Of a stretch of 64,000 nt of DNA, positions 1-64,000 are shown piece after piece (the first letter of the stretch is position 1; each line of letters starts with the position of its first letter). A model generated the notes under the pieces. The model was given only the letters and a program-made list of their open reading frames with translations. It was not told the origin of the DNA and searched no databases. The DNA comes from Vicia villosa. Lineage: Eukaryota; Streptophyta; Magnoliopsida; Fabales; Fabaceae. The stretch covers positions 22,385,915 through 22,449,914 of the forward strand of contig NC_081186.1 of NCBI RefSeq assembly GCF_029867415.1, written 5' to 3'. A program made the position numbers and the translations under genes.

Positions 1-2244
1 ATCGTATTTATGTCTTGAATGAGCGTTAAGATTGAATTGTTGATACAATCGTCTTTGCACTGTATCTGGATGATAATGTTCTTTTGATTGTGGAATGACC
101 TGAAAAGGCAAAATAAGTTTTATGCAATGTCATGATGCATGTATTGGTGAGGTTCTCGAAATAAACGAGAATGATGAATGTTATGTATATATTGTGAATG
201 ATGCAAGGATAGACTATATAGTCGAAGCATATTAGTAGCTTTGTATATCAATTGCTGGGTGAGAAAATAAATCTCTGGGTGCTGCTGAAGATACTGACAA
301 AGTGATTGAGAATTCCTATCTTCCGTTTGAGGATATCCAATTGGGAATTTTTGATCACCGCTTGGGGATGAGAATAACTTGAGTGATCTGATCCTGATAT
401 ATTTTGGGGACAGGAGAGAAGAGTAATCTTCTAATGTACTATCCGTTCGAGCTCTGCCGTGAGTGTCAACTTTTAATGGGGATTGTGAGTTTGAACAAAC
501 CCTGTTGGAGAAAAAGATTGTATCGGAGAACCGGTAGTGTCGGAGATATAAACTCCGTTGGGGAACCACGTCTTTGTTGGGGAAGAGGTTATTTGAAGAT
601 AACTTCTTGAGAATTGCTATGTGAACACTGCTCTGTGGGGAAGATTCCCAAGGATTTCAATTTTCATTGCCCCATGTCTTTGAGTACATGCTGTTAGAAA
701 ACATTTTCTTAACCATATATGGTCCTTTTCTTGTGGGAGTCTTCCTGTCCCTGAATTCAGTAACTTGGTATGCTTGATGTTTGAGATTACTGGAATTTGA
801 ACTTCGAAGGAGACACAGATACTGACATCGTCTGATACTAGTAGCTAAACAGCTCTCGTTGAAAATTGTGACTGGTGCAACGTGCCCCCAGTGATGGACT
901 AGCTTTTTCTGGTTGTTCGGCGTCTTTGAGAGATTTTATGAATCATGACACGATTGCCCCTGGTAGGTGGGATAATAATGTGTCATGCCCCTTGTATATA
1001 CAAGCTTTTAGCTGACCGAGTCAGATGCACTAGACGTTTCTGCAACTTTATCTGTTGGGAGGACTTTTAGTCATTAGTCGTACCCCATGCAGATTCTTCC
1101 TGATGTCAAAGATTTGAAATTATGTAGGCAAAATTGTTTTATAATGACACTCATAAAAATGCATAGCATATGCCTATCTTGAAGTTCAAAAATGTTTTTA
1201 GTAAAACAAAAGATGTAAGAAAGCGATATTTGTAAAAACATGATATCAACTCAGGAGTTATGGTAAACCTTAAGGAGTCAGGATACCTATGGTAACAGTA
1301 TGCTTTCGAACTAACCATGCTTCAGTTAGGACTTTCAAGGGTTGTAACGTGGCTTGGTTTACGGGTTTAAGAAACAAAGGATAATGGCTCGAAGTATATT
1401 TGTACCCATCCCAATCTTCGTGATGTTCTCCAGCCCTATGCTCAGCTAACTGTGCGTTCGTGCTCCAAAAGACTTTGGAATTGTAATACTGACAGTTTGT
1501 GATGGTTCAAAAACCTGAAGTTTATTTAAAAGGCAGTCATCTACTTCCCTTTCTTTTGTAATATATTTTTTTTTGTCAAGGGTTTGTAGTGACCTCCTTT
1601 TGACTTTTCTATCCCTAACTTTTGCCTGAACTGTTTATTTTGAGATTACAGTCAGCGGGATGTCTTAATTTTGTCTAAGTCTCCTTCATAGGTTTTGACT
1701 TAGCGGGATTAGCTTTTGATAGATATTGACTACCTGACTTAATGATTACGGGGAACCATCACTGAATTGTGTAAAAGAAACATAGGCATAACTGAGTCAA
1801 TTGAGTAACTACCCTGCCCCGGGTTATGATTAAGGGTTTTAAACTGTACAAGAAAGAAAACTCCTACGCCTTAGGCTCAAAGGGGTTGACTAGGGATTAA
1901 CATCCTTATATCTCCACTGTTTAGGGATTGAAACAATGCATGTACATCGTCAGCACAGTCTGTTCAAAAGCATATTGTATGAGGTTGCAGTATCATTTTC
2001 GTCATCCTCCCTCACAAGGCTCATAGCTTTAGCGTGAGTTGAATATCATAAAGAAAACCCAGTGAAAACAAAGTTTTTAAAATAATAATAAGAAATAAGT
2101 CAAGACAAACGTATGCAATGCCTTAATGATTATTATAAAATAAATAGAGTCTGACATAAGACGAATGTTTAAACAAACGGGAAAGAAATTGCAAATGCAA
2201 ATAAACTAATGATCTAAAAAGCCATCCGTCTAGATATCAATGCA
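1..2244 (-). mobile_element. Ogre-like element A, non-coding 3' interior
   Basis: This is the part of element A downstream of gag on the minus strand; the element continues past the left edge. No ORF with recognisable pol domains is present. Several stretches (about 1256-1450 and 1530-1990) are clearly collinear with 60850-61770 in element B, for example the lines containing 'aggacttt(c/t)aagggttgtaa', 'cagcgggatg' and 'ctcaaaggggttgac'. Such pol-less interiors are expected of non-autonomous derivatives of the Tat/Ogre lineage. The family name is inferred from gag, PBS and LTR ends. Confidence 0.7.
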
Positions 2245-3600
2245 TTAGACTTTATGAGGCTCTTCTGGCTGGCCGAATTCAATGACTCCTTCATCAATCA
2301 AGTCTTGAATTTTATGCTTCAACGACCCACAATCTCCTGTATCATGACCAGGACTGTTTGAATGATAAGCACATCTTGCATGATGCTTGTACCCGGGAGC
2401 AGGATTTGCCGGAGCTGGGTATGGAGGCAGTAGTGTTATCAGACTCTGATTGAGCAGGTGTTGCAAAGCTCGAGACAATGGCATGTGCAATGGAGTAAAT
2501 GACCTCTTGGGTTTGGATTTCCAAGTACGTTGGCCACCTTGTTGCTTGCGCTGATCCTTTTGTGGTTGTTGCATTGGTGCCTGACTAGAGACCAGGATTG
2601 CCCCAACAATGTTGGGCTCATTCTTGCTATCGTATGGCTTTTTTATAGCACCAGAAGATGTAGCCGCCTGAATTTTTCCGCTTCGGATACCATTTTCAAC
2701 ACGCTCCCTAGTCAGTATGAGGTCGGTGAAGCCAGTTGAAGAACTTCCAAGTAGATGGATGTAGAAAGGACCAGTCAGTGTACTCATAAACATGTCAACC
2801 AACTCTCTGCCAGCCAACAGAGGTTGAACTCTGCCTGCCAGATCTCTCCATTTCTGAGCGTACTCCTTGAAGCTTTCATTAGAACCCATAGACATGCTTT
2901 GTAGTTGCAGGCGGGTTGGCGCGAGATCAACATTGTATTGGTATTGCTTATAGAAAGCAACAGCCAAGTCTTCCCAAGTACGGATATTGGTACCTTCCAG
3001 TTGGTAGTACCATTTGAGTTGAGTTCTAGAGAGACTCTCTTGGAAGAAGTGGATCCAAAGCTTCTTATCAGCAGTATGAGGTTGAATTTTCCTCACATAA
3101 GACTTCAAATGCAGCTTAGGACAAGAGACTCCGTCATATTTAGCAAAAGTCGGAATCTTGAACTTGGGAGGGATGACGACCCCCGAGATGAGTCCTAATT
3201 CTTCAAAATCTAGCCCCGGAACTTTCTGGATCTCCATGGCTTTCATGCGTTCTTCTAGCATCTGGTATTTCTCATCAGGATATTCGTCCTCGTAGTAGTA
3301 GTCCTCTTCTTTCTCAGAGGGTTGGACAGAGTCATGATTACTTTTTGCATCTGTCTTGATGCTAGCATCGTCATCCTGATCATTGTCATTGACTTCAGGG
3401 ACTTTGACTTCTTCAGCCTTCTTGACTGGACCTCAGAATCTTCTTCCCACATTACGGACAACCACAGATCTTCTGGACTTTTTCTCCTTCTTGGTCAGGA
3501 GTGCTTTCAGCTCATCTTGCCCCTTGGACAAGTTCAGGATCAGATCTTGAAATTGGGCGTTCTGGGCTTGAAGGTCTTTGACTGACTGTTCGAGATTCAT
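2245..3600 (-). pseudogene. gag: gag of Ogre-like element A, one in-frame stop
   Basis: Structural gag (capsid/nucleocapsid) of a Tat/Ogre Ty3-gypsy element. The reading frame runs from an ATG at 3600 down to a stop at 2245 and is broken only by a TGA at 3433-3435. Intact coding resumes at once, including an acidic EED-YYYEDEYPDEKYQ stretch, so this is a single nonsense change (CGA or TGG to TGA is plausible). The order is an N-terminal coiled coil (MNLEQSVKDLQAQNAQFQDL), the acidic linker, a retrotransposon-gag core (WIHFFQESLSRTQLKWYY, FKEYAQKWRDLAGRVQP), a basic Gln-rich region, and a C-terminal knuckle CAYHSNSPGHDTGDC. That knuckle has His at the second ligand position, the CHHC form seen in this lineage. 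The PBS lies about 1.1 kb upstream. No protease or RT follows within the window. Confidence 0.88.
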
Positions 3601-4729
3601 GATGTTGAAATAAACAGCGAGGAGGTGAGAAACCTGTGGTAGAAACCTGTGATGTGATATTATGAATGCAAATGCAATGTTTTCAAGGATCTTTAAAAGA
3701 TTTAGTTAGCAACATTAGAAAATTGATTGGTCGCCTCTTCTTTTGAAGAACTCTGATTCTTGAAAATTCTTCTATAGGAATCAAGCTCACCATATTCACT
3801 GGGTTATAGCCTCTGATTCGGGAACTTCTAAATTTGAAGGTACATGGCTAGAGGAAAATAAATCCTCTTGCCCCTTGATAGGTACAGCGTCTCTGAATTG
3901 GAAGGTATGTGGCGAGAGGAAAGTAAATCCTCTTGCCCCTTGATTAGGAATTCAGTCCTTGATAAGAGTACCTGAAACTGTGCGCCCTAAATCCCTAACA
4001 TCCTTGAAAGGGTTAGTCAACATGCTATGTTATGATGTCATAATGTTATGCGAATGTCGTGCATCATGCAAAGCGTAAGATATTAAGGACTAACAAGTCC
4101 TACAGCAAAACCTGCAAGGAAGTCAAAGGGTTAGTAGCACACACAAGCAAGTCACACAAGTGTCCTTAGGTTTAAAGGCTTGCATGAAGTTCGTAGGTAA
4201 GTACCCTCCCCACTGAAGTTTAGTTGGTTCAACCTGTCCTATATAAAGATCGGGTTCTAGGGAGCTCATATCATTGACCTTTCTCGAAGGCACTTATTTC
4301 AGTTCAGCAATCGAATCACCGACCGAAAATGTCCTGAAAGTCCAGTCCATATGAGTGTAGCTTCGAGTATCAACCAACTTCAGTCGGAACCAAAGCCAGC
4401 CACATCGCTACTTTCTAATAGGCCAAAGTCAAGTTCAACTAGGGTTCTAAGGGCAGATTAGTGCTTAACGACACACCAAGTGTTTCCTCAAGTCGGATCC
4501 CAAGGAACACCAGGATAAACCAATATGTCACACTAACGATGGCCACCATATCAACCACATCAGTATACGCTGTGCAGTCTCCTTGGTCTCATGCCATTTA
4601 CCTAAGGTACTCAGATCCGGGTTAGGATCTTTCACACAAGTAAACCCAAACAGGCCCACAAAGATAAAGCAAACAAATCAGACAACTAAAGTGATCCTAG
4701 CTCTAAGGTAACCCCTCTTTTATTTTAAG
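3601..4729 (-). other. leader of element A between PBS and gag
   Basis: About 1.1 kb of untranslated leader. I see no ORF or recognisable domain. It contains a near-duplicated phrase around 3840-3945 ('gaggaaa(a/g)taaatcctcttgccccttga', two copies about 70 bp apart). Nothing else stands out. Confidence 0.6.
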
Positions 4730-4749
4730 AATCCCCAGCAGAGTCGCCA
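4730..4749 (-). promoter_or_regulatory. Primer binding site of element A
   Basis: On the minus strand this reads TGGCGACTCTGCTGGGGATT, starting with the TGG that pairs with a tRNA CCA end. It sits 4 nt downstream of the LTR end (ACA at 4754-4756 on the minus strand). A PBS of this TGGCGACTCTG type is what I recall for Ogre elements (assigned there to tRNA-Arg); I could not check the tRNA. Confidence 0.8.
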
Positions 4750-6989
4750 GTTCTGTAATACGGTGAACTGACTTTTATTTTTATAAGCAACAATGTTGCG
4801 GTGAGCAAGAGTCGCCACCGACTTTTATTTTATCCAATTAGGAAAGTTATAAAAGAACAGGAAAGACCTTCTTTGAAAAGAGATTGAGTTCGGGGGTAGG
4901 TTATGAAAAGGGAAGGTGTAAGCACCCTTTTCATCCGTAGTTATCTACAGGCTCTTAGTTTCTTAGCTCACTTTGTTTGTTTGAAATGTTTGAAAAGTGT
5001 CGTGTGTGTTTAGAAAAACAATTTGATTTTGAGAATGTCTGAAAAGACAAATGTTAGAAAACATGGTGTGAAAAGCGTTTGATTTGAATTGTTGTGAGCA
5101 AGCACTTAAGAGCTACCTACCCTAAGTTCGAAAGGTCTTTCCCATACTTTAAAGTTTTCCTTGGGCGATAGTACTATCCATACCATTTGAGGGTAGGTAG
5201 TCCTATACATTGGATGTGCGGGTCATCGAAGGGTCATCGGATGGTCATAGAAGGCAACATGTAAGGACGTCTTAGCATTCGAAGGGACGGTCATCATCTT
5301 ATCGTAGGCAACTCGGAGGGACTATGACGACATTAATCGGAGGCAACCTTGCTAAGACATCCCTACGTTCAAGGGACTTGACCCTTATTTTCCGAAAGGC
5401 AACTGAGAGGGGAAACCCTAAAGGTGAGTGCGTGCAAGTGTGTTGTATTCAGTTATTTATTCTTGGAATTAGTGAACTAACGGTTGATTTTAAGTCTTTC
5501 CATACAATCCTATTAACCATGCATCTAAACAGTTATATAAGCAGTTTATATAGTGCGGAAAATTAAACCTAAGCTATTACATGGCTTCGGGGAGTGGGAG
5601 TACATAACCAAAAAATCGGGGAAGTGCGGAAAGTAAAGTACGGAAGAATAAATCTTACACTTTTACAAAAAAACTTTCTGCATCCTATACATCTATTTCT
5701 AATATTTAAATATGTACATGAAATAATTTAAACAAATAATCAACCATGCGACATACATTGGAATCGGGATGAGAAGAGAATCGAGAAAGTTAACGAAAAC
5801 GTTTGATTTTAAAGTTTAGTTAAAACCTAATTAAATTATCCTAAGTGTCTAAATTAATTAGCTTAAATTATGCACAAATTAATCAACCTGATTTCTAATG
5901 ATAACATAAAATCAAGGACTAATCCTAATTAAATTGATTAAATAAAAACCTTAAAAAATTAATGATTAAAATTAACTAACTAAATAACACTTAATTAAAT
6001 TAAATTCTAATTATTAACTAAAAAATTAGTCTAAATTTAATTATAATGATTATTTACTAATTAATGGTTAGTATTGATTTTAAGGTTAATTATGTGTTAG
6101 TTAATTAATAATAAAAAAACAAATAGGAATAAAGAAGAGAGAAAAAGAATTGGGCCTGGGGGTGCAGTCTGGAGACAGAAGGTGTTGGTCAGAAAAACGA
6201 GATCAGCCCAACAAAAAAACAAGCAATGCTTTTGATCTGGTACGATGAGGGGTACATAGTCCTATGGTGCACATGCGCTCTGGTCCTCCTGATATGAGTT
6301 TGTTGGAGATCCAACAGCCAATGTTGGAGAAGCATGGTTAGCACTCATGGGACAATATTACTGGATCTGTAAACAAAACAAACATTTAAATGACAAAAAT
6401 ATAGAGTGTCAAGGGTAGGGTTTGAACCCATGCCCTTACACTCAATTGCAAAATAAGCTTCTGACCAAACGCGCTGGCTGTAAGTGCCGATGATAACACG
6501 CGACGATAGCCATATAGTTCTAGATTTCGCCGTGGATCTCCCAGCTCCGGCGAGGAGCTTTTATGCAGCCTGCAAAATGTAACACCCCGATTTTTACCAA
6601 CAAGAGTGAATTAAAAAAAATGGATTATTTTCACATTTAAATCAATTAATGGTTTTCCTTGTGAGAAATAGTGTCCCTTTTTTTGTTTTTTTATAAGCAT
6701 TATAGTGAATTTTATATTTAGATTGGTTTTAATAATTCAAAACTAGATTAAAACTTAATAACCATACTAAGCATAAACTTGACATAGCGTCACAAGATAT
6801 AAGTACGAATAGTGTTTAGGAAATACAACCCATAAAGTGATAGAATAAAAGTCCCCGGCAGACACTCACGCAGGAGAACTTCCCCAGGGAGAAAATTTGG
6901 ACCATGTGTAAGTACTAGAAACCTGCTATCAGAAACTAACGTAATCCTACCACCCACAAAAGCTACGCCCTACCTAGGCTGATCTGAAT

Positions 6990-7583
6990 CTATCGACATC
7001 CACAGCACTCCCCTGCCCTAGCTCCACATATCCCACCACAAGCGCTCGATAGAGTGTGATCGGATCCATCCTCATAATCATGCTCTGATGGGTCTTCCTC
7101 ACTGTCGTAATCCTCTGCCTCGCCAAGGACTGGCTCAAGTGACGGCACTTGCACTGGATCAATCTGGGGAAGCTCGCCTACAGGGAAAATATCACGAGTG
7201 AAAGTCGATGATGGTCCTAGTGACATATCTAGGTTTGGGGAAGGCATAGGTATCTCACGAAAAGATGGCCACCCTTCCCTAATTGGGGCGTGTGAGGGTC
7301 CGAGCGGGGCTGAGGGGTAGGTCGATATCCCATAACGATCAATCTCCCCTGAGAGAAAGCTGGAGATGATCAACGAGGGTGGGATCGGAAAGGTCAGAGT
7401 TCGGCGAGAATAAGTAGTCTCCGGATCCTGTCCCACAATAGTCGTGGTCTCCATGACGCTCCCGGTGTATGACAGTTGTCCCAGGGTCGGGTTAAACCCC
7501 CAAGACACGTCTGTCCATGAATCAGGAAAGCTGAATTCCGTCGTCTTCGAAGGCGTCATCTCCCAGTGCCTCGGAGTCGTCAT
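6990..7583 (-). CDS. 197-codon ORF inside the solo LTR, unknown
   Basis: An uninterrupted 197-codon frame beginning MTTPRHWEMTPSKTTEFSF and ending in a Cys/Gly-rich tail. The middle is rich in Pro, Ser and Thr, followed by an acidic stretch with DYDSEEDPSEHDYEDGSD. I see no transmembrane segment or known motif. It lies wholly within a solo LTR and has no linked gene, so it may be a chance frame or a family-specific LTR-encoded peptide; it is longer than expected in this AT-rich setting. I do not recognise it and assign no function. Confidence 0.3.
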   Translation of the reverse strand: MTTPRHWEMTPSKTTEFSFPDSWTDVSWGFNPTLGQLSYTGSVMETTTIVGQDPETTYSRRTLTFPIPPSLIISSFLSGEIDRYGISTYPSAPLGPSHAPIREGWPSFREIPMPSPNLDMSLGPSSTFTRDIFPVGELPQIDPVQVPSLEPVLGEAEDYDSEEDPSEHDYEDGSDHTLSSACGGICGARAGECCGCR

Positions 7584-9501
7584 AATCTATTGGCGTATAG
7601 CCCACACAATCCACTGAAAGGGTCATCAATCCAAAAATAACAAGTATACAAGAGCGGAGCAACAAGCAAAAACAGAGGATACATTATACATGGCTAGAGA
7701 TCTCATTCTAACACATGTATATACACATTTATATCAATAATACATATAACATAATTAAGACTCATTCCTAATGCAATGTCTATATGTCGATGCATATGAC
7801 TCCGGAATATCAATCCCTTCGCAAAGGGTCGTGGTATCGCTTCAGGATTTAGCACCACTAAGGTGATAGGTATCTACCCATCAATCAGACTCAATGATCC
7901 ACTACGGGATAAGGTGGTTCCCTCTCGGACACACACCCCGTGCCACCTCTCCGGTGTGCACCTCGTGACTCCTCTCCGGTAGCCACGTAAGCATGAAATG
8001 TATGAGCACACAATTCCCCATATCTGCTTTTCAATCATATGGGTAACATCACCATATATAAGCACTTATCTCATGCATTAGAATTTACACAAATATATTT
8101 ATATTACATTTACTCACCTTCACAATTAGTCACCTTCAAAATAAACACGTGAGAAGATACAGAGTAGATATATACATATATATAATTTTATTTTTGAGAG
8201 AAGTATATAAAAATTGAGAGATGCCCTTACAGTTACGAGAGTCGTAGAATTGATGTTTCGTTTGGAATTGGTTGGCGGGTCGTGCACCTTTATCTAAAAC
8301 GAACTAAATTAGAACAACTAATATAGAACGAACTCGTACATTGTAAACTTCGTCGATATCTAATTTATCATTTTATTATTAAAACTTAAATTATAGTTTT
8401 CATTTAATAAATAAACTCCTAAATGTCCATCCATTTAATTTTATCTATTATTCTTCTTTATGATAAAATTAATTATTATTCATTTAGAACTATGAAGTTT
8501 AAAAATATATATTAAAAATCTATAACAACTAGATTAAGTTAATTAACTTTTTTTATAGGATAGAACTAACGTAGTTATATATATGGCCACTGTGAGTTAT
8601 TTTTCTTTAAAATCTAGGCTATATGAATATCAAGGGATTTCCAGTTCAACTCTATAAATGCTTTTATGTGAACAAATTCTAAAACGCTTACGTATGAACT
8701 AATAAGAGGTGTACATAAAGTAATCTCTTTTAATATTCATGAAATATTAAATATAATTAATCTTACATGATAAAATTTACCAAAGTTTAAATCGGACTAG
8801 TGTTTTGAAAAAAATAGCCTAATTATTGTATTTAAATAACATTTTGTATTTACTGTAGAAATTTTATTTATAATATAACTCTCACAACTTCAATTTTATT
8901 TACTCTCAGCTAATTGAACAACAAGGTTGTAAAGAACCTAAAGTATGAGTCCTTTTTAAATAACACAAGTAATTAATTTTATTTAAATAATTAAATGGTA
9001 AGAAAATTTTACTGGAAATTTAATAAAGAAAAAAAACAAAGTTTTAGTAACTATACAAGTTTATATGTAATGTATAATAGGCCAAATTAAGAAAAAGAGT
9101 GAGGAGAACTCACCTAATGTGAAGACAACTAGAAGTGTTTTTTGTTTCCTTTACTGAATAAGATATGAAGAGGAAATAGAGAGTGAGTGACTATATTTTC
9201 TTTTCTGGTGTGTAGTGCTAACTCAATACTACACTATTTACAACAAAGGCACACGTTATCTTCCTTCAGATATTTCTCATTACAGTATCCCACTTGCCAG
9301 CTACTCATAATAGTCAGTCACTTCTCATAAATTTTTACCATCATGAATATTCGTTCCTATCTCATAGGCATCACTCGATATTTCTTCTGAATATATAAAT
9401 TTTGTTTTATCTGTGTAATTTCCGGTGTTATGTGACACTGATAAAAATGCCCGGAATAATTTTTGCCGATACTGAACCCTTTTTCCGGTTATTCTATACT
9501 G

Positions 9502-9502
<1 letters not shown>

Positions 9503-9568
<66 letters not shown>
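9503..9568. repeat. (AT)n microsatellite
   Basis: About 66 bp of nearly uninterrupted AT dinucleotide inside the solo LTR. Confidence 0.95.
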
Positions 9569-9572
<4 letters not shown>

Positions 9573-10359
9573 TATGTTGAGAAAAAATAAAATTTTATTA
9601 TTTTTATTATTAATATCTTTTTATTAATCTACTAAAAATAATTTATGTTTTCACTGATAAACTTTTGTTATGACCAGAGATTATTTTAAAATTTTAAGCG
9701 GGTAAAACTATCATTATTTGGAGAGACCGAAAAGAGGAACTATTTTTATTTATTTAATTTTTTTTAACTCTTCATAAATAATTTTGTTATTCTATTACTA
9801 GAATCTCCTTATCAAACAGGGGTTGTTTTTAAAAATTAAGGCGGCTAATTTTACTGAACATTAAAGAGACTGAAATCAAGATTTTTAAGTAACTGATGTC
9901 TTGAACTACTAATAAAAATTCTAAGATTTTATTAGTATAAATACTATTTAACTATATATTTAATCAAAAATATATCTTAGAGGTGAGAATATACTATAAT
10001 TTTAAAATATTAATTTATTTATAAAATTACGGGTCTTACACAAAACAACATTGAAACGAAAGCCAAATCCAACCAGACCCACTAATTTTGACACCACGAA
10101 CTCGATGGAATGATTAGTTTTCAAAAAGAATGCTCGTAGTTGCGAAAACGAAAAGGATGACCTTGATGCCCTAGCAATGGCAGGTCATGATTCAGGCCAG
10201 AAAACTTACATGTGATACGTCCAGAAAGTCTCAAATACATCCCTGAATATAACTATGCACGTAAAACAAGCTATCAATGCGTGAATCAATGAGTTCGAAA
10301 CTTGGATAACCTTACCTCCGGCGAGATCGAATGAAGACCTTCTGGGCAGTAGTGGCCTC

Positions 10360-11572
10360 TGAAGGATAGAAAAACACTTAGAAAGGGGGGGTTTGAATAA
10401 GTGTAGCTTTAAAAACTTGACAGATAAAAATAAATTGCACAGTTATTTTTATCCTGGTTCGTTGTTAACTAAACTACTCCAGTCCACCCCCGCAGAGATG
10501 ATTTACCTCAACTGAGGATTTAATCCACTAATCGCACGGATTACAATGGTTCTCCACTTAGTCAGCAACTAAGTCTTCCAGAGTCTTCTGATCACACACT
10601 GATCACTCCAGGAACAACTGCTTAGATACCCTCTAAGACTTTTCTAGAGTCTACTGATCCACACGATCACTCTAGTTACAACTGCTTAGTTCACTTCTAA
10701 GACTTCCTAGAGTATTCTGATCCACACGATCACTCTAGTTCCTTACAACTTAATGTAATCAATTCTAAGAGTATTACAAATGCTTCTTAAAAGCGATAAT
10801 CACAAACTGTGATATTTCTCTTAACGTTTAAGCTTAATCTCACTAATATATTACAACAGCAATGTAGTGAGCTTTGATGAAGATGAAGATTCTGAGTTTT
10901 GATTTGAACAGCGTTTGAGCAAGTTTAATATGAGTTGTTTTGGTGCAGAATCGTTAACCTTGCTTCACTTCAGAACTTCATATTTATAGGCGTTTGGAGA
11001 AGATGACCGTTGAGAGCATTTAATGCTTTGCGTGTTCCGTACAGCATCGCATTTAATGTTATACGCTTTTGTCAACTACCTCGAGCCTTGTTCACGCTGT
11101 GTCTACTGACGTAGCCTAGAATAGCTTTTAACGTTCCTTTTGTCAGTCAGCGTAGCTTGCCACTTGTACTTCCTTCTGATCTGATGTTTGTGAATACAAC
11201 GTTTGAATATCATCAGAGTCAAACAGCTTGGTGCATAGCATCTTCTGATCTTCTGACCTTGAAGTGCTTCTGAGCGTGATACCATCAGAACTTCAGTGCT
11301 TCTGTTCTCTTGTTCTTCTGATGCTTCCATAGACCCATGTTCTGATTCTGCTTCGACCATCTTCTGATGTCTTGCCAGACCATGTTCTGATGTTGCATGC
11401 TGAACCCTTTGAGACAAAGCTTCTGAGCGCTGAATTATGCGTACTCTTTATATATATATTTCCTGAAAAGGAAATTGCATTGGATTAGAGTACCATATTA
11501 TCTTAAGCAAAATTCATATTATTGTTATCATCAAAACTAAGATAATTGATCAGAACAAATCTTGTTCTAACA
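10360..11572 (-). repeat. Copia-1 3' LTR
   Basis: 1213 bp; on the minus strand it starts TGTTAGAACAAG and ends CTATCCTTCA. A TATA-like TATATATATAAAG lies at about 11448-11462 on the minus strand. The 11160-11430 part is unusually dense in TTCTGA/TCAGAA hexamers. A 104-codon open frame (11103-11417) is repeated in the other LTR and is most likely fortuitous. Confidence 0.95.
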
Positions 11573-11587
11573 ATCTCCCCCTTTTTG
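11573..11587 (-). promoter_or_regulatory. Copia-1 polypurine tract
   Basis: On the minus strand AAAAAGGGGGAGAT directly precedes the 3' LTR start, the expected plus-strand primer site. Related purine tracts (AGGGGGAGA) recur at 11687-11695, 11707-11715 and 11727-11735, with another at about 12636-12648. Confidence 0.88.
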
Positions 11588-13015
11588 ATGATGACAAAAA
11601 CATATATGAATGATATGAATTTGCGATCAGAAAGAACAGACGGCAAAAGACAAATTACACAGCTATAGCATAAGCATATGAATATGTCTCCCCCTGAGAT
11701 TAACAATCTCCCCCTGAGATAAATAATCTCCCCCTGAAATAAATACTCGAAGAACTTTAATAAAAGACTTCCCTGATTATTTCGGTAGAGACAATCATAT
11801 AAGCTTCTGTCTTCAGAGAATTCATAGCTTCTGACTTCTGCTTCCATTGGACAGCTTCAGAACTAGAATTTCTTTAGATCCCTAGAACACTCACAGCTTC
11901 TGATTCCTGCTTCCATCTAGGACAGCTTCAGAACTTGAATTTCTTTGATCTTCTGAACATTCACAGCTTCTGACTTCTGCTTCCATCTAGGACAGCTTCA
12001 GAACTTGAATTTCTTTGATCTTCAGAACATTCACAGCTTCTGATTTCTGCTTCCATTTAGGACAGCTTCAGAACTTGAGTTTTCTGGATCTTTAGAACCT
12101 TCGCAGCTTCTGATTTCTGCTTCCCTCGGATAGCTTCAGAGCTTTGAATTTCTACCAACATCACTTCATGCTAGATTTGTATCAGAACATTGTTGAATGT
12201 ACCAGAGCATCATCAGAGCATCTCTACATCCTGAAATGTTACAGAACAAAAACTAAACGACAAAAGTCAGCATGAACGAGTCAGAACATAAAATGTATAT
12301 TAGAACACATGATATGTATCAGAGCCATATAGGCTAAAATAATGTATCAGAGCAAATAGAATTTTGTCAGATCAAATAGACAAATATGGATCAAATTCTA
12401 TTATCAGTGCTTCTGATTCATTCTTCTTTCTTGCTTCTGATTTCTGAAGCTTGACAGCACTCAGCTTGCTTCAGTTTCCATGGTTTTGCTTCTTGTGTTT
12501 GCTTTGAAGATTCTCTTCACTTCTTTATACCTGCAAAACACTTAAACCATATAGAACTTGCAGTTCTTGTTAGTGAATATGTGGGAGCTTTACCCGGCAA
12601 CTGATAGATTTAATCAAATCATTTATCATTTATCTTCTCCCCCTTTTTGTCATAACATCAAAAAGAATATAAAAAAGAAAAACTGAAAGAGAGTAAATGA
12701 TGAAAAGCAATTAATGTTACGTGACGTGAGGAGAGATAATAAAGACAAATGAGGTGATTGGCACAGTTACCTATGGTCGGCGTCCCTTCAACTGCACGCG
12801 CGCTTATCCATGAATAGTAACGACAGGTTTACCATCCCGAGATAAAACGTTACAGCTGTTTTTGCTTTAAAAGAGGTTCTGAATCAACTTAGACAATGAA
12901 ACGTTAGTAATAACCGAATCATAATTTCTAGAAGATTTCAATCAGAACTTCTGATTAAAAAAAATAGTCCATTTTCATTTCAGAAGATACTCATACATGA
13001 GAACTTCTCATCTCC
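11588..13015 (-). other. Copia-1 3' spacer, no ORF
   Basis: 1.4 kb between the pol stop and the PPT. It has no coding frame of note and no env-like ORF, which some Sireviruses carry here. It holds three extra PPT-like tracts and a 70-bp tandem array (separate entry). 12180-12420 is rich in 'atcagaac/tcagagca' phrases. Confidence 0.75.
11826..12150 (-). repeat. 70-bp tandem repeat array in Copia-1 spacer
   Basis: About five copies of a 70-bp unit recognisable by 'cagcttctga.ttctgcttcc' followed by 'gacagcttcagaacttgaatttctt'. The two middle copies are almost identical and the outer ones diverge. It lies in the 3' untranslated spacer. Confidence 0.88.
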
Positions 13016-16000
13016 TCATTCTGGGCATAAATCCATACTGATGTTCTTCAGAATGAACTTAAACCTATCTTCAGCCAGGGGTTTTGTAAAAATATCAGCC
13101 CATTGATGGTCTGTATCAACAAAGTTTAAAGATATAACACCCTTCTGAACATAGTCCCTTATGAAATGATGTTTAATCTCAATATGTTTAGCTTTTGAAT
13201 GAAGAATAGGATTCTTAGATAAACATATAGCAGAAGTATTATCACAGAATATAGGAATGTTACTCTCAAATATCTGATAATCTTCTAACTGACTCTTCAT
13301 CCAGAGCATCTGTGTACTGCAACCAGCAGCAGCGACATATTCTGCTTCTGTTGTTGATAGAGCAATAGTTGCTTGCTTCTTGCTGTACCAGGAGATCAAA
13401 TGACTTCCAAGAAATTGGCAACTTCCTGAAGTACTCTTTCTTTCAATTCTGTCTCCAGCATAGTCAGCATCGCAGAATCCTACTAAGTTGTATTCTTTAG
13501 ATTTTCTGTAAACTAAGCCAACATTAGTAGTACCTTTCAGATACCTTAGAATTCTCTTAACAGCAGTTAAATGAGATTCTCTAGGATCTGATTGGAATCT
13601 AGCACACAAACAAACACTGAACAGGATGTCAGGTCTAGAAGCAGTCAGATATAGAAGAGATCCAATCATACCTCTGTATAACTTCTGATCTACCTTCTTA
13701 CTTACCTCATCCTTACCTAGGATGCATGTTGGATGCATAGGAGTTTTGGCTTCTTTGCAGTCTAGAAGATTAAACTTCTTCAGAAGTTCCTTCACATACT
13801 TGGTTTGGTGAACATACGTTCCTTCTGATGTTTGATTTATTTGTATTCCAAGGAAATACTTGAGTTCTCCCATCATGCTCATTTCAAACTCAGCCTGCAT
13901 AGACTCAGCAAACTCCTTTCCAAGTGTAGCATTAGATGTTCCAAAAATAATATCATCTACATATATTTGACAAATTAAAATATCCCTTTTAAAGGTTTTA
14001 CAAAAGAGAGTAGTGTCCACTTTTCCTCTAGTGAAACCATTATCCAGAAGGAAAGAACTTAAGCGTTCATACCAAGCTCTGGGAGCCTGTTTCAATCCAT
14101 ACAATGATTTCTTTAGTTTAAAAACATGATTAGGAGACATAGAGTCTTCAAAACCAGGAGGTTGATGGACATAAACTTCTTCATCTATATAACCATTTAA
14201 GAAGGCACTCTTAACATCCATTTGATAGAGAGTGATGTTATGTTGAGTGGCAAATGAAATTGATAGACGAATAGATTCTAACCTGGCCACTGGTGCAAAG
14301 ATTTCTGTATAGTCAATCCCTTCTTGCTGACTATAACCCTGAGCCACCAGTCTGGCTTTGTTCCTTACCACTTCACCTTTCTCACTGAGCTTGTTTCTGA
14401 AGACCCATTTTGTACCGATTATATTGAATCCATCTGGTCTAGGAACAAGATCCCAAACATCATTCCTTGTAAACTGATTCAGTTCTTCTTGCATAGCAAT
14501 TATCCAGTCTGGATCTTCTAGAGCATGATCAACAGAAGTTGGCTCGATCAAAGATACAAGACCTAATTGACAGTCTGCATTGTTCTTAAGGAATGCTCTT
14601 GTTCTGATTGGATCATCCTTCTTTCCAATAATGACATCTTCTGAATGACCAGAGATGAGTCTGGATGATCTTCTGACAGATGGTTCTTCAGAAATGCTTA
14701 GATTCTCCAAAGAAGCTGATACTTGATCTTCCGATTCTTTGCTTCTGAGAGGTTCTGCTTCTGATGCGTTGCTTCTTGGCTCAACAACTTCTGATATATC
14801 AATATCACAATCTGCAAAATTATCAAACTGCTTTGGTTTTTCAGAACCAAGCTTATCATCAAACCTGATATTGATTGATTCTTCTACAGTCAATGTTTCG
14901 GTATTGTATACCCTGTAGCCTTTTGAGCGTTCAGAATATCCAAGAAGGAAACACTTTTGAGCTTTGGAATCAAACTTACCAAGATGATCTTTAGTGTTCA
15001 GAATAAAGCATACACATCCAAAAGGATGGAAATATGAAATGTTGGGATTTCTATTCTTCCACAATTCATAAGGAGTCTTATTTAGAATAGGTCTGATAGA
15101 GATTCTATTCTGAATATAGCATGCAGTGTTTATTGCTTCTGCCCAGAAATGCTTAGCCATATTGGTTTCATTGATCATGGTTCTGGCCATTTCTTGCAGA
15201 GTCCTATTCTTTCGTTCTACAACTCCATTTTGCTGTGGAGTTCTAGGACAAGAGAAATCATGGGCAATACCATTTTCTTTGAAGAATTCTTCAAAGGATC
15301 TGTTCTCAAATTCACAACCATGATCACTTCTGACCTTTATGATTTTACACTCTTTTTCAGATTGAATCTGAATGCAGAAATCAAAGAACACTGAATGAGT
15401 CTCATCCTTGTGTTTCAAGAATTTTACCCATGTCCAGCGGCTATAATCATCTACGATGACTAATCCATATTTCTTCCCTCTGACAGATGCTGTTTTGACT
15501 GGGCCAAACAGATCAATGTGCAAGAGTTCTAATGGCCTTGAGGTAGAAACAACATTCTTGGACTTGAATGCAGGTTTGGAGAACTTGCCCTTCTGACATG
15601 CTTCACAAAGAGCATCTGATTTGAATTTCAGATTAGGGAGTCCTCTGACCAGATTCAGTTTGTTAATCTGAGAAATCTTTCTCAAACTAGCATGACCTAA
15701 TCTTCTGTGCCAGACCCACTGCTCTTCAGAAACAGACATAAGACAAGTCACCTTCTGACTCATAAGATCTTGCAGATCTGTCTTATAAATGTTGTTCTTC
15801 CTCTTGCCTGTAAATAGGATTGAGCCATCCTTCTGATTTACAGCCTTGCAAGACTCTTGATTAAAGATTATATCATAACCATTGTCACTCAATTGACTGA
15901 TAGATAAGAGGTTATGTGTTAATCCTTCTACAAGAAGTACATTAGAAATGGAAGGAGAGTTACCAGACTTTATAGTTCCAGAGCCAATTATCTTGCCCTT

Positions 16001-16150
16001 CTGATCTCCTCCAAACTTGACTTCTCCTCCAGACTTAAGCACCAGGTCTTGGAACATAGACCTTCTTCCTGTCATGTGTCGTGAGCATCCAGAGTCCAGG
16101 TACCATGACATGTTGTGCTTTGTCCTTTTTGCAGTCAAGGATATCTGCAA
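13016..16150 (-). CDS. pol: Copia-1 pol: protease, integrase, RT, RNase H
   Basis: The polyprotein that copies and inserts Copia-1; 1044 codons if counted from the non-ATG codon at 16150. In order: aspartic protease (WYLDSGCSRHMTG, about residue 18); GAG-pre-integrase HHCC region (HRRLGHASLRKIS); integrase core with all three acidic residues visible (LLHIDLFGPV, VRSDHGCEFEN, GVVERKNRT); reverse transcriptase with FAPVARLESIRL and the catalytic YVDDIIFG near residue 725; and RNase H (GFCDADYAGD, STTEAEYVAAAG). No stop or frameshift is seen, so it looks functional. Its frame is +1 relative to gag and overlaps gag by 116 nt; the protease motif lies within the overlap, so expression should need a frameshift or another recoding step. 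The true start is therefore not an ATG of its own. Confidence 0.96.
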   Translation of the reverse strand: MQISLTAKRTKHNMSWYLDSGCSRHMTGRRSMFQDLVLKSGGEVKFGGDQKGKIIGSGTIKSGNSPSISNVLLVEGLTHNLLSISQLSDNGYDIIFNQESCKAVNQKDGSILFTGKRKNNIYKTDLQDLMSQKVTCLMSVSEEQWVWHRRLGHASLRKISQINKLNLVRGLPNLKFKSDALCEACQKGKFSKPAFKSKNVVSTSRPLELLHIDLFGPVKTASVRGKKYGLVIVDDYSRWTWVKFLKHKDETHSVFFDFCIQIQSEKECKIIKVRSDHGCEFENRSFEEFFKENGIAHDFSCPRTPQQNGVVERKNRTLQEMARTMINETNMAKHFWAEAINTACYIQNRISIRPILNKTPYELWKNRNPNISYFHPFGCVCFILNTKDHLGKFDSKAQKCFLLGYSERSKGYRVYNTETLTVEESINIRFDDKLGSEKPKQFDNFADCDIDISEVVEPRSNASEAEPLRSKESEDQVSASLENLSISEEPSVRRSSRLISGHSEDVIIGKKDDPIRTRAFLKNNADCQLGLVSLIEPTSVDHALEDPDWIIAMQEELNQFTRNDVWDLVPRPDGFNIIGTKWVFRNKLSEKGEVVRNKARLVAQGYSQQEGIDYTEIFAPVARLESIRLSISFATQHNITLYQMDVKSAFLNGYIDEEVYVHQPPGFEDSMSPNHVFKLKKSLYGLKQAPRAWYERLSSFLLDNGFTRGKVDTTLFCKTFKRDILICQIYVDDIIFGTSNATLGKEFAESMQAEFEMSMMGELKYFLGIQINQTSEGTYVHQTKYVKELLKKFNLLDCKEAKTPMHPTCILGKDEVSKKVDQKLYRGMIGSLLYLTASRPDILFSVCLCARFQSDPRESHLTAVKRILRYLKGTTNVGLVYRKSKEYNLVGFCDADYAGDRIERKSTSGSCQFLGSHLISWYSKKQATIALSTTEAEYVAAAGCSTQMLWMKSQLEDYQIFESNIPIFCDNTSAICLSKNPILHSKAKHIEIKHHFIRDYVQKGVISLNFVDTDHQWADIFTKPLAEDRFKFILKNISMDLCPE

Positions 16151-17954
16151 TAGGAATAATCTTATCCTTAGGTACCCACATTTTCTTGGGTCCTTTCTTG
16201 TTAGATTTTCTCAAGTTCTGATTGAACTTGGGTTTAACATTGTAAGCAATAGGAGGAACAGCATGATAATTTTTAATGTGAGTTTCATGATATTTCCTAG
16301 GTTGTGTCACATGCTTTTTGGTGTGTGTTATGTGAAAACTTTGAGCATGTGAAGTGTGCCTAATATCATGGGAGTGGCCATACTTGAACTGATCATACAA
16401 TGGCTTGTATGTGAATTTCATTTCATCAACAGGTTCAAGTTTGTATGAGGTTTCACCCTCAAAACCAATGCCAACTCTTTTGTTTCCAGACACAGCATAT
16501 ATCATAGAAGCTAGCTGACTTCTGCCAATACTTCTAGATAAGAACTTCCTGAAACTTAAATCATATTCTTTCAGAATATGGTTTAGACTAGGAGTGGATT
16601 TTTCTGAATCAGAAGGAGATCCAACATTATTGGATAATTTTAAAAGTTTTTCTTTTAATTCAGAATTCTCCAACTCAAGCTTCTTTGTTTCAAATTCAAA
16701 TAGCTTTTTCAGCTTTTTGTATTTGAGACTGATTTTAGACTCGAGTTCCAGAAGTTCAGCTAGACCGGAAACTAACTCATCTCTAGTAAGTTCAGAAAAT
16801 ACCTCTTCAGAATCTGATTCTGATGTAGATTCTGATCCGTCATCTTCTGTCGCCATCAGCGCACAGTTAGCCTGCTCATCTTCAGAGTCTGAATCATCTT
16901 CTGACTCATCCCAGGTTGCCATAAGACTTTTCTTCTTATGAAACTTCTTCTTGGGATTTTCCTTCTGAAGATTTGGACATTCATTCTTGAAGTGTCCAGG
17001 CTCATTGCATTCATAGCACATGACCTTCTTCTTGTCAAATCTTCTTTCATCAGAAGATTCTCCACGTTCAAATTTCCTTGAACTTCTGAAGCCTCTGAAC
17101 TTCCTTTGCTTGGTCTTCCAGAGTTGATTTAGCCTTCTGGAGATCAAGGACAGTTCATCTTCTTCTTCAGATTCTGATTCTTCAGGATCTTCTTCTCTAG
17201 CCTGAAAAGCGTTAGTGCATTTCTTGATATTGGATTTTAATGCAATAGACTTACCTTTCTTTAGAGGCTCATTTGCGTCCAGCTCTATTTCATGACTCCT
17301 CAGGGCACTGATAAGCTCTTCCAGAGAAACTTCATTCAGATTCTTTGCAATCTTGAATGCAGTCACCATAGGACCCCATCTTCTGGGTAAGCTTCTGATG
17401 ATCTTCTTTACGTGATCAGCCTTGGTGTATCCCTTGTCAAGAACTCTCAATCCAGCAGTAAGAGTTTGAAATCTTGAAAACATCTTTTCAATGTCTTCAT
17501 CATCCTCCATCTTGAAGGCTTCATACTTCTGGATCAAAGCTAGAGCTTTAGTCTCCTTGACTTGAGCATTTCCTTCATGAGTCATTTTCAAGGACTCATA
17601 TATGTCATAGGCCGTTTCCCTGTTAGATATCTTCTCATACTCAGCATGAGAGATAGCATTCAGCAAAACAGTTCTGCATTTATGATGATTCCTGAAAAGC
17701 TTCTTCTGATCATCATTCATTTCTTGCCTTGTCAGCTTTACGCCTCTGGCATTTACTGGATGTTTGTAACCATCCATCAGAAGATCCCATAGATCACCAT
17801 CTAGACCAAGAAAGTAACTTTCCAGTTTATCTTTCCAGTATTCAAAGTTTTCACCATCAAATACCGGCGGTCTAGTATAACCATTGTTACCATTGTATTG
17901 CTCAGCAGAGCCAGATGTAGATGCAGGTGGGTCTGTTGGAATTTCACCAGCCAT
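16035..17954 (-). CDS. gag: Copia-1 gag
   Basis: The 639-codon gag beginning MAGEIPTDPPASTSGSAEQ. It has the plant copia gag core (FDGENFEYWKDKLESYF; later FSRFQTLTAGLRVLDKGYT), an acidic Ser/Glu-rich region, and one canonical CCHC knuckle CYECNEPGHFKNECPN near residue 311. A second acidic DESEDDSDSEDE region and a long Lys/Glu-rich coiled coil (about 405-445) follow. The ATG at 17954 lies 86 nt downstream of the 5' LTR, just after the PBS. The C-terminal 38 codons are read from the same DNA as the protease start of pol in another frame. The frame is fully open. Confidence 0.95.
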   Translation of the reverse strand: MAGEIPTDPPASTSGSAEQYNGNNGYTRPPVFDGENFEYWKDKLESYFLGLDGDLWDLLMDGYKHPVNARGVKLTRQEMNDDQKKLFRNHHKCRTVLLNAISHAEYEKISNRETAYDIYESLKMTHEGNAQVKETKALALIQKYEAFKMEDDEDIEKMFSRFQTLTAGLRVLDKGYTKADHVKKIIRSLPRRWGPMVTAFKIAKNLNEVSLEELISALRSHEIELDANEPLKKGKSIALKSNIKKCTNAFQAREEDPEESESEEEDELSLISRRLNQLWKTKQRKFRGFRSSRKFERGESSDERRFDKKKVMCYECNEPGHFKNECPNLQKENPKKKFHKKKSLMATWDESEDDSDSEDEQANCALMATEDDGSESTSESDSEEVFSELTRDELVSGLAELLELESKISLKYKKLKKLFEFETKKLELENSELKEKLLKLSNNVGSPSDSEKSTPSLNHILKEYDLSFRKFLSRSIGRSQLASMIYAVSGNKRVGIGFEGETSYKLEPVDEMKFTYKPLYDQFKYGHSHDIRHTSHAQSFHITHTKKHVTQPRKYHETHIKNYHAVPPIAYNVKPKFNQNLRKSNKKGPKKMWVPKDKIIPIADILDCKKDKAQHVMVPGLWMLTTHDRKKVYVPRPGA

Positions 17955-18021
17955 CTTTTACTGAAGCGTTTTTCTCTTCCTGAATCTTTTCTAAACACGG
18001 TTAAGTGCTTGCACCTTAGAA

Positions 18022-18039
18022 CCGGCGCTCTGATGCCAA
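18022..18039 (-). promoter_or_regulatory. Copia-1 primer binding site
   Basis: The minus strand reads TTGGCATCAGAGCGCCGG, 1 nt from the 5' LTR end. It matches the initiator-Met-type PBS (TGGTATCAGAGC) with one difference, a form I know from legume SIRE-type elements. Confidence 0.88.
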
Positions 18040-18040
18040 T

Positions 18041-19253
18041 TGAAGGATAGAAAAACACTTAGAAAGGGGGGGTTTGAATAAGTGTAGCTTTAAAAACTTG
18101 ACAGATAAAAATAAATTGCACAGTTATTTTTATCCTGGTTCGTTGTTAACTAAACTACTCCAGTCCACCCCCGCAGAGATGATTTACCTCAACTGAGGAT
18201 TTAATCCACTAATCGCACGGATTACAATGGTTCTCCACTTAGTCAGCAACTAAGTCTTCCAGAGTCTTCTGATCACACACTGATCACTCCAGGAACAACT
18301 GCTTAGATACCCTCTAAGACTTTTCTAGAGTCTACTGATCCACACGATCACTCTAGTTACAACTGCTTAGTTCACTTCTAAGACTTCCTAGAGTATTCTG
18401 ATCCACACGATCACTCTAGTTCCTTACAACTTAATGTAATCAATTCTAAGAGTATTACAAATGCTTCTTAAAAGCGATAATCACAAACTGTGATATTTCT
18501 CTTAACGTTTAAGCTTAATCTCACTAATATATTACAACAGCAATGTAGTGAGCTTTGATGAAGATGAAGATTCTGAGTTTTGATTTGAACAGCGTTTGAG
18601 CAAGTTTAATATGAGTTGTTTTGGTGCAGAATCGTTAACCTTGCTTCACTTCAGAACTTCATATTTATAGGCGTTTGGAGAAGATGACCGTTGAGAGCAT
18701 TTAATGCTTTACGTGTTCCGTACAGCATCGCATTTAATGTTATACGCTTTTGTCAACTACCTCGAGCCTTGTTCACGCTGTGTCTACTGACGTAGCCTAG
18801 AATAGCTTTTAACGTTCCTTTTGTCAGTCAGCGTAGCTTGCCACTTGTACTTCCTTCTGATCTGATGTTTGTGAATACAACGTTTGAATATCATCAGAGT
18901 CAAACAGCTTGGTGCATAGCATCTTCTGATCTTCTGACCTTGAAGTGCTTCTGAGCGTGATACCATCAGAACTTCAGTGCTTATGTTCTCTTGTTCTTCT
19001 GATGCTTCCATAGACCCATGTTCTGATTCTGCTTCGACCATCTTCTGATGTCTTGCCAGACCATGTTCTGATGTTGCATGCTGAACCCTTTGAGACAAAG
19101 CTTCTGAGCGCTGAATTATGCGTACTCTTTATATATATATTTCCTGAAAAGGAAATTGCATTGGATTAGAGTACCATATTATCTTAAGCAAAATTCATAT
19201 TATTGTTATCATCAAAACTAAGATAATTGATCAGAACAAATCTTGTTCTAACA
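18041..19253 (-). repeat. Copia-1 5' LTR
   Basis: 1213 bp, the same length as the 3' LTR and differing at two noted positions. It has the same TATA-like tract near 19129-19143 (minus strand), which is the promoter that would drive the element. Confidence 0.95.
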
Positions 19254-20679
19254 GCCTCGTGTACCTATTGGAATAAGTTCCTGACTTCTTTAGGAAGGCG
19301 TCCCAATGCTAGGAATTGCTTGAAACTGGCCGTGATGAAAAATCTCTATTGCCCTTATCCTTTGAATTTTTGAACGTGTTGTTTAGGTTAGGGAGGCTAG
19401 GGTTTCTTCCTTCTGTGAGGCTGCATTGTTAGCTATATATATGTGGTGGATTAGGTCAAGAAATAATGGAGAAAAAATAAGAAATTTGATTGAAAATATT
19501 TTCTTTGATTCATGCATAAAAACCTTCTATTTTGAACCAAATCTATTCTTGTGCTATTTCTCACGATTTGTTTTGCTTGGTGAATGAATATTGACCTGAT
19601 TCAATGAATGAGATATCTTGTATAATTTAATTTGATTTATTTTTTTTTATTTTATTAGATTTATATTGAATTTAAGTAAATAAATCCAAAAATAAATATA
19701 ATAAAATCATGAAATAAGCATCAAATAGTCTTTGGGCCTTTAATGGTCTCTATATCACGTGGATAGTTCAAAAATAATGACCCATTACTTGGAAATGCAA
19801 AAATTTTCATTCAGAGTTTCATGCTTTTTCTCAAATTTATCCAACTTCTAACGATCATAACTCGCTCAATTTTTATCCTATGAAGGTGTTCTAGGACTTT
19901 TTGGAAGGCTCATGATGTCCTCTACAAGCCACTTTGGAAGGTTTTTTGCATTTGAAGGTTTTATCTTGATGATATGGCTCCTGACAAAAACAGCTTTTTG
20001 CGAACTTCTAGAAGGACCTGTAATATTTTGGCTTATATCTCTTATGCGGAAGCATTTCTTGACCTTGGGCCCAACATCAAAGTTGTAGATAATGGAATTC
20101 CCTTGAGAATAGGCTTTTGTTGGACAATTTTTGATGAACCAGGTGAGATTTATGACCAGTCAAAGTTCGGTTGACTTTTGCTTATAAACCCTAATTTAGA
20201 AACTTGGACTTTTGATGATTTCTGAGCTTTTCTTGATGAATCGTGATCAACACTTGATCAAATGATGAATATTACTTCAAATGGAAGATGTTGACCAAAA
20301 AATCAGGAGTTTTGACTGTATTTTGACCGTATTTGACTTTTAACCTAGCATGGTCGACTGTTGATCATTTGAGTTTCTGACTGAGCAAACTTGTGAATCA
20401 GAGCTTGAAACCTGATATGGGATTTCTTTGAAGCATATAGGAAGCCATGAAGTCCACTTGAGTTGTCCGAAACCTTATTTCCTTGAAAAGAAGCCAAACC
20501 CTAATTAAGGATCTATTGCTTAGGAGAAGTGTGAGCATGCCCAATTCTTGTGTAGCCTTAAGCATCTGATGATCATATGAACCTGAGGAGATTGTTTGAA
20601 CCAAAATAACTTTGAAATATGGTGGGAAATTTTGGGGTATGACACAAGTCATTCAAGTTTGTTTTTTTATGTTACAATT

Positions 20680-20990
20680 CAAGTGGTACAGGGTTTTCCT
20701 CCATTATTAATCAGAGCATTGACTTTTGAAATCCCTGTCATTGCACCTGATTTTCCTATCTTACAAAAAATATGTAAGTTTGTGATTGTCCTTCTTTTTT
20801 TCATTCAGTGAATTTTGTAACCAGTGTTATTGCATTTTCATCGAGCTTTTCTCAACTCACAGATTGTGGATGGAGTTCACGGGGTTTTTTTATTCTTAAC
20901 ACAATCCAGAAGCCTTAATCCCATATGTCATTTGCAATTGTTTATGGTTCGGTTGTTACGTTCAAAATATGTATTTGGCATATGAAGCTT
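20680..20990 (+). pseudogene. Glycosyltransferase gene fragment (two broken exons)
   Basis: The first piece (about 20684-20773) reads QGFPPLLIRALTFEIPVIAP and on to DFPILQ, then a GT donor (gtaagt) at 20774. The second starts after a CAG acceptor at 20860-20862 with IVDGVHG and continues, with a stop, into HNPEAL. This exon pair resembles the donor-substrate-binding C-terminal part of a plant group-1-type glycosyltransferase, where a 'P.LIRAM.FG.PVIAPD.P' phrase is followed by 'IVDG.HG..F....P.AL'. One extra A at the end of the first exon and a TAA near 20889 break it. The match is from memory of the family. It begins about 40 bp outside the LTR of element A and ends near a CACTA-type terminus at 21032. 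Confidence 0.6.
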
Positions 20991-21031
20991 TAACACAAAC
21001 TACATATGAATCCAAGATAGTTTTGATGCAC

Positions 21032-21075
21032 CACTACAAGAAATTTGTGATGACTAACCCTGAGGGTTAATAACA
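21032..21075 (+). mobile_element. CACTA-type terminus (one end only)
   Basis: CACTACAAGAAATTTGTGATG begins at 21032. CACTACAAGAAA is the usual end of plant CACTA (En/Spm) transposons. I did not find the opposite end (TTTCTTGTAGTG) in the window, so the extent is unknown. It may include the otubain fragment to the right. Confidence 0.55.
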
Positions 21076-21863
21076 TTGTTAACACTAAAATGTTTCTTTT
21101 ACAATTTTATGTTTTAGTAATAGTCCATTCAAACTTTTTTTTGGTTTATGTATCTGTACGCGACATAATTAGTTTGAAGACTTTGCGAACCACAAGACTT
21201 TTAATTTGCTTGAAAAATATAGATCAACACATCTGGTTTTCAACAATGATATTCAGGTAATAAATATCTATATTAGATTTTGAATTCATGTATTTTTTAT
21301 AACAATGCTTAAAACTCGTACCAGTTTTGTGTTTGACATTGTGTCTACTTTGTTCCAGGGAACTGAATAGGTTGTTCTTGCTGGCTTAGTTGTAGCTTTA
21401 AAATTGCTAGCTGATTATCATTGCCTTTACTATCCATGCAGTGCTTTTGGCATTTGGGTTTTAATTTCTTCCTACATCTATTATAGTCATTAGTATTACA
21501 TGACATTGCTTGTATAGTGTGCAATGCTTTATTAGTCTTCACTTCACCATTTTGTCTTCCATAGTGTAGTGATAATCTGTTCTTCTCTATATAGTTTAGG
21601 TGGGAGTTTGTTTCTGCGTTTTGCATGAGAATTATGATGTTTTCTCTATTAGAAACCAACCATTTCTTAGTTAAGTTTCAACAAGGATACTTTTCTAATG
21701 CTGTTGCAATATGTTAATTTTTAAAAAAAATAATATACTTGATGAAAGTATATTGTACAGCTCTAAGTTATTGTGGTATAATTGTATAAGATACTGAGTA
21801 TAAGTTAAATGTCTTCAAGGATTGGAAGGTTGTGTCAATTAGTGGGGACAAATCACTGCATGA
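21076..21863. other. No recognisable gene; probable CACTA interior
   Basis: AT-rich sequence with no supported coding exon. Open frames here are short and lack recognisable motifs. Confidence 0.4.
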
Positions 21864-22427
21864 AGATGTAATTCAAGGGAAAGAAACTTCCATAAGGTGT
21901 TAACTTTTTCCTTCACCAATCTCCATGAATTTGCTTTGACAATTCAGAACTGGAAGCATGATATATTCTCAGAATACTCCGTATCACACATTTCTATTTA
22001 TCTAGCCCTAATTATTGTATTTGAATATATTATTATCATCTCATTCATGAAGAGCTTGTGCTTAGAAGCCAAGATCAGTCTGTATCTGATTATGGTGAGT
22101 GATTTAGACCCATCTCAAGTCCCGATCTCATTTCTAATAATTTTCTTGACAATATGTTTTCTTTAGTTGTTATGTTCTTTAGATTTGTTACGTTTGCTGC
22201 AATACAAAACCACTCAGAATTTTTTGAACCTTTCATCATGGGCTTAACCAATACAACAGTTGAGCAGGTTGGTTTCATGCGACATTGGTGGTGTCAGTGT
22301 AAACCATCATGATTTCATTCCAGCTGTTGGTGATCTCCCAAGTTCAAGTGGTAGTTCTGAAAAGAAGAATCCCTTCATCACATTGTTATACCGTCCTGGT
22401 CACTATGATATCCTCTATCCAAAGTGA
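21864..22427 (+). pseudogene. Otubain-like deubiquitinase gene fragment (OTUB1 type)
   Basis: Broken exons of an OTU-family ubiquitin thioesterase, still separated by introns. Pieces: VIQGKETSI (about 21867-21896, then GT); IHEELVLRSQDQSVSDY ending at 22094 with a gtgagt donor; after a TTTAG acceptor, VMFFRFVT...SEFFEPFIMGLTNTTVEQ (22167-22267); and CDIGGVSVNHHDFIPAVGD...LLYRPGHYDILYPK with its natural stop (22278-22427). The G|TT split between pieces two and three is in phase. Between 22267 and 22278 about 40 residues expected in the family are missing. The first half of the protein, including the catalytic Cys, is absent. Retained introns mean it was duplicated as DNA, not by retroposition. 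Confidence 0.85.
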
Positions 22428-23332
22428 GGATGGTAATTTGGGAGACCTTTTATTTGTTAATTTTTCGGCGATCTTTGGAGCCGCAAACAACTATATCCTG
22501 AGGTTGGTTGTTTAGGAGAGCATATGACTCATTTAATGATACTTCATTATTTTGGTCAACATTTTTTCTTCTTGATATTTCCGTGCATTGAGAGTTAGTG
22601 AGTTTTGATGACATAACTTCTAGAATGATGCAGATGCGTATCATATGTAACATTAATGCGTTAATGATTAAAATATATTATGTCTGGCAATGGTGGACAA
22701 TGATGATGACTATAGACTATGCTAAATCTCCTGCTAAGCAAGTTTGTCAAGCATAGAGTTTAGGTGTCATTGAGTTTAAAATAACAATAATTTAACATTT
22801 CATCTCCATATAATAAAATATCAAGATTAAGAGTTTGTAAATTCTATCTTAGCTAATTAGATTGTATAAGAGTTTGTCGAAGAGAGAGTTAAGAAGCGGT
22901 TTAATTCATTTGTGAGGTAACTTGAGAGTTTCAAACCTTGTGTATTAAGAGACATAACTTGAAATAATTTAACATGAAAATTTTTCTTCACCTTCTTTTT
23001 GTTTTATAATTTAATACAGTTTAATTTATATCGGGTCATTTTATAACTAAATAATTTATTTTAATATAAATTATATCTAAATATATTTTATAGTGTATAA
23101 AATAAATATTTGTAAATTTTACCGGCTTCTGTGAGGGTCACTATCATAACAATACTTTTTTGATTTATTTTAACCAATCAAATATTTGTAAACATTTATA
23201 GTTATTAGTGATATTTGTAAATATTGATAATTATTAGGCATATTAGATTTATCATGTTATTGGTGATTTACTACGTATTTATCATTAAATAATTAATATT
23301 TACTGTTATTACATATTTTATAATAATTATAA
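22428..23332. other. AT-rich intergenic DNA
   Basis: The first 100 bp are probably the old 3' UTR of the otubain fragment. The rest has no ORF or recognisable element. A stretch at 23108-23230 ('tgtaaattttaccgg...ggtcactatc') recurs imperfectly at about 23680-23810 in the same orientation, on the other side of the MITE. Confidence 0.6.
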
Positions 23333-23586
23333 GGCTAAATTACAGTTTTGGTCCCTCTGTTTTGGGTTTTTCACGATTTTGGTCCCCCTATTTTTTTTTT
23401 AAACATTTTTGGTCCCCATCCCAATTTTGATGCAACTGTTCATGCACTGTTCATGTACGGACATGCACTGTTCATGCGCTTTTCATGGACAAAATTGGGA
23501 TGGGGGACCAAAACTGTTTAAAAAGAAAATAGGGGACCAAAATCGTGAAAAACCTAAAACAGGGGGACCAAAACTGTAATTTAGCC
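23333..23586. mobile_element. Mutator-type MITE with long TIRs
   Basis: A 254-bp hairpin element, GGCTAAATTACAGTTTTGGT ... and its inverted copy ending TTTAGCC. The arms can be followed for roughly 100 bp each ('ggtccccctattttt' against 'aaaataggggacc'). It is flanked by a perfect 9-bp duplication TAATTATAA (23324-23332 and 23587-23595), the TSD length of Mutator-like elements. The loop contains a repeated 'tgcactgttcatg'. No coding capacity. Confidence 0.93.
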
Positions 23587-24304
23587 TAATTATAATTAAA
23601 TATCAACAACAATCAAATCTTATTAAATGGTCTAAGATAAGAATGGACTTACCCCGAATGTAACTTTTACTAACTCCTGTAAATTTTATTATTGAAACTC
23701 ACTATTTTCACGGGTCACTATCACCACAATATCTTTTTTATTTTATTCAACAAAATATTTGTACATATTTATAGTTATAATATAAGTGATATTTGTAATA
23801 TTTCACTTTCAACGATGATGTTTCGCATTAACATTTCTAAGTATATTCCTAAAAATCATTAAAATATATGTGCTCATTTCGTTTATACTATTGTTAGCTG
23901 AAGATTTCGTTGAACAAATATATGTGCTTCGAAGGAGTGTATGATCGAAGGCAAGGTGGTTACTGATGACCATCTCTGAGAAATATAAAATGGCTACTGA
24001 TGGCCATGTTTCGATAGCAAGAAACGTCTAAGTTTTTTATGAAGGTGATGGCTACTGAAAGCTATTGGAAGGACATATCCTCGAAGACTTAGACAAAATT
24101 TATAAATTGCTTAAGTATTATTATTTAGCGTGTTTGTTAGTAAGTGTTTATTAACATACTGCCACGCGTCGAAGATGGACTCAGGCGGGAAGATTTGAAA
24201 TTCGAAGATAGTTGCGTAACTGCTTATTCACAGATGTCATCGCTGGAAGTTCTTATGAGAAACGTGGCAGCGGATTAGCGTAGGGCCGTTATGGTCGAAA
24301 CTAG

Positions 24305-24313
24305 TATAAATAG
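24305..24313 (+). promoter_or_regulatory. TATA box of element D LTR promoter
   Basis: TATAAATAG within 'actagtataaataggag'; the same box is at 38998-39006 in the 3' LTR. A start site about 30 bp downstream would place the VNTR in the transcript. Confidence 0.7.
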
Positions 24314-24530
24314 GAGTTTTTATGATAGAATTCCGGGTGTTCATTTTGTACAAATCACTCACATATTTACTCAAGTATCAAGCGTTAACGAGAACGAGTT
24401 CGCTGAGAAAATGTACGTATGACACCACCATCTTAATACATGAGTATTATCTTTTATTGCTTTTCGTTTTCGAATATCTTTAAATTCTTGCATTCTATTT
24501 ACTTCTTGTTATTTACATTACTGTATCTTT

Positions 24531-24642
24531 ACTTTCATGTTATTTACTTTCATGTTATTTACTTTCATGTTATTTACTTTCATGTTATTTACTTTCATGT
24601 TATTTACTTTCATGTTATTTACTTTCATGTTATTTACTTTCA
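24531..24642 (+). repeat. 15-bp VNTR in element D LTR
   Basis: Seven tandem copies of 'tttcatgttatttac' here and six in the 3' LTR (about 39228-39325), the last of which has one substitution. Copy-number difference between two otherwise near-identical LTRs shows slippage since insertion or during reverse transcription. Confidence 0.92.
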
Positions 24643-24951
24643 AGATCTTTAACAGTTTTATGTTTTAAGATTCTTTACATTTAAACAGAATTGCATGTTA
24701 CGTTATCTGCGTTGTTTACATTTTAAAGTCATAATCACATATAATCAAGTCATCACTAAAAGTGTATGTTTTCAATCGAATAACATTTGTCGAAGACAAA
24801 GAATCATGAACATGGTTCTAAAGAATATTGATAACAATCTAATTGACTATGTGTCCTAGGATCAATCTAGTCGATCCTGCGAGTAACCAAATCATATTTA
24901 TTATAGTTTGGAGGACTAGCGGTTGTTTACCGGAAATCACCGTAAACAAAT

Positions 24952-24970
24952 TGGCACGCCCAGTGGGACC
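24952..24970 (+). promoter_or_regulatory. Element D primer binding site
   Basis: TGGCACGCCCAGTGGGACC begins 3 nt after the LTR end, starts with the required TGG, and is the only such match there. I did not identify the tRNA. Confidence 0.8.
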
Positions 24971-25031
24971 GTGTCGAACGGATTGTTTTAATCAATTGCT
25001 TTGTTTTGTCTAGACAATATCAAGACCTTGT

Positions 25032-28000
25032 ATGAACCTTAGGAACGGTAAATTAACAAACAGTGCACAACCGGTTCCCAAACGAAGGTACAACAAGAAA
25101 ATGGCTGTTACAGCCAGTGCAGGGGGTGATCAAGATCCCTCACAAGGCACAGGATCAGGAGCGGCAAATTCGAATTCCACTCAAGGAACAAGGGATACAA
25201 CGGGTCCAAATGGATCGAGACCTGCAGATAATTCCCAGTCGGTGCCTGAAAATAATACAGGACTTTCAGGGACTTTGCCAGTTTCAGTGTCAACAACTGC
25301 ACCTTCGACCACGAGTGCAGAGGAAGTATTACCGTTTCCCTCAACAAATGCTGCGAATAACTTGTCTAGTCAAGGCACGAATTCAACTTTCGAATGGAGG
25401 CCAAATCCTCCATACGGGATGCCATTTCCTTTTGGATCAGGCGTACGAGGGGCCGGACCTACTTATGTCCCAACTAATAATGCGACATTTTCACCAAATG
25501 TGGGATCTGCGAGTCGAAGTACACACAACGTTGGTTTTTCTACCCAGGTGCCTCATTATACCACAAACAGCCAAGCAGCATTTCGACAAGAAATGGATGC
25601 AAGCAACCATGATATGCTAGGGGCTTTAGCCAAAGAATTGACTTCAATCTTTACCCCATTGTTGACAAACATTACTTGCACAAATAGGGAAAATGTAGAA
25701 ACTTTCCAAAAGATGTCATCTCAAATGAATCGGATGGCGGAGTTCATGGGTGTAACACAACCAAAAAGGAAAGATAAACAGCCCGCATACCAAGAGGGAA
25801 TGCCCGTTTTAGAACGTATACAAGATGAGGGCCCATCATCGAGACCAACCATCCGAGATATAAACTCCTTGCGGAGGACGAATTGGACGGAAGAAATTCC
25901 AGTAATTAATTTAGAGACTTCAAGTCAAAGAACCGTCCCCGTTCGACAAGAAACGGAGGAAGAACAACCCAGAGTAAGAGTTGTAGGTAGAAATGAACAT
26001 CCAGATGGGGTTGTTCAAAGAGTCAGAAGGGAAAATCTGGCCACAGAAAATAACTTGACTGCTATGATAGAAAGGGTGATGGCCAATAATGGCCTAAGTA
26101 CTGGACTCAGACGTCCAAATTATACATCCCCTATATCAGACTATATTATGCAGACAGAATTACCTAGGGGCACTAAGGTACCCAAATTTACAAAATTTTC
26201 AGGCGAAACTAACGAATCGACAGTGGAACACATTGCTAGGTATCTAACAGAAGCAGGGGACTTGGCAGGAAACGAGGACTTGGTGATCAAGTATTTCCCT
26301 AGTTCGCTGACAAAGAATGCCTTTATCTGGTTTACTACTTTGCCACCCAATTCGATAGATGCGTGGGCATACCTAGAAAGATTGTTCCATGAGCAATTTT
26401 ACATGGGTCAAACTAAGATAAGTTTGAAGGAATTGGCCAGTGTTAAGAGGAAATTCACGGAGACTATTGATGATTATTTGAATAGGTTCCGTCTGTTGAA
26501 ATCTAGGTGCTTTACGACAGTTCCTGAGCACGAACTTGTCGAAATGGCTGCAGGTGGTCTAGATTACTCAATAAGAAAGAAATTAGATACCCAATACCTT
26601 AGGGACATGGCCCAGTTGGCAGATAGAGTTCGACAGGTCGAACGCTTGAAAGCAGAAAAGGCTAGGGCTAACAAAAGTCATAAGAAGGAAAGGATAGCGT
26701 ACGTCGAAGCCGAAGACGCTGATGATGAGTCTTGCAATGACTCATACAGCCTGGAGGAAGTCGAAATAGACTTAGCAGAATTAAAAGAGGCACCACCTTA
26801 TGCCTGCAAATTGTTAAATCCTGCAAATGGAAAGAACCCTGTAGAAAATGATAAGAATGATAGGTTTCCTAAGAAAACTTATACATTTGATATTACTAAG
26901 TGTGATGAAATATTTGATCTATTAGTAAAAGATGGCCAAATGATACTACCTCCTAATTCCAAAATTCCTCCGTTGGAACAACGGAAGAAAAGAGGTTTCT
27001 GTAAATATCATGGGTTTTTAGGCCATAAAACTTCACAATGTTTTCTTTTCAGGGATCTAATTCAAAATGCTATCAATGATGGAAGGTTGAAATTTGCTGA
27101 CAAGACCAAGAGTCACATGAGGGTCGATACCAATCCCCTAAACATTGCTGATGCTAGCCTCTATGAGGTAGAAGATATCAACATGGTGGAAGTATCGGAG
27201 ATCGAAGTGGCGGAAACTAAGGCAATGCTCAACGGAAAGCAGGCTACTGAAAGCCTAAATGATGAAATAATCTTCAATACTGAGATTGAAGAAGCTTCCC
27301 AAACAGAGATGACTGAAGCACCAAAAGAAGAGAGCAATGAAGCCACTGAAGACCTCAGGATAAAACTCCAGAAAATCCAAATCTCTGAAGTTGCTCCAGC
27401 GGTGGTCAACATGGTTAGCGCCAGACACCCAACATCTGAGTTTGGCGAACTAGAGACACGGCTGACAAGGCAGAATGGGGGTATTAAAGTTCCTCTAAGA
27501 GCTGAAAGCCTCAAAGACTACCTATGGAATTGCCATGAGAGAAATGGTGGAAAACAATGGATGTGCCCAAGGTGTTCGATCATGCTGAATCGAAGAATCG
27601 AAGCCAATTTCGAAAGGGCTCGACGTGAAAGATGGGAACACCCAGGGAGAGAACCAAATCCTTTACTACAAGTGTACCCAAGGATGGATGAAAGCTTATT
27701 AGGATTTTTGATCAGATGCCACAAAGGGAACTCTGAAGTTGCACTCTGCCCCAGATGTGGGGCAGCCTATGATGAGATGCTAGCACGATCATTTGAACGT
27801 GTGCACTGCTCCATGAATCAAGAAACTCAAGGGCTACGTCCTGACTTGTATGGTTTCGATGTATGGACTCCAACGAAGAGACCGGATAGTCCACACCCTA
27901 GAGTTCGAAGGGTAACGTTCAAAATCCCTGCAGATCCACCTAGGGATAGATGGGTACAAGCCGATGCAAGAACCAACAAACGGCGTAGTTGGGACCAAGG

Positions 28001-29168
28001 AGGAAGAACCGCAATGGCATATAGGAGACAATTTCAAAGGCCAAATCGAGAGACATATCGATTGGAGAACTATAAGGGAAAAAACCCTATGTCTCGGTCC
28101 CAATGGAGGAGGCACCAGAGGATGAAAAAGGCCCAGAAGGAATATAGACCAAGAGAAACTGGAGAAACTAGCAGCAACCAAGTCCCATACCAGGGAGCAA
28201 AGTCAAACAAACCTCCGGTGGAACGTGCATTGTTCGAAGCTGAAAAGCTCTTGGATGAAGAAGATAAGATGCGGTCAAATTCCTGGAACGAAGAGGACAG
28301 AATGACAAATGATTTTGATTCTGATGGAGTCTCGTCTATAAATTTAAATTGCAATGTTGTGTCCGTACTCCCTCACGAGTTTAACCAGGAAACTGAGGTA
28401 GAAGACTGTGAGGAGGCTGATATCGAAGAAATGGCAAAACACAGACCTGTGTGTTACTATGTGCTAAATAATGGTGCAGTCGAAGAGCAGAATGCTTTCT
28501 TCGAGAGGCCTGATGAGGGTATGAGAAATCATTTGAAACCACTCTATATTAGGGCTAAGATTGAGAATGTTGGCATCAATAAAGTCCTAGTTGATGGGGG
28601 AGCAGCAGTAAATTTGATGCCCCAGTATATGATAAAGAGAATTGGCATGTTCGATACGGACATAAGACCACATAACATGGTCCTGTCTAACTATGAGGGT
28701 AAGATAGGACAAACACTGGGAGTTGTTCAAGTCAATTTGACAGTAGGCTCAGTTACCAGACCCACTATGTTCATGGTTATACCAGCAAAAGCAAACTATA
28801 ACCTGTTGCTCGGAAGGGAATGGATTCATGGGGTAGCAGCTGTACCCTCAACAATGCATCAAAGGGTGACAATCTGGAGAGAAGATGGCATAGTAGAAAA
28901 CATCGAAGGTGATCAGAGTTACTATATGGCTGAAGTTAACCAGGTAAATAAATCCAACTTCGATAGGAATCTGGCAAATATAGGACCTTGTCATACTGCA
29001 GAAGAGATGTACACCCCAAATAAGAATGCATTGTATTATCTTACTTTGCACCCAAACGGATTCCAATGGGATAGAGAGATCATGGATGGTCCAACGGATA
29101 CAGCACCTTTAGAAGGTCATGCAGCAATACGGCCAACAGGCTGGGACGATGACATTAATCATGTCTGA
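25032..29168 (+). CDS. gag-pro: Element D gag-protease
   Basis: A 1378-residue polyprotein. A low-complexity Ser/Thr/Asn-rich N-terminus (1-190) is followed by the retrotransposon gag core (about 365-550; FTKFSGETNESTVEHIARYL, LNRFRLLKSRCF), a CHHC knuckle CKYHGFLGHKTSQC (about 657-670), an acidic linker, and two tandem copies of a small Cys module (about 823-865 and 885-925; each C-H then CPRC). A basic region precedes the aspartic protease with VLVDGGAAVNLMP near residue 1187 and LLLGREWIHG. The first ATG after the PBS was chosen (25032). Its TGA at 29166 overlaps the likely pol ATG at 29161, so protease is in the gag frame and pol is in the +1 frame. The frame is fully open. Confidence 0.95.
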   Translation: MNLRNGKLTNSAQPVPKRRYNKKMAVTASAGGDQDPSQGTGSGAANSNSTQGTRDTTGPNGSRPADNSQSVPENNTGLSGTLPVSVSTTAPSTTSAEEVLPFPSTNAANNLSSQGTNSTFEWRPNPPYGMPFPFGSGVRGAGPTYVPTNNATFSPNVGSASRSTHNVGFSTQVPHYTTNSQAAFRQEMDASNHDMLGALAKELTSIFTPLLTNITCTNRENVETFQKMSSQMNRMAEFMGVTQPKRKDKQPAYQEGMPVLERIQDEGPSSRPTIRDINSLRRTNWTEEIPVINLETSSQRTVPVRQETEEEQPRVRVVGRNEHPDGVVQRVRRENLATENNLTAMIERVMANNGLSTGLRRPNYTSPISDYIMQTELPRGTKVPKFTKFSGETNESTVEHIARYLTEAGDLAGNEDLVIKYFPSSLTKNAFIWFTTLPPNSIDAWAYLERLFHEQFYMGQTKISLKELASVKRKFTETIDDYLNRFRLLKSRCFTTVPEHELVEMAAGGLDYSIRKKLDTQYLRDMAQLADRVRQVERLKAEKARANKSHKKERIAYVEAEDADDESCNDSYSLEEVEIDLAELKEAPPYACKLLNPANGKNPVENDKNDRFPKKTYTFDITKCDEIFDLLVKDGQMILPPNSKIPPLEQRKKRGFCKYHGFLGHKTSQCFLFRDLIQNAINDGRLKFADKTKSHMRVDTNPLNIADASLYEVEDINMVEVSEIEVAETKAMLNGKQATESLNDEIIFNTEIEEASQTEMTEAPKEESNEATEDLRIKLQKIQISEVAPAVVNMVSARHPTSEFGELETRLTRQNGGIKVPLRAESLKDYLWNCHERNGGKQWMCPRCSIMLNRRIEANFERARRERWEHPGREPNPLLQVYPRMDESLLGFLIRCHKGNSEVALCPRCGAAYDEMLARSFERVHCSMNQETQGLRPDLYGFDVWTPTKRPDSPHPRVRRVTFKIPADPPRDRWVQADARTNKRRSWDQGGRTAMAYRRQFQRPNRETYRLENYKGKNPMSRSQWRRHQRMKKAQKEYRPRETGETSSNQVPYQGAKSNKPPVERALFEAEKLLDEEDKMRSNSWNEEDRMTNDFDSDGVSSINLNCNVVSVLPHEFNQETEVEDCEEADIEEMAKHRPVCYYVLNNGAVEEQNAFFERPDEGMRNHLKPLYIRAKIENVGINKVLVDGGAAVNLMPQYMIKRIGMFDTDIRPHNMVLSNYEGKIGQTLGVVQVNLTVGSVTRPTMFMVIPAKANYNLLLGREWIHGVAAVPSTMHQRVTIWREDGIVENIEGDQSYYMAEVNQVNKSNFDRNLANIGPCHTAEEMYTPNKNALYYLTLHPNGFQWDREIMDGPTDTAPLEGHAAIRPTGWDDDINHV

Positions 29169-32100
29169 GTCTTCATTCTTCGAAAAGATTTCGGCCTACG
29201 TGGCCGAGAACAAACAGAAGGCGGCTCTCGAGGCCGAATTAGCAGATGTAAAGGTAGATACCATCCAAATCAAAGAAGAGATAGCAGAATTGGAGGTGCA
29301 TACAGATTTCGAACGCTCCAAAGATACGATCCTAGACGAAGAGATTATGGACGAAGGATCAAACCAAAGATTAGATGCAATATACGACGAAGAACCTTTA
29401 GGGTTCGAAAAAGACCCAATGGCTTCTAATATAAAGATGTTAGCCCAAGATCCACTCGAAGAAGTAAACCTCGGAGACAGGGATCAAAAAAGGATAACAT
29501 ATATCAGCGCGAAATTAGAGCCAGAACTAAAAGCAACGGTCATCAAAATGCTGAAAGAAAATAGAGATTGCTTTGCTTGGGATTATGATGAGATGCCTGG
29601 TCTAGGAAGGGATCTAGTCGAATTGAAGCTTCCAATAAAAGAAGGGAAGAAACCTGTGAAGCAAACTCCTAGAAGATTCGCGCCAGAGATCCATTCGAAG
29701 ATTAAAGCAGAGGTCGAAAGGCTTTTACGTTGCAAGTTTATCCAAACTACAAGGTATGTCGAATGGATTGCCAATATAGTACCTGTAATTAAAAAGAATG
29801 GCTCTTTACGAGTATGCATAGACTTTCGTGATCTTAATGCAGCCACTCCTAAAGACGAATATCCCATGCCTGTAGCAGAAATGCTGGTAGACTCAGCCGC
29901 AGGTTTTGAGTATCTAAGTATGTTGGATGGATACTCAGGATATAATCAGATCTTTATTGCAGAAGATGATGTATCCAAGACAGCGTTTCGTTGCCCAGGG
30001 GCAATAGGCACTTACGAATGGGTTGTAATGCCTTTTGGTTTAAAAAATGCTGGGGCAACTTACCAAAGAGCAATGAACTCTATATTCCATGACTTTATAG
30101 AAACATTCATGCAAGTATATATAGACGACATTGTGGTAAAATCTACTTCGGGAATGAGTCATCTCGATCATTTAAGCCAATCATTCGAAAGAATGAGGAA
30201 ACATGGGTTGAAGATGAACCCCCTTAAATGTGCTTTCTTTGTACAAGCAGGAGATTTCTTGGGTTTCGTAGTCCATAAAAAGGGAATAGAAATTAACCAG
30301 AACAAGACAAAAGCCATCATGAAAACCAAATCTCCATCCACGAAGAAAGAGTTACAATCACTGTTGGGAAAGATAAATTTTTTAAGAAGATTTATCTCTA
30401 ACTTGAGTGGACGCACGCAAGCCTTCTCGCCTTTACTACGGCTTAAGCAAGGAAAGTTCGAATGGCGTGCTGAACATCAAGAAGCTTTCGATCAGATAAA
30501 GCAATACTTGACTTGTCCACCAATCTTATCTCCCCCAAACGGGAAGAAACACATGCGCCTGTACATTTCAGCATCAGACAAAACAATAGGCAGCATGCTG
30601 GCACAAGAAGATGAAAATGGCATCGAAAGAGCCATTTACTACTTAAGTAGAGTACTCAATGATGCAGAGACTAGATATACTGCTATAGAAAAACTCTGCC
30701 TTTGTTTGTATTTCTCTTGTATTAAACTTAAGTATTATATAAAGCCAGTTGATGTTTACGTTTCGTCTCATTGTGATGTTATTAAGCATATGTTATCCAA
30801 GCCAATATTACATAGTCGAATTGGCAAGTGGGCTTTAGCCCTAACGGAATATTCGCTAATATTCCAACCTCTCAAGGCAATGAAAGGCCAAATTGTGTCA
30901 GACTTCATTGTCGATCACGCAGTGGTTGAGAATCATCAGCATTACGTGGACCTAAAACCTTGGAAGTTGTACTTCGATGGGTCGACACATAGAGAAGGTT
31001 CTGGAGTTGGAGTGTTGATAATTTCTCCTGATGGAATTCCAACAAAGCTCAAGTACAAACTCGAAGGACCATTATGCTCCAACAATGAAGCTGAGTACGA
31101 AGCGTTAATCGCCGGACTTGAGGCTTTGTTAGAACTGGGGGCAACCAGAGTCGAAATTAAAGGAGACTCCGAATTGGTCATCAAACAATTAACAAAAGAA
31201 TACAAGTGCATCAAAGAGAATCTAATCATGTACTTTGTCATTGCAAATAGGCTACTCAAGAAATTCGAATATGTAGAATTGAAACACGTATCAAGGGTGA
31301 ATAACCAAGAAGCGAACGACTTGGCACAGTTGGCTTCAGGATACAAAGTATCGAAAGAAAAATTGGAAGAATTGATCGAAGTAAGAGGAAGAGCAATGTC
31401 TACTAAACTTTCTCCGAGCGATCTAGAGAATTCACAATTGGGTTATGCCAACAAAGAAGAGTTCGAAGTCCTAAATATTGACTCTTTGGCAGACACGGAT
31501 TGGAGGAGCCCAATAATCAACTATTTGAAGAATCCTTCGACGGAGACAGATAGAAAAATCAAGTATAGAGCCTTGTCATATTTTCTAATGGGGAATGAAT
31601 TGTTCAAGAAAACTCCTGAAGGGGTATTGCTGAAATGCTTGGGTGAAGCAGAAGCATACTTGGCTCTATCAAACGTACACAGTGGGGCATGTGGTGCACA
31701 TCAAGCAGGACATAAGATGAAATGGCTTTTGTTTCGTTATGGGATGTATTGGCCTTCAATGTTGAAAGATTGCATAGAATTTGCCAAGGGGTGCCAAGAA
31801 TGCCAAGAACACGCAGGTATACAACATGCTCCAGCAAATGAACTCAGTACAATAGTGAAACCTTGGCCTTTCAGAGGATGGGCTTTAGATTTAATTGGAG
31901 AAATTCACCCCAAATCATCCAGAGGTCAAAGGTTCGGAATCCCAGAAAGCATAACAACTGATCAGGGATCAGTCTTCACTGGACGAAAAATGCAGGACTT
32001 TGCCAAGGAAATAGGATTCAAGTTGCTAACATCCACACCTTATTATGCTCAAGCAAATGGACAAGTCGAAGCAGCAAATAAAATTATAATTGGTCTTATT

Positions 32101-32658
32101 AAGAAGCATGTGGGGAAGAAACCCAAGAATTGGCATAAGACTTTGGATCAAGCACTTTGGGCTTGTCGAACATCTCCAAAAGAAGCTACAAATACAACTC
32201 CTTTCCAGTTGACGTTTGGACATGATGCGGTACTACCAATCGAAATATGTTTGCAGTCAGTAAGAATACAAAGACAAGCAGACATTTCTCCCAACGTTTA
32301 CTGGGAGTTAATGATGAATGAGTTGGTAGATCTAGACGAAGACAGGCTTCGAGCATTGGAAATGATTAAAAGACAGAAAGAAAGGGTATCCAGAGCATAC
32401 AATAAAAAGGTGAAAGGTAAAACTTTTGTTAATAATGATTTAGTCTGGAAAGTTATTTTACCTATAGACCGAAAAAATCAGGCGCTTGGTAAATGGTCCC
32501 CACATTGGGAAGGACCTTTTCGAATCTTAAAAACATTTTCGAACAATGCTTATGAAATCGAAGAATTAGCAGAAGATCGTAGGATCTTAAGAGTAAATGG
32601 GAAGTATTTGAAGAAATATAAGCCAAGCATGTTCGAAGTTAAGATTGCAAAAACGTAG
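29161..32658 (+). CDS. pol: Element D pol: RT, RNase H, second RNase H, integrase with internal deletion
   Basis: Counted from the ATG at 29161 (overlapping the gag stop) it has 1165 residues; the frame is open from 29119. An N-terminal coiled coil is followed by RT (about 160-340; RVCIDFRDLNAATPKDEYPM, DGYSGYNQIFIAEDD, catalytic YIDDIVVKS near 320). Next come a first RNase H (YISASDKTIGSMLAQ), a second RNase H (LYFDGSTHREGSGVGVLI, NNEAEYEALIAGL, KGDSELVIKQL) and integrase. The HHCC zinc region is present (HSGACGAHQAGH...CQECQEH), as are the three acidic residues (WALDLIGEI, ITTDQGSVFTG, NGQVEAANK). However, the first two are only 24 residues apart, whereas this lineage usually has about 60. 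The 'ATDYFTKWVEA' core is absent at SSRGQ|RFGIPES. This is an in-frame deletion and should disable the integrase. A chromodomain was not seen. Confidence 0.93.
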   Translation: MSESSFFEKISAYVAENKQKAALEAELADVKVDTIQIKEEIAELEVHTDFERSKDTILDEEIMDEGSNQRLDAIYDEEPLGFEKDPMASNIKMLAQDPLEEVNLGDRDQKRITYISAKLEPELKATVIKMLKENRDCFAWDYDEMPGLGRDLVELKLPIKEGKKPVKQTPRRFAPEIHSKIKAEVERLLRCKFIQTTRYVEWIANIVPVIKKNGSLRVCIDFRDLNAATPKDEYPMPVAEMLVDSAAGFEYLSMLDGYSGYNQIFIAEDDVSKTAFRCPGAIGTYEWVVMPFGLKNAGATYQRAMNSIFHDFIETFMQVYIDDIVVKSTSGMSHLDHLSQSFERMRKHGLKMNPLKCAFFVQAGDFLGFVVHKKGIEINQNKTKAIMKTKSPSTKKELQSLLGKINFLRRFISNLSGRTQAFSPLLRLKQGKFEWRAEHQEAFDQIKQYLTCPPILSPPNGKKHMRLYISASDKTIGSMLAQEDENGIERAIYYLSRVLNDAETRYTAIEKLCLCLYFSCIKLKYYIKPVDVYVSSHCDVIKHMLSKPILHSRIGKWALALTEYSLIFQPLKAMKGQIVSDFIVDHAVVENHQHYVDLKPWKLYFDGSTHREGSGVGVLIISPDGIPTKLKYKLEGPLCSNNEAEYEALIAGLEALLELGATRVEIKGDSELVIKQLTKEYKCIKENLIMYFVIANRLLKKFEYVELKHVSRVNNQEANDLAQLASGYKVSKEKLEELIEVRGRAMSTKLSPSDLENSQLGYANKEEFEVLNIDSLADTDWRSPIINYLKNPSTETDRKIKYRALSYFLMGNELFKKTPEGVLLKCLGEAEAYLALSNVHSGACGAHQAGHKMKWLLFRYGMYWPSMLKDCIEFAKGCQECQEHAGIQHAPANELSTIVKPWPFRGWALDLIGEIHPKSSRGQRFGIPESITTDQGSVFTGRKMQDFAKEIGFKLLTSTPYYAQANGQVEAANKIIIGLIKKHVGKKPKNWHKTLDQALWACRTSPKEATNTTPFQLTFGHDAVLPIEICLQSVRIQRQADISPNVYWELMMNELVDLDEDRLRALEMIKRQKERVSRAYNKKVKGKTFVNNDLVWKVILPIDRKNQALGKWSPHWEGPFRILKTFSNNAYEIEELAEDRRILRVNGKYLKKYKPSMFEVKIAKT

Positions 32659-32908
32659 ACACTTGAGGTGTCACGAAAAGCCAAAATGGTTAGCCATGTG
32701 TCAAAACACATGAGCCATGTCGATCAAAATGGCTTTACATGCAGAATAACAGACTTAAAAAGGAAAAGTCTAAAGAAATTTCAAAATATTTGTCATTCAT
32801 AACTTGGGTTTGCATGCATTACAAAAGATCCAAACAGGATCTGAAAGTACAACAAAAAAAAAAAGAAGAAAGCATAAAAACCCTAAGATAAAGGAAAAAG
32901 GAGAGTTG
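32659..32908 (+). other. Spacer between pol and the first antisense gene of element D
   Basis: 250 bp with no ORF; it is the convergent 3' ends of pol and of the small antisense gene. It includes an A-rich tract at 32855-32880. Confidence 0.6.
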
Positions 32909-33643
32909 TTAGTTAATCCTTTGGTTTAAACCCTCCAAGGACAACACGGGTGAAGCTTCAGCTTCGAACATGTCGATGGCTCCGCCCTCACGCATGCGTC
33001 TCACTACACCCTTCCTTTGAAAGATGAAAGTAAGAAGTCTTCCGTATGGGAGGCAAGTCACGTTCCTCTGCCGTTCAGTACCAATAGAGACAGCTTTCAC
33101 GAGACCTTTGAATATCATCAAAGGAATGTTGATCTTCTTCCCTCGAAGACCACAGAAGATGAACTCCAAATCTTCAACCAAGATGTCGTTTTCGTTGATC
33201 CTCCGAGGCTGGAAGTTGCCCACGAGCATCTGATGCCAGATCCTAACAACTCTGGCACTAAAAGGATCATTTTCCATGACGGACCTCAGCATGAGATGCG
33301 TGGTCATGTTAAAGCCATCGTCATCAAAGCGTTCCCCAGAGTTACTACACCTGATTAAGTGAGCAATGGTGGCAGGAGTAATACTGAAACGTGCATGCCG
33401 AATCTCAGAATCTATGGTGGTTCTACCTTCAGGATCTATGCGTACAGTAGCATTCATCCAAAACTCAGCCAACATGTTTGGATAAACAGCACCTTCCAAG
33501 ACTTCCTCAAAGTAGAAGTCCAACTCCTGATTGACAAACAAAGTTTCAAGAGTGACAAAGTGGCGAAGGAGTTCATCCTCAGAAAGTCTGAACTCGCTCC
33601 GGATAAGGGTTTTGATTTCATTGAAAGAGAGGATTTCGGCCAT
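32909..33643 (-). CDS. Antisense ORF of element D, putative plant transposon-type protein
   Basis: A 244-residue protein on the strand opposite gag-pol, starting MAEILSFNEIKTLIRSEF. It carries YPNMLAEFWMNATVRIDPEG, then FSITPATIAHLIRCSNSGE and IWHQMLVGNFQPR. The order 'YPN.V.EFW.N' / 'ITP..IA..I' / 'W...L.GN' is what I associate with the 'putative plant transposon protein' domain found in repeat-derived plant ORFs; this is from memory. A TATA-like TATATAA lies at 33752-33758 on the minus strand, 110 bp upstream of the ATG, so it probably has its own promoter. No stop or frameshift. Function unknown. It lies downstream of the spliced antisense gene in the same orientation. Confidence 0.75.
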   Translation of the reverse strand: MAEILSFNEIKTLIRSEFRLSEDELLRHFVTLETLFVNQELDFYFEEVLEGAVYPNMLAEFWMNATVRIDPEGRTTIDSEIRHARFSITPATIAHLIRCSNSGERFDDDGFNMTTHLMLRSVMENDPFSARVVRIWHQMLVGNFQPRRINENDILVEDLEFIFCGLRGKKINIPLMIFKGLVKAVSIGTERQRNVTCLPYGRLLTFIFQRKGVVRRMREGGAIDMFEAEASPVLSLEGLNQRIN

Positions 33644-33747
33644 TATGAAAAAAGAGAAGAAGGTTTTGGAGGAAGAAAAATGGTTTCTCTTTTCTGAGTT
33701 TAGGAAAGAAGAGAATGAGTGAATGAAGAAAATAAGGGTGATATTGG

Positions 33748-33760
33748 ACCTTTATATAGA
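33748..33760 (-). promoter_or_regulatory. TATA-like box for the small antisense gene
   Basis: The minus strand reads TCTATATAAAGG, about 110 bp upstream of the ATG at 33643. A transcript starting about 30 bp downstream would have a leader of roughly 80 nt. Confidence 0.55.
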
Positions 33761-34212
33761 AAGGGAATACTAAAGGTTGGTTTAGTTTCTTAATAATTGA
33801 TTAGACTGCAGTTGGTTTTTCCAAAGAGAGGAGTTATTACATCCGCCGTTTCCCGCCCTTGGAAGTTGAACAGCAATCATGAAACTGATTCACGCACGTC
33901 TTGAAATGACGTTTTGAAAAAGTAACGTTATTGTTTAGTCATGATTAGGGCTAAAGAAGTAGAAACGTCAAGTCCAAAGGCTAAGAGGTCGCGAAGAGTA
34001 TTCGGAGTTTACATGTTGCATTAATGAAGAGTACTGTGGAGGATCTGAAAATATATTTTGACAAGAGATTGAAAAGATTTGCTAAGAAATAGTGCTGATA
34101 AATATTATATTTAAACGAAGGGAGAAGTTAAGCATATAAATAAGTGCTTTTACAAAACATATGAGGTTTCGATTACAAATAAGAACGCAACAGATAATAA
34201 GGTTCGAAGCAG
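33761..34212 (-). other. Spacer between the two antisense genes
   Basis: 450 bp without ORF or repeats; presumably the 3' UTR of the spliced gene and upstream region of the smaller one. Confidence 0.5.
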
Positions 34213-37200
34213 CTAGTTGAAACCCTCAGGGAGGTTATTCTTGATCTTTGAATATTGTGACTCCCAAGAAGTCATACGGAGTTCAATCACCGATCGTTGT
34301 TTCTTCAACCTTTCGATCTCAGGAATCAATTTTTGAGCAGCCTCGAAATGTGTGATCCCTGATTGTACTATTTCGACCAACTCCTTTTGGTTGGATTGTT
34401 GGATGGTTGCCTGGCTGCGTTCAGCTTCCTTGATTTTCTCCTCAAGTGCCTTTATCTCTTGTTTCCAGATCTTGATATTTTTTGCATGATCATCAAAGGC
34501 CTTCTGGTCTTCTGATTGCTTAAGTTTGAGGACCTCGCCTCGTTGGGTTGCATCTACTGCAGAATTCCATGAAGAATCACGGGAGGCCATTGCTTCAGAT
34601 AACTCTCTTTCGATACTTCGTTTTCGAAGGATATCAGCTTGAAGTTGCTCAACCAGAGAGCCTAACAGAACAAGTACGTCTGAGACTGTTGTGGAGACTT
34701 GAAGTAAATCTACTTTTTTCAAAAGTTGATTTAAACCATGACTCTTAAGAGGATCCCGAATGAGGAGATCCACAAGATTGACATCGAAGAACCGCTCTTT
34801 GATTTGTCGAAGCAGGCTAGAAGTGTCTTCTTGGTTGCCAGACCCCACAGTCGCAACTGGAATAGCGTCAGGACTTGGAGACGAAGAAGTATCCACATTC
34901 ATGATAATCTTCAAGAAACTAAGAGGATCAGCATGCTTTAATTGTTCTAGCTCCGAAGGCGTAGGGGCAGGCATTGAAGTGGTCCCAGGATCAGCTTTTG
35001 TGTCAAGAGTCGAAGCTTCTTGAAAGTTTTGCTTTTCTAGTTTGGAAGTTTCCTCCATAACATCTGATTCAGACACAGTGTCGTCACTATGATGAGGATG
35101 CAGATTCACATTGTCACTACCTGAGAGGGCGTGATCTTCGCCTTCCAAACTTTTGTCTTGATGAGTAGCTGGAGACTCATCAGTAGAATGACTTTCTTCA
35201 ACGGGTTCATCGGGCAGCATAGTGTTGATGGGCTGAGCATCTTCGACCACGGGTGAAAGAGCAGGAGCTTTGTCTCGAGAAGTATCTGTGTCAGATAAAG
35301 CAGAGTTAGTCATAAGAATAAACCTGTAACAAGTTTGTCAACGAAGCTAAAGATTATTATTACCATAGAGTTTGGGAACATCAATGGTAAGACCAGGATC
35401 TTTGAAACCTGAAGTAGCAGTGCCAGCATCATCCTGCAATAACAAGGTAAAAAAGTTAATCCCATTATTTAGATAAAGTCACAAGTTAATATGCGAAAAA
35501 ACCTGAAAGACCTTGGTTTGGATATTATCTGGACTTGAATTGTGACTTTCGACAACAAGTATGTTGCTAGTTGTTTTCAAAGGGGAATCTTCAGAGGACG
35601 CTTTATCAGTAGGAGAAGCAGTTTTGGAGGGACTTGCTCCCTTTCCCTTTTTCGAAGGAGTAGCAGATTTTTGTCTTTTCCTAAGTCCTTGTCTAGTGCA
35701 AGGAGGAGATTTATCCTCATCATCTGAAGCAGCGGACGAAGAAACTTTCCGTTTCGGACCAGTTGGGGGCTTCGAACTCTGAAAAGACAGATGATAAGCA
35801 AAGGGACTATTGATTACAGATTATATAAGATTAAGAACGCAAAAGGTGCGTACCGTAGGCTTTTTATCAGGATTGAGAGAGCCACTTTCACTGGGTTTGT
35901 CGCTTTGGGATGTCCCAGGATTCTTTTGGGCAGGAGTCTCTTTGATCTTCCTCCTATGGGCAACAGCTGTAGTCGAAACTGAAATTAGTGTACCAGCCAA
36001 AAAGGAAAAGTCAGTCGAAAAGATTGTCTGAATCCAAACCTTCAGGTATTGGAGTCAAGACACGAACGTGTTCGAGATCTATATGGAGATGTCCTTTGAA
36101 AGTATCCAAGGTATGCTTAGTCGGAACCACCCGTTCAGCGCGTTTTTTACTACTGTTTTGAAGATCTTTTAAAACGTTGCCACACACAAACCAATCTGGA
36201 AAAGGGGGGCTCAAAGCCACACCAAAATCCGCGCTTGGCAGTGGAGGAAATTTTGGAGGATTAAGTTTGAAAGCCACTTCATAACGTAGTTCTGGTCGAA
36301 CATACGAGGGCAATTTCAACTTATCCAGTTTGGCGGAAAACTTTTCGCGCAAAGTGATTGCAGCCTCACGAACGGTCCGACTAAGATCATCAGGCCTATA
36401 GATAGTTTCAAAAAAATTTTGGAAAGCTTGTATTTCTTTAATATGAGTTGTAGTACCTTTACGAAAAGTCTCCTGCACATCAGCAAAAGCTGCAGTTAGT
36501 TCCTGCGTCAAACTATCAGCATCAAAGATTTGAGAAGTATAATAATTCGTCCACCATTGATGGAAGTCTGGTGTACAGTAAAAGGAAGGTTCGAAAGGAA
36601 TAGGGGAAAGGTTGGTGACGCCAGCATATCTGTTAACTTTTGTTTCACATTCTTCTTCTGACAAGTATAAGGTGTGGAAGCACATATGACTCCTTTTCTC
36701 ATATAAGCATTTTGGTTTTATTTGGACCAATCCAAACTGTCGTGAAACCAAATTTGGTTGATAGCACACAAGAATGCATTGCCCTTTCGATGGTCGAAGA
36801 CGGTGGAGGAACAACCTTGGAGTCAGAAAAGATTCCCAAATTTCCATAAGCTCAGTTTGTTGATCCTGAGATGTTGGTGGGAATTTCTGAGTAAACCATT
36901 CAGGACCCTTGGTTCTATGTACAAACGGAGCCATAGACGGATCGAATTGACGACGCTGGGCAAACATCATCATATACGCTAAGAAGTATTCTTGAAGTTT
37001 CCCAGGCTTTTCTTTTGGAGTCAGGTAAGCCAACCTAGTTCCTTCAATAGTTCGATTCCTGATTTTGTCATTTTCCTCCTTGACTTTCCCTCGAAACGGA
37101 AGATGAGCTTCGAACGTAGCATTTAGCCACAGTTGCAAAAGCCAGAAAGGTCCAGCATAAAGTAAGGTACCAGATTGGTAATTCTTGGTAAGGTTTGCAG

Positions 37201-38128
37201 CTTCGCTAAGGTTTTCATAAAGAAATCCCAGAAGTAGTTGGCCAAGATTGAGCTTTTTTCCATTATGCAATTGATTAGCCATGCAAAGATATCTCTTTGC
37301 AACTTGTATGGATCTTGAGCAGAAAGCACATCGCGAAAGCCATAGCGCCAAGAAGGCAATATGTTCGTCATCAGAGACTTCTTCGTTCGCGGTAACATGA
37401 TGTTGTTGGATAAACGCAGTATAAGTAACTGTCGAATTATTAAAGCCAATTGTGTCATCATCCATCTCAGTGGGATCGAAGTCTTCCCCAGTTGGTCGAA
37501 GTCCTGTAATCGCAGCTACATCGAAGAGAGTAGGGGTGACCATTCCACATGGGAGGTGGAAAGTGTTGTGGGAAGCATCCCAGAAATGGACCGCTGCTAC
37601 TAGCATGGGTTGGTTATATGTTAAGCCTGTTTTTGATAGTTGGATCAAATCGTAGATTCCTAACGATTTCCAGTCAGATTCTTTCTTTTTCTCTACTTTT
37701 TCTAACCAGGCAAAGTACAAGTCAGGATCTTTGGCTAAAGGGAGTGACCTAAACACTTTCACAAAGTTGGTCATATAATTTAACCTAATTTTTGGCAAAG
37801 CCAAAGGGGCTACGGTTGAAGTTTCTTCAACATTAGCAGATTCTCCTGAAGGAGAGCAACCCTCTTCATTTGTGTTAGCTTTGCTCACTAATGGCCTAGT
37901 CTTATAATAAGCAGGGAAGAACCTACTTAGGGTTTGGTTATCTTCACCCGGCAATGGACCCATAAAAGCAAAAGATTTTCCAGAAAGTTCAAAGGGTATG
38001 ATTACCTGGGAAGCGTAGATAGCGCGAACTTCTTCAACGTTAGGGTTTGGAATGTGTTCGTGTTCACCAGACCGTGTGGTGGATTGGAGCTTTAGAGCAG
38101 GTTGAAGAACATTGGAAGATGAAGCCAT
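34213..38128 (-). CDS. Five-exon antisense gene of element D: plant mobile domain plus coiled coil
   Basis: Read on the minus strand, five exons join in phase: 38128-36040, 35978-35854, 35778-35503, 35433-35364 and 35285-34213. All four introns have GT...AG ends (61, 75, 69 and 78 nt). The joined length is 3633 nt, i.e. 1210 codons plus stop. Alternative acceptors exist, e.g. 12 nt later in intron 1, also in phase. Exon 1 (about 696 residues) carries a plant mobile domain-like region: FHLPCGMVTPTLFDVAAITG, LAYLTPKEKPGKLQEYFLAY. Exons 2-3 encode a basic Ser/Lys/Pro-rich linker resembling a nuclear-localisation region (GPKRKVSSS, GLRKRQK). Exon 5 is acidic, then a long coiled coil (KIWKQEIKALEEKIKEAERS). 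A TATA-like TTTAAATA lies 115 bp upstream of the ATG. Extra, sometimes antisense, ORFs are known in Tat elements. The exon model is my inference from frame and splice sites; there is no transcript evidence. Confidence 0.8.
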
Positions 38129-38240
38129 CGGACGAGTTTTGAGAAATTCAGATTTGAAAAGTTTGAAGATGTTGGTTCCTTTGTTTGATGAAGAAGACGG
38201 AGAAATAGGAATGAGAAGTTGTAAAAAGAGTGCAAGTCCA

Positions 38241-38253
38241 AAGTATTTAAAGG
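38241..38253 (-). promoter_or_regulatory. TATA-like box for the five-exon antisense gene
   Basis: The minus strand reads CCTTTAAATACTT, 113-125 bp upstream of the ATG at 38128. It is outside the LTR, so antisense expression need not depend on the LTR promoter. Confidence 0.5.
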
Positions 38254-38570
38254 TTTAACGGAAATCCTTTTTAAATCTTTTGGGTAAAACCCAAAGGACA
38301 CGTGGCGAATGATGATTTAATCCAATGGCGGTCGAAAGATTCAGCCTTACTCCTAGTATATAGGAGTAATGATCAGGAAGTAAGGTCAAGGACGTGGGAA
38401 TGTAAGTTATGAGAAGACATTTTGAGAATGACAAGACGTTTCGGAAACAGAGATTATCAATGATTATGACGTTTAGTCAGTAGTCTTGGAACTATCAAAA
38501 ATTTAATAAGAGACGAAATCTTATGATGGCAAAAAACGCCTATTTCTGTTGATCTTCGAAACAGGCATTT

Positions 38571-38583
38571 ATTGGGGGCAATT
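38571..38583 (+). promoter_or_regulatory. Element D polypurine tract
   Basis: 'attgggggcaattt' directly precedes the 3' LTR start. It is short and interrupted, but it is the only G-rich purine run at the LTR edge. Confidence 0.7.
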
Positions 38584-39627
38584 TGTTAGCTGAAGATTTC
38601 GTTGAACAAATATATGTGCTTCGAAGGAGTGTATGATCGAAGGCAAGGTGGTTACTGATGACCATCTCTGAGAAATATAAAATGGCTACTGATGGCCATG
38701 TTTCGATAGCAAGAAACGTCTAAGTTTTTTATGAAGGTGATGGCTACTGAAAGCTATTGGAAGGACATATCCTCGAAGACTTAGACAAAATTTATAAATT
38801 TGCTTAAGTATTATTATTTAGCGTGTTTGTTAGTAAGTGTTTATTAACATACTGCCACGCGTCGAAGATGGACTCAGGCGGGAAGATTTGAAATTCGAAG
38901 ATAGTTGCGTAACTGCTTATTCACAGATGTCATCGCTGGAAGTTCTTATGAGAAACGTGGCAGCGGATTAGCGTAGGGCCGTTATGGTCGAAACTAGTAT
39001 AAATAGGAGTTTTTTATGATAGAATTCCGGGTGTTCATTTTGTACAAATCACTCACATATTTACTCAAGTATCAAGCGTTAACGAGAACGAGTTCGCTGA
39101 GAAAATGTACGTATGACACCACCATCTTAATACATGAGTATTATCTTTTATTGCTTTTCGTTTTCGAATATCTTTAAATTCTTGCATTCTATTTACTTCT
39201 TGTTATTTACATTACTGTATCTTTACTTTCATGTTATTTACTTTCATGTTATTTACTTTCATGTTATTTACTTTCATGTTATTTACTTTCATGTTATTTA
39301 CTTTCATATTATTTACTTTCAAGATCTTTAACAGTTTTATGTTTTAAGATTCTTTACATTTAAACAGAATTGCATGTTACGTTATCTGCGTTGTTTACAT
39401 TTTAAAGTCATAATCACATATAATCAAGTCATCACTAAAAGTGTATGTTTTCAATCGAATAACATTTGTCGAAGACAACGAATCATGAACATGGTTCTAA
39501 AGAATATTGATAACAATCTAATTGACTATGTGTCCTAGGATCAATCTAGTCGATCCTGCGAGTAACCAAATCATATTTATTATAGTTTGGAGGACTAGCG
39601 GTTGTTTACCGGAAATCACCGTAAACA
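38584..39627 (+). repeat. Element D 3' LTR
   Basis: 1044 bp; the same ends as the 5' LTR. Noted differences: six instead of seven VNTR units, one extra T near 38799 and one near 39013, a substitution in the last VNTR unit (39308) and a substitution near 39479. Confidence 0.95.
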
Positions 39628-40270
39628 GTGAGACATTAACTTTTTTAGTTCTGCGTTGTTGTTCTTCTTATACCAACCTTTCACAAATTATGTTTACTGT
39701 TTTTGTAATCTATAGAAAGTTTTCTTTGATTAACAACACTGGAATGTTATTCCAAAAAATGACAACAATTTGGGTTCAAGATTTGTGTTCTTAAATAATC
39801 ATATAAATGAATATTTATTTTATTTATCTACTTTTTATACCATAAACAAATACAAGCAATATCTACCATTTGATCTTCCTCAAGATTCAATGAAACAAAG
39901 ATCCAACATTTGATCTTCACTGATAGTGATGATGATGAATTAGATTCAAAATTTGTTATATATTTTTATGTTAATATTTTTTGTAAACAATGTAATATTC
40001 CGAGAGGTATGTGATGCTAGTTTTGAAAATATAAAAATGTTGTTGCTGAGGATCAAACCAACAATCATTTCAATTATCTACTCGATTAATCAAAATACAC
40101 CTCCAAAACCCAAACTTTCACCATTAAGTCACACACGCACACAAATCCTTCTCGTTAAATCACAAGTTCCATGTTCCATTGGAGAATCCATCCATACATT
40201 GAGTTGTTGATGGGTTGTTAATACACTTACCAAATTTTTTTGCAATTCCACTTAATATTAAATTTGTAAT
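39628..40270. other. Intergenic DNA, nothing recognised
   Basis: Short AT-rich stretch between element D and the TIR element. No ORF with motifs and no repeat. Confidence 0.5.
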
Positions 40271-40342
40271 TTAGTTAAGGTTTTTTCTTTACCCACCTCC
40301 CTATTGGGGGTCACCCCCAGCGAAATCCCCAACTTACCCCTG

Positions 40343-40451
40343 CTTCGGAGATGCATCTCCGAAGTAATTTTTTTTATAGATTTTATTAGACTTCGGAAAT
40401 GCATTTCCGAAAACACCAAAAAATTGGTGTTTTCGGAGATGCATTTCCGAA
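40343..40451. repeat. Left cluster of 20-22-bp palindromes
   Basis: A perfect 22-bp palindrome at 40343-40364 (CTTCGGAGATG and its inverse), a perfect 20-bp one at 40392-40411 (TTCGGAAATG and its inverse), and a one-mismatch copy at 40432-40451. The last two are themselves joined by an inverted 'aacacc...ggtgtt' stem. Confidence 0.95.
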
Positions 40452-40739
40452 ATGCATGAAAATTCAAAAAATTTACAATCAGGTAACCTTTCGGAAAAGT
40501 GTTCATATACCATTTTCCCTCCTTCACTATTTCATCACTTTTCTCCAAAACAAACCCAAACCCTCTCCAAAACTTCCATTAAAATCAAACCATTTTTCGT
40601 CTCTTAATTATTCACCATTACAGGACAAAAATTGTAATCGCATTGATAGTAAATTGAGAAGTCTCTTAAATGATAGTAAATGCAAAACGAGTTGTAATCA
40701 ACCTGATTTGAAATTTTGAAGTGCCTTTTCTTCCTACTT

Positions 40740-41071
40740 AAAAGCCTGCTCTCTCACCCATTTTTCCTCCATATGTTGCAGCTCCGGTTGTTCGTCCACC
40801 TGTTGCAGTGCCGTTTGTTCCATCTGTTACAGCGTCGGTTGTTACTCCATCTGTTGCTGCGCCAGTTGCTTCCTTGAGTTCGGCTCCGATTTCCATCAAG
40901 AGCCTGACTGCCGAAGTTAAACAGAAGGCTACTCTAGAGTCGGCTCCATCGTCTCAGAAGGCGGTTAGGTTCCCTAACCGACCTGGTTACGATCAATTGG
41001 GAAGGAAAATTCAAGTTCGTGCTAATCATTTTCAGTTGCGAGTGGCTGATAAGGATCTACACCACTATGAT
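40740..41071 (+). pseudogene. ARGONAUTE exon fragment captured by the TIR element
   Basis: The open frame reads PPYVAAPVVRPPVAVPFVPS and then SLTAEVKQKATLESAPSSQK, followed by AVRFPNRPGY, GRKIQVRANHF and VADKDLHHYD. The last part is the start of the AGO N domain (family phrase 'RP..G..G....V.ANHF......D.DLHHYDV'), most like the AGO5 group from memory. It ends at 41071 exactly at a GTAAGT donor (41072), as an exon would. The preceding Pro/Ala/Val-rich stretch is typical of AGO N-termini. PAZ and PIWI (slicer) are absent, so no functional AGO is encoded. A transcript could be a source of small RNA against the parent gene, but that is speculation. Confidence 0.85.
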
Positions 41072-41815
41072 GTAAGTATAGTTTGCTCATAAGTTTTTTG
41101 AACTTTAAGTGTATAGTTTTTGTTGTTGTTTATTATGTTGGTAAGTTACAATGTGGTATGGATTTCTAGAGGATGAGGACTTTCTAACCTGTTGCAGCGT
41201 CTCCTCCATCGTCTTTCTAACCTCATTCTTTTATCATCAGGATCGGGACTTTTCAAATTCCCACTCATATGAGAGTCAATCGGGTTAAACTTGACTAAAG
41301 CACGTTTCATATATATGAATGTACTGTACTCATTAACTGTACTCATACAGTATCCTACAAGATATTTTACAACATGTTTAAATGATAACAACTGTGTTAA
41401 CAAAAGGGCAACAATTTCTACACCTCTTGGTAAAAACATTGGATGAATAATCAAAACAAACCCTAAATTAGGTGTATTTTCCCATTAGGGTTTCATGATC
41501 ATGAGAGTAATATGAGGGTTTCATGATCATGAGAGTAATGTGAGTGGAATGTAAGAACAAAAAAAACAGTAAAAGTAAAGAAAGTGTAATTACCGGGAAT
41601 ATGAAAAGGAGGAGGTAGGTGAACAAGGGTTGGGTTTGGTTCAGTGATGTTGAGTTCAATGACCGGGGGCCGACGTTATCAAAATGTTGACTCATCCTCA
41701 CCTACCCGTGTTTAACAATATGTAACTTTAATCTTATGTAATGTGATCGATGTAATCTTCATCCGATTAAATAAAGCGAATCGTTCTTGTTTGTTATTTT
41801 TCTTCTGTCCAGACC
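41072..41815. other. Interior of TIR element, unrecognised
   Basis: It begins with the captured AGO intron start. A minus-strand open frame (41146-41454, 102 codons) has no motif I recognise. A 31-bp tandem duplication ('agggtttcatgatcatgagagtaat.tga') is at about 41488-41545. Confidence 0.5.
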
Positions 41816-41819
41816 TTAT

Positions 41820-42024
41820 TTCGGAAGTGCGTTTCCGAATTCCTCCAAGGGGGGTGAATTCGGAGATGCACTTCCGAATACACCAATTTTCTGAAAAACA
41901 ACTTTATTTCGGAGATGCATCTCCGAAATCAATATTTTCATTAAAATAGTCACCTTTTTAGAGATGCATTTCCGAAAACACATTTTTTTCAATAAAAGTA
42001 CGTTTTCGGAAATGAACTTCCGAA
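41820..42024. repeat. Right cluster of palindromes
   Basis: Palindromic 20-mers of the same family at 41820-41839, 41859-41878, 41908-41927 (perfect) and 42005-42024, plus a partial one near 41959-41976. All share TTCGGA and TCCGAA arms around a GATGCA(T/C) centre. Confidence 0.95.
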
Positions 42025-42100
42025 ACAAGGGGTATTTTTGTAAATTCACCAGAGGTGACCAAAAAGATTAGGAGGTGAGTAAAGAAATTTCCTTTAGTTA

Positions 42101-42908
42101 AAAGCCTATGCATTATGCACAAAAATATATATTTTATTGATTATAACTAAGTTTCCTCTATATACAAATGAAATAATATTACATCATAAACATCTAATTC
42201 CGGGCATGAGTTTTTTCAACTATGACATTATTGTTAACAACATGATAATGTTTACTAATTAAAAACCCATAGTTTTTTTACTTGTGTAGGTTGCTTTGAT
42301 AAGACATCCACGGACAAGAGTTATAATATAAAAGGGACTGTGATCTTACACACAATCTAACAGCGTTAAATTAAATCAAAGAATATGAAACCTAATTTAT
42401 CAAACATGCTTTAATAGCCATGGTTTTATATATTACAAGTGGAATCTGCATCATTTTAAAGTAATTTTAATCTAAAGTATACATACGATACATCATGACA
42501 CTTTCACTAATATATTAGACATTAATCTATTGAGTTGATTAGGTTCTACCAAAAATCACTCCTTCCAAAGTAGAAAGTTTTATAGCAATATTTTATTTAT
42601 TATTGACAATAAAAGAAAAACACTTTTTATTGATAACTTAAACAACACAATGTATTAAAGAACCTTCTCAATCGCAAGTCATGTTTCTAAGGTATAATTT
42701 TTTTAAGTTCATTTGTGAATTTTATAGGTACATATCCTTTTACTATATCATTGATATATTAAACTCCAATGTGTCATAACACCTTTCTTTTATTTTAATA
42801 TATGTTTGTTATATAAGTTTCCTAACCAGCAACAAAGCTCAAAGTAATTTTTTACTACCAAACTTTTTAAATTTTCCCATGAAAATCTATAAACTATAAT
42901 TGCATACA
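42101..42908. other. AT-rich intergenic DNA
   Basis: No ORF, repeat or recognisable element. Confidence 0.6.
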
Positions 42909-43010
42909 CACTACAAGAAAATTTCATATTAGCTACCAAAATATTGCTACAGTTATACATTGAAGCTAATTTGAGACTGATTGGATATTCCTTAACTACC
43001 AATGAAAATT
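42909..43010 (+). mobile_element. CACTA-type terminus (one end only)
   Basis: CACTACAAGAAAATTTCATATTAG begins at 42909. It is followed by short subterminal 'agctac/agcta' motifs (42939, 42965, 43013), as expected near CACTA ends. No partner end is found before the assembly gap at 46654, so the extent is unknown. The gene fragments to the right may be its cargo. Confidence 0.6.
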
Positions 43011-43382
43011 CTAGCTAATACTTATATTTTTGTAAACCGGTTCTTGATTTACTATATTTTCTATTACTTTTTATTTTATTTTTATGTTTGAAGTTAAAAA
43101 TGATTTAAGAAAAAAACATAAATTTGCAAGTAATTTACAATTAAAATTAATTGAATAAAAAAATAAAAAAATCACATTTTCAATTTTACAATAAATATAA
43201 AAATTATTTTTAAAAACAATTAAATACTTTCTTGATTCAATTTTACAATTTTTTGAAACAAGTTTGTAGAAAAAAAGTATGTATAGAATTTTAATATATA
43301 TTTTTTTCATTTAAAAAAAGAATTGTCCATAAAAAAAAATTCCAACTATGCGTTTCCTTTGCTATCTAGCTTCGTCTTTTCC

Positions 43383-43617
43383 TCTCCGATCGATCTCGCG
43401 TGCATCTCAAATCGACGTCGTATTCATCTCCGCTCCACTTCGTATTCAGCTCCGATCCACTTCGTCTGCATCTCCAATCGACGTCGTATGCATCTCCGAT
43501 CGACCTCGTTTGCATCTCCGATCCACTTCGTCTGCATCTCCAATCGACGTCGTATGCATCTCCGATCGACCTCGTTTGCATCTCCGATCGACCTCGTGTG
43601 CATCTCCGATCGATGTC
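43383..43617. repeat. 22-bp minisatellite
   Basis: About ten tandem units of the type 'ctcgtttgcatctccgatcgac', with variant arms (cgtatgcatctccaatcgac). Because 22 is not a multiple of 3 and stops are rare in the unit, several frames on both strands are open across it. These are not taken as genes. Confidence 0.92.
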
Positions 43618-44276
43618 TCCGTCTGCAATCAACTTTGTCTCATTCTCAATTCGATCTTGTCCTAGTCATATTGATCTATTATCCTCTCTCCATTTCTAAT
43701 CGATCTTCACATTCTCTCATCCTTGCTCCTATTTTCATATGAAACCCTAATCTAGCTGTTTAACATCTATAATTCATATTTTTTCTATTTCAGGTTCTTT
43801 CAGTTTTGATTTTTTTTTATCCAGTTGAAGAAAAGTAATTGAAGCTTCAAGAGTCACGAAATGCTCTAAGAGAAGTTGTGAAGCTGCTTGAACAAATCAT
43901 TAGCAAGTTCCAAACTTAGAGTGCGAGCTTCAAAAAAGGTAACATGGAATTTGAAATCTAATAATGTAAATTGTTTATGTTGTATGTTTCTGTTACGTTG
44001 ATGACAGGAAAAATGAAATAACTGATTAGAGCCGCTAATAATGTGTATGATATTGATGATACTATTGATAATCCATTCATTGTCTGACACGATATCTCTA
44101 ATGATAATTTGAGGAAATGAAATTAATTGAATAGAATTGCTTGTGTTGGTGTCGATGTTGTCTTGAGTCTTGAAAGCATACACACTTTCAATTTAAAGTG
44201 TCGGTGCTCTATAAGATGACAATAAAAGGTAATTGACCAATAAATTGAAAGAATTGTATGTTTAAACATTGTGCAG

Positions 44277-44485
44277 AGTCTGCTGATGTGTATACCATAA
44301 TTCAAGTCCCTATCTTTGGACTCTGGGGATTCAAGTGTATGTCTTATTCCATGTGTTTCTTCTTCTAATTTTTGAAAAAAATGGTTTCTCTTATTATTTT
44401 TCTTGATTGTGATTGCAGGTACATTATAAATGTTGGGGCTTTTACAACAATGTGTCCATCATTGCTTGGTGGAACGTTGCCTCAG
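44277..44485 (+). pseudogene. Two exon-like pieces, gene uncertain
   Basis: Piece one (44277-44336) lies between a GCAG acceptor and a gtatgt donor and reads SADVYTIIQVPIFGLWGFK. Piece two (44419-44485) lies between 'attgcag' and gtaaaa and reads YIINVGAFTTMCPSLLGG and then TLPQ. The second faintly recalls the transmembrane segment of cationic amino acid transporters ending in 'G.LLPQ', but I would not rely on it. Both look like membrane-protein exons in the same orientation as the folate-gene fragment downstream. Confidence 0.35.
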
Positions 44486-45167
44486 GTAAAACTAATTAGA
44501 ATACTCTTCCCTCTTTTTGTATTCCTTATCTTATTTCTTTACCTCAAGCTTTCGATTCGAAGCTCAAATCACTCTATTCGATTCCTCAATTTTTTACTAC
44601 TCGATTTAGGTAAATTTTTACTACTCGATTTACTTGCTGTTGTTGATTTTTTTGCTCTAGGTTTGTTAGATTTTGAGATCTAAAAGTTTTTATTTGGTGC
44701 TTTTGTTTACATATCTGAGTCGATTGGTTCTCAATTTTCTTGAGATGTCGAAGTCGAAGGCCACATCGTATTGGAAATCGGTCTCAGCCTTCTCATTCTT
44801 GTTAGAATTCCGACTCTGATGCTGATACGGATTACATGTTTGATTATATTTCTCCTTCGAATTTCAAATCAATAGTTTTATTTATATATTTACTTTTTAA
44901 ATTTAACAGGTGTAGAAAAAACATGAGGATGTTTTCAAATGAAGATACTGGAAAAGCATGGGATCATAGTGTCACACTGAAAAGTTATCAAGTTTTACTT
45001 GGTAAAGTATGAAACCACATTGCTTACGCTATAAGTTGTAAATTAACTGTTTATCCAAACAAGACCTTATGCTATACGTAATTATGTGATAATGTTTGGT
45101 TATGCTTAATTAAGTTGTTTATCCAAACATGGTCTAACTGTCTGATTATGGGTTTGTACAGTGAGTC

Positions 45168-45301
45168 AGTTTATGTAGTATGGATTCTTGAAGGGTAACA
45201 AGCCAGATTTCCATGTGGCAATGGTGCCTCAAAGAGCCAAGCCCTTTTATGCCTCTTTAGTGGACAGATTTAGGAGTGCTTATAACTCTGATGCAATCAA
45301 G
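45168..45301 (+). pseudogene. Exon-like piece, unrecognised
   Basis: After a 'tttgtacag' acceptor, a frame reads GNKPDFHVAMVPQRAKPFYA and then SLVDRFRSAYNSDAIK, ending exactly at a gtatgc donor (45302). The composition looks like genuine soluble protein. I do not recognise the family. Confidence 0.35.
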
Positions 45302-45792
45302 GTATGCTATCTGTTTTTTGTTATACTTCAATTTATATTTCTATTATTTGATCTGATTAAAGATTTTACTTTTGATACATTGTTTGTGTATACAGTTTTA
45401 CAATGCCAACGAATCACAATTTATAGTTCATCAAGTCATATTGTGAGTTTGGTTGGAGCCCTTCTTATTTTGACACACCTCTAACTTACGTTCCTAATAA
45501 TGTCTAGTATATTTGTAATTTTTCAGCCTAGAGATTTTTTATCAGTAGTCATTGAAATCGGTAGTCGGGGTTTACGGTACTCACAACCCACCGACCTCTT
45601 AGGCTGGACTCTAGTAGTAGTAATGATCAAATTTATGAGCATTAAGCAAAATGGAAATCACATACTTTTGTTACCAGCCAGCTTTATGATCAAACTTAGT
45701 TTGTTATTGACTTATAGGGTCTCATTGGGAAAACCATTTTCAAACAGAACTAAGATGAATTGGACACCACTTTCAAACAGAACTAAGATGAA

Positions 45793-46016
45793 TTGGACGC
45801 CATTTTCAAACAGAAGCGAACTCTCTGTACTCAGCTCAGCAAAACCCTCAAGGCCATCGACCCCTCCCTCGGATCTCAACAAGGTACAATACAATTTAAT
45901 CTTTGGTTGCTCTTTTTTTATTCCCACACAATCGTTTCTTGTTCAGACAATGCTATTCAGGACATAATTTTAGGAGCTCCGTGGTTCAAATCAAGTCTTA
46001 GGTTATGCGCATACAA
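45793..46016 (+). pseudogene. 5-formyltetrahydrofolate cyclo-ligase gene fragment
   Basis: Exon 1 (to 45883) reads DAIFKQKRTLCTQLSKTLKA then IDPSLGSQQ. After a 63-nt GT...AG intron (45884-45946), exon 2 continues in phase as DNAIQDIILGAPWFKSSLRL then CAY. This is the N-terminus of plant 5-FCL, which converts 5-formyl-THF to methenyl-THF ('RS..DNAIQ..VL.APWFK...RLCAYISC' in the family, from memory). The start codon is TTG instead of ATG, and a 31-bp tandem duplication (about 45737-45797) sits directly at the start. Exon 2 is cut off after about 70 nt. The ATP-binding part is missing, so it is not functional. Confidence 0.82.
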
Positions 46017-46446
46017 TTGTCTTGCATTTCCAAAAACAATGACAATGTCAAAAGAGCTATTTTCATTATTTCTTTAAATGCATCATTCTTAGCTAGCATA
46101 TTTAATTCTCTTCACCAGAATGACTCACTTGTTAACAATTAAAACAACAACGAAATCATATTTCATAGGGCCTTGTTTAAACTTAGTTTAAATTTAATTT
46201 AGATGAATGACTAAATAAGTATATCTTATAATAGAACTCTACAATTTTCTTAACTAGAATTAGAATACAAATCTCATCAATGCATGCCACTGACAACATA
46301 TTTCCTCTATATACTAGTTAAAACCTTACATATATTACTATTGATTTTACATTAAATTTCATGATACACTATTCACATTTGAATTCCCATTTTGATTCAT
46401 ACCTGCTTTTTTTGTTTATTCTTCACGTTGTCTTCTGTCATTGTAG

Positions 46447-46534
46447 ATGTCTCCATTCAAGTCTTTACGATTCTACTCGTTCTTGGGAGCTGCTGTTAAT
46501 GCAGAAACTAGAGGAAGTTGGAAGCTCTGTCAAG
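46447..46534 (+). pseudogene. Exon-like piece, unrecognised
   Basis: Between a 'cattgtag' acceptor and a 'gttaaa' donor, one open frame reads CLHSSLYDSTRSWELLLMQK and LEEVGSSVK. Same orientation as the fragments upstream. No family recognised. Confidence 0.25.
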
Positions 46535-46653
46535 GTTAAAATTTAACGCATCATATATTATAGTTATTTTGGATTAATCACATTGACTTTGGAATGAGGA
46601 GACACAAAAAATTTAGAGACATGTTGATTTGAGGTTTGTTTTTCTTTTCATTT

Positions 46654-46753
46654 NNNNNNNNNNNNNNNNNNNNNNNNNNNNNNNNNNNNNNNNNNNNNNN
46701 NNNNNNNNNNNNNNNNNNNNNNNNNNNNNNNNNNNNNNNNNNNNNNNNNNNNN
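46654..46753. other. Assembly gap, 100 N
   Basis: Exactly 100 N, the conventional length for a gap of unknown size. The ORF that appears to cross it is an artefact. Confidence 1.
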
Positions 46754-48005
46754 ACTCAGAAGAACATGCAACTACAATAGTATCACAAGGAGCTAGATTT
46801 CAACAAGACAATCTTCAAAGAGTTAAACAGAAATATCTATGTTCACATACAACAAGCACAAAATCAGAAAGTACATTAGAAGCTTCAAAGGAATTGAAAA
46901 AGAAATATCAATATACATGAGGATTTATTACAGCAAGAAGATCACATGAACAGAAGATCAGAAGTTCTGATAGAGTAACGCAGTGACATACAAAACACAA
47001 TCAACAAAGAGTCACTTATGAACCAATGAAGAATCTACAGCTAATCATACAAATTGAATAAAATACAAAGCTTAGAATCAAATGGGAAGCCGTTAGAAAC
47101 ATCATCATAAGCAAAACGGTTACAACATTTAAAAGGAACAACTCTCAAGGTTGATTGAAGAAGCAAGCCACATGCAGCGCATTGGAAAGACAAAGCTTAA
47201 CCAAAGAAACATGTCATCAACTGCAATCATCATGTTGAAGATAAGGTTATGCCAAGAACAACACTTGTCATTAAAGTTTCAATCTAGACAAAGCATTCAA
47301 GCAATAATCAAACAAATCTCAACGGCTATATTCCAATGGTAACTCATCAAGCTATATATATAGATCAAATTTCAAACTTGAGAGTGTGCCCATTCGTACA
47401 CCAAAATTCATTGAATATGCCTCCAAAGTGTGAACCCATGATTCAACTACAGAGTGCAGAAAAAGAGAAATCTTGAGAGAAAATCTGTAGAGAGAAGCTG
47501 AGCATGAAAGTATAAATGAAGAAATGTGAAATCATGCATCAGAAGTTACACAAGAGGCAACACATACTCTGTATGTGATGAAATAATCCATAGTGTTGTT
47601 ATACGCTAACCATAAGCCTAAGTGAAGAAATCATAGAAGAATTGAAGAAGAAATCTCTACTGTTTAGCAGTATTCTCCACTGGAGTTATCAGAAGTTCAC
47701 CAACACTTGATCAACTTATACATTGTTCACATTGAATGACTTGAGAAACTAAATACACTGAGTTGTTGCTCGAAGAAGTGTTTCATGTCTTCTTATGATC
47801 ATTAAATGCATTATCAGCTGTAACAAGCTTCAAGATCAGTATTCAAGAAGAAGACAAGCATATGAAGAAGCAATTCACTAGAGCTGCTGCTCTAAATCTG
47901 CTTTCAGAAGATCATTTGAAGAAGCAACTCAAAATAAGAGTTAATGCTCTGAATCTGCTTGAAGAAGAAATGAAGATCAAATCAAAAGCAATCAATAATA
48001 GAGTT
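46754..48005 (+). mobile_element. Probable LTR fragment of another retroelement
   Basis: No coding frame. A TATA-like 'ctatatatatagatc' at about 47353-47366, preceded by promoter-like spacing, and the 'agaagatca/atcagaag' word usage resemble copia LTRs. The left part is lost in the gap and the right end abuts the Copia-2 LTR. Around 47870-47985 two related 60-bp stretches ('ctgctctaaatctgctt' and 'atgctctgaatctgctt') are adjacent. Confidence 0.4.
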
Positions 48006-48912
48006 TGAAAATTCTAGTAATACACGCTCGATGTCAAACTGAATGTTATGACATCCACTATTACGCAGCACAGACAATAATAACAAACATCATAAAACAG
48101 TAAGGAACACAGAGAATTGTTTACCCAGTTCGGTTCAAACAACCTACTCTGGGGGCTTCCAAGCCAGGGATGAAGTCCACTATTAGCAGTATCAATTCAG
48201 AGCTAAACTCCCAGTTTACAAATCCTCACTTAATCACTATCCAATGACCCTTCTACCTAGGTTCTACCTAGATATGGAATATCTCCATTCCACTCCCCCT
48301 CAATCACAGCAGTGATAACACATACACAATAAACAGATTACAGATAGAAGACACACTTCAAAAACACACCTTGATCTGCTTAAAAGCTTTAATCAAGAGA
48401 CACACACTCGTGCTTAAAAGCTTAGAGTGACACAACTAAAACACAAACTAATTCCAACGCAATCATCAAAGATAATAGCGTGGATCACAAGAGATAGTTA
48501 CATAACATCCGTTCTTCACAATACACAATCTTCTGTCTGCGTTCCAAATTAGGATTGCAGTTCTTTTTATATGCAGTCTTGGGCCTTGGGCTTTTTTAGA
48601 AACACATTAGGGTTAACAAAGTTAACCTAATTCACACGCCAACTGTCTGTTACACAATGTGCTGTCAGTAGGATCTTCTGAACGAAATTTGCAGCACTCA
48701 ATAAAAATTTTCCTAAACATATAAAAGTGATAAATCAGGAAACACAATTAATAAAAACTAACAGCTCCTGCTGTCACACATGGATGTCATGACATCGATC
48801 ATGACATTCATTACAAAACCTGTATTAGCTCCACACATATATGCAACTTGCATATTCACAATCAACCAGGTATGTTTTACCAATAATGCAGCCAACATGC
48901 AAAACACCTTCA
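48006..48912 (-). repeat. Copia-2 3' LTR
   Basis: The right edge is firm: the minus strand reads GGGGGAGAT followed by TGAAGGTGTTTTGCATG at 48912. The left edge is tentative (minus strand ...AGAATTTTCA at 48006) because no second LTR is available. It contains 'tgatgtcatgacatc' repeats near 48040 and 48785. Confidence 0.65.
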
Positions 48913-48927
48913 ATCTCCCCCTTTGGC
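48913..48927 (-). promoter_or_regulatory. Copia-2 polypurine tract
   Basis: GCCAAAGGGGGAGAT on the minus strand, directly before the LTR. A second similar tract (CCAAATAGGGGGAT) lies at 49187-49200. Confidence 0.8.
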
Positions 48928-49283
48928 AAATTTTTGGCTAAAACATCCTGTCACACCATACCAGAGAAACACTTGCAGCGGATAACCAAAACACAAGCTA
49001 ATACAAACAAACAACATACATCACCAGTATGTACACAGTGCTCAGACAAAAATAGATAGTTCACAAGAGTCGCACAAGCACAAGCACAAGCACAAGCACA
49101 AACAGATCAACACAAAGATAAGCAAATAGAATTGTTGATCACACACAACCACCCTTCTTGTTGTTCTAGGGTGACACATAATACTTATCCCCCTATTTGG
49201 CCACAAATGTTGCCAAAGCCAAAAGAAGTCTCTTCTCCTCCTGTATTTTTGTTTTTTTTGCTTTTGTTTGTTGTTGTTTTACT

Positions 49284-52200
49284 CTATGGTTCTTCAAGGA
49301 TGCATAGTCCCAACCTGCTTCGCAAGTTCTCAAACTGTGTAGAATCAAGAGCTTTTGTGAAGATGTCAGCTAGCTGAAGTTCAGTGTTTATGTGCTCTAG
49401 GCAAATTACCTTGTCTTCGACAAGCTCTCTTATAAAATGGTGTCTGATATCAATATGTTTGGTTCTACTATGCTAAATTGGATTTTTGGAGATATTGATA
49501 GCACTGAGATTGTCACAATATAAAGTCATGACATCCTGAGGAACATTGTACTCAGTCAACATTTGTTTCATCCATACCAATTGGGAACAACTGCTACCAG
49601 CTGGTATGTACTCTACTTCAGGTGTAGATAAGGAGACACAATTTTGTTTCTGGCTGATTCACGATATAAGGTTGCTACCTAGAAAGAAACATCCTCCATA
49701 TGTGCTTTTTCTGTCATCAGCACTTCCAGCCCAGTCAGCATCACAGTATCCAGTCAAGACAGGGTTACTTCCATTGGTGTACAGTATGCCATAGCCTGAA
49801 GTCCCATTTAAATATTTAAGAATTCTCTTGACTTGATTTAAGTGACTTGCCTTTGGCTCTGCTTGATATCTGGCACACACTCCAACTGCAAATGTAATAT
49901 CTAGTCTGCTGGCTGTCAGATGTAACAGGCTACCAATCATGCTTCTGTACAGACTCTGGTCAACACTTATGCCTCCTTCGTCTTTAGATAGTTTTTGATG
50001 AGTTGGTGCAGGAGTTCTTTTGTGACTCGCATTGTCCATACCAAATTTCTTTACTATATTCTTGGCATATTTGCTTTGAGACATGAATGTGGAGTCTTCC
50101 ATTTGCTTGATTTGAAGACCAAGAAAGTAAGTCAGTTCCCCAACCATACTCATTTCAAATTCAGTCTGCATTTGACCAACAAAATGTTTTACCATTGTAT
50201 CTGACATTCCTCCAAACACCATGTCATCGACATATATCTGAGCAATCATGATTCTTCCATCTGTGTTTTTGACAAAGAGGGTTTTGTCTATTCCGCCTTT
50301 CTTATATCCATTTGTGGTCAGAAACTCAGTTAATCTTTCATACCAAGCTCTTGGATCTTGTTTCAACCCATAGAGAGCTTTTCTCAGTTTGTATACATGA
50401 TCTGGAAAGTTTGGATTAGCAAACCCTTTAAGTTGTTCTACATAAACTTCTTCGTTCAGATATCCATTTAGAAATGCACTTTTTACATCCATCTGATAAA
50501 GTTTGAACTTTAGAATGCAAGCTACTCCTAGTAGAAGTCTGATTGACTCAATTCTTGCTACAGGAGAAAAAGTCTCATCAAAGTCTACTCCCTCCACTTG
50601 AGTGTATCCTTGAGCCACTAACCTGGCCTTGTTTCTTGTTATGACTCCTTGTTCATCTGTCTTGTTCTTGTATATCCATTTGGTACCTATGATATTTGTC
50701 CCTTCTGGTCTGGGTACCAGTTCCCATACTTCGTTTCTTTTGAACTGTGCAAGTTCCTCTTGCATGGCATTGATCCAAAACTCATCTGTCAGGGCTTCCT
50801 TCATACTTTTTGGTTCAACTTTGGACACAAAGCAGGAATTAGCTATAGTTCCTTTTGACCTGGTCATTATTCCACTGTTGAGATCTCCTATGATCAGTTC
50901 CTTGGGGTGATCTTTCTGAATTCTAATAGATGGATCTTTGTTGATTGGCTCAGGTTCTGGTTCTGAAGGAGTTTCATTGCCTACTTCAGGTTGGTTTGTC
51001 TGTTCAGCCTGAATTTCAATGAATGTCTCAACATTCTCTGTGACATCGAATTCTCCATGTTGATCATTAATGACCACATTGATGGATTCCATCATCACTT
51101 GTGTTCTGATGTTGAACACTCTATAAGCCCTGCTGTTTGTTGAATATCCCAATAATATGCCTTCATCACTTTTGGAGTCCATTTTTCTCCTTTGGTCTCG
51201 ATCTGTTAGGATATAGCACTTGCTTCCAAAAACATGAAAGTACTTGAAACTTGGTTTCTTTCCTCTCTAGAGTTCATACAGAGTTGAGGAGGTTCCTTTT
51301 CTCAACGTAACTTTGTTATGGACATAGCAGGCCGAGTTCATAGCCTCAGCCCAAAAATACATGGGAAGTTTCTTAGCAGGAATCATTGCTCTGGCTGATT
51401 CTTGTATAGTCCTGTTTTTCCTTTCTACTACTCCGTTTTGTTGGGGTGTAATAGGGGAGGAGAACTCATGACTAATTCCTTTAGTTGAGCAGAATTCAGC
51501 AAATCTAGCATTCTCAAATTCTTTTCCATGATCGCTTCTGATTCTGATGACAGTGTTTTCCTTTTCTCTTTGGAGTCTGGTGCAGAGCTCTTTAAAGACA
51601 TCAAATACGTCAGATTTTTCTCTAATGAAGCTTATCCATGTGTATCTGGAAAAATCATCAACTACTACATAAGCATACCTTTTTCCTCCAAGACTTTCCA
51701 CTTGCATTGGTCCCATTAGATCCATATGCAATAGTTCCAGAGTTTTAGAGGTGGTGAGTTGACTGACCCTTGGGTGAGAGGTCCTGGTTTGCTTTCCAAC
51801 CTGAAATTCTCCACAAACTTTGCCTTCATCAATCTGTAGCTTAGGTATTCCTCTCACAGCTTCTTTGTTTATGATCTTTTTCATTTCTCTCAAATGCAGA
51901 TGTCCCAGTTTTTGATGCCAGAGTCTAACTTCTTTTTCCTCTTTTGCCATGGTACATATTGATGAATGACTTGCTATTTTGGGTTCCCATAAGTAGCAGT
52001 TGTCTTTGTATCTTACTCCCTTCATGACCTCTACATCTTCTTCATTAGTGACCACACATTCATCTTTGGTAAATCTGACTTTTAGGCCTTGGTCACATAG
52101 CTGACTGATGCTGATCAAGTTTGCAGCTAGACCATTGACTAGTAGAACACTGTCTAGTTTTCCTACCCCTTTAATCTCTCCCCTGGCTCCATCACCAAAG

Positions 52201-52313
52201 GTTACATAGCTGGTGGAATGTGGCTTGATTTCTTCCAACAAGTTTTTCATTCCTGTCATGTGTTTTGAACATCCACTGTCAAAGTACCAGTCTCCTTTGG
52301 TTGACACCCTCAA
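49284..52313 (-). pseudogene. pol: Copia-2 pol with three in-frame stops
   Basis: One continuous frame from protease to the RNase H end. Protease DSGCSKHMTG; pre-integrase WHQKLGHLHLREMKK; integrase HMDLMGPMQV, RIRSDHGKEFEN, GVVERKNRT; RT with TFSPVARIESIRLLLG and YVDDMVFGG; RNase H GYCDADWAG and the closing ADIFTKALD. It is interrupted by TAG at 51267-51269, TGA at 49659-49661 and TAG at 49473-49475, without frameshifts. The first two stand where Trp is expected and the third where Gln is usual, so all fit G:C to A:T transitions. A Cys in the HHCC zinc region also appears lost (GEFQVGKQ, where 'C..C..GK' is usual). Not functional. Confidence 0.93.
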
Positions 52314-52452
52314 GGAGGTATGAGAAATTAAAGCAGAACATTTAGCAACCCATCATTGTTTCGCGAGAATGTTGTGCTGGTTGAGATTGCTTGTATATTT
52401 TTGCCACGGGTACCCAATCAGTTCATAGCAAAATCATTTCAGGTGTCCAACT

Positions 52453-53449
52453 TGTTAGAACAAGATTTGTTCTGATCAATATTCTTAGTTTTGATGATAA
52501 CAATTTATATGAATTTTGTATGAGATAATGTGGTACTCTAATACTATGCAATTTCCATTTCAGGAATTATATAAAGAGTATGCACAAAATCAGCGCAAGA
52601 AGCACTAACTCAGAAGGTTCAGCATGCAACATCAGAACATGGTCTGGCAAGACATCAGAAGATGGTCATGCAGAATCAGAACATGGTCTATGGAAGCATC
52701 AGAAGAACTTGAGATCAGAAGCAGAAGCACTGAAGTTCTCATGGTATCATGCTAAGAAGCACTTCAAGGTCAGAAGACAAGAAGATGCTCTGCACCAAGC
52801 TGTTTGACTCTGATGATATTCAAACGTTGTTTACACAAACATCAGATCAGAAGCAAGTACAAGATGGCAGGCTACGCTGACTGACAAAAGGAACGTTAGA
52901 AGCTATTAAAGGCAACGTCAGTAGACACAGCGAAAGCAAGGCTCGAGGTAGTTGACAAAAGAGTGAAACATTAAATGGAATGCTATACGGATTATGCAAA
53001 GCATTAAATGCTCCCAACGGTCATCTTCTCAAACGCCTATATATTGAAGTTCTGATGAGAAGCTGAATACAACACTTGCGCAAATATACAGAAACGCTGT
53101 CAAATTCAAAAAGCTCTCAAACTTCATCTTCAACCTCACTACATTGTTGTTGTAATATATTAGTGAGATTAAGCTTAAACTTAAGAGAAAATCACAGTTG
53201 TGATAATAGCTTTTTAAAAAGCATTGTAACTCTTAAAAGAATTTGTTTACATTAATTTGTAAGAACTAGAGTGATTAGGTTGTTGATCAGAATACTCTAG
53301 AAAGTCTTATAGGGTATCTAAGCAGTTTGTTCCTAGAGTGATCAGGTTGTGATCAGTATACTCTAGAAGACTTAGAAGTTGTCTAAGTGGAAAACCATTG
53401 TAATCTTGTGTGATTAGTGGATTAAATCCTCAGGTGAGGTAAATCACTC
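52453..53449 (+). mobile_element. Truncated LTR of the Copia-1 family, plus strand
   Basis: It starts TGTTAGAACAAGATTTGTTC like the Copia-1 LTR and follows it to '...attaaatcctcaggtgaggtaaatcac'. The last roughly 130 bp are missing because element B begins at 53450. The TATA-like TATATAAAG is at about 52567. It differs from the Copia-1 LTRs at many positions and has deletions, so it is an older family member. It interrupts Copia-2. Confidence 0.9.
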
Positions 53450-56400
53450 TGTCGCACGCTCGCGAAAAATGAACAGAGTCGCCACCAATATATTTATCCC
53501 ATAAGGGAAAGGAATATCAGAAAACCTAACAAAGGGTAAGAGCAGGGTCTTGCGACCAGAGAATCAAGGTACGGGAGTCGGTTACGCAAGGGGAAGGTAT
53601 TAGCACCCCTCGCGCCCATCGTACTCGATGGTATCCACCTATGTTTGTTTCTATCTAAAGGGTGTCTAATGTCTAAAACCTAAATGCGAAATGAATGCAA
53701 AATGTAGGGAAAATAAAGAATTGTACTCGCACGGGCCCTACCCCGCTGCCTACGTATCCTTTTCAGGAATCAGAGTTACCGTAGCTCGGCTCACGATTTT
53801 CTGTTTGTTTTTGTGTTTTTTAGTTGGGCGGAGTTAACGCTCGCGCTCTTGCATAAGGGGACAGCCTAGGATGCAATGGAGCGGAGATAACAATGCCCTT
53901 AGAAAGAAGAAAAGAGAGATTGGTTTGTGTCTTTTAGGGTAATTCCATGATGACGAAAACCCACTACAAGGCTTCGCATCACTTCCTTACTTTGTTTTAA
54001 ATCTGAACATTTATTAAGTGTTTTAAGTGTTTTTGGTTGGTGTTTTTTAAAGGGAATTTATTTTGTGACTTAGATCATACCAAAAAGAGTTTTGTTTTGC
54101 ATATTTAGAGAACCCACATCGAGGCCTACGCCACAATCGTTTCTCTAAATAACGGTTAAGAAATACATCGAGGCTTCACACCTCAATCATTTCTTCTCCG
54201 CTAAGTAAAGGAAATACAAAAAGGAGTTCTTTTGTGAATATTTAGAGAATGCACATCGAGGCCTACGCCACAATCGTTTCTCTAAACAACGGTTAAGAAA
54301 TACATCGAGGCTTCACACCTCAATCATTTCTTCTCCGCTAAGTAGGAAAGAACATACATCGGGGCCTACACCCCAATCATTTCTTTCCTACTATGAAATA
54401 TAGTAACGGTATGATCTTCATCGATATTTATTAAGTATTTTAAAAGTTGAAAAGAAAAAGGAGATGAGAAGGGAACTATTTCTAAATTCTAGTCTAAGTT
54501 GTCTATACAAGGGAAACAAAATGAAAAAATATACAATTTATTAAAAGAAACTATACATGGAATGTGTAAAGGAAAATCAATATGCGACAAATAAAATTGA
54601 GAACTATAGCAAACAAATGATACTCACAAGCACACATACATCCATTAATTCTATACAAAAAATCGAGACTAAAAATTAATTCATAAGTCTATTAGAGGAT
54701 TATTTACAAAGAAGTATTAATCAAAGGGAATTCAAATATATTGTGAAGAAAAAGATTTATTAAGAGGACCAAAACAATTAGGAAAAATAACAAAAATCGT
54801 GACTATTATTTACACATTCTAAAATACCTAAAATCATTTCTTATACATTTTTTTTTATTTGAGTTAAAAGGATTGTATGAGACAAAAGTTAATAGAAAAC
54901 TAAAATTAAAATCTAAACTACAATGGGGTGCGTCAGCATTATTCAAATGAACTAAAATCAGTTATGAGCAAAACAGGGCCTAAAACAGGAGGGTGCGGAT
55001 GGCAGAGGCGCCCAGGCCCATAATCAGGAACGTGTGGTGTGTTAGCAGCGGAGGGGTGAGGTTCACAAACGTTATAGGCCCAGCACAAGCGAGGCCCAAC
55101 GCTCCCACTATCTACTATATTTCATTTTTATTCCATTTATTGATTTATCATGCTGATGTTGTATGGTCTACATAAAATATGTAACGAATGCTGCAGCGTA
55201 AAAAATCAATTGGTCAACTAATTACTTAACTCACTAAATGACAAAACTAAAACAACAACCAATCACAAGCTTGCATGTCGTCATCTCATCACATGAATAA
55301 GACAAAATAGCAGTAAATGGAAACATGAACCAATATTACTTAGCCACGTGTGCCAGCCATGCAAGAAAACAAAAAGAAAAACTCAGACGCCGGAGCAAAG
55401 CTCCGGTCGTCTTCTCCGGTGGGACTGGCGGCGGGGGTACCTCAAACTTTCCAGAAGTGACAAAAGCCAGCACTTTCTTACTCGAATTTTCACACCGAAT
55501 CCAAATATGCAATTAGTTTTCTCTGAATCTCGCTCTAACACGCTAACCGAACGTGATCTAAGAGACCTAACTCTATGAATCTTCACCAAAACACAGGTAA
55601 ATGGCATCAAAACAATCACTACGGCACATAGAAACCAGATATGCAATCCAAACACTCATATAAACATCATCTCGTTCGCAATCAGATACGACATTCATAC
55701 GCAAGATTCAAACGGTGAAACATCAATATTTATTGCGTGGCCGAAGAAGAATTTCAAAGATCAAGGAGAAGCATCATAACTGCAACACTATATCCATGAA
55801 CTAACACACATGATCTAAGATGCAAAAGAGGTTTGGAAGATTCTAACCTGAGGAACTTTGGACTTAAAGTTATGCAGAGAACTCCATGTGCAGTGATCTA
55901 GCGCCTAAGATCTTGGAGATGGCAATGACAATGCGAGAAGTCTTGGAGGAGAAGAGATCTCTAAGGAATGAACTCAGGGATCCGTGTCGTTCTTGGAGCT
56001 AAGGTGCAGATGAGGATTTGTTGTTGTTGCTCGCGGAGGGATGATGAGACTGATGGCGGAATGATGAAGATGATGATGTGGTTGCCAGGTGGTGATGAGG
56101 ATGATGGTTGTTATGGTGGAGATCGTAGAAGATTGAAGGGGAGAGGGAGTTAGTTAGGGTGGTTGTTAAAACGGTTATGGTGGTGGTGAGAGATAGAAGA
56201 GAATGAAGAGTTTTGGAGAGTGAGGAGAGAATCTGAAAAAATGAGTGAGAATGATGATATCTCATTTGCGAAAAGCTTTGTGTTTATATATGAGTGAACA
56301 TAACATAGGGAGTGTATGGGAGCTTATGGTATGGAATTTGTAGCTTAACATTTCCCCATAACTCAATGACCAAGGGTAGGTATGCAAGGTAAGTCTTCAG

Positions 56401-57938
56401 GGGCTTTTTCACGTGTAATCATGGACTGCATGGCATAGAGGGTAATGAGTAATAGCTTATATGCTGCAGCTATAAAGTCGTGCCCAAGCCTCACTCCGTG
56501 TGCCTATATCTTCCTCCATAGGACACCATTCATTTCAAACTCAAAAGCAACATGAAGAGGGCATATGATTGATGAGTTTTGATGTTTGAGAGTTGTAAAG
56601 ATGAGGTCTGGAACTTGCTCGAAAATGCACCCAAACATCACTTGGCATGGCTGATCCTATCTTGCACGCAGACTCAGGCTTTGGCTTAGATTCATTGCAG
56701 GGATACGACTTGGTCAGGTCATGACTTTAGGCTTTCGTATTTTGATCCACACACATTCAATGATTCCCATCCATGACTTGTTGGGAAGAGCATATGGCAA
56801 GGAGCAATCTGATATCAAGATGGATCCGAATGGATATTTGTAGAGTCCTAAAACTGGCTTCGAATTTAGCGCGCCACGTGTTTGATGAAAGGTTCACGCA
56901 TGACCAGGATTCATGCCCAGCCAGATGCATAACTTGGACCAGTGTGAACATGTGACTTTGGAGCTTTGTAAATGATTCATTCTTTGTCTAAATGGCTTGA
57001 TTCTTGTTTCATTGTGTAGAGGACATGGCAAAGAATGGAAGAATACCAAGTTTAAACTCATAACATTTTTGTAGAGCTCAATAGCTAGCTTGACATTTGG
57101 CATACCAAGTGTTTGGTAAAATGCTTGGGCATGACTTGGCTCACGACCTGAATTGTGCCTAGATCAAATGAATTTTCAGCAACTTCATGCTTCAATACTT
57201 CTCTAACCAAGCTTCAAATGAAAAAGTAGCCAACTACAAAGTTGTTCTCCACCATGAGAGGAACAACTTTGATGTTGGAAGTTTCTCCAAAAAATGCCAT
57301 TTGCCACGTGTAATTATGCTGTGAAGTTGACTGATCATCACACTTGAAATGAACCAAAATTTTTCTAAGTATGAAAACCTTCCATTTTTGTCGTTTTTTC
57401 CATTTTTGGCAATTTTTGTCGAACTCTCGATTTTATCCGTCCTTTGACTTTTCTTGACCGATTTTCCATCAAAAGTCAATATTTGAGTGATTGACCTGAT
57501 TTTGACCCAAAAGTCAACTGTTCTGATTTTTTCCCGATTTCAATGAAATTCCCGATTAATCTGCTTCTGACCAATGGAAATCAACTGAACACTTCCACAC
57601 AAGCATCATGCCACTTCTCCTCACAAAACCAGCTCTTGATCAATGTATTTGACCAAAAAGTCAACTGCGTTGACTTTGGTCAGGAAACCCTAATTCGGGA
57701 TGACCAGATGAACAACAAGCTTGTATCCTCTAACCAATGCCTTGAGTTGAGAATGAGAAAACCATGATTTCAAAATATCTTGGACAAGATGATGACACCC
57801 CATATTAGGCTTCAAGTCTCTTCTTCTGATCAAGGACCAATGATATGGATGCATGCAATGGTATGACCTAAATGGATGTATGTTTATTGAGTTGCAAGCC
57901 AGATAAATAAGGGTAGGACAAATTTGGGGGTATGACAG
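53450..57938 (-). mobile_element. Element B 3' LTR (Ogre-like)
   Basis: 4.5 kb; on the minus strand it starts TGTCATACCCCCAAATTTGT at 57938 and ends ...GAGCGTGCGACA at 53450. The 'gagtcgccacc' block and following sequence (53475-53650) align with the corresponding part of the element A LTR (4808-4950). A roughly 138-bp repeat ('atcgaggcctacgccacaatcg...ctccgctaagta') occurs twice, with a further partial copy, at 54100-54395. No protein domain was recognised; 55380-56270 is less AT-rich but has no supported gene. Confidence 0.82.
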
Positions 57939-57953
57939 CTGCCCCTATTTAAT
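57939..57953 (-). promoter_or_regulatory. Element B polypurine tract
   Basis: The minus strand reads TTAAATAGGGGCAGC immediately before the LTR start, which fixes the element's orientation and marks this LTR as the 3' one. Confidence 0.8.
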
Positions 57954-58275
57954 CGTCTTAAACCTGAAGGTGAGATTGGCGCTAGCCTTTCGAACATTCG
58001 AGGTAGAAGAAGATTAAATATCAAGACCTGAAATTTGTCCTGAAAAGATGGTATGAGTGTTATTCCTCTTTTTGTTTTGATATCTGCTGGGGAAAGAGAA
58101 TTTTTTTGTTTTTCTGGTGGAAGAATTTACAGTGAGTAATGGTTGAATTGTGATAGCTTGTAACGTGGTAACGGTGCCAATACAGGGTTTTCAAAGAGAA
58201 TGGTTATATGAAACTGACTGAAAGGATAAGATCTCGTGCGATCTATGACTCAACAACGACTCGACATCAGGAGAG

Positions 58276-58577
58276 GATCTCGCACGATCTTCAGGACAGA
58301 AAGGAAATAGACCTCTTGTGATCTACGACTCAACATCGACTCGACATCAGGAGAGGATCTCGTACGATCTTCAGGACAGAAAGGAAATAGACCTCTTGCG
58401 ATCTACGACTCAACATCGACTCGACATCAGGAGAGGATCTCGTACGATCTTCAGGACAGAAAGGAAATAGACCTCTTGCGATCTACGACTCAACATCGAC
58501 TCGACATTAGGAGAGGATCTCGTACGATCTTCAAGACAGAAAGGAAATAGACCTCTTGCGATCTACGACTCAACATC
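58276..58577. repeat. 80-bp tandem repeat in element B
   Basis: Units start at 58276, 58356, 58436 and 58516 (the last cut at about 58577), with a diverged partial unit before. Each contains 'gatctcgtacgatcttcagg' and 'ctcaacatcgactcgacatc'. Neighbouring units differ by one to three bases. Confidence 0.95.
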
Positions 58578-58615
58578 GGGGTTTGGTTTTGAAATGGTTT
58601 GCCAAGTCGAAAATT

Positions 58616-58885
58616 GGGCTTTGAAATGGTTTGCCAGGTTAGGAGTGGGCTTTAAAAGGGTTTGCCAGGTTGGAACTGGGCTTTAAAAGGGTTTGCCAGG
58701 TTGGAACTGGGCTTTAAATGGGTTTGCCAGGTTGGAACTGGGCTTTAAAAGGGTTTGCCAGGTTGGAACTGGGCTTTAAATGGGTTTGCCAGGTTGGAAC
58801 TGGGCTTTAAAAGGGTTTGCCAGGTTGGAACTGGGCTTTAAAAGGGTTTGCCAGGTTGGAACTGGGCTTTAAAAGGGTTCGCAAC
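58616..58885. repeat. 31-bp tandem repeat in element B
   Basis: Nine units of 'gggctttaaaagggtttgcc' plus 'aggttggaact'. Two units carry aaat instead of aaaa, in an alternating pattern (units 4 and 6), suggesting duplication of a two-unit block. It follows the 80-bp array directly. Confidence 0.95.
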
Positions 58886-58930
58886 ACGGGGTTGGACTTG
58901 AAAAGTTTTCCCATACGGGGGAAGGGAGCA

Positions 58931-59415
58931 AGGAGACTAGTGACGACTAGACTCGATCAAAATACATAATCACGAAGATGTTGATGTTTGCGAAGCATAA
59001 GAATTACATTAATCCCTCAGGCCAAAGGCGGGGTGTAACTCTTCAAGAGTGGCAATCGTTCAAATTGCCACACACCAAGTATGGTTATTCAAACGATTGA
59101 AAAATGAGATGGGTTGAATGCCCACCCTCATTCGCACTCTAATTTGCACGCAGCACACGGGAAATAACCACGACAAGACTAGTGACGACTAGACTTGGCA
59201 AGAAGATGGAAGTAACCACTGGGAATTACGGAGATATTGACGTTTGCGAAGCATAAGAATTACATTAATCCCTCAGGCCAAAAGGCGGGGTGTAACTCTT
59301 CAAGAGCGGCAATCGTTCGAAGTGCCACACACCAAGTATGATTATTCAAACGGTTGAAAAATGAGATGGGTTGAATGCCCACCCTCATTCACGCTCTATT
59401 CTGCACGCAGCACAC
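58931..59415. repeat. Duplicated block of about 241 bp in element B
   Basis: Two tandem copies, each beginning 'gactagtgacgactagact' and containing 'gtttgcgaagcataagaatt', 'ccctcaggccaaa' and 'acgcagcacacgggaaataacc'. A few percent divergent. Confidence 0.9.
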
Positions 59416-62400
59416 GGGAAATAACCTCGGAGACAACGATTCTGACGAAGAAAGACATTGCATCCGATCCTCGTTGGAGAGAGAAAATGAGACTTCTTTT
59501 GGGGATTAAGGATACCAGGTATCGGCACCGTGGCATAAGGAGATTTGTAATGTAGTAGCAGATATCAATTGGAGTTTGTAAGGACACCTTTTTATGTGGG
59601 GACTTGATTGAGTGTTGATTTGTATTATCTGGCTTATGCTTTGTATGCATGTTTGAATTTTTCTATGGCGTAATGCTCCATTTTGATGGATATGCTACGC
59701 TTTTGAGGATGCAATGTTATATGCGATGAGTACTATATGCAGAGTGCCAAATAAAGGCCTTGGTGAGGTAGATACCAGGGAGAATCCCCTTAGTGTTAAG
59801 GACCATGTGGAGGTGCCAATAGATATTGGACTTTGATTTGTAAGATGCACTTTTCCTTGACTTGAAGAATGATTTCTGACTTCTCACCATGTGCCACTGC
59901 TTGGAGGATTTTCAGCTTAAGGAGATTCCCTTGATTCACCATGTTGGGGATGAGAAATCCAGATAAGGAGCCTTGATTAGGGGAGTAGGACAACTCCTAG
60001 GAGAAATAAACTCCTATGCTTGAGGAATGTAACAAACTCTCGGGAGAAATAAACTCCATGCTTGGGGAGGGACCAAGATTCTAGGAGAAATAAACTCCTA
60101 TGGTCATGGAGCGACACTAAACTCAGAAGATCGTGCCCCAAGTTTCATGACCCATGAAGGAATTTGCACTAAAGAAACCTCGGAGAGATTTGTCGAATCT
60201 CGACGTAACTGCCCCAGATTGGTCGAACTCAAGAGATATCCCTCGACATGATTGCCCCTAGATTGATCAAAGCTCGAAGAGATTTATCGACGTGACTACC
60301 TCAGATTGATGGAAGCTTGAACAGATTTATCGACGTGATTTCCCCAGATATGCTGAATTTGAGAGGTCAAACCTCGACTTTATTGCCCCTGATTAGGTAC
60401 ATCTTACTAGAATCCTCAAGCCTTCTTTGTTTTGAAGTCAAACAAACATGGAAACAACTTTACCACGCTCAACGGAGTCTTCAACTCTTCCCCTCAAGGT
60501 AATCAAGGAAAGCATTAAATGTTCATGTCCAACGGGGTTCTTTGGATAACTTGCCTCTTGATGGTCAACATTTGAGATGATTAGCTTTTCCTCCTCGGAG
60601 TTCTCAAGTCTCTTGTACTTCGATATGATCAAGTTGCTCGTTGATTCTCATCCTTGAAAATTTTCTTGATGTTAAGCACATATTTTGTATGCAAAAGAAT
60701 GTTAATTCTAAGAATGATAATTCTAATGCAAAACCTATGTTAGTCTTGAAGTTGTAAAACTTTTTATGAAATGAGGTTGCGACACAACCTCGATTTTTGC
60801 ATATGGAAGATAAAGCAAGCATACGATACCAACATGGATATGAGTCTCGCTTCATTGGGAGTCAGTTAAACGCTATCTCATCGGAGTGCGCTTTCAAAAT
60901 AAACCCTACTTCAATTAGGACTTTTAAGGGTTGTAATTTGGCCAAGTTCACGGTTTTAGAAACAAAGGATTTTTAGGCTCAAAATTATTTGGCACCCACC
61001 CCCTTCATGATGTTCTCCATTCCTAGGTTCAATTAACTCGACATGAGTGTTCATTCCTCACAAGGAATTTTGAGACGGTTGAAGAATCAATGAGCTTCTT
61101 TGGACATGGCGGTCATTTCATCTTTCACTTTTGGTGTCTGATCACACGACTTTGTTCTTTTGATGTTTTTCGCTTCTTTGCTTTTCTCTTTTTTGTTTCC
61201 CTAACTTTTGCCTGGACAAATTCTTTTGTAAATTTTTGAAGTCCAGCGGGATGCCCTAACTTTTGCCTAAGTCACTTATTTTCGTGTTGTTGACTTAGCG
61301 GGCTCTCTTTTTTTTTTATTCTCTTTTTTTGAACCAGTCGTGTGATATCGCGTTGCTCTCGATTTGTTTGAAATATTGTGACTGCCTCATTCTCTGATTG
61401 ATGAGGGATAACCATTGTGGCATCGTCCTCTTTTGACCTCTTGATGGAATAAGGATAACCATGTGGTTTTGAAATTCCTCAACCTTTTGAAGGATAACCA
61501 TTGTTGTATCCTTATGTGCACCTTTTGGTGAGTTTTGAACACTCGATCAAGTTAAATGAACACTACCCTGCCCCAAGGTTAAAATAAGGGTTTTTTATGA
61601 TTAGAAAAGAAACTCCTACTTCAAGGCTCAAAGGGGTTGACGAGGGTCTATCTCCCTTATATCTCCGGTGTTTGAGGATTTGAAACAATGCCTGTACATC
61701 CTCAGTAGGGTTTTATTCAAAAACACACGATTAGAGATTTTGCATTTTTATTTTCATCATTCTCCCTCCGCTCTTTGCCTAAGCAAGCGATTAGTACAGT
61801 TGGTATCGTAATGCCAAAAACATTTTATGAGTGAAAACGAATGGGTTTCTTCAAGACAAACATAAACAATGTATTTTATTTTCATTCAGAAATTAACAAG
61901 TTTTTACATGCTAACAATGCTTAAACAAACAAAGGGAAAATTACAAATGAGAATGTCATAAAGAAACTAAATGAGCGTCATTGTTGAGGAGACTTGTCTC
62001 CGTCTGGACTTATTGAGCTTGAATACTTTCTGCAGTTCCTTCCAAACACTTCAGATTACTTCAAAAGAACACTCCAACAAAGTCACCCAAGAGTTGTAAA
62101 CTTTTGCCGTACTTTAGGGATTCGAGCAATGCGAGTGATGCAATGCTCAAGATAAGAGTACGTCTTGCTTATCCCTCGTGCGGGAGCCCCAAGTATAGAT
62201 GTTGAAGAAGTATTCGCCCTCATAAATGGAAAGAATCTGGTATGGTCATCGAACTCAAGAGAGCTACTTGTGGTGAAGAAGACCCAAAACACGAATCTTA
62301 ACCAATTGAAATTCTGACAAACGAGGAAGCAACTGGGCACAAGGCAATAGAATCACATCAATTTATTTCTCACATTATTTTTCTCTCTGTTAACAAGCAA

Positions 62401-63035
62401 GGGCCACTGAGAAGGAAATCATGAGAAAAGACAACTGAGATATGAAGTAGAACCTTGAGGATGAGAAGCATTATGAAGAACACTCTTGATTACCACACGG
62501 AAGAAGATTCTGACGAAGTCGCATAGGAATTTGTAATGCTTTTAGGGATTCGAGCAATGCAAATGGCGCAATGCTCAAGATAAGAGTACGTCTTGCTTAT
62601 CCCTCGTGCGGGAGCCCCAAGCAGATTCATTGAAGAAGTATTTGCCATCAAACATGGAGGAACCTTGTGTGGTCACCAAACTTAGAGAAGCTACTTGTTG
62701 CAAGGAGAGTTCAAACACCAACTGAAACACCACCCTCCACGGATACAACTGAGCACAAGAACCTTGAGAATGAGAGATGCTTCTGCAAAACATTCTTGAT
62801 TACTTTTTGAAAAAAGATTCTGACAAAGTTGCTCGAGAATTTGTGGTGTTTTCATTATTATTATACCAATGAGTTCAAACAGGGAAGTAGCCCTCTACAA
62901 AACAGGAAATACTGAAATGAGAATACGGAAATGAAATGATGATCGCCATAGTTGAGGAGCCTTGACTCCATTTGGGCTTATTATCATTATTATTATTTTT
63001 TTTTTGGTGATACTTTCTGGAATACGGACATTCAC

Positions 63036-63668
63036 TTATGCATGAACTCTTCGTGTTATGTGCAGGCCATTTGGAGTGAATGATATTGCTTTGGAGTCAA
63101 TGAGATCTTGAATTTGCTGCTTCAGCGCCCTACAGTTCTCAACAACATGGCCAGGTGCCCCAGAATGGAACTCGCATCGAGCATTGGCATCAAAACTGGG
63201 GGGAAGCTTTTCAGGCATGGACAAATCGCGTAGCTCAACCAACCGAAGTTCCAGCAAGCGGGGAAGTAACTGAGCATAAGGCATCGGGATCGGATCAAGA
63301 ACCCTTTGAGTCATCTTAGGTTTTTGCCCACACATTCGGCCTCCTTGATTCATTCTAGGGACATGAACAGATTGACGTGGAGGAAACGGAACTTGAAGTT
63401 GTGGATGGACTCCACAAAACATCCCATGAATTGGAGGAGATCCTATTGGAGAGGAGAGATCAACGACCTCTGTTGCAGCAGTAGGAATAACATCACCCTC
63501 CTTTCTTAGTACCTTTTTCAGAACTTCCATGACCAAACTCACTTGAGTCTTCAACTGACTGTTTTCCTCTTTTAGTGCACCCTGATTATGGACCAATTCT
63601 TGCATTTCCAACATAAGATGACCCATTTGTTCCCTCATCTCATCCATTTCCTCACGGAGTTGTTCCAT
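63036..63668 (-). CDS. gag: Element B gag, capsid core missing
   Basis: A 210-codon open frame from ATG 63668. An N-terminal coiled coil (MEQLREEMDEMREQMGHLML), a Pro-rich segment, and a C-terminal CHHC knuckle CEFHSGAPGHVVENC followed by RALKQQIQDLIDS. The coiled coil and knuckle correspond to both ends of the element A gag. The roughly 150-residue capsid core present in A (WIHFF...YAQKWRDL) is absent between about residues 100 and 120, yet the frame stays open. This suggests either a recent deletion or a minimal gag retained by a non-autonomous family. It cannot form a normal capsid. Confidence 0.82.
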   Translation of the reverse strand: MEQLREEMDEMREQMGHLMLEMQELVHNQGALKEENSQLKTQVSLVMEVLKKVLRKEGDVIPTAATEVVDLSSPIGSPPIHGMFCGVHPQLQVPFPPRQSVHVPRMNQGGRMCGQKPKMTQRVLDPIPMPYAQLLPRLLELRLVELRDLSMPEKLPPSFDANARCEFHSGAPGHVVENCRALKQQIQDLIDSKAISFTPNGLHITRRVHA

Positions 63669-64000
63669 AGTTGATCTTGGAGTTGTGGCAGTGAGAAGTC
63701 AAATCTGTTGTTGATCTTGAAATCTGAGTAGAAATGGTCCCATAAGTCTTTGAAAGAACTATGAAATGCATGATAGTATGAATGCATGTTTCATTTATGA
63801 GAGATCCTAAAGTCTTTTCACACACTTCCATTCTTCTTTTTTGGAATTAAAGCTTCTTTTTTTTTGTATAGAATATCTTTTCTTTTCTTTTTTGCTTTTC
63901 TATTTCCTTTTCTTTTACATATCTTTTCTTTTCTTTTCTTTTCTCTTTTTTTTCAGGAAATAGACTTTAGGATCTTTCCTAAATGGAGTGGATAAAACAA
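63669..64000 (-). other. Start of element B leader, pyrimidine-rich
   Basis: Upstream of gag on the minus strand. 63835-63955 is a long TTCTTTT-type stretch (A/G-rich on the transcript strand). PBS and 5' LTR lie beyond the window. Confidence 0.55.

What the first reader, a model, noticed from the sequence alone, without database searches (positions are those of the whole stretch)
34213..38128. A phase-perfect, five-exon antisense gene inside a young retrotransposon
Seen in the sequence: on the strand opposite gag-pol, five open segments connect through four short GT...AG introns (61, 75, 69, 78 nt), and every junction preserves frame. The joined CDS is 3633 nt with a single terminal stop, giving a 1210-residue protein: plant-mobile-domain-like N-terminus, basic Ser/Lys linker and acidic coiled-coil C-terminus. 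A retroelement passes through RNA, so introns survive only if they lie antisense to the genomic transcript, exactly as here. Known: extra ORFs, some antisense, occur in Tat-type elements, and plant mobile domain proteins include silencing factors. Inference: the element keeps a spliceable host-like gene that may counter silencing or act in nuclear targeting.
Basis: partly seen in the sequence, partly recalled or inferred. Interest (0 to 1): 0.88.

Follow-up and report, generated by a model that had tools for sequence, protein, structure and literature searches.

The report
Antisense spliced gene in retrotransposon
A young plant jumping gene carries, on its reverse strand, a real five-exon gene kept working by natural selection, and the shape predicted for its protein has one clear match among solved structures: a protein that another jumping gene uses to switch off the plant's silencing.

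Summary
ORFs at 38128-34213 (minus strand) join through GT-AG introns of 61, 75, 69 and 78 nt into 1210 codons. Bridging alone is only modestly unlikely (17 of 1000 shuffles do as well); comparison makes it a gene. An NCBI Vicia villosa model has the same junctions at introns 2-4 and the intron 1 acceptor. Three copies at ~72% nucleotide identity have GT-AG introns at the four positions, exon 1 dN/dS 0.11-0.14, and introns ~40% diverged. Pea, clover and soybean models share the architecture. The 15.7-kb element is a Tat-lineage Ty3/gypsy element with a second antisense gene (Transposase_32). PMD genes in Gypsy elements, antisense ORFs in this lineage and the counter-silencing idea are published. 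Two points I did not meet in the listings and passages seen: the selected four-intron structure, and the fold. The predicted PMD has one significant Foldseek match in the PDB: DNA-bound VANC21, the anti-silencing protein of VANDAL21. Most likely it is a nuclear DNA-binding factor that protects the element from silencing. Expression, splicing and DNA binding are not shown.

The parts
23892..24948 (+). 5' LTR (TG...CA, 1057 nt) with a 15-bp tandem array at 24496-24642
24952..24970 (+). primer-binding-site-like TGGCACGCCCAGTGGGACC just after the LTR; tRNA not identified
   Evidence: one exact tRNA-end pattern gave 0 matches
25014..29168 (+). gag-protease ORF (stop-to-stop)
   Evidence: PF03732 E=2e-11, PF13975 E=0.0011
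29113..32658 (+). pol ORF (stop-to-stop): RT, RNase H, second RNase H (RVT_3), integrase; lacks 37 codons of the integrase core compared with siblings
32909..33640 (-). second antisense gene, 243 aa, single exon, Transposase_32 (PF20167, E=3e-10, 40.6 bits, below the curated cut-off of 45)
   Evidence: variants in frame 0: singletons 7 N / 15 S, shared 4 N / 1 S
33749..33759 (-). TATA box CTATATAAAGG upstream of the Transposase_32 gene; identical in 20 of 21 rows (absent from the other), TATATAAAGG also in two diverged copies
34213..38128 (-). antisense PMD gene, 5 exons, 1210 aa
36040..38128 (-). exon 1 (2089 nt): plant mobile domain, residues 157-526, VANC21-like predicted fold
35979..36039 (-). 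intron 1, 61 nt, GT-AG
   Evidence: acceptor as in NCBI model P0131
35854..35978 (-). exon 2 (125 nt), basic linker
35779..35853 (-). intron 2, 75 nt, GT-AG
35503..35778 (-). exon 3 (276 nt), Ser/Lys-rich linker
35434..35502 (-). intron 3, 69 nt, GT-AG
35364..35433 (-). exon 4 (70 nt)
35286..35363 (-). intron 4, 78 nt, GT-AG
34213..35285 (-). exon 5 (1073 nt): acidic region and coiled-coil-like C-terminus, conserved in a pea homologue
38243..38251 (-). TATA-like TTTAAATAC, about 115 nt upstream of the PMD gene's ATG; kept in 20 of 21 rows
38584..39627 (+). 3' LTR (1044 nt) with the same 15-bp array at 39190-39321

Best explanation
This is a genuine protein-coding gene of a Tat-lineage (probably Ogre-type) Ty3/gypsy retrotransposon in Vicia villosa, placed antisense between pol and the 3' LTR. 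SHOWN by computation: one open spliced reading frame; purifying selection on that frame; GT-AG introns at the four positions in three copies at about 72% identity; a TATA-like element upstream kept among siblings; the same layout (PMD gene, then Transposase_32 gene, then pol on the other strand) in three of four diverged copies examined; and a predicted PMD fold whose only significant Foldseek match in the PDB is the DNA-bound domain of VANC21. INFERRED: the gene is transcribed from its own internal antisense promoter and spliced. Because the genomic RNA is the other strand, its introns pass through reverse transcription unspliced and are inherited. The protein enters the nucleus, binds DNA of its own family through the VANC-like PMD, perhaps repeated non-coding LTR sequence, and lowers host silencing there, as VANC21 does for VANDAL21; the basic linker and coiled-coil C-terminus would give nuclear retention and multimerisation. 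I put about 0.93 on the gene being real and selected, and about 0.45 on the anti-silencing function.
Against: No RNA evidence of antisense transcription or splicing. The Foldseek superposition itself is loose (TM 0.49 by target, 0.28 by query, rmsd 7.0), identity to VANC21 is 6%, and DUF1985 (VANC) is not among the hits of the window protein, nor among the 25 shown of 64 families hit by 60 PMD proteins. A shared fold does not show a shared function, and host PMD proteins MAIN and MAIL1 act for silencing (PMC8616336, passages). VANC21's recognition core AGTATTA occurs 2 times per LTR and 0 or 1 times in other regions, too few to judge. Bridging of the exons alone has about 2% chance probability. 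P0131 is a chimeric computed model, so its splice sites may not rest on reads. In one search one opposite-strand frame also gave a low ratio (0.51), as is expected if wobble positions coincide. One diverged copy (C4, L041/L043) showed neither pol nor Transposase_32 downstream. All three diverged copies fetched are decayed.
Confidence: 0.5

Rival explanations
1. Accessory replication protein: the PMD gene product acts in the element's own replication cycle, for example nuclear entry of cDNA, targeting of integration to particular chromatin, or regulation of the sense promoter, without any effect on host silencing.
For: Antisense retroviral genes are regulatory, and Grande's antisense protein is nuclear (PMC7264820, passages). 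A DNA-binding fold and a basic linker fit a tether or transcription factor as well.
Against: The one solved relative by fold is an anti-silencing factor, not an integration tether. No direct test either way.
Confidence: 0.27
2. Decoy of the host PMD pathway: the element's PMD competes with MAIN/MAIL1 for PP7L or another partner and so weakens a host silencing complex, without binding element DNA itself.
For: MAIN and MAIL1 carry the same domain and act with PP7L in silencing (PMC8616336, passages). Other PMD loci are frequent in this genome (204 matches scored); that they are host-type is my reading of motifs, and some may sit in other transposons.
Against: The fold match is to a DNA-bound domain. 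The ten other PMD loci fetched are far from this protein (no tblastn match at E <= 1e-5; one at 5e-4).
Confidence: 0.15
3. The antisense RNA, not the protein, matters: antisense transcription makes double-stranded RNA with the genomic RNA and tunes transposition.
For: Proposed for such elements in PMC7264820 (passage).
Against: Strong protein-level constraint: dN/dS near 0.1 in the spliced frame while introns of the same transcript diverge about 40%.
Confidence: 0.05
4. Chance open frames or annotation artefact: the five ORFs are fortuitously connectable.
For: 84 of 1000 shuffles of the middle section also bridge, 17 of 1000 as well as the real sequence.
Against: Constrained exons and frames and intron positions at about 72% nucleotide identity, PF10536 E = 1.1e-36, pea and clover homologues of the C-terminus, same junctions in NCBI model P0131.
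Confidence: 0.03

Closest known systems
PMD extra ORFs of Ogre/Tat elements and Gypsy-encoded PMD-A clades (PMC6317226: PMD in 57% of Ogre elements, passage; PMC5418596: PMD-A1/A2 exclusively Gypsy-encoded, passage; Steinbauerova 2011 not held, known only through citations)
   Same: PMD (PF10536) gene inside a Tat-lineage Ty3/gypsy element, outside gag-pol
   Different: The passages read do not describe a four-intron antisense gene, its selection or its fold; whether Steinbauerova 2011 does is unknown to me
Antisense TRP28 ORFs of Retand elements (PMC11963269: abstract, section 11 part 1 of 2 and section 12 read)
   Same: Antisense coding region between pol and 3' LTR, conserved, suspected DNA-binding regulator
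   Different: Domain is Transposase_28, not PMD; no introns are mentioned in the parts read
VANC21 of VANDAL21 (PMC5735166, PMC10398659, passages; structure 9lnj)
   Different: Encoded by VANDAL elements (DNA transposons of the MULE kind, recalled); DUF1985 not detected here; 6% identity; anti-silencing activity not tested here
MAIN / MAIL1 (host PMD-C proteins; PMC8616336 and PMC5418596 passages; PMC7156037 start of abstract in listing)
   Same: Plant mobile domain
   Different: Host genes acting in silencing; PMD-C rather than Gypsy-type
HBZ of HTLV-1 (recalled; antisense genes of HTLV mentioned in PMC11963269 and PMC7264820)
   Same: Antisense gene of a retroelement; spliced form (recalled)
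   Different: Unrelated protein and host; the HTLV antisense promoter lies in the 3' LTR (PMC7264820, passage), here the TATA-like element is internal

Membership tests
Tat-lineage Ty3/gypsy LTR retrotransposon | LTRs with gag, protease, RT, RNase H, second RNase H and integrase in gypsy order | tested here: met
   RVT_1 227-386, RNase H 451-580, RVT_3 621-740, integrase 850-978
Ogre (within Tat) | gag-pro and RT-RH-INT in two ORFs parted by an intron | tested here: inconclusive
   Two ORFs in different frames, but their stop-to-stop limits overlap by 56 nt; no splicing data
Ogre (within Tat) | primer is tRNA-Arg | tested here: inconclusive
   PBS-like TGGCACGCCCAGTGGGACC; exact tRNA-end pattern found 0; a shorter pattern did not complete
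Ogre (within Tat) | RT phylogeny within Ogre | not tested
   No reference RT set fetched
Plant mobile domain proteins (PF10536) | match above Pfam gathering score over the full profile | tested here: met
   127.2 bits against 34.9, profile 1-346 of 347
PMD-A (Gypsy-encoded clade) | encoded inside Gypsy elements and clustering with PMD-A1/A2 | tested here: inconclusive
   Inside the element; no tree with the published clades was built
VANC anti-silencing proteins | DUF1985 sequence domain | tested here: not met
   Window protein hits only PMD at E <= 10; DUF1985 not among the 25 shown of 64 families hit by 60 PMD proteins
VANC anti-silencing proteins | VANC21 DNA-binding fold | tested here: met
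VANC anti-silencing proteins | sequence-specific loss of DNA methylation of its own element | not testable with these tools
   needs expression and bisulfite data
Retand (TRP28) elements | antisense Transposase_28 ORF | tested here: not met
   No PF04195 hit at E <= 0.1 in the three antisense ORFs scanned (exon 1, exon 5, Transposase_32 ORF)

The most novel reading that the evidence does not exclude
The Gypsy-type PMD is a VANC-type DNA-binding domain: a retrotransposon and a DNA transposon have armed themselves with the same fold as sequence-specific anti-silencing factors, and host silencing proteins MAIN/MAIL1, which carry the same domain family, share that fold, so attack and defence of plant transposon silencing would be fought within one protein superfamily. 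The retrotransposon keeps its version as a spliceable antisense gene whose introns are shielded from loss in reverse transcription.
Probability: 0.33. Interest if true: 0.88.

Novelty: new variant of a known kind. Interest (0 to 1): 0.72.

Why it matters
The function of the plant mobile domain is open in the papers seen (PMC8616336 calls it a domain of unknown function, passage). A structural tie between PMD and VANC21 gives a specific, testable hypothesis: DNA binding and local anti-silencing. It would explain why so many Ogre-type elements keep this gene, offer a mechanism for the success of such elements in legume genomes, and link transposon attack proteins to host silencing proteins. The gene is also a clean natural case of introns preserved in a retroelement because they lie antisense to its genomic RNA.

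Tried and rejected
Chance connection: rejected by comparative evidence, although shuffles alone gave only about 2%. RNA-only function: disfavoured by dN/dS. Relationship of the second antisense protein (Transposase_32) to PMD: no profile similarity (hhalign probability 0.4%); its model was unusable (pLDDT 34.9), so its fold is untested. VANC21's published motif core: too few occurrences to judge. Solved relatives by sequence: with the PMD profile the best of 65 matches were proteins such as a cation channel, Huntingtin and coiled coils lying mostly in the linker and C-terminal columns, which I take as compositional; with the single sequence only bestrophin at E > 1. Viral structures: 0 matches at E <= 0.001. 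IMG/VR scan: 14 pattern matches, 0 relatives. DUF1985 in this genome: 3 matches, not compared further.

Errors and superseded steps: one search used an alignment in which copy L010 had unrelated sequence and one exon set was out of frame; one search replaced it with low-identity windows masked (for example 3101 columns of L010 and 1961 of L012). In one search the row 'exon5' starts one base out of frame and is disregarded. Results that do not favour the reading: exons 2-5 singletons ratio 0.86, Transposase_32 shared variants 4 N to 1 S, one opposite-strand frame 0.51. Loci L029-L038 were picked from the PF10536 list and turned out not to be this gene; they entered no selection count. dS against the window copy exceeds 1 and is saturated; one exon 5 value was undefined. 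The splice sites of L039-L041 were chosen by a script among GT and AG within 15-20 nt of the aligned positions (24-72 combinations a copy), so small slides are not independent evidence. The printed alignment was cut in the middle.

Selection bias: the 20 siblings come from the 40 listed places of 966 candidates, searched with the gene's last 201 bases, so they lean towards young copies with an intact 3' end; one of the 40 is the window itself and 19 others were not fetched. L039-L041 are 3 of 64 places, chosen for having no stop in the matched part, which biases towards open frames.

Literature limits: Steinbauerova 2011 and 2008 are not held, and no paper on the 9lnj structure was found. That I did not meet the PMD-VANC link or a multi-intron antisense PMD gene rests on the listings and on passages of the papers opened, not on a full reading.
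Full report
WHAT WAS CHECKED. The finding describes five minus-strand ORFs at 38128-34213 joined by four introns. Enumerating GT...AG introns of the stated lengths gives exactly one combination that yields a single ORF of 1210 codons. I tested how easily this arises by chance: with the 790-nt middle shuffled, 84 of 1000 shuffles could bridge exon 1 to exon 5 and 17 of 1000 kept as much coding sequence as the real path. The joining alone deserves only modest weight; the rest of the case is comparative.

THE ELEMENT. LTRs are 23892-24948 and 38584-39627, with 2 substitutions in 1042 aligned columns and 17 gap columns; a 15-bp tandem array is 15 nt longer in the 5' LTR. They begin TG and end CA; the flanks (ACTAT before, GTGAG after) are not a target-site duplication. 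Pfam gives gag and protease in 25014-29168 and RT, RNase H, a second RNase H (RVT_3) and integrase in 29113-32658, the layout of the Tat lineage (dual RNase H: PMC9289625, passage). Contig lengths of this genome equal those given for NCBI Vicia villosa proteins (252325240, 219312922, 174244307 and 166511264), so the host is hairy vetch. The window copy lacks 37 codons of the integrase core; 11 of 20 siblings have a pol of 3657 nt without a stop, against 3546 nt in the window copy.

THE GENE IS UNDER SELECTION. Twenty near-identical siblings were fetched (mean pairwise difference 0.8% with the window). In 12 of 20 every exon is open and all splice dinucleotides are present; 2 more have open exons but one lost acceptor; 6 of 20 have a stop or frameshift. 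Among 21 rows, variants shared by two or more copies split 26 non-synonymous to 25 synonymous with no stop, 0.42 of the expectation from the observed mutation spectrum (p = 0.0019); singletons give 0.61. The other two same-strand frames give 1.62 and 1.35 for shared variants; pol gives 0.27. Three diverged copies, 71-76% identical over their main blocks with one block at 66%, show the same more strongly. Exon 1 dN/dS is 0.106, 0.124 and 0.141 against the window copy (dS saturated) and 0.120 for the unsaturated pair L039-L040; PMD core 0.07-0.10; exons 2-3 0.13-0.31; exon 5 0.09-0.24 in the five of six pairs where defined; wrong frames 1.3 and 2.1; introns differ at 39-42% of sites from the window copy. 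GT-AG introns are present at all four positions in all three, with the intron 1 acceptor sliding in two and the intron 3 donor in all three. These particular copies are decayed: the best gene model is cut short in exon 5 of L039, L040 has lost its ATG and part of the gene, and L041 ends early.

INDEPENDENT ANNOTATION. NCBI's V. villosa protein P0131, named 'flocculation protein FLO11-like', contains exons 2-3-4-5 of this gene joined at the finding's junctions and entered at the intron 1 acceptor, twice in tandem. It lacks exon 1, is a chimeric model, and I cannot see its read support. Homologues of exon 1 reach 97% identity in V. villosa, 48% in pea (P0007) and mostly 32-45% in clover and soybean. 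The C-terminal 251 residues match pea P0007 at 1.6e-25 and pea P0011 at 4e-10, and clover and soybean models weakly (5e-8 to 5e-4), E-values for the 131 proteins at hand; these proteins carry PMD. A database search with the C-terminus alone listed only P0131; that search needs shared 5-residue words, so it misses relatives as distant as pea.

SURROUNDINGS. A second antisense gene, 33640-32909, encodes 243 aa with a Transposase_32 match (E = 3e-10, below Pfam's cut-off; 10 of 11 aligned members match) and has ten homologues at 57-97% identity. A TATA box, CTATATAAAGG, is unchanged in 20 of 21 rows (absent from one) and occurs in two diverged copies, L042 and L045. The PMD gene has TTTAAATAC about 115 nt before its ATG, kept in 20 of 21 rows. 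The region thus reads as two antisense transcription units. Of four diverged copies whose downstream flank was read, three show PMD gene, Transposase_32 and then pol on the opposite strand; the fourth (L043) showed neither.

WHAT IS KNOWN. PMD occurs in 57% of Ogre elements (PMC6317226, passage). PMD-A clades are Gypsy-encoded, and the direction of capture is open (PMC5418596, passage). Antisense ORFs are a regular feature of Retand elements, with TRP28 (PMC11963269, abstract and sections), and of Grande and others (PMC7264820, passages). A counter-silencing role for TE-encoded PMD has been proposed (PMC8616336, passage). In the listings and passages seen I met neither a four-intron antisense PMD gene with selection evidence nor the PMD-VANC21 link, but key papers are not held, so priority is uncertain.

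VERDICT. It is a variant of a known kind: an Ogre-type PMD extra gene, here antisense, with four introns and under constraint. The best mechanism is a VANC-like DNA-binding, anti-silencing factor (about 0.45), with replication accessory (0.27) and host-pathway decoy (0.15) as rivals. RNA, DNA binding and methylation effects remain untested.

Noticed in passing
window ~31931 (pol ORF 29113-32658): The window copy's integrase core lacks 37 codons compared with siblings, in frame, with a 4-base overlap of the flanking matches; Pfam sees only the end of the rve domain (62-101 of 102).
   Followed up: partly
window 32909-33759, minus strand: A second antisense gene (Transposase_32, 243 aa) with a textbook TATA box, singletons 7 N to 15 S among siblings, and 57-97% identical homologues; function unknown.
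   Followed up: partly
window 24496-24642 and 39190-39321: 15-bp tandem array TATTTACTTTCATGT in both LTRs with different copy numbers, the only high-scoring tandem repeat of the element.
   Followed up: no
window 23892-24948 and 38584-39627: CTTCGA/TCGAAG occurs 7 times in each LTR (about 6.6 per kb against 2.7-3.4 per kb in the coding parts).
   Followed up: no
window 23887-23891 and 39628-39632: No target-site duplication flanks the element although its LTRs differ by only 2 substitutions; possibly an inter-element recombinant.
   Followed up: no
G000:C3:131-134 Mb: A dense cluster of other PMD loci with long open frames, including most of the highest PF10536 scores listed for this genome.
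   Followed up: no
window 43287-43742: Three overlapping plus-strand frames of 109-151 codons made of a repeated Ser/Ile/Arg-rich unit, a coding-like tandem repeat outside the element.
   Followed up: no
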